Assembly (NCBI GenBank): GCA_019638615.1
Contig: JAHBTL010000005.1
Coordinates: 1 to 64,000 of the forward strand
Direction: 5' to 3'
Length of the DNA stretch: 64,000 nucleotides
DNA from: Chitinophagaceae bacterium
Lineage (GTDB): Bacteria; Bacteroidota; Bacteroidia; Chitinophagales; Chitinophagaceae
A program made the translations under genes and the position numbers. Shown piece after piece: positions 1 to 64,000 of the stretch. The notes under the pieces were generated by a model. It made no database searches. It had not been told where the DNA came from and saw nothing but the letters and a program-made list of their open reading frames with translations. The number at the start of each line of letters is the position of its first letter. The stretch's first letter is position 1.

Positions 1-64
1 GACGCTTAGCACAGCAGGACGCCAGTCCGGAACGCTTAGCATAAACAGCGGGGTAGCAAGACCA

Positions 65-1519
65 CTATTCTCCTGCTATATCCGCTCTTCCCTTCTTTCC
101 CCAACTCTTGTGTTTTGCACCGTCCATTTTTACTATTTTAGGCGTAAACTTTCCCACAACATCTACAAGGGCTTTTTGTGATTGCATTACCACATCAATG
201 TCTTTATACGCGAAAGGAGATTCATCCAAACCGCCTCCCAGCAATTTCACACCAAACTTTTTCAGCTCCTCTTTAAACTGCTTATCGGTTACGGAGCTCA
301 TGGCTTTGGTACGGCTCATTTTCCTGCCTGCGCCATGCGAAGCGGAATTAACGGCAGCCGGTTCTCCTTTGCCTTTTACAATAAATCCATCGGCCGTCAT
401 TGATCCCGGTATAATACCCAGCACATTCTTACCTGCAGGTGTAGCGCCCTTGCGGTGGACGATCACTTCTTTTCCTTCCCACTGTTCTTTCCACGCGAAG
501 TTGTGATGATTTTCGACCATCTTCATGAGTGTTCGTCCCAATTGCTTCGCAATTTTTTCATGTATCACATGATGGCAGGCAGAAGCATAATCGCCCGCCA
601 GGTTCATCGCCTTCCAGTATTCTATGCCTTCTTCTTCATCCAGCGATAGCCAGGCAAGATTTTTGGCTTCCTGCGGCAAGCGTCTTTTGCTGATGGCGAG
701 CCTGGTATAGTGATTGGCAATATTGGCACCCAACGCCCGCGAACCGGAATGTGTTAAGAACCCTACATACTTACCGGCGTCAACGCCTAAAATTTCATCC
801 TTCTCCGCTACCTCGATCACGCCAAATTCCGCGAAATGGTTTCCCGAACCGGAAGATCCCAGTTGCTTCCACGCGCGCCCGTGAAGATTTTTGAGTAATG
901 GCAACTGGTAAAACAATTCATTGTCCATCACTTCATTATCAGCAACGCGGTCAAATTGAGCCCCGCTCCCAAACAAAGTGGCTTCGCCCAGCTCTCTGGC
1001 AAAAAAAGATTCTTTATCAGTCAGCTCTTTCGGGTTGATATCGAATATGCTCAAACCCATACGGCAACCAATATCCACACCTACGCCATAAGGTATTACC
1101 GCATTATCCGTTGCCAGTACGCCACCTATCGGTAAGCCATAACCGCTGTGTGCATCGGGCATTAATGCCCCGGCTACAGATACCGGTAGTTTTGCTGCCT
1201 GGTACATCTGGTGCATGGCGCCTTCTTCAATATGTTCCTGCCCGAATACATTGAACTGTATACCCGTTTGATTTAATGAAACAGATTCTCCCTCCAGCAA
1301 TTCTTTCTTTGGCATCAACTTTTCCGCGATCAACCCTAATACCGCGTCTTTTTCGTATTCTACAGGCGCAGCGAGTATTTTCTTCAATAATTCCATCACA
1401 TCCTCCTTTGCTTCATGCTTATAATTTTTTTGTATCACGTTCATTGCAACACTGATCACAGGACCTTCAGGATAACCGATTGCCCTTAATTCCTTTCCTG
1501 TTAATTTTAATTTGCTCAT
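65..1519 (-). CDS. rtcB: RtcB-type tRNA-splicing/RNA-repair ligase
   Basis: 484-residue RtcB, the usual length. RtcB joins RNA 2',3'-cyclic phosphate or 3'-phosphate ends to 5'-OH ends using GTP and Mn2+. All metal and nucleotide motifs are visible: GVDIGC (Cys152), SGSGNHF (His228), HSGSR (His257), NHHNF (His338/339) and the guanylylation motif SHGAGR (His395). It stands alone, with no archease or RtcA next to it. The start is supported by a CATCTTTG -7-like box at 1540-1547. A perfect 21-bp palindrome at 1556-1576 lies 8 nt upstream of that box and recurs upstream of the slipin/tRNA-like RNA unit, so RtcB is probably under the same regulator, plausibly the WYL protein at 13059. Function assignment is secure; the physiological substrate is not known from sequence. 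Confidence 0.97.
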   Translation of the reverse strand: MSKLKLTGKELRAIGYPEGPVISVAMNVIQKNYKHEAKEDVMELLKKILAAPVEYEKDAVLGLIAEKLMPKKELLEGESVSLNQTGIQFNVFGQEHIEEGAMHQMYQAAKLPVSVAGALMPDAHSGYGLPIGGVLATDNAVIPYGVGVDIGCRMGLSIFDINPKELTDKESFFARELGEATLFGSGAQFDRVADNEVMDNELFYQLPLLKNLHGRAWKQLGSSGSGNHFAEFGVIEVAEKDEILGVDAGKYVGFLTHSGSRALGANIANHYTRLAISKRRLPQEAKNLAWLSLDEEEGIEYWKAMNLAGDYASACHHVIHEKIAKQLGRTLMKMVENHHNFAWKEQWEGKEVIVHRKGATPAGKNVLGIIPGSMTADGFIVKGKGEPAAVNSASHGAGRKMSRTKAMSSVTDKQFKEELKKFGVKLLGGGLDESPFAYKDIDVVMQSQKALVDVVGKFTPKIVKMDGAKHKSWGKKGRADIAGE

Positions 1520-1539
1520 GACTACTGTCTTTAATGAGG

Positions 1540-1576
1540 CAAAGATGAGATTTATCTGTGCAATCTTTTTGCACAG
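1540..1576 (-). promoter_or_regulatory. rtcB promoter with palindromic operator
   Basis: Perfect inverted repeat CTGTGCAA-N5-TTGCACAG at 1556-1576, followed 8 nt downstream (minus strand) by CATCTTTG at 1540-1547, a 7/8 match to the Bacteroidota -7 box TAnnTTTG. The same 21 bp recur at 10342-10362 with the same 8-nt gap to a -7 box. The palindrome covers the place of the -33 element, so it could be an operator or an activator site. Confidence 0.75.
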
Positions 1577-1610
1577 TCGGAAGGTCTTTTAAAAGGTTGA
1601 AGAATAAAAA

Positions 1611-1630
1611 AACCGGGTGTTTTACCCGGC
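1611..1630 (-). terminator. intrinsic terminator of the small membrane protein unit
   Basis: CCGGGT/ACCCGG hairpin followed on the minus strand by a run of Ts. It lies just after the stop of the 50-aa gene at 1666 and before rtcB, ending the transcript that starts at the ECF sigma gene. Confidence 0.8.
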
Positions 1631-1665
1631 GTTTGCACAATGCGTTCCCTGTCCGCAATATTGCG

Positions 1666-1818
1666 TCAATGATTCCCTGACCTGTTTTCTTCCGGAAACT
1701 GATGTGCTTCGCAGTGATTGCCTCTGTGCAACATAAATCGTTTGGGGCCTAAGGCAATCATAAGTGCTGAAAAAGTAACGATTGCGGCAACAAGTCCGAT
1801 AATAAACCTATTTTTCAT
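1666..1818 (-). CDS. small single-span membrane protein (50 aa)
   Basis: Starting at ATG 1818 gives MKNRFIIGLVAA..., one transmembrane helix (about residues 5-23) and a short His/Cys-containing tail. The ATG lies inside the end of the upstream gene (11-nt overlap in another frame), so translational coupling is likely. A longer upstream start would extend through the neighbour and is less plausible. It is the last gene of the sigma-factor unit before the terminator at 1611. I do not recognise a family. Confidence 0.6.
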   Translation of the reverse strand: MKNRFIIGLVAAIVTFSALMIALGPKRFMLHRGNHCEAHQFPEENRSGNH

Positions 1819-2110
1819 TTTGATCATTTTGTGGATGAGTAAAATTTTTTGTTCTGTCGCAACCAAATGAAGCCTGCTGTTTAAATTGTGCATATTCTTC
1901 TTCGCTCATATTGCGTATATGATCTGCGAAAGCCAGGCGACGTTCTTTAAACGGTCCGTCAAAATATCCCCGCCGGCCGGAAAACAACCTGAAAACAAGA
2001 GCGATGATCAGTATGAACAGCGCAACCCTAAGCATAAAAAAAGGGATAAAAAACAAGCCGGTTCCTATCAGCACACCTGCTATAACCGGTTTAACGATAC
2101 TTCTGCTCAT
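1808..2110 (-). CDS. small membrane protein with MSEEExAxFK tail motif (100 aa)
   Basis: Two hydrophobic stretches (about residues 8-40) are followed by a charged cytoplasmic-type tail ending in RNMSEEEYAQFKQQ. The same tail pattern (SMSEEERARFKEQ) closes the next upstream protein at 2216, so the two are probably diverged paralogues, although the membrane parts differ. It lies downstream of an ECF sigma gene and overlaps the 50-aa gene that follows. Function is unknown. By position these proteins may be partners or targets of the sigma factor, but no classical anti-sigma domain is visible. Confidence 0.75.
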   Translation of the reverse strand: MSRSIVKPVIAGVLIGTGLFFIPFFMLRVALFILIIALVFRLFSGRRGYFDGPFKERRLAFADHIRNMSEEEYAQFKQQASFGCDRTKNFTHPQNDQNEK

Positions 2111-2215
2111 TGTAATAATTTAAATAGTAGTGAATATTGTTTGATATAGTAGACGTTGTTGCGCCTGTTTTACTTTAAGCCCCACAAAAAATCCCGGTTT
2201 TCCCGGAGTTCTGTT

Positions 2216-2548
2216 TTATTGATCTTTCCTGCCACAGCGTTGCCGCCATTGTTCTTTAAAGCGGGCTCTTTCTTCCTCGCTCATGCTTATCCATTTTTCG
2301 CGCCAGGCACGGTTGGCAAACGGCGGTTTGCCCCGTGGTGGTCCCCCCCTGAACCCGCCAAACAATATGCGGCAAAGTATCAATAGTCCAAGCGCTTTCC
2401 AGTAAGTAAGCTGGCCCACATGGATCAGCTCCGGCAAAATTGCATTCCACAGCCATTGTACAAGTGCCGCCATAATGAATGCAATGGGGATGATCGCAAT
2501 AAAAAAAGGAAACCGGATCCTTTTGTCTGGTATGTTTTCGCTATTCAT
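2216..2548 (-). CDS. small membrane protein, possible ECF-sigma partner (110 aa)
   Basis: Two hydrophobic segments (about residues 14-34 and 48-65) are followed by a Gly/Pro/Arg-rich linker and the tail REKWISMSEEERARFKEQW. Its ATG is separated by a single base from the stop of the ECF sigma gene, so the two are co-translated. It shares the C-terminal motif with the protein at 1808. It may serve as a membrane anti-sigma or sensor for the sigma factor; this is inferred only from the tight coupling. Confidence 0.75.
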   Translation of the reverse strand: MNSENIPDKRIRFPFFIAIIPIAFIMAALVQWLWNAILPELIHVGQLTYWKALGLLILCRILFGGFRGGPPRGKPPFANRAWREKWISMSEEERARFKEQWRQRCGRKDQ

Positions 2549-2549
2549 G

Positions 2550-3146
2550 TTAAAGAGTGTTTAGTTCATTGTATAAATTCGCCAACCTGTTACGAAGATG
2601 CTTTATCGCGTAACCCTTACGGCTGATAATGGTCTTAAGATTTTCTCCGGATAAATTCGCAATTTCCTGCAGGGTCATGTCCTCCAGCTCGTTCCATATA
2701 AATACCTGTCGTTGATTCTCAGGCAGTTCATCCAAAGCAGCCATCAGCTCTTCCCAAAACAATTCATTAAACTGCCGCGACTCGGGGCTATCCTCTAAAG
2801 AGATTAACGCATTTATCAGGCTTTGGTCTTCTTCTCCTGTTGAGGAGGTATCTATGGCATATTCTTTTTTCTTGCGATAGCGATCGGTAAGCCTGTTACG
2901 GGCTACACGGTAGAGCCAGCCGCTGATGCTGTTGATGGAGTCAATATCCACTATATTCGTCGCCTGGTACCAAACATCCTGCAGGATGTCTTCTGCGTCT
3001 TCGTTGCTGTTAACCCTTCCACGGATAAAATCAAATAACCGGCTTCCGTAGTTTTTTACTACAGAGGCAATGCTGGTTTGCTTTGACTTTTCCCCGGCCT
3101 TATCCAAAATGACAGAATTTTGAAAGAGAAGACGAAGGAAATACAA
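2550..3146 (-). CDS. ECF-type RNA polymerase sigma factor
   Basis: Sigma-70 region 2 (DAEDILQDVWYQA, then the WLYRVARNRLTDRYRKKK DNA-contact segment) and region 4 (LPENQRQVFIWNELEDMTLQEIANLSGENLKTIISRKGYAIKHLR) are both complete in 198 residues, typical ECF length. It heads a four-gene unit with three small membrane proteins that ends at the terminator at 1611. The first ~25 residues before region 2 look atypical, so the true start may be internal. No FecR-like anti-sigma is adjacent, unlike the other ECF gene at 39170. Confidence 0.9.
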   Translation of the reverse strand: MYFLRLLFQNSVILDKAGEKSKQTSIASVVKNYGSRLFDFIRGRVNSNEDAEDILQDVWYQATNIVDIDSINSISGWLYRVARNRLTDRYRKKKEYAIDTSSTGEEDQSLINALISLEDSPESRQFNELFWEELMAALDELPENQRQVFIWNELEDMTLQEIANLSGENLKTIISRKGYAIKHLRNRLANLYNELNTL

Positions 3147-3197
3147 TTTTACTTTAGCCGGCGGAAAATTTTTAAGGGGGCAGTGGGATATGGGATC

Positions 3198-3725
3198 TTA
3201 ATGCAAAGCCATTTTCAAACCCATTGCCTGCATTGCCAACAGCGCTTCTGCATTGCCCTTTGCATCATTCACGGGATTGTGATCATGCTTTGTTTTGCGG
3301 AACAGCCTTTTCCATTCGGCATTCAGTCCGGCATCCATCTTCAGTCCGCAGTATAGATCTCCTATACGTCGGGCGGAAAAGCCAAATGGATTTTTACCCA
3401 GGTAGGTATGAAAATACCAGTTGATCCATTGCCAGTCGAAAGCAGGATTATCGCTGATGAATATTGGTCTTCCTTTTGAATTTTTCTCCAGCCATTCTGC
3501 GAACGTTATCATTACTTCTTTGGGATCATCAAAAGATTCATGTTCCGCCCTTGAAAATCCGCTCACCGCTAATGCTTCGGGTATCCATTTATCAGCAATG
3601 GGTTTAGTTTTGCCGTAAAATGTTTTACTTAACGATGCTTCTACAACGACCGCGCCAAAACATACCATTGAATAAGTATGCGGTATCGGACCGTCTGCTT
3701 CAACATCTACTACTATGTAACTCAT
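3198..3725 (-). CDS. DEDDh 3'-5' exoribonuclease (Rv2179c-like)
   Basis: 175-residue DnaQ-fold exonuclease. The DEDDh acidic set is visible: Asp7 and Glu9 (VDVEADG), an Asp in SDNPAFDW (residues 91-98), then His149 and Asp154 in HDHNPVNDAKGN. Short stand-alone proteins of this group trim RNA 3' ends, with Mycobacterium Rv2179c as the characterised relative. It is monocistronic and convergent with nothing. RNA rather than DNA as substrate is a family-level inference. Confidence 0.85.
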   Translation of the reverse strand: MSYIVVDVEADGPIPHTYSMVCFGAVVVEASLSKTFYGKTKPIADKWIPEALAVSGFSRAEHESFDDPKEVMITFAEWLEKNSKGRPIFISDNPAFDWQWINWYFHTYLGKNPFGFSARRIGDLYCGLKMDAGLNAEWKRLFRKTKHDHNPVNDAKGNAEALLAMQAMGLKMALH

Positions 3726-4327
3726 ACATTATTTTTACCACGGATACCAGAGAGTCTGGCAACCTGACTTATAAGTGCAGCAAAGTTATCTGAATTTTAA
3801 CACCTTGCGGGTTTTAACCCTATAGGATTAGGGCGGACACATCCTTCAGCTAAGGAGTCTTATTAATGTGATTATACAACAATTTCAAAGGGAGTTATTA
3901 TCTCCTGTGAAAAAACAGGTTTTGCAGATGTCAGGCAGAGGGGCTTCATGCCTGTAAAAAGAGGGCTGCACCTACGGAGCAGGAGGTAAGTGAGGCCCGC
4001 CGATGGTTACAAACGGATTGCACCTATGGTGCATAAGACAAATGTAGAATAGAAATATGCAACCTTTTTGCACAGGGTAAGCTTCCATTTTGGATTACCA
4101 GCAAAAGGTTCGGAACCCTGTTTATCGCTAAACTTATTTTACATTTCTCTTGAATATTTATTATTGTTCGTTAGCCAAGAGCCCGCCCCCGCCAGAATGG
4201 CTTCGTCGGGCTGGCGTGCCGGTACGGACGGGGAACTCCCATTAAATTTTTCATTCCTCCTTTGTGTAATTTATGAATGAAAAATTTAATGTACGTTTGA
4301 AAAACAGAACATCCATCAAACCGGAAT
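3726..4327. other. intergenic region with operator-like palindrome and hairpins
   Basis: No convincing gene. It holds a diverged copy of the rtcB palindrome at 4055-4075, a GC-rich palindromic repeat at about 4187-4239, and a perfect 17-bp inverted repeat (4240-4256 with 4275-4291) that forms a leader hairpin 37 nt before the dynamin-like gene. A degenerate 'gcacctacgg' dispersed repeat lies at 3965-4035. Confidence 0.6.
4055..4075 (+). promoter_or_regulatory. diverged copy of the rtcB-type operator
   Basis: ATATGCAA-N5-TTGCACAG matches 14 of 16 arm positions of the rtcB palindrome. CCATTTTG, a partial -7 box, follows 9 nt downstream on the plus strand, nearly the same spacing as at rtcB. 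It could drive the dynamin-like gene at 4328 with a ~230-nt leader. Confidence 0.5.
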
Positions 4328-6061
4328 ATGAATCAGTTTATAGATCAAAAAGTGAGCAAATACAGGGCTAAGCTCGATGAGCTGGCTAAAGATGTGCATA
4401 ATCTTACTGTCATAATAGGTCATGAGGAGCTTGCGGAAACAGTAAGCGATTTACGCAACAGGATAAACGAGCCATATATGTTCGTGATCGTTGGCGAGGT
4501 AAAGGCTGGTAAGTCAAGCTTTATCAACGCGCTGCTGGATACAGGGAAAGAAATTGCGAAGGCTGCCCCACAGCCTATAACAGACACCATACAGCAAATA
4601 GTATGGGGTGAGTATGAAGAAGTAATTGTGCTTAATCCGTTTTTGAAAAGAATAACGCAACCTGTAGAGATACTGAAAGAGATAGCCATTGTGGATACAC
4701 CCGGGACAAATACGATTGTAGAAAAGCACCAGGAAATAACGGAATCGTTTATACCCGGCAGCGATTTGATCGTATTTGTATTCGAGAGCAAAAACCCTTA
4801 CCGGCAGAGTGCCTGGAGCTTCCTGGATTTTATACACAAAGACTGGCAGAAGAAGATCATCTTCGTAATGCAGCAGAAAGATCTGATGAGTGCTGAAGAT
4901 TTGATGGTGAACATGAACGGCGTAAGAGAGCAGGCGGAAAGAAAAGGACTTGCCGATCCATCCGTATTTGCTGTTAGCGCTAAAATGGAACTGGATGGAA
5001 ATAAAGAAGAGAGTGGGTTTAAAGATGTGCGAGAATACATAGCGGAAAATATTACAGGAGGTAAAGCGCCTTACCTCAAGCTTCAGAACAACTTCGCAAC
5101 TTTAGTGAATATTGAGAACCGGATCGGGCAAGGGATTGAGCTGAGAAAAAAGCAATTTGAGCTGGATACTGCTTTTCGGTCCGATATCAAAAGCTCCCTG
5201 GATGAACAGGAAGTCCGTTCTAAAAAGCAGGTAGAGATACTGGTGAAAATTATTTTAAATGCCTATGATAATGCAACCGGGAAAGCAGCTGCTGAATTGA
5301 ATGAAGGACTTAGTTTCGGCTCAATGCTGAAGCGCTCGTTCTCCTCTATCTTCAGCAAAAAGGAAAGTATGAAAAGCTGGTTGCAGGGCCTTGCCCAAAA
5401 ACTGGAAAATGATTTGAATCATGATTTGAAAAAGGGATTGGATGAAGGTGTAGGTGGCGTGGTGGATAGCATACAGCAGATGGCAAAAATTATTCAGCTG
5501 AAAGTGCAGGGCTCGCAGACAGTATTGAAAAACGATCATGAAGTATTCAGCGATATCGCTGAGAAGAGGAATTATATTATGTTTGATCTTCAAAGCAAAT
5601 TCAATGAGTTTATAGAAAAATCCGAGAGCTTTAAAGACCAATCGCTTTTTCCTGACCAGTCGAATGTTTCTACCGGTATAGCGACCGGGAGCGGTATAGC
5701 CGTAGTGGGGATCATAATAGCCGCCGTTACTAAAATAGCGGCTTTTGATGTTACCGGGGGATTATTGACCGCTGTAGGGATCATTTTTGCCGGGGCCACT
5801 TCTGTTCTTAAAAAGAAAAAGGTGATGGATACGTTCAGGTCGGAGATCGCGAATAGCCGTGTAAGACTTGACTCAGAGATCCGCGATCAATTATCAAAAT
5901 ACATTGCTCAGTTGAAATACAGGATTGACGATAACTTCAAAAATTTTGATATCATGTTAGACCAGGAGTCCAGGCAATTGGATAAGGTGGTCAAAACTTT
6001 CAGCTCGCTGAACGATAAATTCACCGCGCTTCAAACCGAAGTTGGAGCACTTACCGGTTAG
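4328..6061 (+). CDS. bacterial dynamin-like GTPase
   Basis: 577 residues. The N-terminal dynamin GTPase domain has a P-loop GEVKAGKSS (56-64), switch-2 DTPG (123-126) and QQKDL (182-186) in the G4 position. A long alpha-helical stalk region follows, then a Gly/Ala/Ile-rich hydrophobic hairpin (about 450-495, ending in KKKK) suitable as a membrane paddle, then a helical tail. Bacterial dynamins remodel or repair membranes, and some act in stress or phage defence. This is a single gene rather than the common tandem pair. A diverged RtcB-type operator lies upstream at 4055-4075. Confidence 0.9.
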   Translation: MNQFIDQKVSKYRAKLDELAKDVHNLTVIIGHEELAETVSDLRNRINEPYMFVIVGEVKAGKSSFINALLDTGKEIAKAAPQPITDTIQQIVWGEYEEVIVLNPFLKRITQPVEILKEIAIVDTPGTNTIVEKHQEITESFIPGSDLIVFVFESKNPYRQSAWSFLDFIHKDWQKKIIFVMQQKDLMSAEDLMVNMNGVREQAERKGLADPSVFAVSAKMELDGNKEESGFKDVREYIAENITGGKAPYLKLQNNFATLVNIENRIGQGIELRKKQFELDTAFRSDIKSSLDEQEVRSKKQVEILVKIILNAYDNATGKAAAELNEGLSFGSMLKRSFSSIFSKKESMKSWLQGLAQKLENDLNHDLKKGLDEGVGGVVDSIQQMAKIIQLKVQGSQTVLKNDHEVFSDIAEKRNYIMFDLQSKFNEFIEKSESFKDQSLFPDQSNVSTGIATGSGIAVVGIIIAAVTKIAAFDVTGGLLTAVGIIFAGATSVLKKKKVMDTFRSEIANSRVRLDSEIRDQLSKYIAQLKYRIDDNFKNFDIMLDQESRQLDKVVKTFSSLNDKFTALQTEVGALTG

Positions 6062-6129
6062 TCATTATTATTGGTGTTGTGTACCGGGGATTGATCATGC
6101 GGGTTTTTGAAAAAGCGATTTCCTCATTG

Positions 6130-6630
6130 TTATTTTAGCTGCTTTTTTAATGCTGCATTGAACTCCCACACACTCCAGTTGTTTTGGGCTGCTTCTATTT
6201 CATAAAAATTGCACTCATTAGCGTCCTCTATTTTGAGCAGTTGTACATAACAAACCCAGCTAAGGGTAAAAATACCCGGCATATTTTTGGAAATCTGCAT
6301 CAGCGATGTGGATTTGCTACTGCCAGAAGATTTCCGCATTACTGATGCGGATTTTCTATCCTGGTATAAAAGGAAGAATTTCCTGAATCGTTCAAGATTA
6401 TCCACCGAATAACCGCGGCCAAACTCTTTTGTAAGAACCCTGCTGAGATTTTTGATGGTTTCTTTTGCATAGCCTGCACGCCGGGTACCCTTTTGTTCGT
6501 CTTCCACGATCATGCGCCCTATTTGAAAATAGGAAAGCAGCATGACGGTATTAACATTGCGTACTACCTGTTGCTGTGCCTGTTCAATCAGCAGTTTAAC
6601 AGCTTTAAATAAGCGGTTGGTGTTTATCAT
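6130..6630 (-). pseudogene. truncated DUF1016/YhcG N-terminal domain protein
   Basis: The 166 residues match the start of YhcG-type proteins (a DUF1016 N-terminal helical domain normally followed by a PDDEXK nuclease): LLSYFQIGRMIVEDEQKG, KNLSRVLTKEFGRGYSVDNLERFRKFF and NNWSVWEF. The frame then stops where a full protein would run on for roughly 170 more residues, so the nuclease domain is missing. The middle (residues 90-130) is also unlike the family and may mark an indel. Probably a decaying remnant. Confidence 0.65.
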
Positions 6631-6750
6631 GTTTCATAGATTATCACCTGAAGTTAATATATTTATTGATAATCAACAGGTTGATATACCTTCTTTCCGA
6701 TAGTTTCATCAACCATTTTCCACGGTGTTCACAGCGGAGCAACGAATGCT

Positions 6751-7611
6751 TTATTTTTCTTTATACACTTTCCATACATTCTCCAACGCCTGGTTATAAC
6801 CCTTTCTGTCGGCGAATACCGCCGGGTTATAAGGGTCGCCGGGTTTGCGCTTTTTGTGCAAACCAAACTGGCTGGCATGAGCGGCTACCCAAATATCAAA
6901 TTGCAGATCCTTCATGGTGGTAAGAGAATAGCTCACATCTTCTTTAATAGCGGGGTAATCCGTTACTTCTGCAAATTTCCGGGAGATGATGATGGTGGGA
7001 ATATTGGCAATTAAAACCTTCCATGAACGATTATTGTCTTTTACATCCAGCATATAACTGCAGGAGCCTTTTGTATGACCCGGATGATGCAACATTGTTA
7101 GTGTGGTATTGCCAAGTTGAATGCTATCTCCGTTTTTTAATATCTTATCCTGCATAATGGGCGCAAAGCTTACGCCTGCAAAAGACAATTCATAATCAGT
7201 AGCGCCGCCGGATCTTACCTCGGCAGTATCGCCTGCGTCAACCCAAAACTGTGCACCTGTTTCTTTTTTTATAGCTGCCATTGCACCCAGATGATCGTAA
7301 TGTGCCTGGTTGGTAAGCAGTATTTTTATATCCCTGTATTTAAATCCAAGCCGCTCAATATTCTTTTTTATTTGCTGGCGGGAGTTTGCCAATCCCGTAT
7401 TAATTAAAATATTCCCTTTTTCTGTAACCACTAAGTACGATGCCAGGTCATAAGTGCCTACATAATACAGGTTACCCGCTATACGAAAGGGCTCATAGGG
7501 TTTTGACCAATCCGCGGAGTTGTTTTGAGGCTCATTAACGGTTTGTGCCTGCGAGCCAGGCGTAAAATGCAGGCTGATCATTATCAAAATATACCGGGCA
7601 AAATGTTTCAT
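6751..7611 (-). CDS. subclass B3 metallo-beta-lactamase, GOB-like
   Basis: 286-residue secreted enzyme with an N-terminal signal peptide (about 22 residues). The zinc motif is Gln102-Ala-His104-Tyr-Asp106-His107, with His179 (HHPGHT) and His245 (AAHAS). Gln in place of the first His is the hallmark of GOB enzymes of Elizabethkingia, and the N-terminal stretch EPFRIAGNLYYVGTYDLASYL is, from memory, the same as GOB. The GOB segment IANMPS reads IANIPT here, so the Met at the edge of the active site is replaced by Ile. Predicted to hydrolyse beta-lactams including carbapenems in the periplasm. Single gene without a linked LysR regulator or mobile element, so it is probably intrinsic. Confidence 0.9.
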   Translation of the reverse strand: MKHFARYILIMISLHFTPGSQAQTVNEPQNNSADWSKPYEPFRIAGNLYYVGTYDLASYLVVTEKGNILINTGLANSRQQIKKNIERLGFKYRDIKILLTNQAHYDHLGAMAAIKKETGAQFWVDAGDTAEVRSGGATDYELSFAGVSFAPIMQDKILKNGDSIQLGNTTLTMLHHPGHTKGSCSYMLDVKDNNRSWKVLIANIPTIIISRKFAEVTDYPAIKEDVSYSLTTMKDLQFDIWVAAHASQFGLHKKRKPGDPYNPAVFADRKGYNQALENVWKVYKEK

Positions 7612-7726
7612 CCGGCAAAATTAATTATTAGTTTTAACAGAGACGGAGTCTCTGAAGAACATAGGCTGTACGAAGTCGGGAGACTTCGTACAGCAAAAGT
7701 TATTGTGAGAAGTGAAACGTGAGCTT

Positions 7727-8422
7727 TTAAATACGTTCAGTTACAATGCGGTTAGCACTGAGGTGTGTAAGGCGAACATTAATTTTGTCTCCCACATTCA
7801 GTTTACCTGCACCATCTTTTAACGGAAGCTTTGACTGGAGCTTGCCGTTATACATTTCGATGTATACGGCATAAGGCGATACCCTGCTTACTATCGCTTC
7901 CACTGGCGTGTTGTGCTTAAAGTCGCTGATCGCTTTTCTAAATTCAGGTATATAGTCGTGGTTGAACAACTCCGCGCTTATACGGCCCGGTTTGTCAATA
8001 TGCAGCAACCTGAACTCAACAGGTTCGTTGTAATCTTCTTCTGCCGGCGCCTTTTCCCATTTTGATATTTCGAGCGGAAAGAAAATATAGCTGCCTCTTT
8101 CTTTAATAAATAAGGAGTCGTCAGCCATTTTAAGATAACCGGAAAAACGATTATCAACCGCGGCCTTATTAATGAGCTGCTGCAATTCATTGTTATATAA
8201 AAACTTCAGGTTATAAGCTATGAGGCTGGCTCCCCTGTTCGCGCCCTTTACCCGGAAGCTGACCTCATCACCAAGCCTGTAAGTATGTTTGATCTTTTCG
8301 GTAGGTTCACTCATCCTGCAGGTAATGGTGCGCTTGCGGTCATTGTGCATATATGCAACCGATACATAATTTTTCTCATGATTGATAGAAGTGACCTTAC
8401 CTGTAAATGATTCCTTGCTCAT
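7727..8422 (-). CDS. OB-fold/S1-like nucleic-acid-binding protein
   Basis: Read from ATG 8422 (MSKESFTGKVTSINHEKNYVSVAY) this is 231 residues. The extra N-terminal 34 residues of the longer frame look like intergenic translation. An N-terminal small OB/cold-shock-like beta-barrel (GKVTSINHEKNYVSVAY...GDEVSFRVKGANRG) and a C-terminal S1-like segment (TPVEAIVSRVSPYAVYIEM...VGDKINVRLTHLSANRIV) are recognisable. Proteins of this build bind RNA or ssDNA. No specific function can be given. Confidence 0.7.
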   Translation of the reverse strand: MSKESFTGKVTSINHEKNYVSVAYMHNDRKRTITCRMSEPTEKIKHTYRLGDEVSFRVKGANRGASLIAYNLKFLYNNELQQLINKAAVDNRFSGYLKMADDSLFIKERGSYIFFPLEISKWEKAPAEEDYNEPVEFRLLHIDKPGRISAELFNHDYIPEFRKAISDFKHNTPVEAIVSRVSPYAVYIEMYNGKLQSKLPLKDGAGKLNVGDKINVRLTHLSANRIVTERI

Positions 8423-8513
8423 CTGTATAATTTTGGCAAAGGTGAGGAAAAAACAATTGAACCACAAAGGCACAGAGGCACAAAGTTTCACGAAGTATTT
8501 TTGTTGATTGATA

Positions 8514-8546
8514 AAGGTTTCCAACCTTTCAAAGGTTGGAAACCTT
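8514..8546. repeat. palindromic dispersed repeat GGTTTCCAACC
   Basis: Near-perfect palindrome of about 32 bp built on GGTTTCCAACCTT and its complement. Related copies lie at 12971-13001 and 40840-40870, always between genes. It may act as a transcription terminator or be a REP-like element. Confidence 0.7.
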
Positions 8547-8578
8547 CTTTATATCTCACTCATCCCACCATCCCGGTC

Positions 8579-9679
8579 CTACTTCTTCGGCACAAATATC
8601 TCCTTCAACTGTTCAATCAAAACCCCGTTGCCGTTTACACTGATATTACTGATCTTATCCGCGATCTTTTCCACGTATTCCATTTCCTTCAGCTTCCACA
8701 GCATCGTATTTTCTTCCATCAGCTTTGCTGTGTTCAGCAGACTGCGGGTGCTGGCTGTTTCTTCGCGGCGCATAATGGTATTCGCCTGCGCTTTCTTTTC
8801 AGCCACCAAAACCTGGTTCATGATCTCCTTTACATCTCCAGGCAATATAATATCACGGATGCCAAAACCGGTTACCTCCACACCGAGCACTTCTGCCTTT
8901 TCTTTCACCTGCTGCAACACAAAAGGAGCCAATGCCTCTTTCTTTTCCAGCAGTTCATCAAAACCAAAGCCGGCAATATATTCCCGCAACACCAGTTGAA
9001 AAGCTACATACAATTGTTTCTCGTATTCCTTGTTTTGCAACAAAGCCCTTTCAATATCTATCACTTTATATTGCGCCCAGGCGTTGATACGCAAAGCAGC
9101 CTTATCGCGGGTCAAAATTTCCTGCCCGTTAATTTCCAGTTGCTGCTGGCGGGTATCAATTTTACCTACATGTACAGCAATGGCATTCTTCCACCAATAA
9201 TATATGCCTGGTTGTAATACCTGTATAAATTTCCCGTCAATAAACAACACTGCCTTTTCAAAGCTTTCAACAGTCATGCTGCGCACAAACGGAGCAACAA
9301 GGCGATGCAATAATACAGTACGCTCAATTGGTTCTGTAATTTCAATTTTACCAATATCAGCTTTTATAAATGCATAATCAACAGCGCCTTTCCAGAATGT
9401 ATAACGGCCTGCACTAAATACAGCTTCCAGCAACCCGTTTTTGTATTGCAGGGCAATTTCATTGTCTTTTACATCCAGCACAATCAATGCTTCTGCAAGT
9501 GCGGCATCCTGTAAAAGTATATTCAGTTCTACCGGGGCATTAAAAGGTTGTGTAATGTCATACAGTTTAATTGTTTCGTTGCCCCAAAACCAGTAGCTTC
9601 CTTCTGTAAGCATACGCTGGTACGCGCCATTCTTAAAAACCAACCCACGCTGGTATGCGTTCACTTTTACATTTTTCAT
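8579..9679 (-). CDS. slipin (SPFH/band-7 domain) protein
   Basis: 366 residues. An N-terminal region of about 150 residues with beta-rich repeats (VKVNAYQRGLVFKNGAYQRMLTEGSYWF) precedes a band-7/SPFH domain at about residues 125-300 (EKAVLFIDGKFIQVLQPGIYYWW, then TRDKAALRINAWAQYKVIDIERAL, and GVEVTGFGIRDIILPGDVKEIMNQVLVAEKKAQA) and a helical tail. No clear transmembrane segment. Slipins recur in bacterial RNA-repair gene neighbourhoods with RtcB (family knowledge). Here the gene follows a tRNA-like RNA whose promoter carries the same palindrome as rtcB, which supports that link. Confidence 0.88.
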   Translation of the reverse strand: MKNVKVNAYQRGLVFKNGAYQRMLTEGSYWFWGNETIKLYDITQPFNAPVELNILLQDAALAEALIVLDVKDNEIALQYKNGLLEAVFSAGRYTFWKGAVDYAFIKADIGKIEITEPIERTVLLHRLVAPFVRSMTVESFEKAVLFIDGKFIQVLQPGIYYWWKNAIAVHVGKIDTRQQQLEINGQEILTRDKAALRINAWAQYKVIDIERALLQNKEYEKQLYVAFQLVLREYIAGFGFDELLEKKEALAPFVLQQVKEKAEVLGVEVTGFGIRDIILPGDVKEIMNQVLVAEKKAQANTIMRREETASTRSLLNTAKLMEENTMLWKLKEMEYVEKIADKISNISVNGNGVLIEQLKEIFVPKK

Positions 9680-9977
9680 TGTATTCTGTTTAATATTTCA
9701 CTAATTAATAAAGTCTCCCGGTTTGCCACCCTGCCTATACGGAAGCATGGTTTGATCCGCTTTGTCCGGCAGTTTTATCCGCTTAAATCACAATTCTCTT
9801 ATAATTGCGTAGCCACGAATAAAAGTGCAGGGTCATCTCTTTTCAAGATGCATGCTTACAGGTATCAGCCGGGCTGTTGGTCTTGCAGGTATTATATCTG
9901 TATGCCAACAGGCAAACCGGAAGCACTTTATATTGATCACCATTTTTGGAGAAGTGGTGTACTTCTTTTGCCTAAAG

Positions 9978-10122
9978 CAGGATGCTAAGTCCTGTGCGTC
10001 TACCAGTTTCGCCATCCCTTTTGAATCGGGAGCGGGAATCGAACCCGCACTTTTCTGTTGCTCTACCACTGAGCTATCCGCCTGCGGCGGAAAGGGAGTT
10101 GAACCCCTGACCCACAGATTAA
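9978..10122 (-). ncRNA. tandem circularly permuted tRNA-like RNA
   Basis: Minus-strand order of tRNA arms, unit 1: anticodon-stem 3' strand TCTGT (10114-10118), T arm AGGGG-TTCAACT-CCCTT (10092-10108), acceptor strands TCCGCC and GGCGGA closed by a GCA triloop (10077-10091), D arm (10060-10074), anticodon-stem 5' strand ACAGA (10054-10058). ACAGA pairs with TCTGT, so the cloverleaf closes but its ends lie in the anticodon loop. Unit 2: T arm GCGGG-TTCGATT-CCCGC (10032-10048), TCCC/GGGA stem, Leu-type D arm (9996-10013), full anticodon arm with loop CTTAGCA (UAG, Leu; 9978-9994). No normally ordered tRNA fits. The complementarity argues against random debris. Transcription probably starts near 10320 and may continue into the slipin gene. 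Confidence 0.6.
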
Positions 10123-10621
10123 TGGAGGGAGATACATATAAGCGCAACAGCATACAGCCGGTTACTACCGCCGCACTATGGTGCTAATGAAACACGCATC
10201 CGGGTTACTACAAACATGTGGTTTCCCTTCTTGCCGTTAAGCAAGCTTTTGATGTCAACCATTGTGCATGGAAGACTATTTATGCTAAAGAGTAATTATT
10301 TAAGAGCTATTGTCGTTTGACAATACAAACCTCTAATACCTCTGTGCAATCTTTTTGCACAGAAAAAAATAAATTTGAAAAAGAGCCCTGCAAATTTTGG
10401 GGAGAGATCAATTCCATTATTTGTATTTGATAAAGAGCTGCGATCCAACAGTTACCGGATGATCTGCCGGCATTGAACTTCGAAGCACCCGGTGTTGCCG
10501 GAGATTGGCCTCCCTGTTCTAAATGGTATAGTATAATTGTTTAGGGCTTCCATTTTCTTATCCTGGATTAAGATGTCGTGCCCGGGGCTACAGTACCTTT
10601 GCCTTCATTAAATTATCAACT
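10123..10621. other. divergent intergenic region upstream of tRNA-like RNA and oxidoreductase
   Basis: Contains the leader of the tRNA-like RNA on the minus strand, its promoter/operator at 10326-10362, and the 5' region of the plus-strand gene at 10622. A 28-codon minus-strand ORF (about 10262-10176) precedes the tRNA-like RNA, but there is no evidence that it is translated. Confidence 0.5.
10326..10362 (-). promoter_or_regulatory. promoter with the rtcB-type operator, upstream of tRNA-like RNA/slipin
   Basis: Perfect palindrome CTGTGCAA-N5-TTGCACAG at 10342-10362, identical over 21 bp to the rtcB site including the spacer. GAGGTTTG (7/8 of TAnnTTTG) follows at 10326-10333, 8 nt away, as at rtcB. 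Identity and spacing together make a shared transcription factor very likely. Confidence 0.75.
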
Positions 10622-11656
10622 ATGGAATTAGGAGTAGGAATGTTTGGCGACCTGGCTTTTGATCCTCAAACACGTAAGCCTGAAAGCCCGGGAAAAAAAT
10701 TACAGGAAATACTGGAAGAAATAAAACTGGCGGATGAAGTGGGACTGGATGTATTTGGACTGGGAGAGCATCATCGGCCTGATTATGCCATTTCAAGCCC
10801 TGAAATTGTTTTGGCTGCCGCTGCTGCCATAACAAAAAATATTAAGCTGATGAGCACGGTTACCGTATTAAGCTCTGCCGAACCGGTAAAAGTGTACCAG
10901 GATTTTTCTACGATAGATTTAATTTCCAATGGTCGTGCAGAAATAGGTGTCGGACGGGGAAGCTTTATTGAATCGTTTCCTTTGTTTGGCTATGACCTCA
11001 AGGATTATGACAAGCTGTTTGAAGAGAAGCTTGACCTGCTGCTCAATATCAATAACAATGAAGTAGTGAACTGGAAGGGGACATTGAGAGCGCCGGTGGT
11101 GAATCAAACGGTTTATCCGCGGGCGGGCAGTAATGGTAAATTGCCGGTATGGATTGCCGTGGGCGGAACACCTCAATCTGTAGCACGTGCTGCTAAATTA
11201 GGCTTGCCGTTAATGGTCGCCATAATAGGGGGTATGCCACGCCAGTTTCAGCCTTTAATGGATTACTATAAGCAGGAGTGGGTACGCTATGGTCATGATC
11301 CCAAACAATTACAGTTGGGTATACACTCGCATACTTTTGTAAGTGATGATGCCGCGGTTACAGATGGATACTATTTTAATTACGCCAGCCAGATGAACCG
11401 GATAGGCAGGGAAAGAGGCTGGGGACCATATTCCAAAGAACAATATAATGGAGGAAGGTCCAGGGAGGGCGCCTTGTTTATCGGTGATCCTAATGAAGTG
11501 GCCGATAAGATTTTGTATATGCATGAGCTGTTCGGCATCACCCGCTTTATAGCACATATGGATGTTGGGGCGCCTACTCATGCGCAAATGATGAAGTCCG
11601 TTGAATTGTTCGGCACTAAAGTGGCGCCGGTCGTGAGAAAGGCGTTGGGAAAATAG
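10622..11656 (+). CDS. luciferase-like flavin-dependent oxidoreductase (LLM class)
   Basis: 344 residues with the bacterial luciferase-like TIM-barrel pattern: LGVGMFGDL start, DVFGLGEHH (about 43-52), AAITKNIKLMSTVTVLSSAEPVKVYQDFSTIDLISNGRAEIGVGRGSF (88-137) and a C-terminal GDPNEVADKILYMHELFGITRF. Such enzymes use FMNH2 and O2 to oxidise small organics; the substrate cannot be read from sequence. Monocistronic. Confidence 0.9.
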   Translation: MELGVGMFGDLAFDPQTRKPESPGKKLQEILEEIKLADEVGLDVFGLGEHHRPDYAISSPEIVLAAAAAITKNIKLMSTVTVLSSAEPVKVYQDFSTIDLISNGRAEIGVGRGSFIESFPLFGYDLKDYDKLFEEKLDLLLNINNNEVVNWKGTLRAPVVNQTVYPRAGSNGKLPVWIAVGGTPQSVARAAKLGLPLMVAIIGGMPRQFQPLMDYYKQEWVRYGHDPKQLQLGIHSHTFVSDDAAVTDGYYFNYASQMNRIGRERGWGPYSKEQYNGGRSREGALFIGDPNEVADKILYMHELFGITRFIAHMDVGAPTHAQMMKSVELFGTKVAPVVRKALGK

Positions 11657-11703
11657 TATCTGCTATAGATTTTCCTGGTATAGCTAAAAAGAACGTTTAC
11701 CTG

Positions 11704-12849
11704 TTAATCTGAGGCTTTGAGGTCGTCTTTCTTTGGGGGGTTAATTTTTCTTACTTTGGCAAGTTTGATCCGGAGCTTCTTCGGCTTTACATGCTCCTCC
11801 TCTTCTTCGCCCAGTAAATACCCCCATACATTCAGCTCCTTCACCCGGTCGAATACGATCTTTATAATGGCTATTACTGGTATGGAAAGGAACATGCCCG
11901 AAATGCCCCAAAGTAGTTCGCCGATCACCAACCCTAATAATGCAATTAAGGAGTTGATCTGTACTTTAGAGCCAACGACTTTCGGCATGATGAAATTGCT
12001 GTCTATGAGATGTATCACTACAATGGCGATGATCACAAACAATACATGAGAGCCGGAAGAGGTTGCAAATGTAATAAGGCAGGTAAGCAATGCCGAAGAG
12101 GCGATCCCGATATACGGAATGATATTGAAAATGCCGGTGATGAGCGCCAGCATTATGGCATACTTTATTCCGATTAAGCTATAGGCGAGGAAAGCCATTC
12201 CTGATACCAGCACGATCTGGATAAATAAGCCAAGCATGTATTTTTTTACAATGAACTGTACCTGCTCAAATATTTCCAGAACAATTGGCTTATGGCTTTC
12301 ATTAAAAAGGCGCACGAAGAATATTGAGATATGCGTTCTGTAATACAAAAGGAAGAAAGTATACAGTAACGTAAAAACAAACAATAGCATAACAGAGGAA
12401 ATGGATAAAATGGTTTGACCCAGCATACTTGTGCCGATACTTAACGAGTCAGTCATTGCCTTATTAATATAACCTACCTGCTCTCTGTATTTAATGCCGT
12501 ATTCCAACGTGATCCACCTTTGCAGTTCTTTTATGGAATCCTGTAATTGTTGTTGAAATGCAGGCCAATCCCCGCTTAGCCTTGATAACTGCGAACCGAG
12601 AACGGAGAACAGGATAATAAAAAACAGTAAAAACAAAACGATTGAAATAATACAGGACAATGACCGGGGGAATCGGGCTTTGTTCTCGAAAAACCTGGTA
12701 ACGGGCAGCAATATGGTTGAAATAAGCAATGCAAATAATAAGGGCTCTAATACTGTTTGCCCAATAATTGCGAGATAGCCAAGGCAAATAAGAATAAGTA
12801 ATACACTCAGCAGCTTTAAATAGAAAGGAAGCACCAGTTTTCTGACCAT
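11704..12849 (-). CDS. AI-2E family (PerM-type) membrane transporter
   Basis: 381 residues with about eight transmembrane helices, the family signature GIFNIIPYIG (residues 240-250) and a conserved glycine-rich C-terminal region LLGLVIGELLWGISGMFLSIPVIAIIKIVFD. A charged cytoplasmic tail ends in a lysine-rich segment. Members export small molecules (AI-2 in TqsA) or ions; the substrate here is unknown. Monocistronic, convergent with the oxidoreductase. Confidence 0.9.
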   Translation of the reverse strand: MVRKLVLPFYLKLLSVLLILICLGYLAIIGQTVLEPLLFALLISTILLPVTRFFENKARFPRSLSCIISIVLFLLFFIILFSVLGSQLSRLSGDWPAFQQQLQDSIKELQRWITLEYGIKYREQVGYINKAMTDSLSIGTSMLGQTILSISSVMLLFVFTLLYTFFLLYYRTHISIFFVRLFNESHKPIVLEIFEQVQFIVKKYMLGLFIQIVLVSGMAFLAYSLIGIKYAIMLALITGIFNIIPYIGIASSALLTCLITFATSSGSHVLFVIIAIVVIHLIDSNFIMPKVVGSKVQINSLIALLGLVIGELLWGISGMFLSIPVIAIIKIVFDRVKELNVWGYLLGEEEEEHVKPKKLRIKLAKVRKINPPKKDDLKASD

Positions 12850-12970
12850 ACAATGAATATTTTAGTATTTCTGCCTGGGTCGTTGCATACTAAGTTAATT
12901 TAATTTAAGCTTTCCTGGAATTGCCGGAGGCGATAAAATAGTTGTGCGAAGGGATGGCATCCTGTACAAC

Positions 12971-13001
12971 AAGGCTTTCAACCTTTCAAAGGTTGGACCT
13001 T
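12971..13001. repeat. palindromic dispersed repeat, second copy
   Basis: About 30-bp palindrome centred on CTTTCAACCTTTCAAAGGTTG, similar to 8514-8546 and 40840-40870. It sits directly upstream of the WYL gene promoter region. Confidence 0.6.
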
Positions 13002-13007
13002 GTACTA

Positions 13008-13028
13008 TTGTGCAAACACTCTGCACTG
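13008..13028 (+). promoter_or_regulatory. rtcB-type operator-like site upstream of the WYL regulator
   Basis: TTGTGCAA-N5-CTGCACTG matches 13 of 16 arm positions of the palindrome at rtcB and 10342. TATCTTTC (7/8 of TAnnTTTG) lies at 13043-13050, before the ATG at 13059. The gap of 14 nt differs from the 8 nt at the two perfect sites, so binding may be weaker. Suggests autoregulation. Confidence 0.45.
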
Positions 13029-13058
13029 TACCTGTTCTTTCTTATCTTTCACATAAAA

Positions 13059-14075
13059 ATGCCTGTTAACCGCAATGCGCTTATCCGCTACCGCACGATT
13101 GACAAATGCCTGCAAAACCGCCGTCGCAAATGGACGATAGAAGATTTAATTGATGCCTGCTCGGAAGCATTGTATGAATATGATGGAATAGATAAACCGA
13201 TCAGCATGCGTACCATCCGCCTCGACCTGAATGCCATGCGCAGCGAACAATTGGGGTATAATGCACCCATTGTGGTGGTTGATAAAAAATATTACACTTA
13301 CGAAGACCCGGAATACACTATCACCAACATTCCCTTAACTACACAGGATCTGGGAATACTGCAGGAAGTATCGCACCTGTTGCGGCAGTTCAAAGGCTTT
13401 AATCATTTTAATGAAGTGAGTGAAATGATCAACAAGCTGGAAGATAAAATTTACAGTGAGCAACATCGGCAATCGCCGGTCATTGATTTTGAAAAAAATG
13501 AATTGCTTACCGGGCTGGAGTGGCTGGATCAGCTATACAAGAGGATTATAGAAAAATCAACGCTTAAAATTACTTACCAGTCTTTTAAAGCAAGGCAGGC
13601 CGGGGAGCTGATCTTTTATCCCTACCTGCTGAAAGAATACCGCAACCGCTGGTTTGTACTGGGCATGCACAAAAAGGATAAGCAGCTAATGACACTTGCG
13701 CTGGACCGTATACAACATATTGACGCGCTCCCCGACGAAAAATTCAGGGAGCACCGCGAGTTCAACGGAGCGGATTATTTTAGAGATATTATTGGTGTAT
13801 CGCGCAATAACCAGGAACCTGTAACAATTCTTTTTTGGGCAGATCATCACCAGGCTCCGTATATAAAAACAAAACCTCTGCACGAAAGCCAGCAAACAGT
13901 AGAAACCACCAAAGAAGGCGTACTGTTCAGTATACATGTGATCCCTAACCTTGAGCTGGAAAGAGAGCTGCTGGGTTTTGGAGAGGGGGTAAGAGTTGTG
14001 GCGCCTAATAACCTGGTGAGAAAGTTAAGAAAGCGAACAGAAAAAATGTATCAAACATATGCTTCAGCCGTTTGA
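13059..14075 (+). CDS. WYL-domain transcriptional regulator
   Basis: Start at ATG 13059 (MPVNRNALIRYRTIDKCLQNR), giving 338 residues; the longer frame runs back over a promoter and repeat. The N-terminal winged-helix domain (residues 1-80, TIDKCLQNRRRKWTIEDLI) and a central WYL domain (LKITYQSFKARQAGELIFYPYLLKEYRNRWFVLGM, about 165-205) with a C-terminal WCX extension are clear. WYL regulators often respond to nucleic-acid ligands and control DNA/RNA-damage or defence genes (family knowledge). An operator-like site shared with rtcB and the tRNA-like RNA lies just upstream, so this is my candidate regulator of that group. Confidence 0.88.
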   Translation: MPVNRNALIRYRTIDKCLQNRRRKWTIEDLIDACSEALYEYDGIDKPISMRTIRLDLNAMRSEQLGYNAPIVVVDKKYYTYEDPEYTITNIPLTTQDLGILQEVSHLLRQFKGFNHFNEVSEMINKLEDKIYSEQHRQSPVIDFEKNELLTGLEWLDQLYKRIIEKSTLKITYQSFKARQAGELIFYPYLLKEYRNRWFVLGMHKKDKQLMTLALDRIQHIDALPDEKFREHREFNGADYFRDIIGVSRNNQEPVTILFWADHHQAPYIKTKPLHESQQTVETTKEGVLFSIHVIPNLELERELLGFGEGVRVVAPNNLVRKLRKRTEKMYQTYASAV

Positions 14076-14084
14076 GAAAGCACT

Positions 14085-15908
14085 TCACTTTAAATCATTG
14101 GGCACTAAAATGATTTTCCGCAAATCCAGCAAAGCCTTTTTGGGATCAAAATTTTTTCCGGGCTTAAATGTAAGCTTTTGTTTTCCGGGTTTTAATTCCA
14201 GGGTTCCTATTACTGCCGTGGTAAAGGTTTCCCATGAACCGCTTTTTCCCACATTACCTGTTATTGTGCCCGCGTTGCTTTCAAGTATAAAGGGTTGTCC
14301 TGAATGATCGTCGGCTACAGACCATTCTATGATCACCGTGTATGCTTTTGCTGCTTTTGGGCTGATCTCCCATTCTGCTTTATCCTTGTGCTGAAACCAG
14401 CCGAAGGCTTTCCACTCCGGCATATATTTTATATCCGGACCTATAGCCTTTCCTTTTTCCGCAGATAGTACCAGCACTCCGGCTTCATCCGGCTCAACCA
14501 ATGAGGGGCGGTTTATTGATGTGCGATCAGCAGTCAGTTTATCTTTTAAATCTCCCTGCAGGTAATTTAAAATTCCATCCTTTACATCCTGTTCCGCGGC
14601 CGGCGTATACGGGCAAACAATCTCCACTTCGTAACCTCCATGCTTAAACTCATCGGCCGTGGGCAAATATCCCAGCCAGCCGTTCGTGTAGCCGTAATAG
14701 AAAGTATAAGCATAAGGAGAACGGTCGCGGATCTCGTTGGATATCTCGCAAAACAATTCCACCGGCAGGCTCCAGACAGCGATATCATCATTGATCTTCA
14801 GGAACCTGGCAGGCAGTTTTATTAAATGTTTATCGTTGCCAATGCTGCGGGTATAATTTCCCAGGCCCGATGGCCACGCCATGTTTTCTTTTCGTGGAGT
14901 TTCGATGATCGTTTTTCCCGCGAACAAACGTACCTTATCGGTGGTGGCAGTTATCTGCCTGTTAGCCACCAGTATCTTATCACCCAGCAATACATTAAAC
15001 TCCGACAAATGTGCCGAAGACACACTGGGATAGGTGCTGTAGATGGGTGCAAGGTTCCCGGCCGCCCCGTTTATAAACAATAAAGGTGCTCCTGTTTTTT
15101 CTTCCACATACTCAGCAACAACGCCTGGTACATCGGCGCTTATTTTCAGGTTGGCTCCCCCCAATGCCGTACCATGAATGGGATAGTTGGAAATTAAGAC
15201 CAATGGCGATCCATCTTCTTTATCAATCCGTATAATGCCAATCCTCCTGTCTACAGGCCCGTCGGGATTCATGCCCAAAGACGCTTTACCGTTCACATCA
15301 ATTCCCCGCCGGTTGATATTGGCGTTGGAATGTCCCCAGCCTACTCCCAGCTTCGCTTTTGCCAGTTGTTTCCGGGCCTGCTCCACGCCTTCCACTATTT
15401 TTTGTTCCACAAAAGAAGTGTAAGCAGTATCTACCGGGTGTTTGTACCGCTCACCCATAAATACTTCAGGCAGACCAGGCACCCCAACTTCTGGTGCAGA
15501 ATGCGTATGCGTAAGCGACCACCAGAAATTTTCGGGAACAATGCCAAACTTGCATAATAACAATGAGGCCATATGATCATACTCTGATGGGGAGATCACA
15601 CAGATATCGGATGATACCAGTACAAACTGTGTGATACCGTCATCCAGCACAACGATGCGGTGATAGATACGATCATGCACCCCGGTAGACTGGCGGGCAT
15701 TATAGCCCAGCAGCATTTTTGGCTGATCAGGCGTAATATCAATTTTAACAACAGCTGCGCGGAAAATACCGGGATGATCTGGCCCGTGCGGGCTTTCTAT
15801 CACATTTGCAAAGCCTGTCTGCATTGTGAAGTAATGAACAATGAGCAGTACAATTATATACATAATATGAGAACGCTTATATCGGAATATTGCCATCGGT
15901 AATTTCAT
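14085..15908 (-). CDS. neutral/alkaline ceramidase-like hydrolase
   Basis: 607 residues. Signal peptide/anchor, then the neutral ceramidase N-terminal domain: FRAAVVKIDITPDQPKMLLGY start, VLDDGITQFVLVSSDICVISPSEYD, zinc-site SLTHTHSAPE, and GNLAPIYSTYPS. The C-terminal half lacks the ordinary ceramidase Ig-like domain length and ends in a beta-sandwich-like domain (residues ~490-607). Distant members in soil Bacteroidota act on unknown amides, so ceramide as substrate is only a family-level suggestion. Start could be at an internal Met (residue 5 or 16). Confidence 0.8.
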   Translation of the reverse strand: MKLPMAIFRYKRSHIMYIIVLLIVHYFTMQTGFANVIESPHGPDHPGIFRAAVVKIDITPDQPKMLLGYNARQSTGVHDRIYHRIVVLDDGITQFVLVSSDICVISPSEYDHMASLLLCKFGIVPENFWWSLTHTHSAPEVGVPGLPEVFMGERYKHPVDTAYTSFVEQKIVEGVEQARKQLAKAKLGVGWGHSNANINRRGIDVNGKASLGMNPDGPVDRRIGIIRIDKEDGSPLVLISNYPIHGTALGGANLKISADVPGVVAEYVEEKTGAPLLFINGAAGNLAPIYSTYPSVSSAHLSEFNVLLGDKILVANRQITATTDKVRLFAGKTIIETPRKENMAWPSGLGNYTRSIGNDKHLIKLPARFLKINDDIAVWSLPVELFCEISNEIRDRSPYAYTFYYGYTNGWLGYLPTADEFKHGGYEVEIVCPYTPAAEQDVKDGILNYLQGDLKDKLTADRTSINRPSLVEPDEAGVLVLSAEKGKAIGPDIKYMPEWKAFGWFQHKDKAEWEISPKAAKAYTVIIEWSVADDHSGQPFILESNAGTITGNVGKSGSWETFTTAVIGTLELKPGKQKLTFKPGKNFDPKKALLDLRKIILVPNDLK

Positions 15909-16063
15909 ATTTATTATTTGGCATTAAGAAATTTGTTTTTTTACTTGCCTCAAAGGCAAAGTTTTGGGTTTGTGGTTTATAGTTTGTAACTGCACTAAAC
16001 CATAAACAAAAAACCAGAAACCCTAAACCTGTAGCTTCCACCCTTCGCCTTTTACCTTTCTCC

Positions 16064-19000
16064 TTAACTCCGCTTCAAAAAAGCGATCAGGTCCGCCATC
16101 TGCTCCTTGCTGATATTTTTTTCCAAACCGGCAGGCATAGCTGAAATACTCAGCGATTTCAGGGATTTTATTTCCTGGCGGTTAATCACTTTTTCTGTAT
16201 TGCCCATGCCCTTTAACATTATAGCAGATGCTGTTTCCGTCATAATAATACCCTGTAAGGTTTCTCCGTTATTCAGCTCAATTTCCCAAAGGTCATACCC
16301 CGCCATGATGGAAAGATTCGGATCGAGAATATTTGCCAGGATATCCTCCTTCTTCCAGTTGTGGATAGTGCCAAGATCAGGCCCGTAGGCAACGCCATAT
16401 TGTTCTCTTACCTGGTGACACACCGCGCAACTCTGCATATATACTGCTTTCCCTTTTTCCGCATCTCCTTTTACATCAAGGGCCGCCTGGTATTCTTTAG
16501 CTATCCTTTTGGCTTCTTCCGCGTTTTTGGTGAATACCGTTCTGGCCCGTTCGCGAAGCTTATCATCCTCTACCTGCATCAGGGCAATACCGGTCCAGAA
16601 GCTTACACTGCTGGCAGCGATCTTATTTTGTTCCATTGCGGTGATCAATATTCTCATCCTGGCAGTATCGCTCATGAATACACGAACTGCCGCGTCTCTT
16701 ATTTCTTTGGTAAACCCCGGCCATTGTTCCACCAGGTATTCGCTTACCGCAGTGGAGGGGACCTGGTTCAGCACCCGCAGTGCCGCTAATTTTACAACCG
16801 GCTGTTCCTGCGGGGTAAGTAATCCCTGGAGCATGGATTGGTACTCAGGAGGGTTACCAAATGCAAGGAAGTCAATGGCATCGGATCTCTTCGAATCCGG
16901 GAGGGTAGTATCCTGCACAATAGATACGGCTCTTGTAACCGCTGACGAGCGCAAGGCATCATCCGTGATTTTGGAGGCGCGCAAAAATTGTAACGCCGAT
17001 TTTCGTAACCCGTCTGAAGGGTTGTCGAAAAAAGTTTTCAGCAACAACTGCTGATCGGATTCGCTGACGGATAATTTATTCTTACGGTTGCGCAGTCCCT
17101 GCGCCAGTCCTTTAAGCATTGCCGTTTGTGATTGCCGTTCACCTGCAGATCGCGGTACAAGGGCGTTTTGAATACGCTGGTGAACGGCCGGCTCATCTGA
17201 GGTCGCCGCGATCATTTCCGCAAGCCGTTGTACCATTGAACCGTAGGCCGGTACATCGGCTTTGTATTTTGCCAGCATCAGGTTGAGCAGCGCATGGGCA
17301 TCCAGCAGGAAAGCGGAAAGAGCGGCAACCTGGAACCATTTGTTTTCCATGTCGCCGAACAGCAAGTGGTTACGCGCCTCAGATACCTGTGCTGAACTTA
17401 CAGATCCCAAGGTGAGCAGCAGTTGAAAACGCACTTTGATATCTTTATCATGTTGTAAGGCTATCAGATCGCTACACAATGCCGGATCATCTTTTAAATG
17501 CAGCTCCGCCAGTTTAATGACATTTTCTCTGATCCCTGCAACACTGTCTTTCAATGCCTTTTTGATAAGCGGGGGTTGAAGCGCACCTATTCCTTCCAGT
17601 GTCCACAAAGCATGCAGCCTGCCCATAGCACTGTTGCCGGAAACCATCTTCTCCAATGCCGGCACTGCATTTTTATCTGCCCTGTCTACCAATAATCTTT
17701 GCGCATTAATGCGCCACCAGCTATTCTTGTTGGATAATTCGGCTACCAACTCATCACCGGAAGCATCACCCAGGTTCAGCCCTTTCATCCAGTCTGCTTT
17801 TTTACCGTCAACAGTTGTAACACGATAGATGCGCCCCCTGTCAATACCATCATATAAATTACCTGCATTAATGGCTTCTTCCGACATCCATTCGGGCGAT
17901 TCGATCACCCTTCGGTAATAATCCAAAATATACAAAGCGCCGTCGGGACCTACATACATATTTACCGGGCGCGACCAAGCATCGGTGGAACTAAAAAATT
18001 CTTTATTAGGAAATACACGGCTTGCCGTATAACTCACGCCACTGTCTCTCAGCATATCCACATGCACCAGGTTGCTTACCGGCTCGGCAATGAAAGTAGC
18101 ATTGTTATATGGGGCAGGAAAATCATCCGCAAGATATGCAGTAAGCCCACTTCCCGAAGTCATAGTACCCATATCGGTAAATATCTGCCGGTCGGGGTTG
18201 GTAGTGGTAGGAAAAACTTCGGGAGCATCCAAATGATCAGACATGTTTTGTATGGGATCTGTAGGAGGAAGCTGGGGGTTGCGCACCAGGTAACGTTGCG
18301 CAATGATCTCCTGATAACCCTGGTTGGAATTATTGGAACCAAACCAATGCCCCCACTGATCAAATGTATGGCCGAACTGGCAACGGCTTGCCAGCTCTTC
18401 CAGCCACAGCCTGTCGGGACGGAATCTTACCGAACGACCACTGGCATTTTGGGGTAAGCGTACCGCATCGGGCTTTGAAGGATAATAGATCTCGGTTCCT
18501 TCATCTCCAAACTCCTTTACATAGTCTCTTGACTTTACAACACCTTCATGCGCCGCGTATACCCAGTTGTCCAATCCATATACCGGGTTGTTTAAGTTAT
18601 GCTGGGGATTGGTGAGAGCAAAACCGGTAAGCACGGTATCCATGATATCCGCTTTGCCGTCTCCATCTGAGTCTTCCAGGTAATAAATATTGGGAGAATC
18701 TGTTACAAGTAAACCTTTTTTCCAGCGGAGTATGCCCGTAGGGAGCAATAAGCCTTCCTTAAAAACAGTACGCTTATCCATGATGCCATCACTATTGCTG
18801 TCTGACAGTATTATAATATTACCACTGCCGCTTTTATCCAGCGGGTAGCCGTGCATTTCAACTACGTACATCCGGCCATACTCGTCTATTTCCATATCCA
18901 CCGGCGAAGTGATCAGGGGTTCCGAAGCGATCATTTCTATTTTAAACCCTTCTGCTACCTGCATGGTAGCCAGCGCATCTTCAGCCGCTATAGCGCCACC

Positions 19001-19102
19001 GGATAGCCCCGGTGATGATTTTTTTTGATCACAACCAAACGTTGTCAATAATAGCGTAACAATAAAACAATACGTGTACGGTTTCAATAAATGAAGCTTC
19101 AT
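16064..19102 (-). CDS. large PVC-type membrane-bound dehydrogenase with HEAT repeats and cytochrome c
   Basis: Start at ATG 19102 gives a lipoprotein signal (LLTTFGC). About 1012 residues: an N-terminal beta-propeller of sorbosone-dehydrogenase type (EGFKIEMIASEPLITSPVDMEIDEYGRMYVVEM), a middle helical HEAT-like region and a C-terminal cytochrome c with CAVCH heme site. This Planctomycete-type architecture is thought to oxidise sugars at the membrane surface. It lies in a minus-strand unit with the deacetylase upstream and the ceramidase-like gene downstream. The longer frame to 19264 adds 54 residues of non-protein-like sequence. Confidence 0.88.
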   Translation of the reverse strand: MKLHLLKPYTYCFIVTLLLTTFGCDQKKSSPGLSGGAIAAEDALATMQVAEGFKIEMIASEPLITSPVDMEIDEYGRMYVVEMHGYPLDKSGSGNIIILSDSNSDGIMDKRTVFKEGLLLPTGILRWKKGLLVTDSPNIYYLEDSDGDGKADIMDTVLTGFALTNPQHNLNNPVYGLDNWVYAAHEGVVKSRDYVKEFGDEGTEIYYPSKPDAVRLPQNASGRSVRFRPDRLWLEELASRCQFGHTFDQWGHWFGSNNSNQGYQEIIAQRYLVRNPQLPPTDPIQNMSDHLDAPEVFPTTTNPDRQIFTDMGTMTSGSGLTAYLADDFPAPYNNATFIAEPVSNLVHVDMLRDSGVSYTASRVFPNKEFFSSTDAWSRPVNMYVGPDGALYILDYYRRVIESPEWMSEEAINAGNLYDGIDRGRIYRVTTVDGKKADWMKGLNLGDASGDELVAELSNKNSWWRINAQRLLVDRADKNAVPALEKMVSGNSAMGRLHALWTLEGIGALQPPLIKKALKDSVAGIRENVIKLAELHLKDDPALCSDLIALQHDKDIKVRFQLLLTLGSVSSAQVSEARNHLLFGDMENKWFQVAALSAFLLDAHALLNLMLAKYKADVPAYGSMVQRLAEMIAATSDEPAVHQRIQNALVPRSAGERQSQTAMLKGLAQGLRNRKNKLSVSESDQQLLLKTFFDNPSDGLRKSALQFLRASKITDDALRSSAVTRAVSIVQDTTLPDSKRSDAIDFLAFGNPPEYQSMLQGLLTPQEQPVVKLAALRVLNQVPSTAVSEYLVEQWPGFTKEIRDAAVRVFMSDTARMRILITAMEQNKIAASSVSFWTGIALMQVEDDKLRERARTVFTKNAEEAKRIAKEYQAALDVKGDAEKGKAVYMQSCAVCHQVREQYGVAYGPDLGTIHNWKKEDILANILDPNLSIMAGYDLWEIELNNGETLQGIIMTETASAIMLKGMGNTEKVINRQEIKSLKSLSISAMPAGLEKNISKEQMADLIAFLKRS

Positions 19103-19360
19103 ATAAATACTGAAATTATCTTCTTTTTTAATCTCAAAATTTTCTGTTGGGAAGTTTTTCTCGCGGTGAGCGCAGCGGAGCAACGTTCGCAACGATACTT
19201 CTCTACAGTCGCTGCTCCGCAGTGTTCGCTGCGTGAAATACTCCGCCGCCCATATATACGCCATACAAACCCGCCTGCCCGATCTCCGGGGCCAAATGCG
19301 TATGCGTAACGCACCACCATGCGTTCAACGGGCTTATTCCAAATCGTTTGTTCAGTAGTT

Positions 19361-20179
19361 TTATTTATTTCTATGGCTCCGGACATATTTAGCGATCTCT
19401 CCCATTGGTGCAATCCAGATTCCATTTGCCGGATCCTGGGCATAGGCAATTAATTTTTTTAACATCTCCACCCTCGTGGTCTGATTACCAGATTCACCGA
19501 TCTCATGACCGGCCAATACCAGCCAGGAACCATCCTTTTTGGAATTTTCAATCAGGGGTAAAATCTGATCAAAGTCTTTTCCATCCATCTCCATCCCTGT
19601 CAGTTGGGCAAAATCGCAGAAGGATGGGTCATTGGGCGTTTCATTCAGCCAGCCTCTGCCGGCAACAAATAATTCCGCGACCAAAGGAATATAACTCCTG
19701 GTTTTGACTCCCCTGCCAACATAGGTAGAACCACAAGGATAGGCAAAAACGGTTGACTTTATTCCTAACAGATGCTCAATCTGCCGGTTGCTCTCAATCA
19801 ATTCCTTTCTCATTTTTTTGAGGGTATAATTCTCCAGCGCCCTTTCTTTCGACCAGGAAAAATTACCTGAGCAGGGATGATACAAAGTATGATTACCGAT
19901 TTCATGCCCGTTAGCCGCAGCCATTTTCCATTTGTCTAATCGCTTTTCCACAGCGGAGGGCACCACCACAAAAGAGGCTTTCACCCCGTACTGATCCAAT
20001 AAAGGCGTACCTACATCCACCTGGCTCAAACGTCCATCATCAAAACTAAGCGATATCGCCGCTTTTATTCCTTCCGGCCATTGGAAGGATTTTGTCTGCG
20101 CACTTGCCGGCGATACCCCCGCTAATAACAGGGTTAAAATAAATATGATCTGAAGCGGCCTTATAAATAGTACAATCAT
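19361..20179 (-). CDS. secreted polysaccharide deacetylase (CE4 family)
   Basis: 272 residues with a signal peptide ending ASAQ. NodB motifs: SLSFDDG (motif 1, with catalytic base and metal Asp), EIGNHTLYHP (H-x4-H metal site) and a C-terminal LAGHEIGE. Removes acetyl groups from polysaccharides outside the inner membrane. First gene of the minus-strand group that continues with the large cytochrome dehydrogenase. Confidence 0.88.
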   Translation of the reverse strand: MIVLFIRPLQIIFILTLLLAGVSPASAQTKSFQWPEGIKAAISLSFDDGRLSQVDVGTPLLDQYGVKASFVVVPSAVEKRLDKWKMAAANGHEIGNHTLYHPCSGNFSWSKERALENYTLKKMRKELIESNRQIEHLLGIKSTVFAYPCGSTYVGRGVKTRSYIPLVAELFVAGRGWLNETPNDPSFCDFAQLTGMEMDGKDFDQILPLIENSKKDGSWLVLAGHEIGESGNQTTRVEMLKKLIAYAQDPANGIWIAPMGEIAKYVRSHRNK

Positions 20180-20646
20180 CCTGGACAGTATTTAATTCTT
20201 TTATTATAATAACTTGAATAAAGCAATCTAAAAAAATTCCCTCATTCTTACAGAAAGCTGCGATAAAATATTTTTATTTCACAATTTACAAAGCATTACA
20301 ATATGTCGGCTTCCGGTGCAGGGATTTCGCTTTTAAAAAAACACAATGGCGATAGTATTATCTTTTAGGAATTCAGGGAAAGTCAAAGTCATGGGAGAAG
20401 CCGTCTCTGCTTTTAAGTATAAAAAGATTGCTTCTCCCCGGAACGTTCGGGGCGGTTGGGATCGCAAAACGTTTGAGAGCTTTTGTGTTTTAAACCAGCA
20501 CTAAAAAAAATATCGGATGCTTTTTTAATTATGAAATCGTCCCTTACTTGCTTAACCAAGCATAAAATACCACAGCTATTTATGTAATTTCGTAGTGTTT
20601 ATATAAACAAATTAGCGGGAAATCCTGGTCATAAAGAAAAGCACAA
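20180..20646. other. divergent intergenic region without a recognised gene
   Basis: AT-rich sequence between the minus-strand deacetylase and the plus-strand AraC gene; it must hold both promoters. No RNA gene or repeat recognised. Confidence 0.5.
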
Positions 20647-21420
20647 ATGAATTTTCAAAGTATTATTCCTGATAAATCAATTGCTTTGTTTGTCAGGAAT
20701 ATTTGGGTATTTGAAGATGAGCACAATACACACACTTCTTTGCCTTTTTTTGCAGACGGATATACGGGATTGCTGTTTCAGCAGTCTGAAAAAGGCTTAA
20801 CCGTCAATCCTCACAATAAGAAAATGCCCGGGATCTTTTTGTATGGCCAAACGATAAAGCCGATAACACTCGAGATAGATGGTGCGTATCAGATTATTAT
20901 TTTCCAGTTTTATCCATTTGTATTAAAAGCGTTTTGGGAAATAGTTCCGGAAAGCATTAATGATAATTGCTATTATTTGGACAATACTTTGGGAAAAAGC
21001 ATAGAAGAATTGACGGGTGAGCTTATATCCGCACCTGCTATTCAGGATAAAATTGATATCATGTCAGGATTGCTCCTGATGTATTTTGAGAGAAAGAAAA
21101 ACAATCTCGATTTTTCCGTAAGACAAGCCATTCAGCATATAATAGACAGTAAAGGATTGGTTTCTATCAAAGCCATTGCAGAAAAAGAAAACCTGAACAT
21201 CCGGACTTTTGAACGGAGGTTTCTAAAAGAAACGGGACTTCCTGCCAAACAATTTGCTAAGATCCTGCAGTTCCGGGCATCACTGCACCAACTCACTGCA
21301 AAAGACTACAAAAAACTGACGGATATTGTTTATGAAAACGGCTTTTCCGACCAATCGCACTTTATCCGGGTGTTCAGGGCTTTTACAGGCAAGACACCAA
21401 AATCATTCAACGCAAAATAA
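20647..21420 (+). CDS. AraC-family transcriptional regulator
   Basis: 257 residues. N-terminal sensor of the type found in many Bacteroidota AraC proteins (SIALFVRNIWVFEDE...PFFADGYTGLLFQQ) and a C-terminal double HTH at about 160-257 (SIKAIAEKENLNIRTFERRFLKETGLPAKQF ... IVYENGFSDQSHFIRVFRAFTGKTPKSF). Followed 71 nt later by the NAD(P)-binding protein gene, probably its target. Confidence 0.92.
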   Translation: MNFQSIIPDKSIALFVRNIWVFEDEHNTHTSLPFFADGYTGLLFQQSEKGLTVNPHNKKMPGIFLYGQTIKPITLEIDGAYQIIIFQFYPFVLKAFWEIVPESINDNCYYLDNTLGKSIEELTGELISAPAIQDKIDIMSGLLLMYFERKKNNLDFSVRQAIQHIIDSKGLVSIKAIAEKENLNIRTFERRFLKETGLPAKQFAKILQFRASLHQLTAKDYKKLTDIVYENGFSDQSHFIRVFRAFTGKTPKSFNAK

Positions 21421-21491
21421 CAACCTGTCGTTTTTATTCTATTTTAAGTTTTCGCGTATCCCAAATTTTGCAGCAATAAAATTGAAATAGT

Positions 21492-22118
21492 ATGAATGTC
21501 ATTGTATTTGGTGCAACAGGCACCGTAGGAAGCGAAATCGTAAAACAAGCATTAGCAAAAGGTCATAAGGTAGCCGCCTTTGTGCGTAATCCCGAAAAGA
21601 CCCCTATATCGGAAAACCCCAACTTAAAAATTCATAAAGGCGATGTGCTGAACCCGAAAGACATACAAGAAGCGTTGCAAAACCAGGAAGCCGTATTATG
21701 TGCATTGGGAGACGGAAAAATAGGGAAAGTCAGAGCCAGAGGCACTAAAAATATCATCGGGGCGATGAATGATAAAGGAGTTAAACGATTGATCTGTCAA
21801 TCAACTATTGGCGCAGGCGACAGTTATGAGAACCTGAATTTTATATGGAAATATGTGATGTTTGGGTTTTTGCTCAGAAGAGTGTTGCCTGATCACAATC
21901 TCCAGGAAAAATATATACAGGAAAGCAATCTTGATTACACCATAGTCAGGCCGGGTGCATTGACCAACGGGGCAATCACGCACGCGTATAAAACCGGGTT
22001 TGCAAAGGATTTGAAAAAGCTGTCCTTAAAAATAAACCGGGCTGATGTAGCAGATTTTATGTTACAACAATTATCTGTGGAAGATTATATCAGGAAGTCA
22101 GTCTGCATATCCAATTAG
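21492..22118 (+). CDS. NAD(P)-binding atypical SDR (NmrA-like)
   Basis: 208 residues. Rossmann start MNVIVFGATGTVGSEIVKQALAKGHKVAAFVRNPEK with GxTGxxG, then AVLCALGDGK and the TIVRPGALTNG segment. It lacks the YxxxK catalytic pair, so it is an atypical SDR that may be a sensor or a flavin/quinone-linked reductase. Pairs with the AraC gene upstream. Confidence 0.9.
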   Translation: MNVIVFGATGTVGSEIVKQALAKGHKVAAFVRNPEKTPISENPNLKIHKGDVLNPKDIQEALQNQEAVLCALGDGKIGKVRARGTKNIIGAMNDKGVKRLICQSTIGAGDSYENLNFIWKYVMFGFLLRRVLPDHNLQEKYIQESNLDYTIVRPGALTNGAITHAYKTGFAKDLKKLSLKINRADVADFMLQQLSVEDYIRKSVCISN

Positions 22119-22717
22119 TGCGTTTACACAAACACCTGAAATGATGTCAGCCGGATTTTTGCTTCTTGCTGCCGTTGTTGAGTGTTGTGCATAGCTTATT
22201 GTGCTTCGGCTTCACCAACAACATTCCACAGCACAGGCTATATTAATACAATAGTTTCTTCAATTCCCTGTTGTTGGTGCGCCACCCGCATTAGCTTTGC
22301 TGCATACCAATTTATATACTCAAAACCAACTGCCCAATTTTGCTTAATAATGATAACATCCCTACTGCCACCTGTTATTTATTTTCAGCTATCATGATCA
22401 TATACCCTTTACCAGCCGGGATGCTTAAAGCGCTTAAAGACTGCAGTGGCTGCTATCTTAGAATTTTTTGATGAAAGGGGGGATACCCGGGCGCGACTTA
22501 AAGAATAAATAGATGTGTCCCGATGGGGGCTTCACAGCCAGGCAACTGTGCAGAGAATGAGACCCCGGCGAGTCACTCAGCACCAGGGTCTCATAACCGT
22601 CCTGCTATAACCTTAAATGAAGACCTCGGTGCGACTCCAGGGTTCCGGACCTTTTGAAAGGTTCGGAGCACAATAGCAATGTGCCCTCCATTTCTTTTTT
22701 CTTGTTCCGGAATTTTT
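22119..22717. other. intergenic region with a diverged dispersed repeat
   Basis: No gene supported. At about 22520-22650 it contains a GC-rich element (cttcacagccaggcaactgt, cagcaccagggtctca) whose relative lies at 32490-32640. Confidence 0.5.
22520..22650. repeat. dispersed intergenic repeat, copy 1
   Basis: Shares the order of segments CTTCACAGCCAGG, CCCCGGCGA-TCAC, GCACCAGGGTCTCAT and GGTGCAACT-like with 32490-32640, in the same orientation, with clear divergence. Probably a non-coding element of the genome. Confidence 0.55.
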
Positions 22718-23977
22718 TCAGAAATTCCTTTGAGTCTTTGAACCTTTTATTGCCAGTATTGTTAATAACGCTGAAACAAATAAAGCGCCTGACATAAACA
22801 TATAAGAAGCCCCAAATCCTCTTGTTACTCCATTTAAATAACCCACAAGATAGGCCCCGGCAAAAGATCCCAGGGCCCCCAAGCTATTAATTAAAGCGAT
22901 AGCTCCCCCGGCAACATTACGAGGTAAGATTTCCGTTATCATAGCAAAAAAAGGCGCATATGGAACGTACATTGCGCAACCTGCGATGGCAAGCAGCGTA
23001 AATGACAACCAGAAATTGCTTGTGCCTATTGTATATGAGCAATAAAAGGCAAGAGCGGCTACCAGCAAAAAAGGCCAAATGAAGGCTCTTCTATTGAGTG
23101 TTTTATCAGAAAAATGAGACACTAAAAGCATTGCGATAATAGCCAGAAGGTAGGGAACCGCAGACAACCAACCTGTATTTACAATGCTGATTTCAGGAGC
23201 CCCTTTAATAATTGATGGCAGCCACATTACAAACCCGAAAACACCTACGTTCCATAAGGCGTATTGAAGGCATAACAAAATAACGACCCTTGACCTGAAT
23301 GCTTCAGCGTAATTTTTCACTGGTTTAATATCTTGTTGCTCCTGCGACAACTGTCCCTCTAAATCATTCTTTTCAGACTCACTTAACCACCTGGCATCCC
23401 TTACTCTGTCATTTACAGCCCGCCACCAAACGAACGCCCAGATTATGGAGGGAAATCCTTCGATGATAAACATCCAGCGCCATCCAAATGATTTTATCAG
23501 ATATCCTGACAAAACAGACATCCAAAGCATCGTTGCAGGATTGCCAAGAACTAAAAAGACATTTGCCTTTGATCGCTCCGATTTAACAAACCACATACTT
23601 AAAAATATAAGCAGCGAAGGCATAACCGCACTTTCCACTATACCAAGCACAAACCGGATGGCTATTAAATAATGTACGTTGCTTACCATACCTGTTGCTG
23701 TGGCAAGCAGCCCCCAAAGAATTAAAGACCAAAATATTAATCTTTTGGCGCTTTTCTTTGCAGCATAATGTGCCCCGGGAATCTGGAAGAAAAAATAGCC
23801 CAGGAAAAAAAGCGACCCCAGTAATGAAGACATTCCTGCATTGATGCCCAAATCCTCTGCCATACCGCCAGCCAGTGCGAATCCAAAATTTGCGCGATCC
23901 ACAAATGCAAGGCTAAATGTGATAAAGACTATTGGAACCAGGCGATACCAGCGTTTCTTTGCAAGCGGCTTTATCAT
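22718..23977 (-). CDS. MFS transporter, anion:cation symporter (sugar-acid) type
   Basis: 419 residues and about 12 transmembrane helices. The start region FITFSLAFVDRANFGFALAGGM and loop PGAHYAAKKSAKRLIFWSLILWGLLATATG match the ACS family that imports hexuronates, galactonate and phthalates. It precedes a run of secreted catabolic enzymes on the same strand, and an enolase-superfamily dehydratase lies nearby, so a sugar acid is a sensible guess for the substrate. Confidence 0.88.
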   Translation of the reverse strand: MIKPLAKKRWYRLVPIVFITFSLAFVDRANFGFALAGGMAEDLGINAGMSSLLGSLFFLGYFFFQIPGAHYAAKKSAKRLIFWSLILWGLLATATGMVSNVHYLIAIRFVLGIVESAVMPSLLIFLSMWFVKSERSKANVFLVLGNPATMLWMSVLSGYLIKSFGWRWMFIIEGFPSIIWAFVWWRAVNDRVRDARWLSESEKNDLEGQLSQEQQDIKPVKNYAEAFRSRVVILLCLQYALWNVGVFGFVMWLPSIIKGAPEISIVNTGWLSAVPYLLAIIAMLLVSHFSDKTLNRRAFIWPFLLVAALAFYCSYTIGTSNFWLSFTLLAIAGCAMYVPYAPFFAMITEILPRNVAGGAIALINSLGALGSFAGAYLVGYLNGVTRGFGASYMFMSGALFVSALLTILAIKGSKTQRNF

Positions 23978-24073
23978 AAGTGGGTTTCTGATTTTTATTT
24001 ATTGATTATTGCGCAGAGGATGCAAAGCAAAAAGCGATTTGTTCGTTCGTTTCATTCCTGCATTTCAAACTAA

Positions 24074-26113
24074 TTATTTAGCATCAGCTTTTACACGATG
24101 CCAGGGAAACGCGTAGGAAGGCTGATGCACAAACCTGCGCATACCAATATCTAATTTGATAGAAGTAGATGGCGGTAATGCTACAACAAAATAAGCGCTG
24201 TTGACATCGGACTTCACTACCTCCGGTTCATTGTTTTCATTTTCTTTTTGTCGCTGGTAAGAGACTGAACTGAATGCATGTTCTCCAAAAGCGCCTGCCT
24301 GCAAAATAACCCGGCGGCTTTCTGTTATACTAAGGTTGACAAGATGTACTACAGTACGATTCTCTTCCAGTCCTTCTACTAAAGCCGCCACATCTTTCGG
24401 CAAACCCGGCTGCTTTTTGTCTGCATCAAAATATCTAAGCGTTGCCCGGAGCAATCCGCCATTATAAATAGTTTGCGGAGTGCCCATTGTAGTTTGCACC
24501 AGGGCTTTCGTGATCACAGGGTTATTCGGGTACAGATCATCTCCATTTATTTTATAAATGTCTCTTGTATCATTTCGCATAAAATGCATCCTTTTGATTA
24601 CTTCTTTATAATCCGCTTTCAAAGATTCCAGGGGCCAGTCGGGATTCTTTCCTGCATAATACATAAGGCGCGCATGCTCGGCACTTCCAAAGGTTCTGTC
24701 GCCATTACTTATTTCTTTACTCCAGTCAAACGGTTCGGCCGGTTCCCAAACCTTATTATCATCTTCATTGAGTGTATTCTTTCCCCAAATCCCCTCATCC
24801 CATAAGGGGTGAAATTTATTGCTCTTCATGAGAATCTCTATTTTTTCCCAATCTCCGGAAGCCATAGATGCATGCCACAGATGAGCAAGATCCTGTACCA
24901 TCATTGGACGATAGCTGTACCAGCCTTCTTTCTTATAACGATAGGGAACCAATAACTGCCCCTCCCCGGTAGTTTTACCTCTTTGCATTAAACCCGTAAT
25001 TTGCGATCTTAACAAATCCAGGTATTTCGGATTCCCGGAAAGCATATAAGCATTCTCGGTTGCTACAGACAGCTGGGAAAACATCATCATCAACCCATAC
25101 CTGCCGTACCACCCGTATAGTCCACCCCACCATTGACCATTGCGATACTCGCCGACTTTACCCGTCTGCCCGATATTGTCGGGCAATAAACCGCCATTAT
25201 CCGCTATGCGTTTCATCCACGCATCTACATAATTCAATACCCATGTCTTATATTTTTCTTCACCGGTATACAAATACGCATTGGTCATAAGTCCGGTAGC
25301 CGCGAGGTTAACAGGAACATCTGTACGGGTCACCATCTGGTCATACAAGGCCTGTATTTGTTTTTTTCTTTTGGGATCTTTTATCCATTCGGGTTCGAGA
25401 TTATTTATTTTAGGATAAAGGGAAGCATGCCCGTAGCGCAGGTTATAGGTTGCGTCTGAACTGGTTAAAGGCCCCTGGCTTCCCGTGAATATAGATTTGA
25501 TGATAGTATGCCCGGGGTCATAATTCTGCGCTTCCGGATCTTCATTCAGATACAGCCCGGCAAAACGCCTTGCCCGCTGGATATTTTGAGGAAGCGTTGG
25601 GTCGCCTAATGCCAGGTTATAGAACGCGGTCAATCCCTCACTGATATGAAAGAAGTCATCATTGCGTGGATATTCCTTATACAACTGATGATGATAATCT
25701 ATAGAATCTTTAAAGTAAGCCGTATTGTCCCGGGTGATGGCATCATATTCCTTCAAAGCTGTTTCAAAAAAATATTTATTGCCCGATATTGCATACAGTT
25801 CCGGCCAGTTATAAAACATCTCATATACATCATCATAGGGACCTTTTCCATAAGTAGTGCCGTCAGTACGCGTAAACTTCTTTACATAATAAGGGGCAGC
25901 CTGCTCTATTACCCGTATCAATTGCCATTGCATGATGGCCCATTCCGGGGGCACTTGCACGGTGACGGCCTTAACAACAGCCATTTCATGTATACCTTTA
26001 TCAGGATACAATTCCGGTGGGCGACTGGCATTGGTTGACTGAGCACATATAGCGGAGAATGCAGTACTTAGCAAAGCCAGCGTTATTGCCCTTACGTTTA
26101 AACTCCTTGTCAT
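24074..26113 (-). CDS. secreted putative glycoside hydrolase or lyase, helical toroid type
   Basis: 679 residues with an N-terminal signal peptide (ends ICAQ). Repeated helix patterns rich in aromatic residues (YEMFYNWPELYAISGNKYF, YDPGHTIIKSIF, GGLYGWYGRYGLMMMFSQL, ENAYMLSGNPKYLDLLR) suggest an (alpha/alpha) toroid enzyme followed by a beta-rich C-terminal domain (residues ~580-679). I cannot assign a CAZy family. Shares orientation and close spacing with the dehydrogenase gene upstream (21 nt). Confidence 0.7.
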   Translation of the reverse strand: MTRSLNVRAITLALLSTAFSAICAQSTNASRPPELYPDKGIHEMAVVKAVTVQVPPEWAIMQWQLIRVIEQAAPYYVKKFTRTDGTTYGKGPYDDVYEMFYNWPELYAISGNKYFFETALKEYDAITRDNTAYFKDSIDYHHQLYKEYPRNDDFFHISEGLTAFYNLALGDPTLPQNIQRARRFAGLYLNEDPEAQNYDPGHTIIKSIFTGSQGPLTSSDATYNLRYGHASLYPKINNLEPEWIKDPKRKKQIQALYDQMVTRTDVPVNLAATGLMTNAYLYTGEEKYKTWVLNYVDAWMKRIADNGGLLPDNIGQTGKVGEYRNGQWWGGLYGWYGRYGLMMMFSQLSVATENAYMLSGNPKYLDLLRSQITGLMQRGKTTGEGQLLVPYRYKKEGWYSYRPMMVQDLAHLWHASMASGDWEKIEILMKSNKFHPLWDEGIWGKNTLNEDDNKVWEPAEPFDWSKEISNGDRTFGSAEHARLMYYAGKNPDWPLESLKADYKEVIKRMHFMRNDTRDIYKINGDDLYPNNPVITKALVQTTMGTPQTIYNGGLLRATLRYFDADKKQPGLPKDVAALVEGLEENRTVVHLVNLSITESRRVILQAGAFGEHAFSSVSYQRQKENENNEPEVVKSDVNSAYFVVALPPSTSIKLDIGMRRFVHQPSYAFPWHRVKADAK

Positions 26114-26134
26114 TTTGATATTTTTTGATGTGTT

Positions 26135-27928
26135 TTAGTTTTTCTCCCGGATGCTGATATTTAGTTTTCTCCTGCTTTTCGCCACTTCGCTTTCGAGAAC
26201 AGGGATTGAATTACTGGTAAAGCTCAGCCTGATATAGGTAAGGACTTTAGCAATTTCAGCGTCACTCATAAAATCATGCGCAGGCATTACGCCTGTAAAG
26301 GACTGGCCTTTTACAGTGATCGGCCCGCTAAGTCCTTCCAATACTACATTTATCAGCTTTTCCTTATCACCGTTCACCCATTCGGATCCGTCTAACGGGG
26401 GGAAACGAGCACCATCGCCTTTTCCGTTTGCCTGGTGACATGAAATGCAATAGGTGTTATAAATTTTCTCACCTCCGGCCGCCATCCCGGTTGCAAGGTT
26501 ATCCCCGACTTCATCAGGCGTCTTTATGGATATTCCCGATTTACGTTTTTCCATTTCTGCCAACTGGGGCATGCCAAAATTTTTTCTGTCTCCTTTGAAC
26601 ATAACACGCCAGATTTTCCCTTTAACATCATCGCTGATGTATAAAGATCCGTCAGGCCCCATTGCCAGGCCCATGGGGCGGTGAACGGCTTCGTTTGAGC
26701 TTACAATGGTATCTTTCCCGGCGAAACCATCTGCAAATATTTCCCAGGGGCCTGAGGGCGCCCCGTTACTAAAAGGAACGAAACAAATAAAATATCCAGA
26801 TTGCGGATATGGCGTGCGGCCTGCGGAACCGTGAAAGGCAATGAAAGCCCCATTTTTATACCTTTCAGGGAACTGGTTGCCTGTATAGAAAAGCAGATCA
26901 TTGGGCGCCCAGTGGCCGGGAAACCCTATCAGGGGCTGTGCATAAACGGCCCCGTTGCCTTCTTTTTTTCCGTCACCTCCATACTCGGGGCTTAACAGCT
27001 TTTTATTTTGTATCTGGTCGTAATAGTAATAGGGCCATCCTCCATCCATCCCTTCCTCTACTTTAAAAAATTCTTCGGATGGGAGCATTGCATTTTGCCA
27101 TGCTGTATATAAAGAAGGCCATGTCCTGTTCAGGTCGTCTCTCCCATGCTGTAAAGCAAATAAATCATTGACTTTGTGATTCCAGTCCATCGCTATAATA
27201 CTCCTGATGCCGGTTGCATAGCGTATTCCATCTTGTTTTGTTTGATTTGTTTTGTTCGCATCAAAGCGCCAAACGCCTGCATGTTCCGCAAGCTCTGCAC
27301 ATGGATCCTGTCCTAAGCTTCCGGGTTCTCTGTTAACTACCTGGCAAACATTACTGATTGATCCAAACCCAACATACATATGCCCGTTGTCATCAAATGC
27401 CAAAGGTTTTGCGATATGCTCTATCTTGTAATCATCGGTAAGTACAAGCTCAATCCTGCTTTCAGGAACCAATTTACCGGGCGTTAGTTTATTTCTATAA
27501 ATAGCCCCTCTTGTGCTGAAATAGAGATAATCGTTGTAAATCCTCATGGCTGTAGGCCCATAACCACGCTTTTCCTGGTAGTCGCCAAAATAAGAGATAC
27601 TATCGGCCTTACCGTCATTGTTAACATCCCTGAGCGCAACATTGCCGGAATGTAAAGCGCCCTTCGTGAGCTTCACGTAAATATCTCCATTCTTACTAAC
27701 AGCGAGATGCCTTGCGGGACCTACACTGTCTGCAACTACTACGGCTTCAAATCCGCCTGGTATAAAAAGCCCGCCGTTGTCAGGATCTCCTTCAGGTAAT
27801 TGTTCCTTTTGATAACAACTGGCTAAAAAAAAGCTGGCAATCAGAAAAAGAGAAGCCGTAAATAACTTCGAAAAATTGAGCGTTTTATTTGCTTTGGATA
27901 AACTCTTTTCAATGCAAACTTTTACCAT
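26135..27928 (-). CDS. sorbosone-dehydrogenase-like propeller with C-terminal cytochrome c
   Basis: Start ATG 27928 overlaps the stop of the RraA-like gene by 7 nt, giving 597 residues. Lipoprotein signal (LIASFFLASC), a soluble PQQ-type glucose/sorbosone dehydrogenase propeller (GGFEAVVVADSVGPARHLAVSKNGDIYVKL; DGGWPYYYYDQ; MGLAMGPDGSLYISDDVKGKIWR) and a cytochrome c with CISCHQ heme site and a distal Met region. Likely oxidises a sugar or alcohol in the periplasm and passes electrons to the respiratory chain. Confidence 0.88.
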   Translation of the reverse strand: MVKVCIEKSLSKANKTLNFSKLFTASLFLIASFFLASCYQKEQLPEGDPDNGGLFIPGGFEAVVVADSVGPARHLAVSKNGDIYVKLTKGALHSGNVALRDVNNDGKADSISYFGDYQEKRGYGPTAMRIYNDYLYFSTRGAIYRNKLTPGKLVPESRIELVLTDDYKIEHIAKPLAFDDNGHMYVGFGSISNVCQVVNREPGSLGQDPCAELAEHAGVWRFDANKTNQTKQDGIRYATGIRSIIAMDWNHKVNDLFALQHGRDDLNRTWPSLYTAWQNAMLPSEEFFKVEEGMDGGWPYYYYDQIQNKKLLSPEYGGDGKKEGNGAVYAQPLIGFPGHWAPNDLLFYTGNQFPERYKNGAFIAFHGSAGRTPYPQSGYFICFVPFSNGAPSGPWEIFADGFAGKDTIVSSNEAVHRPMGLAMGPDGSLYISDDVKGKIWRVMFKGDRKNFGMPQLAEMEKRKSGISIKTPDEVGDNLATGMAAGGEKIYNTYCISCHQANGKGDGARFPPLDGSEWVNGDKEKLINVVLEGLSGPITVKGQSFTGVMPAHDFMSDAEIAKVLTYIRLSFTSNSIPVLESEVAKSRRKLNISIREKN

Positions 27929-28857
27929 GTCCTGGTTTTTAATAACTCCTGTATTTCTTCTTTGGGAACAGGTAAGGCCGACATATTTGCTTTCAGCCAC
28001 ATTGAAAAATCCTTTTCGATATCATTGGTCCATCGCCTGTCAATCTGGCCTGGAGTATATTTGCCTTCCCGAAGCCGTTGATGACCAAACCGGTCTCTTA
28101 AGAGTACCAGTTCTCCTGTTTTAACTACTTTTTCTGCTAAATGGGGCGGGATGAATATTACACCATCCAGTTTTCCCAGCACGATGTCACCGGGCAATAC
28201 TGTTACTGCACCAATGCGAACAGGAATATTGATGCCGGTAAGCATCATTTCCTGCTGATAGGAAGGATGACTTCCTCTGATAAAAGAAGTGAATCCCGGT
28301 ATTGCTGCCAGTCCTTCCAGGTCACGGACCGTTCCGTTTATTACCACCCCGTTGCCTGATTTGGCAGCAATGGAAGTACCTAAATTGTCTCCAATGATCG
28401 GCCCGTTGTCTACCTTACCGTAAGAGTCCGCCACGTATACATCGCCTTTGCTCAACATGTCAATTGGCCAGGATACCATGTCCCCGATCCTCCCTTCCTT
28501 CTCCCCTTTTTTTTCTAACAGTTCTCTTACTTCACTCCGGAGTGGCATATATTGAGCTGTAAGCACACGGCCAACCAATGTTTCACCCGCATGTATATTT
28601 TTCCAGTGCTCTTCATATTGATGTGTATATCCTTCTCCTCTTAATACAGACCATGCCTGTTCAAGGGAGATCTTTTTCATTCGTTCCAGAATATTATCGC
28701 TCACTTTAGGACGCCCGTCAGGAAAACGCTCGCCCTTCCATTTAGATGTTATGGCAATAAGGTCTTCCCGGCTCAGTGTGAGATTTTGCGCATGTACATA
28801 TTGCAGGAAAAATAAAAAGACAGCTATAAAAAGCAGGTTGCTGGATTTCATATTCAA
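27922..28857 (-). CDS. secreted RraA-like aldolase-family protein
   Basis: 311 residues with a signal peptide (ends HAQ). The RraA/HMG-aldolase core is at about 120-260: GDNLGTSIAAKSGNGVVINGTVRDLEGL, with the Gly-x-Arg-Asp active-site pattern, and PVRIGAVTVLPGDIVLGKLDGVIFIPP. Extra N-terminal 90 residues distinguish it from E. coli RraA. RraA-like folds include 4-hydroxy-4-methyl-2-oxoglutarate aldolases; this one may cleave a sugar-acid-derived keto acid. Translationally coupled to the dehydrogenase gene downstream. Confidence 0.85.
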   Translation of the reverse strand: MNMKSSNLLFIAVFLFFLQYVHAQNLTLSREDLIAITSKWKGERFPDGRPKVSDNILERMKKISLEQAWSVLRGEGYTHQYEEHWKNIHAGETLVGRVLTAQYMPLRSEVRELLEKKGEKEGRIGDMVSWPIDMLSKGDVYVADSYGKVDNGPIIGDNLGTSIAAKSGNGVVINGTVRDLEGLAAIPGFTSFIRGSHPSYQQEMMLTGINIPVRIGAVTVLPGDIVLGKLDGVIFIPPHLAEKVVKTGELVLLRDRFGHQRLREGKYTPGQIDRRWTNDIEKDFSMWLKANMSALPVPKEEIQELLKTRTW

Positions 28858-28895
28858 ACTCTTTAGGTAACTAAATATTTTTCATGAGCACCAGG

Positions 28896-30338
28896 TCAGC
28901 TCCACCAAAGCGGAAGCCCGGCGCCTTCCATTTTTGGATTTGGCCTGCCATAAAAACCTGGTGAGAATGGAAATTTCTTTTCTATATTATCAATTAACTC
29001 CACGCCATATCCTGGTTTATCCGGAATCATAAGCCATCCGTTCTTAATTTCATACGGTTCTTTAAAAATCTCCCACTTCAATGGATTGTAGGTCATATTC
29101 GTCTCGCACATATGCCCACCCGGAACGCCCGCCACCAAATGAACATTCGAAATAGTAGTGAGTCCGCCTACCCAATTGTGTGGATCATATTTTCTTCCAT
29201 ATTTAGCCACCTCCTGACCGATATACCAACCTTCAGTTATCCCCGTATAATTAGTATCCGATTGTACTACATCCATTGCGCCCGAATTGATAAAAGGTTC
29301 TAACTGATACCGGTTCCAGCAATTTTCGCCACCCGATACCATTACCGAAGGCATCGCAGCTTTGATTGTAAGCAATTTCTCTACTACATCAGGAACATTA
29401 AATTCAAAGGGTTCTTCATACCAGTAAAACTTAAGACTTTCCAGGACAGGACAAAGTTCATTTACGATCGTATCCATATCCCAGGGGAACTTTTCAATGC
29501 AGAGCTTAAAGTCGGGACCTACAGCCTTGCGGAGATTTTCTAAGATCCGGACGTATTTCCCCATAGTCATCCCGCTGAATTTCCAGCTTGTGCCCTGCCG
29601 GAATTTAAAGGTGTCAAACCCAAGTTTTTTATAGCGAAGCGCCTCGGCAATAAGCGCCTCCTCTCCATTGTCGTACCATGCATGTTCAACGCCCCCGCTT
29701 GCATACATGTGAACTTTGCCGGACGGAAGCCTGTTTCCTGCCAATATCTTATATACAGGTTTACCAAGTGCTTTACCGATCACATCCCAGATCGCGTTAT
29801 TGACGCCAGCCCAGGCTCCCATCGCGGTCCGGCTATGCCCCTGGTTATTAGTGAGAAAATCTACATCAAAAACATTGGCTCCTTTTAAAAGCGGGGTTAT
29901 GAAAGTGTCCGTATAGTCTTTAATCTTATCCGGATAACAATAGGGACTACCTTCTCCAATACCAATAATTCCTTTATTTGTGAAGACCTGAACTAAAGCA
30001 GCGTCAGATTTCCATACAACTAATCCCCCCACACACCAGAGATATTTATCTTTAGGCGCCACATAAGATAAGGGAGTAACCCTGATGTCCGTAATTACAA
30101 TATGCTCGCGCTTTAGTCCTTCCGCAGGATGGGTACGTTTATCGGGAATATATTCATGAGACAGTTGTCCTAACTGGCCGGGAACTGCTAACTGACCTCC
30201 TGTTTCATACAATTTTTTCTTTTGGGGGTTATTTCCCTCCATGCCCCATGCGCTCAAAGCCATGCCCGATGCACAGGCTGCCGCACCAGTGGTGAGAAAA
30301 GAACGCCGCGAAAAAAACTTCCTTTTAGGATCACTCAT
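28896..30338 (-). CDS. Tat-exported enolase-superfamily (mandelate racemase-like) dehydratase
   Basis: 480 residues. Tat signal KRKFFSRRSFLTTGAAACASG, then the enolase-superfamily capping domain and barrel: KKLGFDTFKFRQG, KLCIEKFPWD, FYWYEEPFEF, SGGENCWNRY and DPHNWVGG. Metal ligands are expected in the EKF, EEPF and GGEN segments. Family members dehydrate or epimerise sugar acids. Neighbours include an amidohydrolase/lactonase-like gene and a sugar-acid-type MFS transporter, consistent with aldonate catabolism. Confidence 0.88.
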   Translation of the reverse strand: MSDPKRKFFSRRSFLTTGAAACASGMALSAWGMEGNNPQKKKLYETGGQLAVPGQLGQLSHEYIPDKRTHPAEGLKREHIVITDIRVTPLSYVAPKDKYLWCVGGLVVWKSDAALVQVFTNKGIIGIGEGSPYCYPDKIKDYTDTFITPLLKGANVFDVDFLTNNQGHSRTAMGAWAGVNNAIWDVIGKALGKPVYKILAGNRLPSGKVHMYASGGVEHAWYDNGEEALIAEALRYKKLGFDTFKFRQGTSWKFSGMTMGKYVRILENLRKAVGPDFKLCIEKFPWDMDTIVNELCPVLESLKFYWYEEPFEFNVPDVVEKLLTIKAAMPSVMVSGGENCWNRYQLEPFINSGAMDVVQSDTNYTGITEGWYIGQEVAKYGRKYDPHNWVGGLTTISNVHLVAGVPGGHMCETNMTYNPLKWEIFKEPYEIKNGWLMIPDKPGYGVELIDNIEKKFPFSPGFYGRPNPKMEGAGLPLWWS

Positions 30339-30396
30339 TTTTAAAATTTTTGTGGCATTATTTTTTTATCGCTGATCATCCTTCAGGTAAAAGAAT

Positions 30397-31494
30397 TTAT
30401 TTAACAGCCACATCCCATACTTTAGCCATTCTTGACTTACCTGAAGGACCTTCCACCCACAGAACAACTACGTACTTGCCAGGCCTGGCATACTCATGTA
30501 CAGGATGTTGTTCGGCAGATGTCTTTCCATCGCCAAAATCCCATTTCCATGAAGTAATATTTCCCCCGGACTCATCAGTAAAAGCAACCAACCGGCGGTT
30601 CATGTCTATTACAAAAAATGACCATCGCGCATCAATGGGTTTTAAAAACTTTTTTTCTAAAGGCATCAGCCGAAAAGGAAGCAGGAAGGTTGCATCGCCA
30701 TACATTTTTCGTTCCTTGCTCAATGTCCAGAATCCGTTATTGTTATGATTGCCCTTCGTGTTTACATCATCATAATCTATGATTGCCCAGCTAAGTCCAA
30801 TGGTTTTATTTTCTGTCAATACCGACTCAATGGCCCTGGAAGGGCCTTCATAGCCTGCATAATCAAAGGGGGTGATCCAAAACTCTAATGTCAGTCGCCC
30901 GGAATCACCCGGATTAAATGCATAATCGCAGGCAGCATTGGCATAAGGCAATTCCTTGATCCATGACTGGCTTCCCCACACAAAAGCCCATTCTTTTCCT
31001 TCGGCAGGCGTATATATATGATAGTTTTGCGCCTGCGTTCCCTGAAAAGAGAAGTAAGCATCCATCGGGTTTATATCTTTAATAGTATGAAAAGGGCTAA
31101 TGAAAGGACCGCCTGAGCGATCACCGTCAACCACCAGCTCAAAAATATCATTGTGCAGATCAGGCAATGAAAAATCCCAATAGTTATCATAGGCCTGGTA
31201 AAGAAAATACAACCTGTTCATTCCTTTTACCCAGCCTGCTTTTACTGTTGCATCTAAATTTTTTGGATTGCGAACCTTGTGCGCGCCACTATCCCTGTTA
31301 TCAATCAACTGATCTGTTCCCACACTGTATTCTTCCCCAACAATGTTCCAGTCATCTGCCTTTCCGTCAATAGCAGGGATCATGTTTGGCGGAAACTGGA
31401 ATACTTTAAATGACCTCTGATCCTGTGCAAATAAGATACCCGTATGCAGGTAAATAAATGCCGGCAGGCAAAGCAACCATCGAAAAAAGCGCAT
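30397..31494 (-). CDS. secreted CBM9-like/PKD-domain protein
   Basis: 365 residues with a signal peptide (ends LFAQ). The N-terminal ~260 residues resemble a carbohydrate-binding CBM9-type sandwich (MIPAIDGKADDWNIVGEEY; FELVVDGDRSGGPF; RLTLEFWITPFDY). A C-terminal PKD domain (SWKWDFGDGKTSAEQHPVHEYARPGKYVVVLWV) follows. Likely binds the polymer or glycan processed by this cluster. Two bases separate it from the next gene. Confidence 0.82.
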   Translation of the reverse strand: MRFFRWLLCLPAFIYLHTGILFAQDQRSFKVFQFPPNMIPAIDGKADDWNIVGEEYSVGTDQLIDNRDSGAHKVRNPKNLDATVKAGWVKGMNRLYFLYQAYDNYWDFSLPDLHNDIFELVVDGDRSGGPFISPFHTIKDINPMDAYFSFQGTQAQNYHIYTPAEGKEWAFVWGSQSWIKELPYANAACDYAFNPGDSGRLTLEFWITPFDYAGYEGPSRAIESVLTENKTIGLSWAIIDYDDVNTKGNHNNNGFWTLSKERKMYGDATFLLPFRLMPLEKKFLKPIDARWSFFVIDMNRRLVAFTDESGGNITSWKWDFGDGKTSAEQHPVHEYARPGKYVVVLWVEGPSGKSRMAKVWDVAVK

Positions 31495-31496
31495 AC

Positions 31497-32462
31497 CTAA
31501 AGTTTATAATGCCTTACAGCGTTGTCATAAAATAATTTCTTCTGATCTTCGAAGGAGCGGTTTTTAACCACTTGTTTTAAAAGATCAATCCATCCATGCA
31601 GCGTCATCCCTTTTAAGCACCAGGGCCAATCACTCGCGAACATTACCCTGCCGGCGCCAAAAATGTCAAAACAGTGATCAATTACAGGGGCCAGGTTTTC
31701 GGCTGTTACAGCATATCCCGGCATACGGGATACAAGCCCTGAAATTTTACATACCACATTTTTTTGAGCCGCAATAGCTGTTATGCCGGTTATCCATTCT
31801 TCGCGGGTATGGTCAGTGCTTGCAGGTGATATATCATGATCAAAAAACACTTTCGGATCCGCATTTCCACAATGGTCTGCCTGGAACCGGGTATCCGGGC
31901 ATAACTGTATCAACCGGGCCATATTGGGAAACCAGGCCGGGGGAACAATAAAATCAAACCTCATGTTCAGCTCACCCAAAAACCGGATATTATCAACAAT
32001 GCGGCTATCCAGTATAGATGCATCAGACCTGAATCCGGCCCTGATACCCTTGATACAATCTGTATTTTTAAACCGCGAAATATACGCCCTGAAATCGTCC
32101 TTATAAAGATCTGCCGAAACAACAGCTCCTGCAGTGGGGGCAGACCGGTCTTTGCAAAGCTCCATAGCATAAAGCGCTTCTTCGTATCTCCTGTCCGGCG
32201 CTACGGCAACCTCCATGTAAACCGCTTTTACAATATTCAGTCCTTTAATTGCCTTTTTGTATGCTGCAATTCCAAAGTTCCCTGCCACTGGAGGGTTTGC
32301 CCAATGCTTTCCAAACCGGTTAAAATCAACTAAATGCTGGTGAGTATCCACAATAAGGAGAGACGGCATATGCTTAAGCTCATCCGCATACAATAACGGG
32401 CTCCCCCCTAAAGAAGCTGCTGCCAGCACTGACACAGATTTTAAAAACGACTTTCGGTTCAT
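31497..32462 (-). CDS. amidohydrolase-2 family (lactonase-like) enzyme
   Basis: Start ATG 32462 (MNRKSFLKSVSVLAAASLGG, export signal), 321 residues. The metal-dependent hydrolase TIM-barrel pattern is VDTHQHLVD, FQADHCG and MFASDWPW. The group includes L-fuconolactonase and gluconolactone-type hydrolases. It sits between SusD and the CBM9/PKD gene in one long minus-strand operon. Confidence 0.85.
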   Translation of the reverse strand: MNRKSFLKSVSVLAAASLGGSPLLYADELKHMPSLLIVDTHQHLVDFNRFGKHWANPPVAGNFGIAAYKKAIKGLNIVKAVYMEVAVAPDRRYEEALYAMELCKDRSAPTAGAVVSADLYKDDFRAYISRFKNTDCIKGIRAGFRSDASILDSRIVDNIRFLGELNMRFDFIVPPAWFPNMARLIQLCPDTRFQADHCGNADPKVFFDHDISPASTDHTREEWITGITAIAAQKNVVCKISGLVSRMPGYAVTAENLAPVIDHCFDIFGAGRVMFASDWPWCLKGMTLHGWIDLLKQVVKNRSFEDQKKLFYDNAVRHYKL

Positions 32463-32489
32463 AGTAACTTTGCTGTATTGAATATATGT

Positions 32490-32640
32490 GTCGCGAAGGG
32501 CCTTCACAGCCAGGTAACTGTGCCCCCCGGCGAATCACCTGGCACCAGGGTCTCATGGCTGCCCGCAATAGCCTTGGGTGAAGGCCCCGGTGCAACTTTT
32601 GTGTCGCGGTGGGGTCTTCACGGCCAGGCGAATCACATGG
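32490..32640. repeat. dispersed intergenic repeat, copy 2
   Basis: Relative of 22520-22650; here a partial tandem duplication is visible, as cttcacagccagg recurs as cttcacggccagg about 110 bp later. Lies between the SusD stop and the amidohydrolase start. Confidence 0.55.
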
Positions 32641-32646
32641 TTACTA

Positions 32647-34245
32647 CTACGGCTCGTATCCTTCGTTTAGCAGCTTTTCATTAATCGGAATGTTCCAAAC
32701 AAAGCCTTTATCTGTGTAAGGCACAGTACCCGGCCCTCGGTCACCATTGGGAACATCCACTTTCAAACCTCTTAAATAATCAATACGATCTCCCTCACAA
32801 AACATTTCAATTACCCGCTCATCACTGATTATCTGTTCGGTAATAGTTGAAGCCGTAATGTAATGCGCTGAGGATTCGTAAGGCATGCCGGCTACACCTG
32901 CGTCCCACGCGCGTTTCCTTACAATATTTAAATCGCGTGCGGCACCATCTTTATCATCTGCCAGGAATAAACAGATAGACCTGGTAAGGTACATTTCAGC
33001 AAGCCTGATCTGGGGGACATTTGTATAATTTCCTTCGGGGCCTCTGTAATATTTATTGCTGATGATACTACGCCACTCCATATTCACCCTCTTATCATAA
33101 TAACGCCCGGGCAATTGTTGCGCCGGAGGAATATTTCCGGGTTCTCTGACAAACATCAATTGCGTAAATCGTTTATCTCTTTTAGCGGCTAAATTTATAG
33201 TGGTATCTGCTTTGGGGCTGGTCATCCATCCGAGCCTTTGCAGTACGGCAGGATCAAAATAAGTAGCTGTCCAATCGCAGGGCTTGCCATTAAATAAATT
33301 GGTAAAGCAGCTGGCATGTAAGTTTTGTCTGCCAACAATCTTGTCGTAACATGGGATATACATGATCGTTTCTCTTCCCCTGTCTAAAGTACTTTTATTG
33401 AATGCACTAATCGGGTCTTCACTTAAATCGTAATCTCCGCCATTCTCGTCAATCACCTCACCGGCGTACTGGGCAGCGTGCGGATAATCTCCCATAGCAA
33501 AATAAGCGCGGGACAACATTGCCGCAGCCGCAAATTTATTAGCCCGCCCCGCCTGGTATGCGGCGTGCATTTTGCCTGTTATATAACGCTCAGGCAATAA
33601 GTCGTGCGCTTTTTGAAAATCCGAAAGAATCTGATCCCATATCTCCTGTACAGTGCCTATTTTAGATTTTACTGCCAGGTCATAAGTAGTAGATGCAGCT
33701 GTGCGCAATGGAATCTGTTTCGCATCATTGGCTCCCCCCGGCACATAAGCATTTACAAAAAGGGTAGCGTTCATGTAATAAGCATATCCTCTTAAAAAGT
33801 AGAGCTCACCCATGATCCTGTCAAAATTATAGATTTTGTCATCGCTGCTTATATTGGGATATGGGCTGCCTCCATTATCTTCTACAAATTGCATTGCATC
33901 GTTAATGGACGCAATTACCTGGTAGGAGGTGGTGAATACCGCATCCACCCAATCTTTGTTGTTTTCCGTATCGCGGTACCAACCCCAGGCAGCATCCCCG
34001 GGGGTCGACCAGTCTACATCGTCTCCTACTGCGTTTTTGTACAAGTACCAGTAGTTGAATACATTACCCCAATCACCCAATGCAAAAAGCCTGCTATAAG
34101 CACCTCTTGCTGCCCTGTCAAATTCAGTAATAGTGGTCCACGGGCTTTCGGGAGGTCTTTGCAGCTCAAAGAAATCTTTTTTACAGGATGTGGCTGACCA
34201 CAATAAAAGAAAAATAAAAAATATATACTTTTTCATTTTGTTCAA
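32647..34245 (-). CDS. SusD/RagB family outer-membrane lipoprotein
   Basis: 532 residues. Lipobox LLLWSATSCKK, then the SusD helical (TPR-like) architecture: FDRAARGAYSRLF, MGELYFLRGYAYYMNATLFV, AAAAMLSRAYFAMGDYPHAAQYAGEVI and the C-terminal IRLAEMYLTRSICLFLADD. Binds substrate at the cell surface as the lid of the SusC transporter encoded directly upstream (2-nt gap). Confidence 0.95.
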   Translation of the reverse strand: MNKMKKYIFFIFLLLWSATSCKKDFFELQRPPESPWTTITEFDRAARGAYSRLFALGDWGNVFNYWYLYKNAVGDDVDWSTPGDAAWGWYRDTENNKDWVDAVFTTSYQVIASINDAMQFVEDNGGSPYPNISSDDKIYNFDRIMGELYFLRGYAYYMNATLFVNAYVPGGANDAKQIPLRTAASTTYDLAVKSKIGTVQEIWDQILSDFQKAHDLLPERYITGKMHAAYQAGRANKFAAAAMLSRAYFAMGDYPHAAQYAGEVIDENGGDYDLSEDPISAFNKSTLDRGRETIMYIPCYDKIVGRQNLHASCFTNLFNGKPCDWTATYFDPAVLQRLGWMTSPKADTTINLAAKRDKRFTQLMFVREPGNIPPAQQLPGRYYDKRVNMEWRSIISNKYYRGPEGNYTNVPQIRLAEMYLTRSICLFLADDKDGAARDLNIVRKRAWDAGVAGMPYESSAHYITASTITEQIISDERVIEMFCEGDRIDYLRGLKVDVPNGDRGPGTVPYTDKGFVWNIPINEKLLNEGYEP

Positions 34246-34247
34246 TT

Positions 34248-37200
34248 TTAAAATCTAACATTTATACCTACACTGGCAGAAAACAACTGGGGCAGATCCC
34301 ATGCAGTGACATACCCCTGCCCTTCCGGGTCCCATCCGGGATATTTTGTGAGCGTATATATATTTTCTACGGTACCATAAAGCCTCAGGCTTTTGAATAC
34401 CTTATGAAGCCGGGGGGATGAAGAGAACGTATACCCCAGGGTAACAGATTTCAATTTTACAAAGTCTCCTTTGAACATCCATTGATCCAACGGAACGCGG
34501 GGATCGCCCATGCCAACAATAGTTCCGTCTTCCATCTGGATATTATTCAACCAGTCCAAACGCTGGTATTGGGCTACATCCCCCGGCTTTTTCCAGTAAT
34601 TGTCTACAAAGCTTTCCGGTATAGCGCCCGTACCGGTTCCGCTGCCTTGAATCATATCCCGCCAGAAATGATCAAGAATATAATTGCCTCCGGAAAAAGT
34701 AACTAAAATGCTCAGGTCAAATGCTTTGTAATTGAACCTGTTGGTTACACCGCCATAATAGGTGGGCATGGCGCTCTTTCCCTTCTGATGAAAAAAATTC
34801 GTACTCATATTGGGGTTGGTAGCTAAAAGGGTAACCTCTTTGCCATTCGCATCTGTCAGCCGCCGGGTCTCACCTGTTTCATTGTAATAATCCTGGTCAC
34901 GGGCGTAAATCATCCTCAAGCCCGTTTGCGGATCAATTCCCGCTGATTCAGCCAGGAAATACTCCCGGATGCCATAACCTACTTTGGTAATAAAAGGAGA
35001 GGACACCATGCCGGTTCCTGCCTTATCCACCTGGGGAGTCAGTTTCTTAACCTCGTTATGGTTAAAGGATACATTGATTGCAGTTGACCATCCAAATTTT
35101 TTCGATGGTGAAAGGTTATAGGAAGTAACTGAAAGCTCAATACCCGAATTGACCAGGTCTCCTATATTTCCCCAGATGGTACTGATGCCTGCTGATGAGG
35201 GCAGCGCACTTTGCAAAAGAAGATCATGCACGTACTTGTTATAATAGGCAATCGAACCATTGATCCGGTGATTAAGGAAACCAAAATCAATCCCCAGGTC
35301 CAGGTTATTTGTTTTTTCCCACACCAGGGTTTTTACGCCAATGGATGACACCAGCGTTCCATCTGTACCCAATATGTCTGCACCGCCATAACCCAAACCG
35401 CCGCTGTAGTTTGTTACATCAAGCTTTCCCGGGATGTTCGCATTGCCTGTCTGACCATAACTGCCCCTGAGCTTTAAAAAGTTCTCAGCCCCGAACCTGC
35501 CCATAAACGCCTCATCCGATAAGATCCACCCTGCCGACAATGCTATAAAGTTGCCCCATCTGTAATCAGGCGTAAAAACTGAAGACCCGTCTCTCCTGAT
35601 GCTGATCCCCGCCATGTATTTGTCTTTAAACTTATAGTTGGCACGCCCGAAATAAGACCTCAGCATATTTTCGTCAGTTAATCCTGAAAACATATTGTCT
35701 TTTAAAGCCGGTGTACCCAGTTGCTGATAAGTTCCTACCAAACCCCGCCCCTGCATGGTGCGGATCCACCTGTTTCCCCTCTGGGATTCAGTTCCAGCCA
35801 CCATATCCAATGCATGATCGCCAAATCCCCTGCTATACTTCAAGTACAAATTATAGTTGATGTTCTTTGTGGTGGTAGCATCATCCTGGCCCAATGTGCC
35901 ATCATAACGAATATCGCCCGACACCCAAAAGTTTCTATTGGCCTGTATAACATCTGCCGACAACTCAGTTCTGGCTGACAGCCCCGTAACAAAGGGAATT
36001 GAATATTCTGCATACACGCTTGCCAAAACACGATACATATCCAGGCTTTCTACCAGGTTTGCGGGATCGCTGGTAGCCACGGGATTGTTAACATACGGAT
36101 TATAATAACGTGCAGGATCGGCAAGACTATATACCGGGTCAAAGGGTACCTTCACACTGTTCAACATGCTAAAGCCGCCTGCTGTTCCGCTTCTATTCCC
36201 ATCCTCGGAGGCCCCAGATCCTGGTGAGTTCTTGCCCCGGTTGCCCTTCGATAATGATGCGCTTACCTTTGTACCTATTAAAAGAGATTTTAGCGGCGTA
36301 AGATCCAGGTTAGCCCGCAGCCCATACCGTTGAAGGTCTTCTCCCAACATCACCCCTTTATCTTTTCTATAAGTGCCGGATACAAAAAAGCGCACTCCTT
36401 CATTGCCCCCGCTCGTTGAAAAATCAACGTTTTGAAAATTACCCTGCCGCATACCTGTTTTCAGCCAGTCCATACTGAGCCCCTCAGCTTGTTCGCGCGT
36501 CAGGAGCTCTGTTGCATATACCTTTTTGGAATAAAAATCATTCATATTAAATGCTCCTAATCCAAAACCTCCTTTTGCCTCATCTTTGATCTGAAACCAT
36601 TTTTTTGAATCGAGCAGAAAATGAACTTTTTGCAAAGGCAGCTCTGAAACTCCGGTACTGTAACCAACATTTAAAGATGCTTTTCCGGATTTCCCGGATT
36701 TTGTAGTCACTATTACCACGCCATTTGAGCCCCTGGAGCCATATATTGAAGTAGCGGCAGCATCCTTAAGCACATCAATAGACTGTATGTCTGCCGGGTT
36801 AATCAGATCCATAGGAGATTGCTCCGCAGAACCATTATTGGTAATGCCGGTATTGGTAACGATGGGCACTCCGTCAATTACCCATAACGGGCTTGTGCTG
36901 GCGCTGATAGAGCTCAACCCTCTGATTTTTATGTCTACTGTAGCTCCTAACCTTCCGGAACTGGTTTGAACGCTTACCCCGGCCGCCTGCCCTTGTAATA
37001 AGGAATTGAAGTTCGTGACGCCTGTAGGAGTTTCGAACACATCCGCTTTAATGGTTGAAACACTGCCGATAACATCGCGTTTCTTTTGCATGCCGTAACC
37101 CACCACTACTATGTCCTCCAATCCTGCAACAGACGGCTCCAATACCACTTCAAATATTGTTTGACTGGCCGCTTTAACGGTTTTGGTCTCGTATCCCACA

Positions 37201-37763
37201 AAAGAAAAAACCAGTTCCACATTATTCGTAGGCAGGGATAACAGAAACCTCCCATCGGCATTGGTTGTGGTACCCGCCTGTGTACCTTTAACCGTTACGC
37301 TTACACCTTCCAGCGGCTCATTTTTTGCATTGGTAACCCGGCCGCTGATATCAACAGGCGGTGGCATAGCTTTCAAAATATTTTCTACTGGCGGTACAAT
37401 TGCTGCTTCCTGTTTTATAACAATTATTTTACCGATGATCTGGTAAACAAGGAACTGGTCTTTCAAACAACGGTCCATTACTTCGGAAACGGGAGCATTC
37501 TTTACACTGATAGTAACCGGGCGGGCTTCTTTCAACATGGTTTCATCCCATATAAATGAAAATCCCGTTTGCAGCTTCACCTCGTTGAATACCCGCTCCA
37601 ACGAGGCGTTTTTAAGTGAGAGGGTCACCTTTTGGGCAAAGCTCTCCGCGTTCGCGCAGAGGCTTGCTGCGATCAATAATACTGTTAATTTCATCGCCAA
37701 CAGCGTTTGTTTTGGTATCCGGAGTAGCAAATACCCGGCAGTACAAAGAGCTTTTAAATGCAT
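34248..37763 (-). CDS. SusC/RagA TonB-dependent transporter with STN domain
   Basis: 1171 residues. N-terminal signal, STN secretin/TonB short domain (VTLSLKNASLERVFNEVKLQTGFSF), carboxypeptidase-like beta-sandwich (DISGRVTNAKNEPLEGVSVTVKGTQAGT), plug (VVVGYGMQKKRDVIGSVSTI, GSRGSNGVVIVTTKSG) and a 22-strand barrel ending in GINVRF. The STN domain marks a transporter that signals to a FecR anti-sigma factor, and a FecR/ECF pair lies just upstream. Imports the nutrient of this island; the substrate is unknown. An internal Met at residue 24 is an alternative start. Confidence 0.96.
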   Translation of the reverse strand: MHLKALCTAGYLLLRIPKQTLLAMKLTVLLIAASLCANAESFAQKVTLSLKNASLERVFNEVKLQTGFSFIWDETMLKEARPVTISVKNAPVSEVMDRCLKDQFLVYQIIGKIIVIKQEAAIVPPVENILKAMPPPVDISGRVTNAKNEPLEGVSVTVKGTQAGTTTNADGRFLLSLPTNNVELVFSFVGYETKTVKAASQTIFEVVLEPSVAGLEDIVVVGYGMQKKRDVIGSVSTIKADVFETPTGVTNFNSLLQGQAAGVSVQTSSGRLGATVDIKIRGLSSISASTSPLWVIDGVPIVTNTGITNNGSAEQSPMDLINPADIQSIDVLKDAAATSIYGSRGSNGVVIVTTKSGKSGKASLNVGYSTGVSELPLQKVHFLLDSKKWFQIKDEAKGGFGLGAFNMNDFYSKKVYATELLTREQAEGLSMDWLKTGMRQGNFQNVDFSTSGGNEGVRFFVSGTYRKDKGVMLGEDLQRYGLRANLDLTPLKSLLIGTKVSASLSKGNRGKNSPGSGASEDGNRSGTAGGFSMLNSVKVPFDPVYSLADPARYYNPYVNNPVATSDPANLVESLDMYRVLASVYAEYSIPFVTGLSARTELSADVIQANRNFWVSGDIRYDGTLGQDDATTTKNINYNLYLKYSRGFGDHALDMVAGTESQRGNRWIRTMQGRGLVGTYQQLGTPALKDNMFSGLTDENMLRSYFGRANYKFKDKYMAGISIRRDGSSVFTPDYRWGNFIALSAGWILSDEAFMGRFGAENFLKLRGSYGQTGNANIPGKLDVTNYSGGLGYGGADILGTDGTLVSSIGVKTLVWEKTNNLDLGIDFGFLNHRINGSIAYYNKYVHDLLLQSALPSSAGISTIWGNIGDLVNSGIELSVTSYNLSPSKKFGWSTAINVSFNHNEVKKLTPQVDKAGTGMVSSPFITKVGYGIREYFLAESAGIDPQTGLRMIYARDQDYYNETGETRRLTDANGKEVTLLATNPNMSTNFFHQKGKSAMPTYYGGVTNRFNYKAFDLSILVTFSGGNYILDHFWRDMIQGSGTGTGAIPESFVDNYWKKPGDVAQYQRLDWLNNIQMEDGTIVGMGDPRVPLDQWMFKGDFVKLKSVTLGYTFSSSPRLHKVFKSLRLYGTVENIYTLTKYPGWDPEGQGYVTAWDLPQLFSASVGINVRF

Positions 37764-37885
37764 AACTTTGCTTGGTTTTGGTTAATGAATAGATGGTCTT
37801 ACACGATTGTTATTATTGAGTTAACCCAAACTTCCGGCCAGGGGTGGTAGTGACACTTCTGGCTTTTATTTAGATTACCTGTTAA

Positions 37886-39067
37886 TTACTGAATAATAAT
37901 TTTAGCATTATCGAGCCTGGAATGTATCCCGTACTGCTCAAGCGCCTTCAGCATATCCGTCAAACTGACCTCCCGGTTGATCAAGCCTCCAAACCTGGCT
38001 GCCGGCACTCCATTTTCATATTCCACCTGCACATCATACCACCTGGCTACCTGGCGCATCAACGATGCCAGGTCTGTGCCCTTCATACGGAAATATCCTT
38101 CTTTCCATGACATTACCTGCTCCAGGTCAGCATTACCTGCAACGTCTATATTTTCACCCTTCACTATCGCCTGCTCACCGGGTTTTATAACGGAAGTATA
38201 TTGATGATTTGCAACCTGTACAGAGCCTTGTAACAGGGTGATCCTGGTATCCGATTCATCATTGTAGGCATTCACATTAAAGCGCGTTCCCAATACTTTT
38301 ATTGCCGTTTCTCCTTTACTCACTATAAAAGGCTTCAATGTATTATGCGCTACTTCAAAATAAGCCTCGCCTTCTACCGCCACCTTCCTTTCATTTTCTA
38401 TAAAAGCAACAGGATAGGTAATGGACGAACCGCCGTTCAGCCATACACGGCTGCCATCCGCCAGGATAACATCAATGATCCTGCTGCCGCGGGGATTGGA
38501 AAGCGTATTGTAGCTCAGCTCGCCGGGTGAAACAGCACCTGCTTCATAAGCGATCTTGCCGTCCTCCAGCTTCACCAGCTTCACACTTCCCTGCACGGTA
38601 ATCGACCCGTTGGCAGCGCTATCTAAATAAATTGTCTGCCCGTTGGAAAGCGTGATCGTAGCACGATTCTTTTCAGGTGCTGTTATGCCGGTCTGCGGAG
38701 ATGTGCGTACCATTTCCGGTGAACGCTTATCCGGTTCGTTTGATAAAAAGAAATACCCGCCTATCCCTATCGCCAGCAGCACAGAGGCGGCAACCGCTAC
38801 CCGGCGCCATATGTCCCGGCCTGCTTTGACGGGCATGTAGTGCACGGGGGGCTGTTTTTTTACTATTTGCTGAAAGAGCATGTCGGCTTCACGGGCCGAC
38901 ATATCTCTGTCTTCGGGCAGTTGATCGTAAAAGTCATTAAGCATCTGCGCTCTCCTGCTTTCCAGTAAAGGATCCAGCCAAAGCTGAAACAGTTCCGTTT
39001 CTTCAGCGTCGGTCAGGCTTTCGTGCAGGTATCGCCGGAATAGCTCTTCGAGGCGTTGCTCTTTCAT
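37886..39067 (-). CDS. FecR-family anti-sigma factor
   Basis: 393 residues. Cytoplasmic N-terminal helical domain (RLEELFRRYLHESLTDAEETELFQLW), one transmembrane helix (RRVAVAASVLLAIGIGGYFFLS, about 87-108), periplasmic FecR domain (NPRGSRIIDVILADGSRVWLNGGSSITYP; VEGEAYFEVAHN; VLGTRFNVNAY) and a DUF4974-type C-terminal domain (ARWYDVQVEYE). Relays the loaded state of the SusC STN domain to the ECF sigma factor. Confidence 0.95.
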   Translation of the reverse strand: MKEQRLEELFRRYLHESLTDAEETELFQLWLDPLLESRRAQMLNDFYDQLPEDRDMSAREADMLFQQIVKKQPPVHYMPVKAGRDIWRRVAVAASVLLAIGIGGYFFLSNEPDKRSPEMVRTSPQTGITAPEKNRATITLSNGQTIYLDSAANGSITVQGSVKLVKLEDGKIAYEAGAVSPGELSYNTLSNPRGSRIIDVILADGSRVWLNGGSSITYPVAFIENERKVAVEGEAYFEVAHNTLKPFIVSKGETAIKVLGTRFNVNAYNDESDTRITLLQGSVQVANHQYTSVIKPGEQAIVKGENIDVAGNADLEQVMSWKEGYFRMKGTDLASLMRQVARWYDVQVEYENGVPAARFGGLINREVSLTDMLKALEQYGIHSRLDNAKIIIQ

Positions 39068-39169
39068 AAATGATGTTGATTTCGGAATAAGCCAGGCTCA
39101 TGCAATTACATGCCCATATACTTTAGACAAACAGGAGTTTGCCCGGGGGCCATCAGGAAAAAAATAAAT

Positions 39170-39769
39170 TCAGTTAAAGCAAATAATAAGAGCGAACGAT
39201 ACGGCGGTATCCATCCGGTGTTCCAGGAACATCCTGATAGAGCGAAGTGCCAGCTTCATGTATTTTTTGGATGTCAACACCGATATACCCAGTTGTTCGG
39301 CAATGGCTTCATGGCGCAGTCCCTGCTGCTTGTGAAGGATATATACTTTTTGTTGCTGTAACGGAAGCTGCCTGATGGCGGCCTGCAATACCAGGGCATA
39401 CTCCCGGTCGGCTACATCATCTTCAGTAAAGCAACTGCCGCTTTCACGCATCGGCAGGCGGGCAAGTCCCAGCTTTTCCATGGCCCTGGCATGGAGATAA
39501 TTAACAGCAGTATTGCGGGCTATGGTACGCAACCATGCATTAAAATAATTTATCTCCCGCAATTGCTCCCGTTTTTCCCATATTTTCATGAATGTGTCCT
39601 GCACCAGTTCCTGCGCCTGGCTTTCGGAGCGGGTGAGCAATAACCCTAATGCGTATATTTTTTTGCGGTAATGGTCATAAAGCACCCTGAAAGCAATTTC
39701 ATCGCCTTCAGCCACCCGGAGCAACAGGTCTTTCTCATTATGCAGTAAAGTCTGTTCCAAAGCAATCAA
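39170..39769 (-). CDS. ECF-type RNA polymerase sigma factor (SusC/FecR partner)
   Basis: 199 residues with region 2 (AFRVLYDHYRKKIYALGLLLTRSESQAQELVQDTFMKIWEKR) and region 4 (LPLQQQKVYILHKQQGLRHEAIAEQLGISVLTSKKYMKLALRSI). First gene of the sigma-FecR-SusC-SusD series, a standard Bacteroidota surface-signalling unit. Confidence 0.94.
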   Translation of the reverse strand: MIALEQTLLHNEKDLLLRVAEGDEIAFRVLYDHYRKKIYALGLLLTRSESQAQELVQDTFMKIWEKREQLREINYFNAWLRTIARNTAVNYLHARAMEKLGLARLPMRESGSCFTEDDVADREYALVLQAAIRQLPLQQQKVYILHKQQGLRHEAIAEQLGISVLTSKKYMKLALRSIRMFLEHRMDTAVSFALIICFN

Positions 39770-39813
39770 TCGCTAAATAACAGTGAAATTATCAAAAAAA
39801 GTGGGAAATCATT

Positions 39814-40593
39814 TTATGATTTCAGCCTGATATTAACCATCAAAGGCAAATGATCGGAATAATGCACTACAGGGGCTGAAACTTTTTCTACCCGGCGCAA
39901 TGCTTTCGGGCTTACTAATACATAATCGATTTTTTTAACCGGCGTATCGTCCGGAAAAGTAGGAAGACCGGATCTATCTGTTGTTTGCAGGTGTTGCTGC
40001 AGCAATTGAATTTCTTCTGCATCAGGTGTTGCATTCAAATCGCCGGTAAAAATTACCGGCAAATTATTTTCTGAAAGATAATGCAGGGTTTCATTCACCT
40101 GGGAAGCTCTGATTGCTTTATCAAAAGCGGAATAATGTGCTGTGGCAAAAAGAATTTTCTTTTTTCTTTTTATTGGTATAGTGGCAAAAAGCATGGAAAC
40201 AGATTCGCCATTGGGTCCTTTCTTTAAAAGCTTTAATATTTTAGGCTCCACTTTTGCTATCGGGTATTTGGAAAGTATTCCCACTCCGTAAGCGCCACCC
40301 TGGTAGGGAAAATGTCTTACAAAAGCATAGTGCATACCGGTGATCTCTGCCAGTCTTCTTATCTGGTCAACTTTTCCCGATCGTTCGCATACGCTGTCCA
40401 CTTCCTGCAGTCCCACGATATCCGGATTTTGTTGCCTTATGAAATTCCCCATAGAGTCCAATGTATTGATCTCATTCCTGTCAGCCCCGTGATGTATATT
40501 GTAAGACATGATCCGCAACTGCTGTGATCGTGCATTCAAAAAAGATAAGCTGAATAATAATGTGCAGAAGCAGTGTTGTATTGCTTTGCTCAT
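39814..40593 (-). CDS. secreted endonuclease/exonuclease/phosphatase-family hydrolase
   Basis: 259 residues with a signal peptide (ends ARSQ). EEP motifs: MSYNIHHG, DIVGLQEVD, FTGDLNATP and YSDHLPLMVNI. The family includes nucleases, sphingomyelinases and phosphoinositide phosphatases, so substrate is open. Its ATG overlaps the TGA of the small upstream gene by 4 nt, showing translational coupling. Confidence 0.9.
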   Translation of the reverse strand: MSKAIQHCFCTLLFSLSFLNARSQQLRIMSYNIHHGADRNEINTLDSMGNFIRQQNPDIVGLQEVDSVCERSGKVDQIRRLAEITGMHYAFVRHFPYQGGAYGVGILSKYPIAKVEPKILKLLKKGPNGESVSMLFATIPIKRKKKILFATAHYSAFDKAIRASQVNETLHYLSENNLPVIFTGDLNATPDAEEIQLLQQHLQTTDRSGLPTFPDDTPVKKIDYVLVSPKALRRVEKVSAPVVHYSDHLPLMVNIRLKS

Positions 40594-40775
40594 TTAATTC
40601 TATATGGCTTTCGTGTTATTACTGCTTTTTGCATTGTCAGGTGTATTTTATACAAGCGGGCGGCCATTAAAAACCTTTCCTTATAAGAGCGTTTCAGCGC
40701 CTCTCTTAAAAGATCATCTCCGGCCTTTTCGTATCCGTATGCGGGCTCCTGTACTATATTTTTTTCCCGGGACAT
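40590..40775 (-). CDS. small conserved-looking protein of unknown function (61 aa)
   Basis: Reads MSREKNIVQEPAYGY then DDLLREALKRSYKERFLMAARLYKIHLTM. Amphipathic and basic; overlaps the EEP gene in the ATGA configuration, which is the main reason to believe it. The first seven codons of the longer frame (from 40796) could also be used. No function proposed. Confidence 0.55.
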   Translation of the reverse strand: MSREKNIVQEPAYGYEKAGDDLLREALKRSYKERFLMAARLYKIHLTMQKAVITRKPYRIK

Positions 40776-40839
40776 CTCTTGTAGATTTAGCCACAAATAC
40801 TGATTGCAATTTAATAAAAATATAGCAAATACTGATTAA

Positions 40840-40870
40840 GGGTTTCCAACCTTCCGAAGGTTGGAAACCC
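40840..40870. repeat. palindromic dispersed repeat, third copy
   Basis: GGGTTTCCAACCTT and its complement in a 31-bp palindrome. It lies after the AAA ATPase gene and before the small gene, where a terminator for the tRNA-array operon would be expected, although no long T-run follows. Confidence 0.65.
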
Positions 40871-40921
40871 TGCAAATCCAGAAAAGGCCGGCGTTGGGTA
40901 GCCGCCAGTCTTTGTTTTTGA

Positions 40922-42070
40922 TCAATTCACTGAATTTTGTTGCCTGAACCCAATTGGATGAATGCCTGTTTCTGGCCCATTAATTATATGCTGGTTCACT
41001 ATTTCGGCAATTGTCATCGGCGCATATATGGCCGCATCAAATCCTAAATGGTTGGACAGTTGCTGCGCTTTTTGTACACTCAGCTTACCAAACTCGTACC
41101 TTGCTATCATTCTTCCCTTTCTCATCAAAGCGTTGTCTATCAGGTTCAGGTTGCTGTTGAAGGTGCATATGATCTGCACATTCAAACAATCGCTCAGCAA
41201 TCCATCACTCAGGTTAAGCAGGTTTGAAACTGAAGAGCCGCTGTTGATCTTACGATCCATCATAATGTTTTCAGCATCTTCTATTACCAGCACCGCATTG
41301 GGGTTGTTGATCAACAGATCAATAAACTCCGGGTTCATCAAATTGCCGGCAACGGACGGCGATAAGAACATCACTTTTTTCTTCAGGGTTCCTACCAGGT
41401 GACGCAGGTAGGTTGTTTTACCGGTGCCGGGTATACCGTGCAGCAAAACAATGCCCTTGTCATTTTCAGTATTTAACCTGCTCCTTATTAAGGCATCAAC
41501 GGGTAAGAAATCATCATTGTAATGCAAATCCAGATCCAGCACCGTTGGTTTTAACGGAAGCGGCTTTAACTCCAGCCCTCCGTTGTTGAGCGTGATAATA
41601 TTGATCTCAAAATCCTGCTGTTTTTCAGGCACCTTATATTCAGAAAGCGCTTTCAGAAGATTATCTGCAAAACTGTATTTGTTATTTGCATATAATACTT
41701 CCGCATATTGCCCTGCCAGCTCAATGATTACCTTATTGCTCAGCACAAAAATGGTTTTATTGAACTGCTGCATATTTTCCTTCCTGTTAAAAAAACAATC
41801 CTGGAAAATGTCTACTATATCATTCCCCAGATTGTTTTGTATATAAGCATATGCCCTGGTAACATCCATTTCGTCAATATATGTTGTGCAAGGTACACGC
41901 CTGAACCTGAACATGTAAAATGCTTTTGCTTCAATATACTGGTGATCAAATATTGACGGATTTCTTTTGACATATATTCTTGCCCAAATGCTTTGCATTT
42001 TTGCTTTCGGGTGTGTATTATTCAACAGTACCACAAAAGCTATAACAATTAATATTGATAGTATGCTCAT
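40922..42070 (-). CDS. membrane-anchored AAA+ ATPase (BCS1-like core)
   Basis: Start ATG 42070 lies 11 nt after the YkuK gene and gives 382 residues; the longer frame overlaps that gene by 65 nt. An N-terminal transmembrane helix (residues 2-17), a middle domain without recognised homology (20-190), then an AAA core: Walker A GIPGTGKTT (212-220), Walker B LVIEDAE (261-267), sensor-1 TFNSN and the arginine segment RKGR. The BCS1-like layout suggests remodelling or translocation of a macromolecule. Last gene of the tRNA-array operon; its role there is unknown. Confidence 0.82.
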   Translation of the reverse strand: MSILSILIVIAFVVLLNNTHPKAKMQSIWARIYVKRNPSIFDHQYIEAKAFYMFRFRRVPCTTYIDEMDVTRAYAYIQNNLGNDIVDIFQDCFFNRKENMQQFNKTIFVLSNKVIIELAGQYAEVLYANNKYSFADNLLKALSEYKVPEKQQDFEINIITLNNGGLELKPLPLKPTVLDLDLHYNDDFLPVDALIRSRLNTENDKGIVLLHGIPGTGKTTYLRHLVGTLKKKVMFLSPSVAGNLMNPEFIDLLINNPNAVLVIEDAENIMMDRKINSGSSVSNLLNLSDGLLSDCLNVQIICTFNSNLNLIDNALMRKGRMIARYEFGKLSVQKAQQLSNHLGFDAAIYAPMTIAEIVNQHIINGPETGIHPIGFRQQNSVN

Positions 42071-42080
42071 AACAGTTGTT

Positions 42081-42596
42081 TTAATGTACCACTTTATTGG
42101 CGCAGCTTGAGCTGGCAAATGCGTGAGGCTTTGCTTTAAAAGCAAACCCCATTCCCATAATATATCCCATCGCTTCTTTTAAAGCATCATTGCTTTTAAA
42201 GCTGGGGTTAGTATTAATGTCAACATGCACTTCCATATCTACGCTATATCTGGAAAAGATGTTACACAATGCATAAGCCACTTCAATGCTCTTTCCCACT
42301 TCAGTAAGCATCCTTTGTTTAATGCTCATTTTTTGCCGAGTGGTTTCGTTGTGGATATACATAAAACCACCCTTACCTTTACGGATGAATACAATAACGG
42401 TAGCGTATTCAGTGATCTTTCTCTGCCCGGATGACCCGTTCGGACGGGCTTTTACCTGGCTGTCTGTACCAATGCAGACCTTCAGTTCGTGCCCGGCCTC
42501 TCTTTCACGCATCAATACATGAGCCACTTCCTCCTCAATCGGGATCCTGATCCTTTCGCCATTTAGTTTTCTCCATTGTTGCTGTACCTGTTCCAT
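42081..42596 (-). CDS. YkuK/DUF458 RNase H-fold protein
   Basis: 171 residues. The family hallmark GTDSQVK (residues 43-49), an acidic/His segment around VHVDIN and the conserved RMLTEVGKSIEVAYAL helix indicate the YkuK (DUF458) branch of the RNase H fold, whose members are predicted nucleases. Located between the basic unknown protein and the AAA ATPase, downstream of an RNA ligase and tRNA genes, so an RNA-processing role is attractive but unproven. Confidence 0.78.
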   Translation of the reverse strand: MEQVQQQWRKLNGERIRIPIEEEVAHVLMREREAGHELKVCIGTDSQVKARPNGSSGQRKITEYATVIVFIRKGKGGFMYIHNETTRQKMSIKQRMLTEVGKSIEVAYALCNIFSRYSVDMEVHVDINTNPSFKSNDALKEAMGYIMGMGFAFKAKPHAFASSSCANKVVH

Positions 42597-42614
42597 TGGT
42601 CATTGTTTTAAAGT

Positions 42615-43373
42615 TTATTCTATTGCCTCCTGTTGAAGGATATCCAACACCTGGCAAAGCGATTTGTTTTTATAAGGATTAATTTCATCATGCCTTTCAA
42701 TGTTTTTCCATTTCCACCAACGATCTCTGTGTCGCCTGTGAAGAATTTTATCCATACGTTTTTCTAAATCCCGTCTTTTAATATAGTTGTCTAACTGATC
42801 AATCTGTGATTCCAGCGCCGCATCTTTAATTCTTACCTTGTCAATCATGTTCGGCCGTACGCTCATTACAAAGCGCCAGGGCTCAGTAAACACATATCGT
42901 TTTACAGGCTGGCTGCACCATTTTTCATACCTGAACTCTATGTTGAACAATTGTTGCTCGCTATCCGTAAAACATAGTTTCTTAAAATGTTGCTCATCTG
43001 GCTCAAGAAGCTTCTGAGGTTTTACCACGTATATCTTTCGTCCAAACTTTCTTCTCTTCACTTTAAAATCCCTCTTTGAGCTCCAGTCGTATGTATTGAT
43101 TTTACTGAGTATATTTTGAAAAAATACTGCATGCTTACCTCTTGCCACATCATCTCTTAAAACAAAAAAACGTTTCCATCCTTTTTGCACGGGCGGTATT
43201 AAAGGCTCCCAACCCAAATTCCCTTTTTTTACCCATAGCTCGCGGCGTTTTCTATCAAGCTGTATCAATTGTTTATCAAAATCTTTGTACTGCATACGGT
43301 GCTTTTGCCTTGCAGAACGAAGCCGGTAACAGAGCATATCTTCTCCGTAATGTTGAATAAGTTTTGTGTCCAT
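42615..43373 (-). CDS. basic protein of unknown function in the tRNA-array operon
   Basis: Start at ATG 43373 (MDTKLIQHYGEDML) gives 252 residues; the frame opens 13 codons earlier. Very rich in Lys/Arg and aromatic residues (RRKFGRKIYVV, DKILHRRHRDRWWKWKNIERHDE), as in nucleic-acid-binding proteins; no motif recognised. First protein gene after tRNA-Trp and 18 nt before the YkuK-like gene, so it is co-transcribed. It could be an RNA-binding partner of the ligase or of the array tRNAs. Confidence 0.75.
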   Translation of the reverse strand: MDTKLIQHYGEDMLCYRLRSARQKHRMQYKDFDKQLIQLDRKRRELWVKKGNLGWEPLIPPVQKGWKRFFVLRDDVARGKHAVFFQNILSKINTYDWSSKRDFKVKRRKFGRKIYVVKPQKLLEPDEQHFKKLCFTDSEQQLFNIEFRYEKWCSQPVKRYVFTEPWRFVMSVRPNMIDKVRIKDAALESQIDQLDNYIKRRDLEKRMDKILHRRHRDRWWKWKNIERHDEINPYKNKSLCQVLDILQQEAIE

Positions 43374-43475
43374 AATGAATGGTTTTGTTCCGTTCGAAAA
43401 CTGTTGTGCCATTGCACATTTTCTCTGTCTGTCATTATGAACTTTAGGTTCTTTTTCATATTACTTTTATTTTTG

Positions 43476-43568
43476 CACGGGTTGCAGGACTCCCCGCCTG
43501 CCGGGCGGGCAGGGAACCTGCGGCAATGGTTTTGGAGACCATTATGTTGCCATTTACACCAAACCCGT
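43476..43568 (-). tRNA. tRNA-Trp(CCA) with 21-nt palindrome in the T loop
   Basis: Acceptor ACGGGTT/AACCCGT, D arm, anticodon arm ATGGT-CTCCAAA-ACCAT, T stem GCAGG/CCTGC. Length 93 instead of 72 because 43493-43513 sits between TTC and GAGT of the T loop. CCA not encoded. Five nt separate it from tRNA-Phe. Confidence 0.8.
43493..43513. repeat. GC-rich palindrome inserted in tRNA-Trp T loop
   Basis: 21 bp, minus strand CCTGCCC..GGCAGGCGGG. It differs at one position from the insertion at the same T-loop position of tRNA-Asn (45771-45791). Confidence 0.8.
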
Positions 43569-43573
43569 ATGCG

Positions 43574-43646
43574 CGGTGCCCAAAGGAATCGAACCTTCTT
43601 AACCGGATTTTCAGCCCGGCACATAGACCATATCTGTCAAAGCACC
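43574..43646 (-). tRNA. tRNA-Phe(GAA)
   Basis: Acceptor GGTGCTT/GGGCACC, anticodon arm CCGGG-CTGAAAA-TCCGG (GAA), T arm GAAGG-TTCGATT-CCTTT. 73 nt, uninterrupted. D stem is only about 3 bp. CCA not encoded. Confidence 0.8.
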
Positions 43647-43714
43647 ATTTGTTTGTAATGAATATTGACAGATCACCGATTCCTCTTCATCGAATTCATT
43701 CATCACAAACAATG

Positions 43715-43799
43715 CGGAGAGTAAAGGGATTGAACCTTTGTACCGTTTCCGGTAGCCTGGGTTTAGCAAACCTGCACATTACCACTCTGTCAACTCTCC
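43715..43799 (-). tRNA. tRNA-Ser(GCT)
   Basis: Acceptor GGAGAGT/ACTCTCC, anticodon loop TTGCTAA, long variable arm TACCG-GAAA-CGGTA typical of Ser, T arm AAAGG-TTCAATC-CCTTT. 85 nt, uninterrupted, CCA not encoded. The outer base pairs of the anticodon stem are mismatched. Confidence 0.8.
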
Positions 43800-43847
43800 G
43801 TATTTTTGTGTTATCAACTGTATTGCTACTATCAGCTTATGTTGTAG

Positions 43848-43868
43848 CCTGTCCCGCCGGGGCGGATC
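43848..43868. repeat. GC-rich palindrome between tRNA genes
   Basis: CCTGTCCCGCCGGGGCGGA, related to the insertion in the tRNA at 46102. It lies in a 180-nt stretch between the two Ser tRNAs that also holds hairpins GTGCTTCA/TGAAGCAC and CCGAT/ATCGG. Confidence 0.6.
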
Positions 43869-43979
43869 ACTTGCTTGTGCTTCAACAATACTATTCAACT
43901 GCTCATGAAGCACCCCGATGAATATCGGCGGTACGTTCTGTTTACTATTCAGCAAATTGCAACCAGTCAATATCATCAG

Positions 43980-44117
43980 CGGAGAGAAAGAGATTACTCA
44001 CGGCATGTCTATTTTATTTTTGTGTTCGTGATTTCCGCTTCGCTCCAATTCGAACCCCTGAACCTTTTACAGTCAACTGTTTTCAAGACAGCGTCCTTGG
44101 CCAACCGGACTCTCTCC
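43980..44117 (-). tRNA. tRNA-Ser(TGA), T arm interrupted
   Basis: 5' two thirds clear at 44048-44117: acceptor GGAGAGA, anticodon arm GCTGT-CTTGAAA-ACAGT (UGA), long variable region, AGGGG-TTCGAAT. The matching T-stem strand CTCTT and acceptor TCTCTCC appear only after about 53 further nt (ending at 43980). Either a large T-loop insertion or a broken gene. CCA not encoded. Confidence 0.5.
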
Positions 44118-44137
44118 ATTTGTTTTTCCGTTTGCTA

Positions 44138-44588
44138 GGGCTGACCAAAAAGGTCGTCATTGCGATCCGCCGCGGCGGAGAAGCAATCCCAAATACTTAA
44201 TCCGTTATCGTTCAATGGGATTGCTTTCCCGACACAGTCGGGATTCCTCCCTGCCAATGACATATCATCCAGTTTGCTATTTATCAACTGGTTATGAACT
44301 TCAATTTGTTGTTCCACAAACCCGGTTTTCCTTTCAACTACAATCCCACCGCTTTTTTCTGTTACTTTTTTGCGGAAAAAAGTAACCAAAAAGCCGCCGG
44401 GAAATTATTACCGCAATTTCCCGCAACGCTCTGATGAAGCTTTAGTACTACTGTGAATTCAGCAACAGAGCCCTGATACGTTTGCTGATAACTTAGCCGA
44501 CTTAGGATACTTACAAATCAGAAAGCTGTGACAAACAAATGCAACTTGTCACGGCGCAATGACGTTCAGCGACCTTTTTGGTCAGCCC
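44138..44588. mobile_element. MITE-like element inside the tRNA array
   Basis: 451 bp bounded by perfect inverted repeats GGGCTGACCAAAAAGGTCG (44138-44156 and 44570-44588), extended by TCATTGCG/CGCAATGA just inside. No transposase. Contains a perfect hairpin GTTAC-TTTTTT..AAAAAA-GTAAC at 44361-44386 and two 'gggattgctt' repeat units. No clear target duplication. Confidence 0.7.
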
Positions 44589-44621
44589 CACTATATGTTC
44601 TCCGGAGATTATATCTCCTTG

Positions 44622-44705
44622 TGTGAGTGGTAGGATCCGAACCTACTCAGCGTAATAGCAACGGTGTTACAGACCGTCCCGGCTCTCCCACTCCGGCGCA
44701 CTCAC
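44622..44705 (-). tRNA. tRNA-Tyr(GTA)
   Basis: Perfect acceptor GTGAGTG/CACTCAC, D arm, anticodon arm ACGGT-CTGTAAC-ACCGT, Tyr-type long variable arm and T arm GTAGG-TTCGGAT-CCTAC. 84 nt, uninterrupted, CCA not encoded. First tRNA after the RNA ligase gene (47-nt gap). Confidence 0.85.
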
Positions 44706-44752
44706 ATATATAAATTTGTGGCGGAGGCGCACTCCGCCACATCTGCCTCCCT

Positions 44753-45733
44753 TTACTCATCATAACTAAGCAAGAACTTATTGTTGATGGCCTTAAATGA
44801 TACCAACTCATTTGCTATTTTCACACGTATTACAATACCCTCTGCTAATACATCTGCGTTCAATACAGATTTTCTTTCAGCCATTTTTAACAAAACATCA
44901 ATATCATCAGCCAATGCAAAGCTTTTCTCCAAAACGGGTACGGTTTCTAATCCTATCACTCCAAATACTTCCTTCCATTCGTCATACCCGGCATATTTAT
45001 ATTCATCTATCCAAAAAAGGGTAAAGAAAAAAACGCTATTTCCTTTTAACTTTAACTTATTTCCCTGGATGCTCTCACCAACCAGCTCTCCTTGTATAGC
45101 AACATTTCTATTCAGTGACCTCAGCTTGTCTTCTATTGCCAGGTGCTTTGCTGTTTGCCAGTATACGCTGTCAGCATTTTCTACCAATTCCATATTTCTG
45201 CTACATACTCCAAACCCGCCGTCCTTTATAAAAAATGTTACTGACGTACCATCCAGCTTTTCGGTTATATAATATTCTTTACCTTTATGTTTAGAAAGTT
45301 CATCTTGCATTACCTGCACCCTCGTTTCATCTGTTTTAGGTATAAAGGATGGAAACTCAGCTTTCTTTACTCCCGCAATTGAATCCGGAACAGGAGGTTC
45401 ATATTTTACAACACCAAGTTCTTCTGTTACATCCATGCCCTCTTCAGCCGCAAAACTCTTAGACAGAATACTTAACGGAAAACAAATTCCCTGGGAAACC
45501 TGACCTCTTAGCTTCACTGTCTTGATACGAAACTTCATTTTTCTTAAAAACTCAAACTCCGTTTTTTCAGGAAGCAGGCTGTCAATTTCAACGTAAACAC
45601 AGAGATCATTTATTTTGAACTCATCCTTCTTTACCACTAATGACCATCCCAATACCGTCGCTTTTACAATAGCATCAGCTCCTTCAATAGGCTCGAGGTT
45701 TTTTATTCTTTGTATGCTTGCCAGTTTTCTCAT
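44753..45733 (-). CDS. Rnl5/DRB0094-type ATP-dependent RNA ligase
   Basis: Start ATG 45733 (MRKLASIQRIKNLEPIEGAD), 326 residues; the longer frame runs into tRNA-Asn. An N-terminal OB-type domain (residues 1-~110) precedes the nucleotidyltransferase domain, the reverse of DNA ligases and typical of the Deinococcus DRB0094 (Rnl5) group. Motif I is KLDG (Lys159 nucleophile), with CSRN, GELVGE, a FFFTLFWID segment, motif IV EGIVIR (298-303) and motif V SFKAINNKF (Lys314). This class seals 3'-OH/5'-phosphate nicks in RNA duplexes. It lies between tRNA-Asn and tRNA-Tyr and is co-oriented with both, so tRNA is the obvious candidate substrate (inference). Confidence 0.9.
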   Translation of the reverse strand: MRKLASIQRIKNLEPIEGADAIVKATVLGWSLVVKKDEFKINDLCVYVEIDSLLPEKTEFEFLRKMKFRIKTVKLRGQVSQGICFPLSILSKSFAAEEGMDVTEELGVVKYEPPVPDSIAGVKKAEFPSFIPKTDETRVQVMQDELSKHKGKEYYITEKLDGTSVTFFIKDGGFGVCSRNMELVENADSVYWQTAKHLAIEDKLRSLNRNVAIQGELVGESIQGNKLKLKGNSVFFFTLFWIDEYKYAGYDEWKEVFGVIGLETVPVLEKSFALADDIDVLLKMAERKSVLNADVLAEGIVIRVKIANELVSFKAINNKFLLSYDE

Positions 45734-45753
45734 ACATTCATTTTTTATTATTG

Positions 45754-45846
45754 CGGATGAAGAAAGACTCCCCGCCTGCCGGACGGGCAGGGAACTTTCA
45801 ACCCCTGGCTTAACAAGCCACCGCTCTGCCATTGAGCTATTCATCC
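45754..45846 (-). tRNA. tRNA-Asn(GTT) with 21-nt palindrome in the T loop
   Basis: Acceptor GGATGAA/TTCATCC, D arm, anticodon loop TTGTTAA, T stem GAAAG/CTTTC. The T loop is split between TTC and GAGT by 45771-45791, the same position as in tRNA-Trp. 93 nt, CCA not encoded. Confidence 0.82.
45771..45791. repeat. GC-rich palindrome inserted in tRNA-Asn T loop
   Basis: 21 bp, minus strand CCTGCCCG..CGGCAGGCGGG; one difference from the tRNA-Trp insertion. Confidence 0.8.
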
Positions 45847-45850
45847 ATTG

Positions 45851-45923
45851 TTGGCCCGGTGAGACTCGAACTCACAACCTTCCGGTTAAAAGCCGGAAGC
45901 TCTTACCATTGAGCTACGAACCA
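45851..45923 (-). tRNA. tRNA-Lys(TTT)
   Basis: Acceptor TGGTTCG/CGGGCCA, D arm GCTC/GAGC, anticodon arm TCCGG-CTTTTAA-CCGGA, T arm GTGAG-TTCGAGT-CTCAC. 73 nt, canonical, 4 nt from tRNA-Asn. CCA not encoded. Lys tRNA is the classic target of the PrrC/RloC anticodon nucleases. Confidence 0.9.
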
Positions 45924-45929
45924 ATTCTG

Positions 45930-46018
45930 TTGCGGCGGCCAGAATCGAACCAACAACTTCTACTTTGTAACAGTAGATATCTTCCCTGTCCGGCAGGCAG
46001 GCATTGAATTAAGTCGGC
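45930..46018 (-). tRNA. tRNA-Val(TAC)-like, D loop interrupted, acceptor unpaired
   Basis: Anticodon arm CTACT-GTTACAA-AGTAG (UAC) is good. The D loop carries an 18-nt palindrome (45984-46001). The 5' end GCCGACT does not pair with the 3' end CGCCGCA and the T stem is mostly G-U, so it looks like a chimera of two tRNAs. Confidence 0.5.
45984..46001. repeat. GC-rich palindrome inserted in tRNA-Val-like D loop
   Basis: 18 bp, minus strand CCTGCCTGCCGGACAGGG; same family as 46443-46463. Confidence 0.7.
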
Positions 46019-46023
46019 CTTTG

Positions 46024-46096
46024 TGATGACTGATAGAATTGAACTACCAACCTTTACGGTATCAGCGTAATGCTCTGCCAATTGAGCTAAGTCATC
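46024..46096 (-). tRNA. tRNA-Ile(GAT)
   Basis: Perfect acceptor GATGACT/AGTCATC, D arm, anticodon arm TTACG-CTGATAC-CGTAA, T arm GGTAG-TTCAATT-CTATC. 73 nt, uninterrupted, CCA not encoded. Confidence 0.88.
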
Positions 46097-46101
46097 GTAT
46101 G

Positions 46102-46193
46102 TTGCGGCTAAGGGAGTCGAACCCATAGCTATGGCTGCCGCCTGTCCCGCTATCAGCGGAAAGACCATTGAGCTACCATTACTCTAAACCGCA
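46102..46193 (-). tRNA. tRNA with 21-nt palindrome in the anticodon loop (Gln, Pro or Glu)
   Basis: Acceptor TGCGGTT/AGCCGCA, D arm GAGT/GCTC, anticodon stem ATGGT/GCCAT, T arm ATGGG-TTCGACT-CCCTT. The anticodon loop is 28 nt (46136-46163) instead of 7. Removing 21 nt leaves UUG, UGG, CGG or UUC as anticodon depending on the border. U1-A72 favours Gln(UUG). Confidence 0.65.
46136..46163. repeat. palindrome-bearing anticodon loop
   Basis: 28-nt loop containing the hairpin CCGCT-GAT-AGCGG followed by GACAGGCGG; related to CCTGTCCCGC at 43848. Confidence 0.7.
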
Positions 46194-46309
46194 TTCTTGT
46201 AAGCCTGACCAGATTAGTAACTTCACATTTATTTTTTTGTGTTCCTGAACTCCTATTTGTCCTGGTTCGAACTATTACTGAATAGTTCTAAAACGATTGT
46301 CTCTACTGG
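46194..46309 (-). other. structured spacer in the tRNA array, no tRNA recognised
   Basis: Holds the perfect hairpin GAACTATT-CAGT-AATAGTTC followed by a GAAC/GTTC hairpin. It may be a decayed tRNA; no cloverleaf could be drawn. Confidence 0.4.
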
Positions 46310-46382
46310 TTGACCTGGCCAGACTCGAACTGGCAACCTTTAACATATAAGATTACTGCTCTTACCATTGAGCTACAGGTCA
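46310..46382 (-). tRNA. tRNA-Ile(TAT)
   Basis: Perfect acceptor TGACCTG/CAGGTCA, D arm GCTC/GAGC, anticodon arm GTAAT-CTTATAT-GTTAA (UAU; one mismatch at the stem base), T arm GCCAG-TTCGAGT-CTGGC. 73 nt. UAU is rare in bacteria, which normally read AUA with a lysidine-modified CAU tRNA. Confidence 0.75.
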
Positions 46383-46386
46383 GTTG

Positions 46387-46473
46387 TGCTGGCTTAACAA
46401 GAGTCGAACTTGTACCGCTTCATCCGTAGTGAAGCATTCTATCCCTGCTGTCTGGCAGGCAGGTAAAGCCAAC
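46387..46473 (-). tRNA. tRNA-Arg(ACG) with palindrome replacing part of the D arm
   Basis: Acceptor GTTGGCT/AGCCAGC, anticodon arm CTTCA-CTACGGA-TGAAG (ACG), T arm ACAAG-TTCGACT-CTTGT. The D arm region carries 46443-46463 and has lost its own 5' strand; the palindrome CCTGC/GCAGG could mimic a D stem. 87 nt, CCA not encoded. Confidence 0.75.
46443..46463. repeat. GC-rich palindrome in tRNA-Arg D arm
   Basis: 21 bp, minus strand starting CCTGCCTGCC and ending GCAGGG. Confidence 0.75.
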
Positions 46474-46484
46474 ATTTTTGCATG

Positions 46485-46557
46485 TAGTCTGTACCAGATT
46501 CGAACTGGTATCATCAGGTAGAAAACCCGATATCCTGAACCCTTAGACGAACAGACC
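46485..46557 (-). tRNA. tRNA-Glu(TTC)
   Basis: Acceptor GGTCTGT/ACAGACT, Glu-type D arm, anticodon arm TCGGG-TTTTCTA-CCTGA (UUC), T arm ACCAG-TTCGAAT-CTGGT. 73 nt, uninterrupted. Position 37 is U rather than a purine. First tRNA of the array. Confidence 0.85.
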
Positions 46558-46754
46558 GTTGCGGACAGCCCTGGTTCAACCGGGAGCATGCTGCTATGTT
46601 TTGAAATAATCATGATCAAAGAACTAAGCCCGTTTTGGAAAAAGCATCCCCGTTGTTGCATCTCTTCCGCTTGCATCGAAACGAACGGGGAATACTTGTT
46701 TCCCTCCCTTTCTGCACCTGATATTTTTACCTCCACTCTGTAGAGATCACAAAA

Positions 46755-46783
46755 AAGCCCGGTCATTTTTTGTGACCGGGCTT
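46755..46783 (-). terminator. attenuator terminator 2 of the tRNA-array operon
   Basis: Perfect 11-bp stem AAGCCCGGTCA/TGACCGGGCTT followed on the minus strand by a T-run. It comes 22 nt after the stop of the second leader ORF. Its 5' arm can pair instead with UGGCCGG (46822-46828) and UAUGCAU (46811-46817) inside that ORF. Confidence 0.8.
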
Positions 46784-46804
46784 ATGCATTATCTTTTATT
46801 CAGA

Positions 46805-46966
46805 TCATGTATGCATACATTCCGGCCATGAATAATTACTTTCATACGCATTACCTGTGGGCACAATACCTCCTTTGTTCTGCGCACACCATTGGCGTAT
46901 GACGGATGATAGCGCATTATTTAATATCAGTGTTCTAAACCGTTTATATCGTGATTGTTTTATCAT
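46805..46966 (-). CDS. second leader peptide ORF (53 aa, 19 of 20 amino acids)
   Basis: ATG 46966 lies 11 nt after the T-run of terminator 1; stop TGA at 46805. The peptide lacks only Asp and uses four different Arg codons, three ATA and two TGG. Near its 3' end the segments UGGCCGG and UAUGCAU are complementary (one G-U pair) to the 5' arm of terminator 2 and the sequence just before it, so stalled versus completed translation could switch the terminator. I read it as a tRNA-sensing leader rather than a functional protein. An internal GTG with an AAAGGAGG upstream (46855 region) is an alternative start in the same frame. Confidence 0.6.
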   Translation of the reverse strand: MIKQSRYKRFRTLILNNALSSVIRQWCAQNKGGIVPTGNAYESNYSWPECMHT

Positions 46967-46983
46967 TTCTATTTAATAAAAAA

Positions 46984-47002
46984 CCCCGCGATTCAGGCGG
47001 GG
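46984..47002 (-). terminator. attenuator terminator 1 of the tRNA-array operon
   Basis: Stem CCCCGC/GCGGGG (extendable by G-U and A-U pairs) followed by TTTTTT on the minus strand. It starts 28 nt after the stop of leader ORF 1. Its 5' arm GCCCCGC can pair with GCGGGGC at 47050-47056 inside leader ORF 1. Confidence 0.82.
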
Positions 47003-47030
47003 CTTATATTTGAGCGATTTTGTTTTTACA

Positions 47031-47126
47031 CTAATCAACAGCATTATATGCCCCGCAAACTGTATAGCCCACCTCAGGACTAAACCAGCTTATTGATTTG
47101 ATATGTACTAACATCGTGCGTTGCAT
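47031..47126 (-). CDS. leader peptide containing all twenty amino acids (31 aa)
   Basis: ATG 47126 to TAG 47031. In order the peptide reads M,Q,R,T,M,L,V,H,I,K,S,I,S,W,F,S,P,E,V,G,Y,T,V,C,G,A,Y,N,A,V,D: every standard amino acid occurs at least once in 31 codons. Random 31-mers with even usage would miss about four types (20 x 0.95^31), more with real usage of Trp, Cys, Met and His. Codons for every tRNA in the downstream array are present (CAA, CGC, GTA, ATC, AAA, TCA, ATA, AGC, TGG, TTT, GAG, TAT, AAT). Codons 24-26 (TGC GGG GCA) carry the antiterminator strand for terminator 1. It starts about 20 nt after a good promoter. No Shine-Dalgarno, as usual in this phylum. Confidence 0.72.
   Translation of the reverse strand: MQRTMLVHIKSISWFSPEVGYTVCGAYNAVD
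47050..47056 (-). promoter_or_regulatory. antiterminator strand inside leader ORF 1
   Basis: Minus-strand GCGGGGC is fully complementary to GCCCCGC (46997-47003), the 5' arm of terminator 1. After one A-A mismatch the pairing continues for four more bases (UAUA), giving 11 pairs, at least as stable as the terminator stem. Confidence 0.65.
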
Positions 47127-47145
47127 ATGATTTGTTTTGCGAGTG

Positions 47146-47177
47146 CAAAGGTTGAATGATTTTTTTTACAATACAAA
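47146..47177 (-). promoter_or_regulatory. promoter of the tRNA-array operon
   Basis: TTTG (-33, 47174-47177), 20-nt spacer, AACCTTTG (-7, 47146-47153; 7/8 of TAnnTTTG). The spacing fits the Bacteroidota housekeeping promoter. A start site near 47140 would give a leader of about 14 nt before the 31-codon ORF. Confidence 0.65.
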
Positions 47178-47466
47178 TTTTTTGTCGAATTTTTTTTAAC
47201 TTTTTAAATGCTTTGGTAATAAGCGGGAAGTGATTGTTTGGACTGGATCTTCTTTGCGGAGATCATGAACCCATTTTATTACCTCTATCAGGGCTGATTA
47301 AAAAGGGAAATGAAGGTTCTGAGAATTGCTTAAACGACTACCGGTCTCCATCACCTATCCGAATAAATCCGACATCAGATAGTCTTTGGATCTGTCCCCC
47401 GGCAGCCTCCTGCTATGCTTTTGCAGGCGCTCCATTCACATATAAAGCGTAGAAAAATTATTTTAT

Positions 47467-48450
47467 ATGTGCTTGAAAATTAATTGTTTGAAAAAAATGC
47501 TTTTCCATATACTCAACTTTTGTTGTGAAAGCCTGTATATTATCAAATGCTGCCTATTTTTAATTCCCGAAAATTGCAAAGTGTTCAACTTCAACGAATA
47601 TATTGTAGATGCTCCCGGTATTTGTCACCGGATCAGTTGTGGCGATTCTCTTTTTTCCGTCTATACATGCCCGTTAGATCAAAAATCTGTAGATATCTGG
47701 AGTCATAATAATTATATAGTGTATGTAACTGAAGGACGGAAGATATGGCATACAACCCAGGGTTCGTACGATTTGCAGGCGGGTAGTTGTGTCTTCATTC
47801 GTCGGGGCGCCGCGATAATCGAACAATTCGCAGGGCCTGGCTTCTGTTTTTATCTTTTTTTTGTGTCAGATGAATTTATTTGTGATGTATTAAAAACAAA
47901 AGCAACTGCCCTTCCTCCTGCAGGAAAAAAATATCATTCCGTTATTCATATTGAAAGCAGCGAGGCAGTACATTCCTATTTCAAATCAATGCTTCCCTAT
48001 TTCAATGCTCCGCAAGCTCCCGATCAATCACTATTACAATTAAAATTCAGAGAGCTGATTCTCCTGCTGGCAGATAACAAGGACAATGAGGAGTTGTTAT
48101 GCTATTTCTGCACTTTGTTAAAATCTCCGCAAAGGGTTTCATTGCAAACCGTGATGGAAGATAATTTCTGCTTTAATTTAACGCTTGAGGATTTTGCAAG
48201 ATTGAGCTACCGCAGTTTATCAGCGTTCAAGAGAGACTTCGAACAGGTATACAATACTTCACCGGGTAAATGGCTGATAGAAAAAAGATTGCATCACGCT
48301 AAAAACCTGCTCACCATAGCCGGCAAATCTGTAAGTGATGCAGCTTTTGAAAGCGGGTTTGAGAGCAATGCTCATTTCAGCAGAGCTTTCAGCAAACAAT
48401 TTGGTGTGCCTCCTTCGGCGTTAAAGAAACAAATAGCAGTTTTGAACTGA
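47467..48450 (+). CDS. AraC-family transcriptional regulator
   Basis: 327 residues as drawn. The N-terminal ~30 residues are Cys/Leu-rich and doubtful, so the start may be downstream (an ATG at 47497, or a non-ATG codon). Cupin-like sensor (YIVYVTEGRKIWHTTQGSYDLQAGSCVFIRRG) and C-terminal double HTH (FNLTLEDFARLSYRSLSAFKRDFEQVYNTSPGKWLIEKRLHHAKNLL; VSDAAFESGFESNAHFSRAFSKQFG). Divergent from the tRNA-array operon and 90 nt before the methyltransferase gene, its likelier target. Confidence 0.88.
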   Translation: MCLKINCLKKMLFHILNFCCESLYIIKCCLFLIPENCKVFNFNEYIVDAPGICHRISCGDSLFSVYTCPLDQKSVDIWSHNNYIVYVTEGRKIWHTTQGSYDLQAGSCVFIRRGAAIIEQFAGPGFCFYLFFVSDEFICDVLKTKATALPPAGKKYHSVIHIESSEAVHSYFKSMLPYFNAPQAPDQSLLQLKFRELILLLADNKDNEELLCYFCTLLKSPQRVSLQTVMEDNFCFNLTLEDFARLSYRSLSAFKRDFEQVYNTSPGKWLIEKRLHHAKNLLTIAGKSVSDAAFESGFESNAHFSRAFSKQFGVPPSALKKQIAVLN

Positions 48451-48539
48451 TTGGTCAAATCCCTGGGCTTTACAGCAAAAAGGTTTTTTACAGCGCTTTT
48501 TAGTTTTGCATCATTATTAATCAAAATAAAAAAGCAGAT

Positions 48540-49349
48540 ATGAATGCGAACAAAATGCTTTGGGAGAAAGGAGATTTTACTCAACTTGCTAAAACAATGC
48601 GTAAAAGCGGCGAAGCACTGGTAGCTAAATTAAATGTTACTAAAGATCTTACTGTTCTTGATCTTGGCTGTGGTGACGGTACTACAGCCATACCTGAAGC
48701 AAAATCAGGGGCACAGGTTTTGGGTGTAGATATAGCAAGGAACCTTGTAGCTGCCGGAAACAAACGTGTGGAAGAAGAAGGACTAACTAACATTAAATTC
48801 CAGGAAGGTGATGCGATAGCGCTTGTTGACCTGGAAGACAAAAGGTTTGATCTTGTTGTTTCCATTTTTGGTGCCATGTTTGCGCCAAAACCGTATGATG
48901 TGGCAAAAGAAATGGTGCGTGTTACAAAACCAGGCGGAAGGATAGTGATGGGGAACTGGATCCCGGGTGATCCTACGCTGGTGGCGCAAATACTAAAGGT
49001 CAGCGCTGCATACACTCCGGCTCCGCCCGAAGGCTTTATCAGTCCCATGTTATGGGGGAAGGAGGAAGAAGTTATAGAACGTTTCAGACAGGCAGGTATA
49101 ACAAAAGAAAATATTTTCTGCGAGAAAGATACATTTACATTCATTGCGCCTTATTCACCATCAGAATTTGTAACCGTATTCAGGAAATATTACGGGCCTA
49201 CAATGAATGCATTTGAAGCAGCAGCAAAAAATGGCAGGGCAGAACAGCTTCAGGAGGAACTGGAAGCATTATTCGATAGCCAGAATATAAGTGGAGACAA
49301 TACAACTTCCATTCCTGCAACGTTCCTGAAAGTAACCGTAAACGTGTAA
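48540..49349 (+). CDS. class I SAM-dependent methyltransferase
   Basis: 269 residues. SAM motif I VLDLGCGDGTTAIPEA (59-74), the acidic residue GVDIARN, motif FDLVVSIFGAMFAPKP (UbiE/COQ5-like) and RVTKPGGRIVMGNW. Small-molecule methyltransferase of unknown substrate, probably controlled by the AraC gene upstream. Confidence 0.9.
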   Translation: MNANKMLWEKGDFTQLAKTMRKSGEALVAKLNVTKDLTVLDLGCGDGTTAIPEAKSGAQVLGVDIARNLVAAGNKRVEEEGLTNIKFQEGDAIALVDLEDKRFDLVVSIFGAMFAPKPYDVAKEMVRVTKPGGRIVMGNWIPGDPTLVAQILKVSAAYTPAPPEGFISPMLWGKEEEVIERFRQAGITKENIFCEKDTFTFIAPYSPSEFVTVFRKYYGPTMNAFEAAAKNGRAEQLQEELEALFDSQNISGDNTTSIPATFLKVTVNV

Positions 49350-49414
49350 GCAATTATTCCCGGGCTGTCATATAAAAAGTGGAGCAACAGCAGCGTACAA
49401 CTTTTTATTTTAGT

Positions 49415-49447
49415 AAAAAGGAGGAGATACAATATCCCCTCCTTTTT
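49415..49447. terminator. bidirectional terminator
   Basis: AAAAAGGAGG/CCTCCTTTTT hairpin between the convergent methyltransferase gene and the gene at 49471; A-run on one side and T-run on the other serve both strands. Confidence 0.85.
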
Positions 49448-49470
49448 AAACATAAGTAAACTGTGATCAG

Positions 49471-49917
49471 CTATTTATCACCCCTGACATATTCTGCTAC
49501 AGTTTCTGTTTCACCTTTTGTATCCGCATTAATATGAATATACTTTTTATCGTCCTTTAAAATAATGCTGTAATTAATGCCGGAGCTGTTGGTGGTTTCA
49601 ATTACACCGCATACTTCTTTTTCGGCATACGCCCGCTTTACTTTATATAAAACATTTGAAGGCAGTCCGATCTCCGTATAATAACGAATGGTTTGAACAA
49701 GACGACCTTTGCTGTCAAACAACGCGCGTGTTTTAACAGAGGCATTTACAAAAGACGCTTCATAATAATCTCCGGAAACATTCCATGCCGGGGCACTTGC
49801 ATTTTTGAAAACTTCGTTAAAAGTTTTCATTACTTTTTCATTTACAGGGTTAATCCTGGATGCAGCAGATGCGGTGGTGCTTAAAAATATGACTGCTGCG
49901 AAGATAATTTTTTTCAT
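49471..49917 (-). CDS. small secreted protein of unknown function
   Basis: 148 residues with a signal peptide (MKKIIFAAVIFLSTTASAASR). The mature part (FKNASAPAWNVSGDYYEASFVNASVKTRALFDSKGRLVQTIRYY) resembles the PepSY/BLIP-like beta-alpha-beta proteins common in Bacteroidota. No enzymatic motif. Monocistronic. Confidence 0.8.
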   Translation of the reverse strand: MKKIIFAAVIFLSTTASAASRINPVNEKVMKTFNEVFKNASAPAWNVSGDYYEASFVNASVKTRALFDSKGRLVQTIRYYTEIGLPSNVLYKVKRAYAEKEVCGVIETTNSSGINYSIILKDDKKYIHINADTKGETETVAEYVRGDK

Positions 49918-50596
49918 TTTTTTTATTTTTTAGATGTTTAATATTTTGTTTATAATTATTGCACAAACATATATCGCGGAGATATCTGGGGCAAGTATAT
50001 ATTGCTCAAAGGCACTAAAACACAACATGAACCGTAGTTTTTCAGCGTTGAACATCATAGCACTGGCTTTTGCGCTATTGTTAGGGTAATTGTGAGAAGT
50101 GAGACGCGAAACCTGAGACGCTCACCTCTCACAGATGATAATTCCTTTAACACCTATTCCTCCGTATGCAGCAGATAGAAGGTATATTCATTGGGTGAGC
50201 CTAACCCGTTTTCATAAGACCCTGAACCGCCTTCCGGCTGAAAAGCATATTCAAATCCTTCGAAAAATTCATCAGGCGTTCCGCCGCCTATATATACTGC
50301 CATCGGCACACCATTCAGCACACTGGTTGCTGTTATAATATATTTGGTAGCAGGTATATTTTCAACTCATCGCACGAATATGACCCCGAAATTAAACCTC
50401 ACCGGCAAGAACAGCCTGCTGCGGTTTGCTATATAACATGTTTCTATACACTAGCTACATTAGCTGTGCGAGGCATCTTCGCCTCGGATAGCAAGGTTGT
50501 CTCCTCCGGCGACATGTAGGAGAACCCGCAACTGGCTTTTCCCGGAAAATGACGATAACATGATAAATCACTTCCCGGAATAAGCGCAGGATAAGC
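49918..50596. other. intergenic region with a gene remnant
   Basis: Apart from the 3' remnant at 50154-50366 nothing is recognised. Confidence 0.5.
50154..50366 (-). pseudogene. C-terminal remnant of a protein gene
   Basis: 70 codons open to the stop at 50154 with protein-like composition (TKYIITATSVLNGVPMAVYI, then FEGFEYAFQPEGGSGSYENG), but an in-frame TGA lies just upstream and no start is available. Likely the last part of a deleted gene; parent unknown. Confidence 0.35.
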
Positions 50597-50604
50597 TAAT
50601 TTTG
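50597..50604 (+). promoter_or_regulatory. hemB -7 box
   Basis: TAATTTTG is a perfect TAnnTTTG match, 25 nt before the ATG at 50629. It lies over the alternative ATG at 50602, so the shorter HemB start is preferred. Confidence 0.55.
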
Positions 50605-50628
50605 CGGCTCAAATCAGCCACTTCAGCT

Positions 50629-51606
50629 ATGTATCTTCAAAAGCGTAACCGCATACTCCGCACCGGCTCGTCTGTTCGCAGCCTGGTTGCAGAAACTGTT
50701 TTAACTCCAAACGATTTTATGTTACCCGTTTTTGTTGACGAAGGCGAAAACGTTAAGCATGAAATTCCTTCCATGCCTGGTTATTACCGTTACTCGACTG
50801 ACCTGTTGGTGGAGGAAGTGAAAGCGGTTTGGACAATGGGTATTAAGAGTGTGCTGCTTTTTGTAAAAGCAAAAGACGAAACAAAGGATAATACAGGCAA
50901 AGAAGCCTGGAACCCTGACGGATTAATGCAACGCAGCATTAAAGCAATAAAAAATGCTGTGCCTGACATGCTGGTGATGACGGATGTGGCGCTCGATCCC
51001 TATTCCATATACGGGCACGACGGCATTGTAAAGGATGGCGAGATTGTAAACGACGAAACGGTGGATGCGCTGGTGAAAATGAGCCTGAGCCATGCGGAAG
51101 CGGGTGCGGATTTTGTCGCGCCGAGCGATATGATGGATGGACGCATCGGTGCTATACGCAAAGCGCTTGAAGAAACACATTTTACGAAGGTGGGCATCAT
51201 GGCATACAGCGCCAAATATGCTTCCTGTTTTTATGGGCCGTTCAGGGATGCATTGGACAGTGCCCCTGGCTTTGGCGATAAAAAAACCTACCAGATGAAT
51301 TATGCCAACCGACGCGAAGCCATCAATGAAGTATTGCAGGATATTGAGCAAGGGGCAGATATAGTAATGGTAAAGCCGGCCATGGCTTACCTGGATATAA
51401 TACGTGAAGTGAAAAATAGTGTAACCGTACCTGTTAGCGCTTACCATGTTAGCGGAGAATATGCCATGATCAAAGCTGCTGCCAAAATGGGCTGGCTCGA
51501 TGAAAACAAAGCAATTATTGAAAGCCTTACTTCCATTAAGCGCGCCGGGGCGGATTTGATAGCTACGTATTTTGCCAAGGACGCGGTGAGGCTTTTGAAC
51601 GATTGA
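50629..51606 (+). CDS. hemB: delta-aminolevulinic acid dehydratase (porphobilinogen synthase)
   Basis: 325 residues from ATG 50629 (MYLQKRNRILRTGSSVRSLVAET). Complete HemB: FMLPVFVDEG, VMTDVALDPYSIYGHDG, GADFVAPSDMMDGRI, Schiff-base Lys in GIMAYSAKYASCFYGPFRDA, second Lys in DIVMVKPAMAYLDI, and VSAYHVSGEYAM. The metal site lacks the Cys triad of zinc enzymes (TDVALD in place of the Cys-rich stretch), pointing to a Mg-type enzyme. Condenses two ALA molecules in heme synthesis. Confidence 0.97.
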   Translation: MYLQKRNRILRTGSSVRSLVAETVLTPNDFMLPVFVDEGENVKHEIPSMPGYYRYSTDLLVEEVKAVWTMGIKSVLLFVKAKDETKDNTGKEAWNPDGLMQRSIKAIKNAVPDMLVMTDVALDPYSIYGHDGIVKDGEIVNDETVDALVKMSLSHAEAGADFVAPSDMMDGRIGAIRKALEETHFTKVGIMAYSAKYASCFYGPFRDALDSAPGFGDKKTYQMNYANRREAINEVLQDIEQGADIVMVKPAMAYLDIIREVKNSVTVPVSAYHVSGEYAMIKAAAKMGWLDENKAIIESLTSIKRAGADLIATYFAKDAVRLLND

Positions 51607-51608
51607 TC

Positions 51609-52574
51609 TTATTGCTTTTTCTGTACAACGTATTTTACCGAGAAGCTGGTTTCCCCGCCGGGAGGAAGCGTGATCAGCCCTATGCCGTTGTTAAACGAAT
51701 CAGGGGGGGCGCTTAGGTTTTCGATGGCAATACTTTTTCGGTGCGGAGGAATATAAACCTGTAAATAAGGATAGCTTTTTTCCGGGTAAAACTCAAGCTG
51801 CCATTGGCTGACAGGGTCGCGCAATACACACAATGGCTGCGGTTTCGAAAAGTCTAATATAAATGAGTTGTCGAGTTCAGTTGATCCGATGCGTTCCGGT
51901 GTAACAAAACCGGCATTGGGCAATATCTTCCCGGAGGGGATAAGATTGATAAACTCCAGCACCTGCTCAGAAGCAAACTGTAGCTCCAACTCATCCACGC
52001 TTTTTCCAAAACCAAAATAGGGGTGCCATCCATCTGCTACCGGCAACGGAGCTTTCCCTGTATTTGTAATACGGGTGCTTATTGTAAGCGCATTGCCTGC
52101 CTGTAAGGTATAAGTTATTACACAATCATACGCAAACGGGTACCCCGGATCGGTAGCCGGATAACTGTATAACAATTTTACGGAAGCTTCCTTTTCTGTA
52201 ACTGTTTCTTCGGTTACGGTAAATGCCTGCCGGTACAATAAGCCGTGTATTGCGGAACCGTTTGAAAGATTATTATTAAAACGATATTCTTTTCCGTTAA
52301 ATCGATAGGTTGCATTTTGGATCCTGCAAGGGAAAGGAGAAAGCTTTAATCCTTTGAATCCTCCTGATTCGGCGCTGGTATCAAATTCGGTTTTGCTGGC
52401 ATAGCTGTGAATAATATTCAACGGGCCTTTAACAGTAAAAGCATGCAGCATCGCGCCACAGGCAGGAACTATTTCTACAGAACATTCTGCGATGGCATCG
52501 CTCAAAACAATTTTGTCAAAGCCGTTTTCATGTATCCCGTTTATCAAAAACATATTTTTCAATTGGAATGCCAA
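51609..52574 (-). CDS. aldose 1-epimerase (mutarotase) family protein
   Basis: 321 residues. GalM-type beta-sandwich: GGFKGLKLSPFPCRIQNATYRFNGKEY, NNLSNGSAIHGLLY with the conserved His, ADGWHPYFGFG, and a late glutamate in the SIAENLSAPPDSFNN-like region (SIAIENLSAPP). Interconverts sugar anomers; probably a distant GalM-like member. Start could be Met8. Confidence 0.85.
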   Translation of the reverse strand: MAFQLKNMFLINGIHENGFDKIVLSDAIAECSVEIVPACGAMLHAFTVKGPLNIIHSYASKTEFDTSAESGGFKGLKLSPFPCRIQNATYRFNGKEYRFNNNLSNGSAIHGLLYRQAFTVTEETVTEKEASVKLLYSYPATDPGYPFAYDCVITYTLQAGNALTISTRITNTGKAPLPVADGWHPYFGFGKSVDELELQFASEQVLEFINLIPSGKILPNAGFVTPERIGSTELDNSFILDFSKPQPLCVLRDPVSQWQLEFYPEKSYPYLQVYIPPHRKSIAIENLSAPPDSFNNGIGLITLPPGGETSFSVKYVVQKKQ

Positions 52575-52921
52575 GTTAAAGCATGAAACTGAAACTTTAC
52601 CGGTATCTATGCATTCAATCGTTTGCGCTATTTTAAAACAATAGAATTAGGTGTTTAAATCGCAATCACAATACTATTCTGAAATAGAGCGGCGATGGCA
52701 AGTTCGTATTGTGCACCAGAGGTGCTACCTGTTTGTAACTACGTGCAACACATCTCCTTTTGCTGCACCGTAGGTGAAGCCCCTTTTTGCACACAGAGGG
52801 TAGCCCCTAACGGGGCAAGATCTATGCCTGCTATTTTTCTACAAACGGGCAGCCTCTCTGAGCCCATGGCAATTTATTTTTTGTTGCTACTCCGGATCTA
52901 TGTGCCTGATTCTATAAAATA
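52575..52921. other. intergenic region with 'gcaccgtaggtg' repeat
   Basis: No gene. Contains several copies of a short dispersed motif (gcaccagaggtgc, gcaccgtaggtg) like that at 3965-4035. Confidence 0.5.
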
Positions 52922-52947
52922 AAAAAGCCGGGCTTTCACCCGGCTCC
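52922..52947 (-). terminator. terminator of the glutathione peroxidase gene
   Basis: GCCGGG-TGAAAG-CCCGGC hairpin followed by TTTTTT on the minus strand, 22 nt after the gpx stop. Confidence 0.85.
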
Positions 52948-52968
52948 TTATAATCTCTTACAATGATA

Positions 52969-53481
52969 TCAATTCAGGTATTTTGCTATTTCCTCGCTCA
53001 ACGGATTGACCTTGCTTGAAAACACGGTGATCAGCTTGCCTTTTTCATCGACCAGGAATTTGGTAAAGTTCCATTTAACGGGATCTTCTATTCCTTTTTT
53101 CTCAGCTTCTTCGGTAAGATATTTGAACAAAGGGTGAATATCATCTCCTTTTACAGATATTTTTGCCGCCATTGGAAAAGTTACCCCGTAATTTTTCTGA
53201 CAAAACTCCTTTATTTCAGCATTGGTGCCGGGTTCCTGGCCTCTGAAATTATTGGCAGGAAAACCGATGATAACGAGTTTGTCCTTTTTTTCTTCATACA
53301 GCTTTTCAAGGTCTTTATACTGAGGCGTATACCCGCATTTGGAAGCCGTGTTGACGATGAGAATTTTTTTGCCTTTATATTGAGACAGATCAATGGAGCC
53401 CCCTTCCAATGATTCCACCTTAAAATCATACACGGAGGATGCTACTGTTAAAGCAATGGCTAAACATAGTAAACGTATCAT
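52969..53481 (-). CDS. glutathione peroxidase family (Cys-type thiol peroxidase)
   Basis: Start ATG 53481 (MIRLLCLAIALTVASS, export signal), 170 residues; the longer frame runs through the cruciform element. GPx motifs: NTASKCGYTPQYKDLEKLYEE with peroxidatic Cys, IIGFPANNFRGQEPG, and VKWNFTKFLVDEKG with catalytic Trp-Asn. Reduces peroxides in the periplasm, probably with thioredoxin-like donors. Confidence 0.93.
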   Translation of the reverse strand: MIRLLCLAIALTVASSVYDFKVESLEGGSIDLSQYKGKKILIVNTASKCGYTPQYKDLEKLYEEKKDKLVIIGFPANNFRGQEPGTNAEIKEFCQKNYGVTFPMAAKISVKGDDIHPLFKYLTEEAEKKGIEDPVKWNFTKFLVDEKGKLITVFSSKVNPLSEEIAKYLN

Positions 53482-53507
53482 ACAAAATGGTTTTTGATAA
53501 TGAATAC

Positions 53508-53609
53508 AATGTCGTTTCCTTAACGTTTCTGTGTAGTTGCGGGTGAAAACACCCGCAACGGCGACCGCTGATGTTGGTGTTTTCACCAACATCTTAAGGA
53601 AACGACATT
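53508..53609. repeat. three-armed cruciform element
   Basis: Outer perfect inverted repeat AATGTCGTTTCCTTAA (53508-53523 with 53594-53609). Inside are two perfect hairpins, GTTGCGGGTG-AAAA-CACCCGCAAC (53536-53559) and GATGTTGGTG-TTTT-CACCAACATC (53570-53593). It sits 27 nt upstream of the gpx ATG. The loops of the two inner hairpins (AAAA and TTTT) are complementary, and their stems share the GGTG/CACC core. Confidence 0.8.
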
Positions 53610-53810
53610 AATAATACAAATTTGGTGCAAAAAAATGAATTTGCGATGTTAACATTCCTGGTGATGACGGGAAAGGGGTGTGAGGTATCAGGCGTGAGGA
53701 AGTCTTGTGTGTGCACAACCGTAGGCGCAAGGCATGCCTTGCGCCTACGGTTCTCAAATCTCAAATTTCAAACATCCCAACGATAAACTAAAAACTCCAA
53801 ACTAAAAACT

Positions 53811-55196
53811 CTATCTTCTCATAAAACATCCCAGGTCGGGAGCGCCTTCCCTTAGCCGGCCATCAAGATCAGTTGTAACATTGGTTGAAGTGCCGGCGCC
53901 AATAGCGGGAGAGTTTTTTTGACCGATATGGAAATCGAAATACCGGCGGTTGGTCTGGATGCTGTCGAAAGCAGGATCCTGATTGGCAATGCAGTTGAGG
54001 AATGTTATTTCGGGTGATGCATTTTTTGCTTTATAGAGAGAATGATCCAGCAGCAGGTCAAAAGGCTGGTTTCCTTTTCTGGATACCACTAACTCGTCCT
54101 CCACATTTCCGGCATCTCCCCATATAATGCAATTACGGAACAAAGCATTCAGCGGGTAGTCTACCTGCTGCTCATCTGAATTGCTTATGAATATAACTGG
54201 TTTTTTATGTTCTATAAAGGCATTGCCATAGCTGGCAATGGTGCAATGCGTAAAATTGTAATCGCCACCCTGCTCTATAATAATATTTGACCCGCAATTG
54301 CTTACCAGGCAATTCACCGCATCAATGCTGGTACCTGCACCCCAGATGCCGATATCGTATATATTATCAATAATGCATTCATGCAGGCGAAGCTTGGGCA
54401 AGGCATTCCCCGAAGAGCCTGCCGCCACTATTGCCTGGTAAGCATTTTTAATAACGGCATACTTGATATGATTGCTGTGACTTGCAGGCCTGAAGATCAG
54501 GCCCGGCCACGATGCCGGCAGATCACGGTAGCCTTTGTCCAGCCTGTCGCCGAGGAATGTTACGCTGTCGGCTTTGGTTCCGTTTACCACCAGCGTACCA
54601 TCTATGATAAACGGAGCATTGGCATGCATGAAAATGCGGCATCCCTTTTCAATAGTAAGTGAGGCTCCTTCATGTACGATCATTCCTCCGGAAATAACAT
54701 AAGGCAGGTCATTGTTCCATGTGATATCTGACTCAATGATATGGTTTTTCAGAAAATGGGCATTTTGTCCGTATGCTTCTAATTGAACATAACGCTGTCG
54801 GCCGTTATAATTTACCTGTATGCTGTCCTGTACAATAAAAGGCTGATTGCCTGAGCCGGGGTCAATGGTTACAGACACAAATACATACATGCTGTCATGT
54901 GCCTCCATTTCAAGATTGGTTATTTCTGTGCCGGGTATGCCATCCACATTCATACGATAGGAAGAGCTGTTTCCGCCCATCAGCTTTACTGAACTTAACC
55001 GGAGCTTTTGATCGTTGGTATTAACAATGGTAAAATATTGTGTTACAGAGCCGGCTGTTGTAAAAACAGCATCGAACCGTACGCTGTCGGTTATTGATAT
55101 GGTAGCATCAGAAGAGGTAATAAAAGATTGTTTGCGGCATGCCAGCAAACCGGCGATGGCAAACAATAGTAATATGATCTTCCGGTTTTTTTTCAT
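53811..55196 (-). CDS. lipoprotein with right-handed beta-helix domain
   Basis: 461 residues. Lipobox LLFAIAGLLAC, an N-terminal Ig-like region (FTIVNTNDQKLRLSSVKLMGG), and repeated parallel beta-helix rungs from about residue 150 (GASLTIEKGCRIFMHANAPFIIDGTLVVNG; LRLHECIIDNIYDIGIWGAG; FRNCIIWGD) ending LDGRLREGAPDLGCF. Surface or periplasmic protein of unknown role. Eight nt separate it from comF. Confidence 0.85.
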   Translation of the reverse strand: MKKNRKIILLLFAIAGLLACRKQSFITSSDATISITDSVRFDAVFTTAGSVTQYFTIVNTNDQKLRLSSVKLMGGNSSSYRMNVDGIPGTEITNLEMEAHDSMYVFVSVTIDPGSGNQPFIVQDSIQVNYNGRQRYVQLEAYGQNAHFLKNHIIESDITWNNDLPYVISGGMIVHEGASLTIEKGCRIFMHANAPFIIDGTLVVNGTKADSVTFLGDRLDKGYRDLPASWPGLIFRPASHSNHIKYAVIKNAYQAIVAAGSSGNALPKLRLHECIIDNIYDIGIWGAGTSIDAVNCLVSNCGSNIIIEQGGDYNFTHCTIASYGNAFIEHKKPVIFISNSDEQQVDYPLNALFRNCIIWGDAGNVEDELVVSRKGNQPFDLLLDHSLYKAKNASPEITFLNCIANQDPAFDSIQTNRRYFDFHIGQKNSPAIGAGTSTNVTTDLDGRLREGAPDLGCFMRR

Positions 55197-55203
55197 TGTT
55201 CCT

Positions 55204-55902
55204 TTATAAAGCTGCGTAGGCCAGGGTCACAATGCTGATCTTTGCGCCTGGTATGTCTTCAAGAATGGCATTGCCGCATGCTTCCAGTGTGGCGCCGGTA
55301 GTAATAACATCATCTACCAGCAATATATGTTTGTCTTTTACTGCGTGATTTGCCGAGGCCGTAAAAACTCCTTCCACATTCTGCCAGCGTTCCATACGTG
55401 TTTTGTGGGTTTGTGTAGAAGTATAACGAATCCTCTGCACCATACCGTATACAACCGGTATATTAAGCATGGTTTCCATTCCCTGGCACAATAACGCCGC
55501 CTGGTTATATCCTCTTTTGCGTTCCTTGTCGGGGAACAGCGGTAATGGTATCAGTATATCCGGCAGTACCTGGTGCCAGGCAGATGCAAGCGCGGCGCCC
55601 ATCAGCTTTCCAAAATAAATACCCAGCCCGCGGTTGTTTTTATATTTAAACTGGTGAATGAGCTGTTGCAATAAAGAATCTTTGGAAAAATAATACTGGC
55701 TTGCGGCTGCTTGCAGGGGAAGCCTGCCCCAGAGTGTTTTTTCAACAGGATTGCCCGGCAAAGAAGCAAAGCCTGTTTCGTGCAAATGTTCGCTGCATTG
55801 TAAGCAAAGCAGGTGATCTTTGCTCACGAGATCGCTTCCGCATCCATGGCAAAGTTGCGGAAACAAAATATGCGAAACGCTATCAAAAACCGTTTTGAGC
55901 AA
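55204..55902 (-). CDS. comF: ComF-family phosphoribosyltransferase
   Basis: 232 residues. N-terminal zinc-finger-type region (LFPQLCHGCG...LLCLQC), KYKNNRGLGIYFGKLM, and the PRPP loop HILLVDDVITTGATLEACG. Involved in DNA uptake/processing in competent bacteria. Eleven nt downstream of radA, so the two are co-transcribed. Confidence 0.92.
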   Translation of the reverse strand: MLKTVFDSVSHILFPQLCHGCGSDLVSKDHLLCLQCSEHLHETGFASLPGNPVEKTLWGRLPLQAAASQYYFSKDSLLQQLIHQFKYKNNRGLGIYFGKLMGAALASAWHQVLPDILIPLPLFPDKERKRGYNQAALLCQGMETMLNIPVVYGMVQRIRYTSTQTHKTRMERWQNVEGVFTASANHAVKDKHILLVDDVITTGATLEACGNAILEDIPGAKISIVTLAYAAL

Positions 55903-55913
55903 TGCTGTTACTT

Positions 55914-57287
55914 TTAAAAAAGATATTTATACACTTCATCTACCCTTGACATGGCAACAGGTTCAATGTTGAACGATTGCTTGCTTAATCCTTTTTGATT
56001 GTATTTGCTGATAATTATTTTTTCAAATCCAAGCTTCTCGGCTTCGGCAATGCGTTGTTCAATGCGGTTAACGGCTCTTATTTCACCGCTTAATCCTACT
56101 TCGCCGGCGAAAGCGATATGCTGCGAAAGGGGGATATCTTCGTAAGAACTTAATAAAGCGCTCACCATAGCAAGATCGATAGAGGGATCTTCTACTTTCA
56201 GCCCCCCGGCAATGTTTACAAACACGTCTTTCATACCAAAATGAAAGCCGCCCCTTTTTTCCAGCACAGCCAGTAATAACTGCAGGCGCCTGAGATCAAA
56301 TCCGCTGCTGGTACGCTGGGGTGTGCCATACACAGATTGGGTAACCAATGCCTGCACTTCAATGAGCAGGGGGCGTTGACCTTCGAGGGTGGCGGCAATT
56401 GCTATACCGCTTAACTGTTCTTCTTTTTGGGTGATCAATATTTCTGAAGGATTGGATACCGGCCGCATGCCCGAGCCGGTCATTTCATATATGCCCAGCT
56501 CCGAAGTAGAGCCAAAACGATTTTTGATCGTCCGCAAAATGCGATATGCATAATGTTGATCTCCTTCAAACTGCAGCACGGTATCTACCATGTGCTCCAG
56601 AATTTTCGGACCGGCAATGTTGCCGTCTTTTGTAATATGCCCGATTAAAAAAACAGGTGTGTTTGATTCTTTTGCAAAGCGTTGAAATTCCGAAGCGCAT
56701 TCTCTTATCTGTGAAACACTTCCGGCAGACGATTCAATATAAGGCGAATGCAATGTTTGAACAGAATCAACGATCACTAGTTGCGGCTTTAGTTTTTTAA
56801 TCTCCTGGAAGATAACCTGTGTAGAGGTTTCGGTCAGTAAGTAAAAAGAATCGTTTACAATGCCTAAACGATCTGCGCGCATTTTTATCTGTTGCTCGCT
56901 TTCTTCCCCGCTTATATAAAGTGTGGTGATATTTGTAAGCGATAACCCGTTTTGTAAAAACAAAGTAGACTTTCCTATTCCCGGTTCACCTGCAATTAAA
57001 ACAATGCTTCCCGGCACTATACCGTTGCCCAGAACCCTGTTCAGTTCTGCATCCGGCGTTATAATTCTTTTTTCTTCCGACGTTGTTACTTCATGCAGCG
57101 CGATTGTTTTTGCATCTGTTGTTTTTCCGGTGTATTCTTTCCAGCCTTTGTGATTGTTCTTCCCGGGTTTTTCAATCAGCTCTTCAACAAATGTATTCCA
57201 CTCACCGCATGAAGGACACCTGCCTGCCCACTTCGGAGATTCATAACCACAGTTGCTGCAAAAAAATGCGGTCTTAATTTTGCTCAT
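55914..57287 (-). CDS. radA: DNA repair protein RadA (Sms)
   Basis: 457 residues. C4 zinc finger (CSNCGYESPKWAGRCPSCGEW), RecA-like core with Walker A GEPGIGKST, Walker B LVIVDSVQT, the KNRFG motif, and the C-terminal Lon-like domain (FVNIAGGLKVEDPSIDLAMVSALLSS). Promotes branch migration in recombination. Confidence 0.97.
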   Translation of the reverse strand: MSKIKTAFFCSNCGYESPKWAGRCPSCGEWNTFVEELIEKPGKNNHKGWKEYTGKTTDAKTIALHEVTTSEEKRIITPDAELNRVLGNGIVPGSIVLIAGEPGIGKSTLFLQNGLSLTNITTLYISGEESEQQIKMRADRLGIVNDSFYLLTETSTQVIFQEIKKLKPQLVIVDSVQTLHSPYIESSAGSVSQIRECASEFQRFAKESNTPVFLIGHITKDGNIAGPKILEHMVDTVLQFEGDQHYAYRILRTIKNRFGSTSELGIYEMTGSGMRPVSNPSEILITQKEEQLSGIAIAATLEGQRPLLIEVQALVTQSVYGTPQRTSSGFDLRRLQLLLAVLEKRGGFHFGMKDVFVNIAGGLKVEDPSIDLAMVSALLSSYEDIPLSQHIAFAGEVGLSGEIRAVNRIEQRIAEAEKLGFEKIIISKYNQKGLSKQSFNIEPVAMSRVDEVYKYLF

Positions 57288-57890
57288 AAGTTAAAGATAC
57301 GTGACGAAGTGTTGATTCGTAATGAGCAAAATCTATTTAAGCAATTATTTTGATCGTTTGAATGAGTGAATGCGTTGTTGAAATGTTATTTCGAATAGTA
57401 ACCTCCATTGATCATTGCATTTTACAGCATGAATAATTAATTATTGGTTGCTGCATTTCGCAATGCAGAAAAACATTGAACAGAAACAAATAGTAAGAAC
57501 TGAATTATAAAAACGAAGTGGATTGATAAGTTCTTTTAAAAGCCAAAGGGTCAACTTTCGCTGACCCTTTAGTACTTACTAACCCATTAAATTCTTGCAC
57601 TAAATTACAAATTGCTCAAACATAACAAAATTAATTTTGCCTCCTGTTGATAACTTTTCAAGGCTTAAAACGAGTCTTATATCCCATTTAATTAATTGAT
57701 TATTAATTATTTATGTTTTTTATCGGACTGATTTTAAAAACACTCGTTTAGCCAATTTGGCAGTTGTATTTTTTTAAAACTAATACAACTGTCAAAACGA
57801 CCACACAAAGAACAGTACTATACTATTTCTGACAAAATGAAGAAATGGAAGGCTGTTTGATATAATAAAATGAATTAAAAAAAATTTACA
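57288..57890. other. divergent intergenic region, hairpin of unknown role
   Basis: AT-rich. A perfect hairpin AAAGGGTCA/TGACCCTTT lies at about 57553-57578 with no gene ending nearby, so it may end a small RNA. Nothing else recognised. Confidence 0.4.
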
Positions 57891-58577
57891 ATGGGATCAA
57901 TTTGGTTAGTGTCTCTCATTTTTGTGGGTATAAGCATGCTGGTAAGTATGCAATTGAAAGGTAAGTTTGCCCGGTACAGCAGGATACCCCTATACAGCGG
58001 GTTGACCGGGAAACAGGTAGCCGAGAAGATGTTAAAAGAAAATGGTATATATGACGTAAATGTGATCAGTTCAAACGGCTTTCTATCCGACCATTATAAT
58101 CCTGCCAATAAAACGGTAAACCTGAGCCCGGATGTGTACAACGGGGTTTCAGTAGCGGCTGCAGCGGTGGCTGCCCATGAATGCGGGCACGCGGTACAGC
58201 ATGCCACAGCATATAAGTGGTTGACAATGAGGAGCAAACTCGTTCCGGTGGTACAGTTTAGCTCTACGATAATACAGTTTGTATTGATAGGAGGAATATT
58301 GCTGATAAAAGTATTTCCGGCGCTGCTGCTGGCAGGGATCGTGCTTTTTGCTCTTACAACCCTTTTTTCTGTAATTACCCTGCCGGTGGAGTTTGATGCC
58401 AGCAACCGGGCATTAGCCTGGCTGCAGCACACCAATGTAACCAATGCCCAGGAATACCCCATGGCCAAAGACGCGCTTAAATGGGCTGCCATGACGTATG
58501 TAGTAGCCGCTGTAGCATCCATAGTTACGCTCGCGCAATACATACTTATTTATGCCACCAATTCCAGGAGAGAATAA
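57891..58577 (+). CDS. YugP-type zinc metallopeptidase
   Basis: 228 residues, membrane protein. HECGHAVQHA (about 98-107) is the HExxH-like zinc motif of this family with an SPDVYNG segment before it; transmembrane helices at about 3-20, 118-160 and 195-215. Function of the family is poorly known. Confidence 0.9.
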   Translation: MGSIWLVSLIFVGISMLVSMQLKGKFARYSRIPLYSGLTGKQVAEKMLKENGIYDVNVISSNGFLSDHYNPANKTVNLSPDVYNGVSVAAAAVAAHECGHAVQHATAYKWLTMRSKLVPVVQFSSTIIQFVLIGGILLIKVFPALLLAGIVLFALTTLFSVITLPVEFDASNRALAWLQHTNVTNAQEYPMAKDALKWAAMTYVVAAVASIVTLAQYILIYATNSRRE

Positions 58578-58601
58578 TTTAAGCTATAAACGCTATGATA
58601 G

Positions 58602-58626
58602 GCCATGCAATAAGCATGGCTTTTTT
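58602..58626 (+). terminator. terminator of the zinc peptidase gene
   Basis: GCCATGC-AATAA-GCATGGC followed by TTTTTT. Confidence 0.88.
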
Positions 58627-58653
58627 ATTTCATAAATCCGTTTTACAATCCTT

Positions 58654-58661
58654 TACCTTTG
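58654..58661 (+). promoter_or_regulatory. -7 box of the second SusC gene
   Basis: TACCTTTG, a perfect TAnnTTTG match 40 nt before ATG 58701. It overlaps the alternative ATG at 58659, which rules that start out. No good -33 box was seen. Confidence 0.55.
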
Positions 58662-58700
58662 TGTGTGGATTTGACCTCCACATTATCAAAATTCACTTTT

Positions 58701-61700
58701 ATGAGAAAATTTTTGAAGCTATGCCTGCTTACAGGTGTGAGCATGCTGTTTTATTTGAGTGCAGCCTATGCACAAACCAGCAGCCTGAAAGGACGTGTAA
58801 CCGATGCAAAAGACAGGAGCCCTGTAGCCGGCGCCACTGTTGAAGCGAAAGGCAGTCCTCAATCCTCTGCAATAACCGATAGTGATGGTTCTTTTACATT
58901 GTCTGTTCCCGAAAATACAACCACACTGGTCATTAGTTTCGTAGGGTTTCAAACCATTGAAATGCCGGTAAACGGAAATCTCGCCGATATTCAGCTAAGC
59001 GCCATCTCCCAGTCGCTGAATGAAGTAGTGGTGGTGGGTTTTGGTACCCGGATAAAAAAGGACCTTACAGGCAATATTGCCAAAGTGAAAGGATCGGACG
59101 TTCAGAACATGCCGGTATCCAACTTTAACCAGGCGCTCCAGGGAAGAGCCGCCGGCGTTTTTGTTGAAGGCAACAGCGGTAAAGTAGGCGAAGGTGTAAA
59201 AGTACTGATCAGGGGTGTAGGATCTATTTCCGCGTCTACCAGTCCCTTGTATGTTATTGACGGGGTGCCTGTTAATAACTCATCGAATTCCGGTAATCCA
59301 ATGGCTGATATCAATTTTAATGATATAGAGTCTTTTGATATTTTAAAAGATGCTTCAGCGGCGGCTATTTATGGATCAAGGGCCGCGAATGGAGTAGTAT
59401 TGATTACAACAAAAAGAGGCAAGGCGGGAAAAACGAATTTTCAGGTAAATACACAGTACGGATTTAATAAACCTACGCGGTTGCGTAAGTTTTTGAATGC
59501 GCAGCAATATATAGACCTGTTGAGAGAAGCGGCTATTAACAGTGATTATATAGACGGCATTGACCCGCTGGATCCTGATCAATATGAAGATTCCTGGCTG
59601 GAGGCAGCGGAAGGAAGGCTGGATCGCTACTCAGGCTGGGCGGACTGGAAAACCGGCGAGATCAATACCGACTGGCAGAAACATGCTTTTAATGACAATG
59701 CCCGTAATGCAGCCATCGACATTTCGGCTTCGGGAGGAACAGAGAAAACTAAATTCTATATCAGTGCTTCCTATAACAACCAGGATGGAATTTTGATTGG
59801 TAACAAATTCAAAAGGCTTTCCACAAGAATCAATCTTGATCAAACAGTAAGCGATAAATTTAAAATAGGCATTAACCTAAGTCTTGCACAAACCAATGCA
59901 GGCAGGGTACAAACAGATAATGAGTTTTCAACGCCTATGCAAATAGTGGCGCTTACGCCTGTAACGCCTTTCCGCGATCTGGATGGCATGGTATACAACT
60001 CGCCCACAACCACCTACTCTAATCCTTATGTTGATTATGAGAACGGTAAATTTAAATCGCTGATATACCGCAACATTGGAAATATCTATGGACAATATAA
60101 CTTTTTACCTTCGTTGTACTTCCGTACGGAATTAGGAGCCGATATTCAAAATCAAAATGACGATCAGTTTTATGGGTTCAATACCGATTTTGGCAGCGGC
60201 TCAAACGGGTATGGCGAATCAGGCTGGTATCGTTCTCTCGATTACAATATCAACAACTATTTCAATTACAAAAAAACGTTTGCCGACCTGCATGACCTAG
60301 AAGCGGTTGTCGGTATGGCGTATCAACGATACAATTCAGAATACGCCAATGTTTACGGAGAGCAGTTTCCTGTAGAGTCTTTACAAAAGCTCGAAAGCGC
60401 AGCCCTGATCAAAGGAGGAACATCTGTTGAGAACAACAGTTCTTTTCTCTCTTATTTTGTAAGAGCCAATTACAAATTCAACGACAAATACCTGTTAACC
60501 TTCAGCAGCCGCATTGACGGGTCTTCTGTTTTTGGTAATGATGAAAAATATGGCTTCTTTCCGGCTGTTTCCGCCGGGTGGATATTAAGCGAAGAAGGGT
60601 TTCTCAATAAATCGGATGTCATCAGCTTTTTAAAGCTTCGCGGCAGCTGGGGCTTAACCGGGAACGCGGACGGGTTTGGAAATTTTTCTCATATGGGGCT
60701 TTGGAGTGGTGCATCGTACAATGCTGTAGGTGCGCTAAGTCCCACACAATTGGCTAACAGGCACCTGCGTTGGGAAAAATCGAACCAGGTGGATATAGGA
60801 CTTGATTTTGGATTGTTCAACAACCGGATCAGCGGCGAAATAGACCTGTACAACCGCAAAACACAGGATCTTATTTTTGAAGTACCGGTGCCCGGCAATT
60901 CCGGCTTTTCAACCCAAACAGTTAATATCGGCTCTATGCAAAACAAAGGGGTTGAGTTTGTGATCAATTCCGAAAATATCAGCGGCAAGCTTTTCAGGTG
61001 GAGCTCTACGTTAAATATTTCGATGAATAAAAATAAGATCCTGAAGCTGGACGGGCTGCAAACGATCATTCCCGGAAATGATGGAAGGTATTTGAATTCG
61101 CTGATGGTGGGACAATCCATCGGTGTTTTTTACGGGCCGAAATACGCGGGTGTTGATCCGCAGAACGGAGACGCACTGTATTATAAAGCGGATGGAAAAA
61201 CCACCACCAACGATTACAATGAAGCCGGTGATTTTATAGTAGGCAATCCCAATCCAAAGCTGATAGCCGGGCTGGGCAACACGTTGTCCTTCGGGAACAT
61301 TCAATTGTCGTTTCTATTCCAGGGTGTGTTTGGCAACCAGGTAATGAATGGCGCGGGTACATTCATGACCTCCGGCTTTAATGGTTACGATAATCAGACA
61401 ACAGACCAGCTAAACCGTTGGCAAAAACCCGGTGATGTTACCGATGTACCGCAATTAAGGTTAAGGGGCGCGAACGGAACCGGCGCGTCCAGCAGGTATA
61501 TTTATGACGCCGATTATGTGCGGTTAAAAAATTTTACGATCTCGTATAATCTTTCTGCAGCGGTGGTAAAAAGACTGCGGTTGGCCAGTGCGAAATTTTA
61601 TATAACAGGCGTGAACCTGCTCACCTTTACGGATTATCCGGGCTGGGATCCTGAAGTAAATACGGATGCCAGGGCAAGCTCTAACCGCAACCAGGGCAGC

Positions 61701-61760
61701 GATTTTTATGCCGCGCCTCAAATTAAAAATATATCTGTAGGGTTAAATATTGGATTCTGA
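58701..61760 (+). CDS. SusC/RagA TonB-dependent transporter
   Basis: 1019 residues from ATG 58701 with signal peptide (LSAAYAQ). No STN domain. Carboxypeptidase-like domain (LKGRVTDAKDRSPVAGATVEAKG), plug (NEVVVVGFGTRIKKDLTGNIAKV; YGSRAANGVVLITTKRG) and barrel ending SVGLNIGF. Forms the outer-membrane importer with the SusD protein 17 nt downstream. Without STN and FecR it is probably regulated in another way. Substrate unknown. Confidence 0.96.
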   Translation: MRKFLKLCLLTGVSMLFYLSAAYAQTSSLKGRVTDAKDRSPVAGATVEAKGSPQSSAITDSDGSFTLSVPENTTTLVISFVGFQTIEMPVNGNLADIQLSAISQSLNEVVVVGFGTRIKKDLTGNIAKVKGSDVQNMPVSNFNQALQGRAAGVFVEGNSGKVGEGVKVLIRGVGSISASTSPLYVIDGVPVNNSSNSGNPMADINFNDIESFDILKDASAAAIYGSRAANGVVLITTKRGKAGKTNFQVNTQYGFNKPTRLRKFLNAQQYIDLLREAAINSDYIDGIDPLDPDQYEDSWLEAAEGRLDRYSGWADWKTGEINTDWQKHAFNDNARNAAIDISASGGTEKTKFYISASYNNQDGILIGNKFKRLSTRINLDQTVSDKFKIGINLSLAQTNAGRVQTDNEFSTPMQIVALTPVTPFRDLDGMVYNSPTTTYSNPYVDYENGKFKSLIYRNIGNIYGQYNFLPSLYFRTELGADIQNQNDDQFYGFNTDFGSGSNGYGESGWYRSLDYNINNYFNYKKTFADLHDLEAVVGMAYQRYNSEYANVYGEQFPVESLQKLESAALIKGGTSVENNSSFLSYFVRANYKFNDKYLLTFSSRIDGSSVFGNDEKYGFFPAVSAGWILSEEGFLNKSDVISFLKLRGSWGLTGNADGFGNFSHMGLWSGASYNAVGALSPTQLANRHLRWEKSNQVDIGLDFGLFNNRISGEIDLYNRKTQDLIFEVPVPGNSGFSTQTVNIGSMQNKGVEFVINSENISGKLFRWSSTLNISMNKNKILKLDGLQTIIPGNDGRYLNSLMVGQSIGVFYGPKYAGVDPQNGDALYYKADGKTTTNDYNEAGDFIVGNPNPKLIAGLGNTLSFGNIQLSFLFQGVFGNQVMNGAGTFMTSGFNGYDNQTTDQLNRWQKPGDVTDVPQLRLRGANGTGASSRYIYDADYVRLKNFTISYNLSAAVVKRLRLASAKFYITGVNLLTFTDYPGWDPEVNTDARASSNRNQGSDFYAAPQIKNISVGLNIGF

Positions 61761-61777
61761 TAACCTGTAAAAAACGA

Positions 61778-63139
61778 ATGAAGATGAAAAAGATCATAAC
61801 AATAATATATAGTTCTTTACTGATAATGGGTTGCTCAAAAGAGCTGGATATAAGGCCAACCCAAAGTATTGATGAAGCGGATGTGTTTACGAGCGATGCG
61901 AATATTAAAGCGGCTTTGAATGGCGCCTACGATGTGGTGAGCAACGCAAGCTTTATGGGTGGGGACCTCCAGTTGTATGCCGAGCTGCTTGGTGCAGATG
62001 AAGAAATTGAATGGGTTGGTACTTATAATGAGCCGGATGAAGTGTACAGGAAAACGATGCTGGTAAACAATGTGTATATAAGGGATACCTGGCTGAATGG
62101 ATATAAGGCGGTCAACATTTGCAATAATATACTTGCAGCGATCAACATTGTAGATGAAAATGACAGGGACAGAGTGCAGGGTGAAGCGCTTTTTTTGAGA
62201 GGACAGGTTTATTTTGAGCTGGTAAAGCTGTTTGCGAAACCCTACAGCGCCGGAAATACTGCTGCAAATCCGGGTTTGCAACTGATCAGCGAACCCACCG
62301 TTGGCGACATATCGGATGCAAACCGGGTTCCCCGCAGCTCGCTGGAAGATACCTATACTTTTATACTGGGCGACTTAACGCAGGCAAAGGAATTATTGCC
62401 AGAGCCTGACCCTGATGACCCTACTGTATATGCCAATAAATATGTTGCGGCGGCAGTATTGTCGCGGGTGTACCTGCAAATGGGCGATTATCCGAACGCC
62501 AGGGAGCAGGCCAACAAAGTGATCGAAAGCGGTTATTACAGTCTTACGGCTAATTATGCAGATGAATTCAATAATTCTTCCAATACTTCCGAAGATATTT
62601 TCGCTTTACAGGTATCGCCCCAGCATGATGAAAATGATATGCATTTGTTTTGGTCTATCATAGATTATGGCGCCAGGGAAGGCGATGTGGCGATACTTCA
62701 AAAGCACATTGATTTGTATACCGCGCAGGATAAAAGACACGCTCTTTTTTATATAGACGACCAGGATATTTACCGCAGCGGCAAATGGAAATTGCAGTAT
62801 AAAAACATTCCCTATATACGCCTGGCGGAAATGTACCTTACAAGAGCAGAATGTAATTTTCGTTTGGGCGGCGACCTGGGCGCTACCCCCGATGAAGATA
62901 TGAATGAAACCATCCGCGCGCGCGCGGGTGCAGATCCTGTGGCCGTTACATTGAGCAATATCCTGATGGAAAGGAGGCTGGAGCTGGCTCACGAAGGACA
63001 GCGCATTCACGATATTAAACGTTTGAAACAGCCGGTGGACGGATTTGAATATGATGCTAATAAATTAGTAATGCCTATACCCATCAGGGAAATAAACGCC
63101 GTTGGCGGGGACATATTGAAACAGAACGATGGATATTGA
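61778..63139 (+). CDS. SusD/RagB family outer-membrane lipoprotein
   Basis: 453 residues with lipobox SSLLIMGCSKE. SusD motifs: NIKAALNGAYDVVS, GEALFLRGQVYFELVKLF, AAAVLSRVYLQMGDYPNAREQANKVIE, IRLAEMYLTRAECNFRLGG and the C-terminal NILMERRLELAHEGQRIHDIKRL. Surface glycan-binding partner of the SusC upstream. Confidence 0.95.
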   Translation: MKMKKIITIIYSSLLIMGCSKELDIRPTQSIDEADVFTSDANIKAALNGAYDVVSNASFMGGDLQLYAELLGADEEIEWVGTYNEPDEVYRKTMLVNNVYIRDTWLNGYKAVNICNNILAAINIVDENDRDRVQGEALFLRGQVYFELVKLFAKPYSAGNTAANPGLQLISEPTVGDISDANRVPRSSLEDTYTFILGDLTQAKELLPEPDPDDPTVYANKYVAAAVLSRVYLQMGDYPNAREQANKVIESGYYSLTANYADEFNNSSNTSEDIFALQVSPQHDENDMHLFWSIIDYGAREGDVAILQKHIDLYTAQDKRHALFYIDDQDIYRSGKWKLQYKNIPYIRLAEMYLTRAECNFRLGGDLGATPDEDMNETIRARAGADPVAVTLSNILMERRLELAHEGQRIHDIKRLKQPVDGFEYDANKLVMPIPIREINAVGGDILKQNDGY

Positions 63140-63175
63140 GTGCAAAGAATGATTTATTAAAATATGCATCAGATT

Positions 63176-63206
63176 AAAGCCCGGATCTGCAGAGAGTCCG
63201 GGCTTT
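63176..63206. terminator. bidirectional terminator
   Basis: AAAGCCCGGA/TCCGGGCTTT hairpin between the convergent SusD and MBL-fold genes. Confidence 0.85.
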
Positions 63207-63216
63207 AATCTTACTG

Positions 63217-63978
63217 TTAAGAACTGTAATTTATTCTGTCTCCCCATACAGGAAGCTTCACATCGTGGTAAAATAAAAAAGTCCAGTGTTCCTCCTGTCC
63301 TTTTTGCCACCATTCCTGTCTTAGCTGCATACATTTTTTCCCGTCGTAATCGTATTTGGCGATAAACTTATTTTTCATTTGAGACAGTTGCGGCGCATCG
63401 TCGGCTCCAAAAAAAATAATTTCATTGTCTTCTTTTATTGTGTACACCTGGTGGTAAGGTGAATGTGCGCCGGTCAACTCATAATGGATATAGCCATCAA
63501 TAGTGCCATTACCATCTAAAAAAACAACATTGTCCGATTCGCCTAAGATCTCCACTTCTTCGGGTATATAGGAGGGAAAGCCTTTTTCCAATGCAAAATC
63601 CAGCTCTTTTTTTTGTACATAATACGTTGCCGAAGGGAAGCTGAGAAAATAGCGGTTCAGGATTTTATCTTTCATGCTCACTCCGCCGGCATGGTCTTTA
63701 TGCAAATGACTCATCAAAACTTTAGTGATGTCTGAAGGATTGACGCCATGGTCAATCAGGTGCTGATGAAGCTGTAATGTACCATCGGCATTGGTAAATC
63801 CCAACCCGGCATCGAGCAATAAAATATCTCTGGAAGTAATAACAACAAAAGGCTGTATTTCTACCAGCAGGCTTCCCCTGCTTCTTTCCTGTAAATGATC
63901 GTCGTTAAGATCAAATGGTATGAATTGTTTGGAATGGTCTATCGTAAATGTGCCTTCGCTCAGCGGGATAATTTTCAT
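63217..63978 (-). CDS. MBL-fold metal-dependent hydrolase
   Basis: 253 residues. HLHKDHAGG zinc motif (about 90-98), LLDAGLGF, a later His in GAHSPYHQVY and FFGADDAPQ. No signal peptide, so cytoplasmic; resembles the lactonase/quorum-quenching-like group rather than beta-lactamases. Only 22 bases of upstream sequence are in the window. Confidence 0.88.
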   Translation of the reverse strand: MKIIPLSEGTFTIDHSKQFIPFDLNDDHLQERSRGSLLVEIQPFVVITSRDILLLDAGLGFTNADGTLQLHQHLIDHGVNPSDITKVLMSHLHKDHAGGVSMKDKILNRYFLSFPSATYYVQKKELDFALEKGFPSYIPEEVEILGESDNVVFLDGNGTIDGYIHYELTGAHSPYHQVYTIKEDNEIIFFGADDAPQLSQMKNKFIAKYDYDGKKCMQLRQEWWQKGQEEHWTFLFYHDVKLPVWGDRINYSS

Positions 63979-64000
63979 GCAGCGAAGTTACGTTAATAGC

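Follow-up and report, generated by a model that had tools for sequence, protein, structure and literature searches.

The window analyzed here, a 64,000-nucleotide stretch of a Chitinophagaceae bacterium contig, carries on its minus strand a leader composed of two tandem modules, followed by an operon that includes a tRNA array and an RNA ligase gene. The promoter (47146..47177), with TTTG at 47177-47174 and AACCTTTG at 47153-47146, was called by sequence on the basis of what we take to be the Bacteroidota consensus. Just downstream lies ORF1 (47031..47126), a frame of 31 codons that encodes all 20 residue types (MQRTMLVHIKSISWFSPEVGYTVCGAYNAVD, then a stop codon). Codons 24-28 of ORF1 hold arm 1 (GCGGGGCATATA, 47045..47056), which is complementary, with one mismatch, to the 5' half of intrinsic terminator 1 (46981..47005) and the bases preceding it, and codons 1-19 or so form the predicted sensing window. 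The second module consists of ORF2 (46805..46966; 53 codons and 19 residue types, with no Asp), arm 2 (TGGCCGG, 46822..46828, ORF2 codons 47-49), which is complementary to the 5' half of intrinsic terminator 2 with one G-U pair, and this terminator itself (46755..46783). An earlier note on this DNA had described the ORF with all twenty amino acids at 47126-47031 and placed it shortly after a Bacteroidota-type promoter and ahead of an intrinsic terminator; translation confirmed the former, and both flanking signals are seen in the sequence.

In the operon, likewise on the minus strand, the tRNA array (43573..46557), with eight tRNAs recognized by ARAGORN and others decayed, is interrupted by the RNA ligase gene (44753..45736; PF09414 with a PF21189 OB-fold). 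It is followed by genes for a 265-aa protein without a Pfam match (42615..43412) and an AAA ATPase (40922..42145; PF00004), both recurrent in these operons, and for an RNase H-like protein (42081..42596; PF04308), a recurrent neighbor of the arrays. In total, 47 tRNA matches were counted in the window genome, including those of the array. By eye, array tRNAs (43500-46560) carry GC-rich palindromic inserts of the CCTGCC..GGCAGG type; several are no longer recognized as tRNAs. The array looks decayed, while the leader is intact. A partial tRNA-like match (35 bits) lies far from the array, at 10029-10079 on the minus strand. That ORF1 contains a cognate codon for each tRNA of the array, as also claimed earlier, holds by reading for the eight tRNAs recognized by ARAGORN, but it follows almost of necessity when an ORF contains all 20 residue types, and the other tRNAs look decayed.

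A search of window positions 40000-48000 against Rfam yielded no family above threshold for the leader, and T-box was absent among the 15 matches up to E 1; there were, however, sub-threshold matches to Trp_leader and Thr_leader, one over each module. A random 31-mer of the window composition would contain all 20 residue types with a probability of ~0.0007 (mean, 15.4 types), and, of the window's 225 maximal ORFs with lengths of 25-31 codons, ORF1 alone contains all 20, ~0.15 such ORFs being expected by chance. By itself, the window ORF1 is thus only mildly improbable and constitutes weak evidence; its relatives are decisive.

Distribution of the leader in Chitinophagaceae

Among 12 genomes of the genus, including the window genome, three others have a well-conserved leader DNA (90-92%) and a fourth a divergent one (69%); the remaining matches are short and weak. 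In another genome of the genus (G199, locus L020), both leader ORFs are kept, with 18 and 20 residue types, and no tRNA array or ligase was found within the 20 kb of this locus.

When the RNase H-like protein was used as a query, 360 of the 394 family genomes gave matches; these include housekeeping copies, and a top group stands out by its higher identity. From these matches, 60 loci were taken, mostly from the top and some lower ones picked by eye, which together with the window and five earlier loci make up a first set of 66; ARAGORN detected no tRNA in eight of these. The ORFs were assigned by a rule that used similarity to three leader peptides, length, and terminators but not residue counts. 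All three reference peptides contain 20 types, and the rule for ORF2 favored lengths near 52, so that some pull towards the consensus is possible. Under this rule, ORF1 was found in 61 of the 66 loci and ORF2 in 59. No ORF1 was assigned in L096, L107, L113, L114, and L115, although ORF-plus-terminator pairs had been detected in L096, L107, and L113, and no ORF2 in L098 and L105. Short ORFs are thus present at related Chitinophagaceae loci, where the earlier note had proposed to look for them, and their residue types exceed those of shuffled controls (0/2000 column shuffles). ORF1 spans 27-33 codons and ORF2 29-59 (median 51), and the order is mostly promoter, ORF1 (~30 codons), terminator 1, ORF2 (~51 codons), terminator 2, and an operon with a tRNA array, RtcB, slipin, AAA, or RNase H-like genes. 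A CTTTGC or TTTGC element precedes ORF1 in nearly all 61 leaders, with exceptions such as L020 and L082; the strict pattern TAnnTTTG matched few of the 61.

An RNA model of the leader (R1) matched 136 of the 394 family genomes and 50 of the 101 sampled genera at E 1e-6. In other families of the order, R1 gave weak matches only (best E 2e-6), many of them over the terminator part alone. A DNA pattern combining arm and terminator retrieved 30 records, labeled Chitinophaga, Niastella, Lacibacter, Longitalea, Paraflavitalea, or with less precise Bacteroidota names, which yielded 13 new ORF1s with a mean of 17.92 residue types. At four other ligase loci of the family (L028-L031; 54% identity or less), no leader was seen by eye in the 900 bases upstream and no tRNA was found; two of these genomes carry leaders elsewhere. 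In locus L168, two leader matches lie 1.3 kb apart (at about 600 and 1876) ahead of an AAA gene, the first with just 13 types.

For the genes downstream of the leader, we took 60 R1 loci outside the first set (20 + 40, from among the matches listed) and searched within ~4 kb after each leader with tblastn (E 1e-5), some loci being cut at contig ends. ORF1 was read in 58 of the 60. RtcB followed 22 leaders, at least two tRNAs 23, slipin 13, and AAA 28; altogether, 53 of the 60 leaders were followed by tRNAs, RtcB, slipin, AAA, RNase H-like, or 265-aa protein genes, and seven by no searched gene. Pfam confirmation was run on four RtcB and three SPFH/Band 7 proteins. Judging from gene neighborhood alone, the tRNA array, rtcB, slipin, and AAA genes appear to be grouped under this leader.

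The rtcB gene of the window itself (92-1519, minus strand) encodes a protein 67% identical to a leader-linked RtcB of another locus (L160); it has an apparent promoter of its own, and no such leader was found in the sequence read upstream. Across the class, 24 of 30 RtcB loci gave a readable frame. A short ORF plus terminator within 700 bases upstream of RtcB was found in five of the 24 (L203, L208, L209, L223, and L230), and none of them resembles the leader. One of these, L203, is the window rtcB, where a 53-codon ORF (17 types) and its terminator end before the apparent rtcB promoter, and they were read as the preceding gene. In L208 and L209, from related genomes of another family of the class, a similar 25-codon ORF with 15 types is followed by a terminator and then RtcB, possibly an unrelated attenuator of a similar kind.

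Arm-terminator pairing and predicted switching

In the first set, the arm lies almost always within codons 20-28 of ORF1 and can pair with the 5' half of terminator 1, with a mean duplex score of 23.8 versus 14.8 after shuffling and a score of 18 or more in 58 of the 61 loci. In an alignment of 53 of the 61 ORF1 leaders (A2; eight divergent or odd-length ones were left out by hand), the seven core pairs of arm 1 are standard pairs in 43-53 of the 53 leaders, and 12 both-sided changes, located at four pairs, compare with 5.6 in shuffled alignments (reached in 2/500). The covariation is nevertheless modest: the percentage paired was reached by 45/500 shuffles, the covariation score by 11/500, and the count of pairs changed on both sides by 224/500, and some slid versions of the arm equal the both-sided changes. 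Thus, covariation of arm 1 alone is too weak to carry the case. The stem of terminator 1 is conserved, with changes on both sides at four pairs. The ORF2 arm lies ~7 codons before the stop in many loci, with both sides changed in some lineages (L093, L103); its score is less distinct (19.2 versus 15.9 shuffled), and in a number of loci the best duplex falls outside the arm. An antiterminator arm predicted to be mutually exclusive with the terminator is therefore found for ORF1 and is present, if less distinct, for ORF2.

We folded the nascent RNA with the 3' half of the terminator still unmade and the ribosome masking 16 nt upstream and 14 nt downstream of the A site at 30 C, both footprint and temperature being assumed. 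For ORF1, the arm-terminator pairing probability was 0.88-0.99 for stalls at least 12 codons before the stop and below 0.4 for stalls 1-11 codons before it; for ORF2, it was 0.90 for a stall 14 codons before the stop and had dropped to 0.35 for one 10 codons before it. With the ribosome exactly at the stop codon, the values were 0.88 (ORF1) and 0.55 (ORF2). In the untranslated leader, the arm is predicted to pair upstream, as it would in a possible protector (1:2) hairpin, with a mean probability of 0.72 (ORF1) or 0.37 (ORF2), but once the 5' half of the terminator was present, the arm-terminator pairing reached 0.96-0.97. As the arm is free to pair with the terminator in this state, blocked initiation should switch the operon on.

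Folding at equilibrium, with the complete terminator in place, gave a different picture. For ORF1, the mean terminator probability was 0.66-0.81 for stalls 21-30 codons before the stop and 0.89 or more thereafter, with 10-34% of loci below 0.5 for stalls up to 21 codons before the stop; in the window's own ORF1, it dropped to 0.08-0.19 for stalls at codons 3-8. For ORF2, it was 0.96-0.99 at every stall position. The equilibrium model thus predicts no switch for ORF2 and, at most, a partial one for ORF1, and because the terminator mostly wins at equilibrium, the switch must be largely kinetic.

Taken together with the codon content described below, this anatomy probably represents a tandem ribosome-mediated transcription attenuator in which the codons before the arm are kept non-redundant and serve as a sensor for shortage of nearly any tRNA. 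Under normal translation, the ribosome would sit on the arm, toward the end of the ORF, as the polymerase makes the terminator, and the terminator would form. The inducing signal would be a tRNA that is cleaved, uncharged, or depleted: a ribosome requiring it at a codon before the arm would stall there and leave the arm free to pair with the 5' half of the terminator before the 3' half is made, and transcription would continue. A stall at a codon within or after the arm would, however, favor termination. With maximally non-redundant codons before the arm, scarcity of nearly any tRNA could be registered. As the two modules are in series and each is varied on its own, read-through would be needed at both (a presumed AND logic), and the output would be spare tRNAs together with RNA-repair or translation-stress proteins.

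Codon variety before the arm

On average, ORF1 contains 18.23 residue types (n=61) and ORF2 19.17 (n=59), or 17.52 (27 peptides) and 19.02 (45 peptides) after dereplication at 60% identity. These means exceed those of other ATG ORFs of equal length (14.5 for the 455 compared with ORF1 and 16.98 for the 152 compared with ORF2), draws from the leaders' own composition (15.3 and 17.95), shuffled nucleotides (15.22 and 17.59), and the other five frames (14.85 and 16.86). Column shuffles, which keep the preferences of each site and break the make-up of each peptide, gave 16.86 for ORF1 and 18.36 for ORF2, and 0/2000 reached the observed mean in either; the excess persisted after dereplication and with shuffles within clusters. 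Furthermore, in simulations of site-independent evolution on the tree of the RNase H-like protein, which allow for kinship (60 and 58 loci; L020, without an RNase H-like protein, was left out), 0/1000 reached the observed mean for either ORF. A residue lost at one site tends to be present at another.

The literal full alphabet, in contrast, is not conserved. All 20 types occur in nine of 61 ORF1s and 29 of 59 ORF2s, and the union of both ORFs is complete at 49 of the 59 loci. No Trp occurs in 31 of the 61 ORF1s, and Cys and Ala lie mostly in or after the arm: 26% and 44% of ORF1s, respectively, have them among codons 1-21. Among the held-out leaders found with R1, the first 21 have a mean of 17.29 types in ORF1, with ORF2 present in 14 (mean 18.0), and ORF1, read in 38 of the 40 later loci, has a mean of 17.66; some of these leaders contain just 13-15 types.

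The excess is confined to the codons before the arm. With the four columns preceding the arm dropped to allow for the ribosome footprint, the pre-arm part of ORF1 (~19 codons) has 14.98 types versus 13.30 in column shuffles (z 14) and that of ORF2 (~40 codons) 18.54 versus 17.17 (z 9.5), whereas the codons from arm to stop show no excess over column shuffles (6.16 versus 6.17 for ORF1; 6.73 versus 6.69 for ORF2) and likewise none over the tree simulation. This was replicated in 57 distinct ORF1 peptides from the 60 R1 loci (two loci without an ORF and one duplicate peptide were left out), with 13.77 versus 12.49 types before the arm (z 10) and 6.19 versus 6.18 from arm to stop; none of these peptides is identical to one of the first set, and they were held out for the test, but R1 was trained on ORF1 sequences, and the peptides therefore depend on the family consensus. 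When ORF1 was scanned in windows of 8 columns, those beginning at columns 1-16 showed a clear excess (z 2.7 to 6.4), which weakened from column 17 onward and had disappeared at columns 20-21; shortness of the arm-to-stop part thus does not explain why it shows no excess. The fading near columns 17-20 falls about where the folding model sets the switch (12 versus 11 codons before the stop).

We found no compensation between the blocks before and after the arm (659/2000 permutations reach the observed value), and ORF2 does not make up for the residues that ORF1 lacks (union 19.78 versus 19.87 in permuted pairs; 1985/2000 reach it). For these two reasons, we rejected a full alphabet of the whole ORF as the selected trait and put non-redundancy before the arm in its place. 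A union below that of permuted pairs is as expected for two serial terminators that each need a sensor of their own, and shared decay would have the same effect. The limitation of the excess to pre-arm codons indicates that selection maintains a codon set rather than a peptide, and on the alignments available the selected property is taken to be the non-redundancy of the codons before the arm, in both ORFs.

This confinement bears directly on the main alternative, a general attenuator of translation inhibition, which any ribosome stall, for example one caused by an antibiotic, would induce irrespective of codon content. The anatomy and the folding model serve such a device equally well, and a similar tRNA operon, the trn operon of Anabaena, is reported to respond to translation antibiotics (PMC10272220). 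However, this explanation gives no reason for set-level variety limited to the pre-arm codons of both ORFs, and we consider it improbable.

Codon usage is relevant to a second alternative, namely, that varied codons serve smooth translation at uniform speed, ensuring that the ribosome reliably reaches the arm; non-redundancy could, by inference, also limit local depletion of a single tRNA. With residues fixed, ORF1 has 25.69 distinct codons versus 24.24 expected from pooled synonymous usage (0/300 reach the observed value), but with site usage kept, the synonymous variety is weak (10/1000 reach the observed value for ORF1 and 192/1000 for ORF2), a point against the sensor reading. CTA, ATA, and TTA are over-used relative to the long ORFs of the same loci (in ORF1, CTA 26% versus 5% and ATA 49% versus 24%). 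In the pre-arm part of ORF1, His (5.5% versus 2.1%) and Trp (2.7% versus 1.3%) exceed the background, as do Cys, His, and Trp in ORF2. Favoring codons that are uncommon in the same loci, together with these residues, is the opposite of speed tuning. This objection is weakened by the AT-richness of the leaders, from which the over-use of CTA, ATA, and TTA perhaps partly results, and by Cys, which lies below background before the ORF1 arm (0.6% versus 0.9%). On balance, smooth translation appears very unlikely as the explanation.

Amino acids whose tRNAs are frequent in the arrays tend to be the ones that ORF1 uses among its codons 1-19 (Spearman 0.53, p 0.016, 20 points), a suggestive correlation based on 32 arrays with at least six tRNAs, in which detection of decayed tRNAs is incomplete. 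A tRNA-Ile with anticodon TAT is unusual in bacteria. The arrays (L021, L062, L069, L087, and others) often encode this tRNA, with 21 copies over the loci, and the leaders over-use ATA.

It is slightly less probable still that the leader encodes a conserved functional peptide, either an arrest peptide or one acting in trans, with its variety a coincidence. ORF1 does have a recognizable consensus and a length near 30, but its variety exceeds that in column shuffles and tree simulations that keep the site preferences, ORF2 is far less conserved yet as varied, and the CGA that is conserved in ORF1 falls on the RNA arm. Finally, a chance ORF in an ordinary terminator region, for which one could point to the ~0.15 expected in the window, is refuted by the conservation, the held-out replication, and the null tests, and its probability is close to nil.

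Relation to known regulatory systems

Attenuators of the trp, his, and thr type comprise a short leader ORF, alternative pairing of an arm and a terminator, and an intrinsic terminator ahead of the operon; they sense one or a few amino acids, the codons of which are repeated in the leader. The Chitinophagaceae leader shares this anatomy. Unlike these attenuators of biosynthesis operons, however, it avoids codon repeats before the arm and would sample nearly all tRNAs, and its output consists of tRNAs and RNA repair. It can thus be regarded as a variant predicted to work like an attenuator, in which the repeated control codons are not found. The universal tRNA-availability sensor envisaged in the earlier note stands in modified form: the anatomy of a putative stall-sensing attenuator, the apparently selected codon variety, the tRNA and RNA-repair genes, and the occurrence in 50 of 101 genera speak for it, but the leader usually comprises two modules and is also found ahead of RtcB, slipin, and AAA genes.

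In gene content, the operons resemble the TrcR regulon of Anabaena, in which a 26-gene trn tRNA operon, rtcB, slipin, and an AAA ATPase are reported to be under the TrcR repressor, and the trn operon is normally silent and induced by translational stress or translation antibiotics (PMC10272220). Control in this cyanobacterium is exerted by an RHH repressor protein, unlike in the Chitinophagaceae leader, and that text mentions neither 'leader' nor 'attenuation' (PMC10272220). Likewise, the rsr-yrlBA-rtcBA RNA repair operon of Salmonella, controlled by RtcR and induced by broken tRNAs, shares the RtcB output and the tRNA-damage signal with the system proposed here, but senses through a protein that binds tRNA fragments and not through leader translation (PMC7790460). 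The tandem attenuators of Salmonella mgtCBR also have two short ORFs per leader that are expected to control transcription; they belong to a different operon, and the start of the abstract states no codon-set property (PMC3641672). Among the matches listed for open-licence papers (titles and abstract starts), there was no leader that samples all amino acids or serves a tRNA array. By analogy, the Chitinophagaceae leader looks like a protein-free answer to the problem that the Anabaena and Salmonella systems meet with protein control.

To conclude, the leader is probably a multi-input attenuator in which the codon set rather than the sequence is conserved, with two serial sensors for the scarcity of nearly any tRNA, governing a family-wide regulon of tRNA replacement and RNA repair that matches the Anabaena system in gene content. 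To our knowledge, it would be the first regulatory leader with the codon set, not the sequence, as its conserved trait. It offers a clear example of selection that acts on a set of residues and not on a sequence. Ordinary conservation scores overlook this kind of signal, which could be looked for elsewhere. If this interpretation is correct, a leader that samples nearly all tRNAs would provide a direct readout of the weakest link of translation, and damage to any tRNA could activate silent operons of spare tRNAs and RNA-repair genes with no need for a protein sensor of their own.
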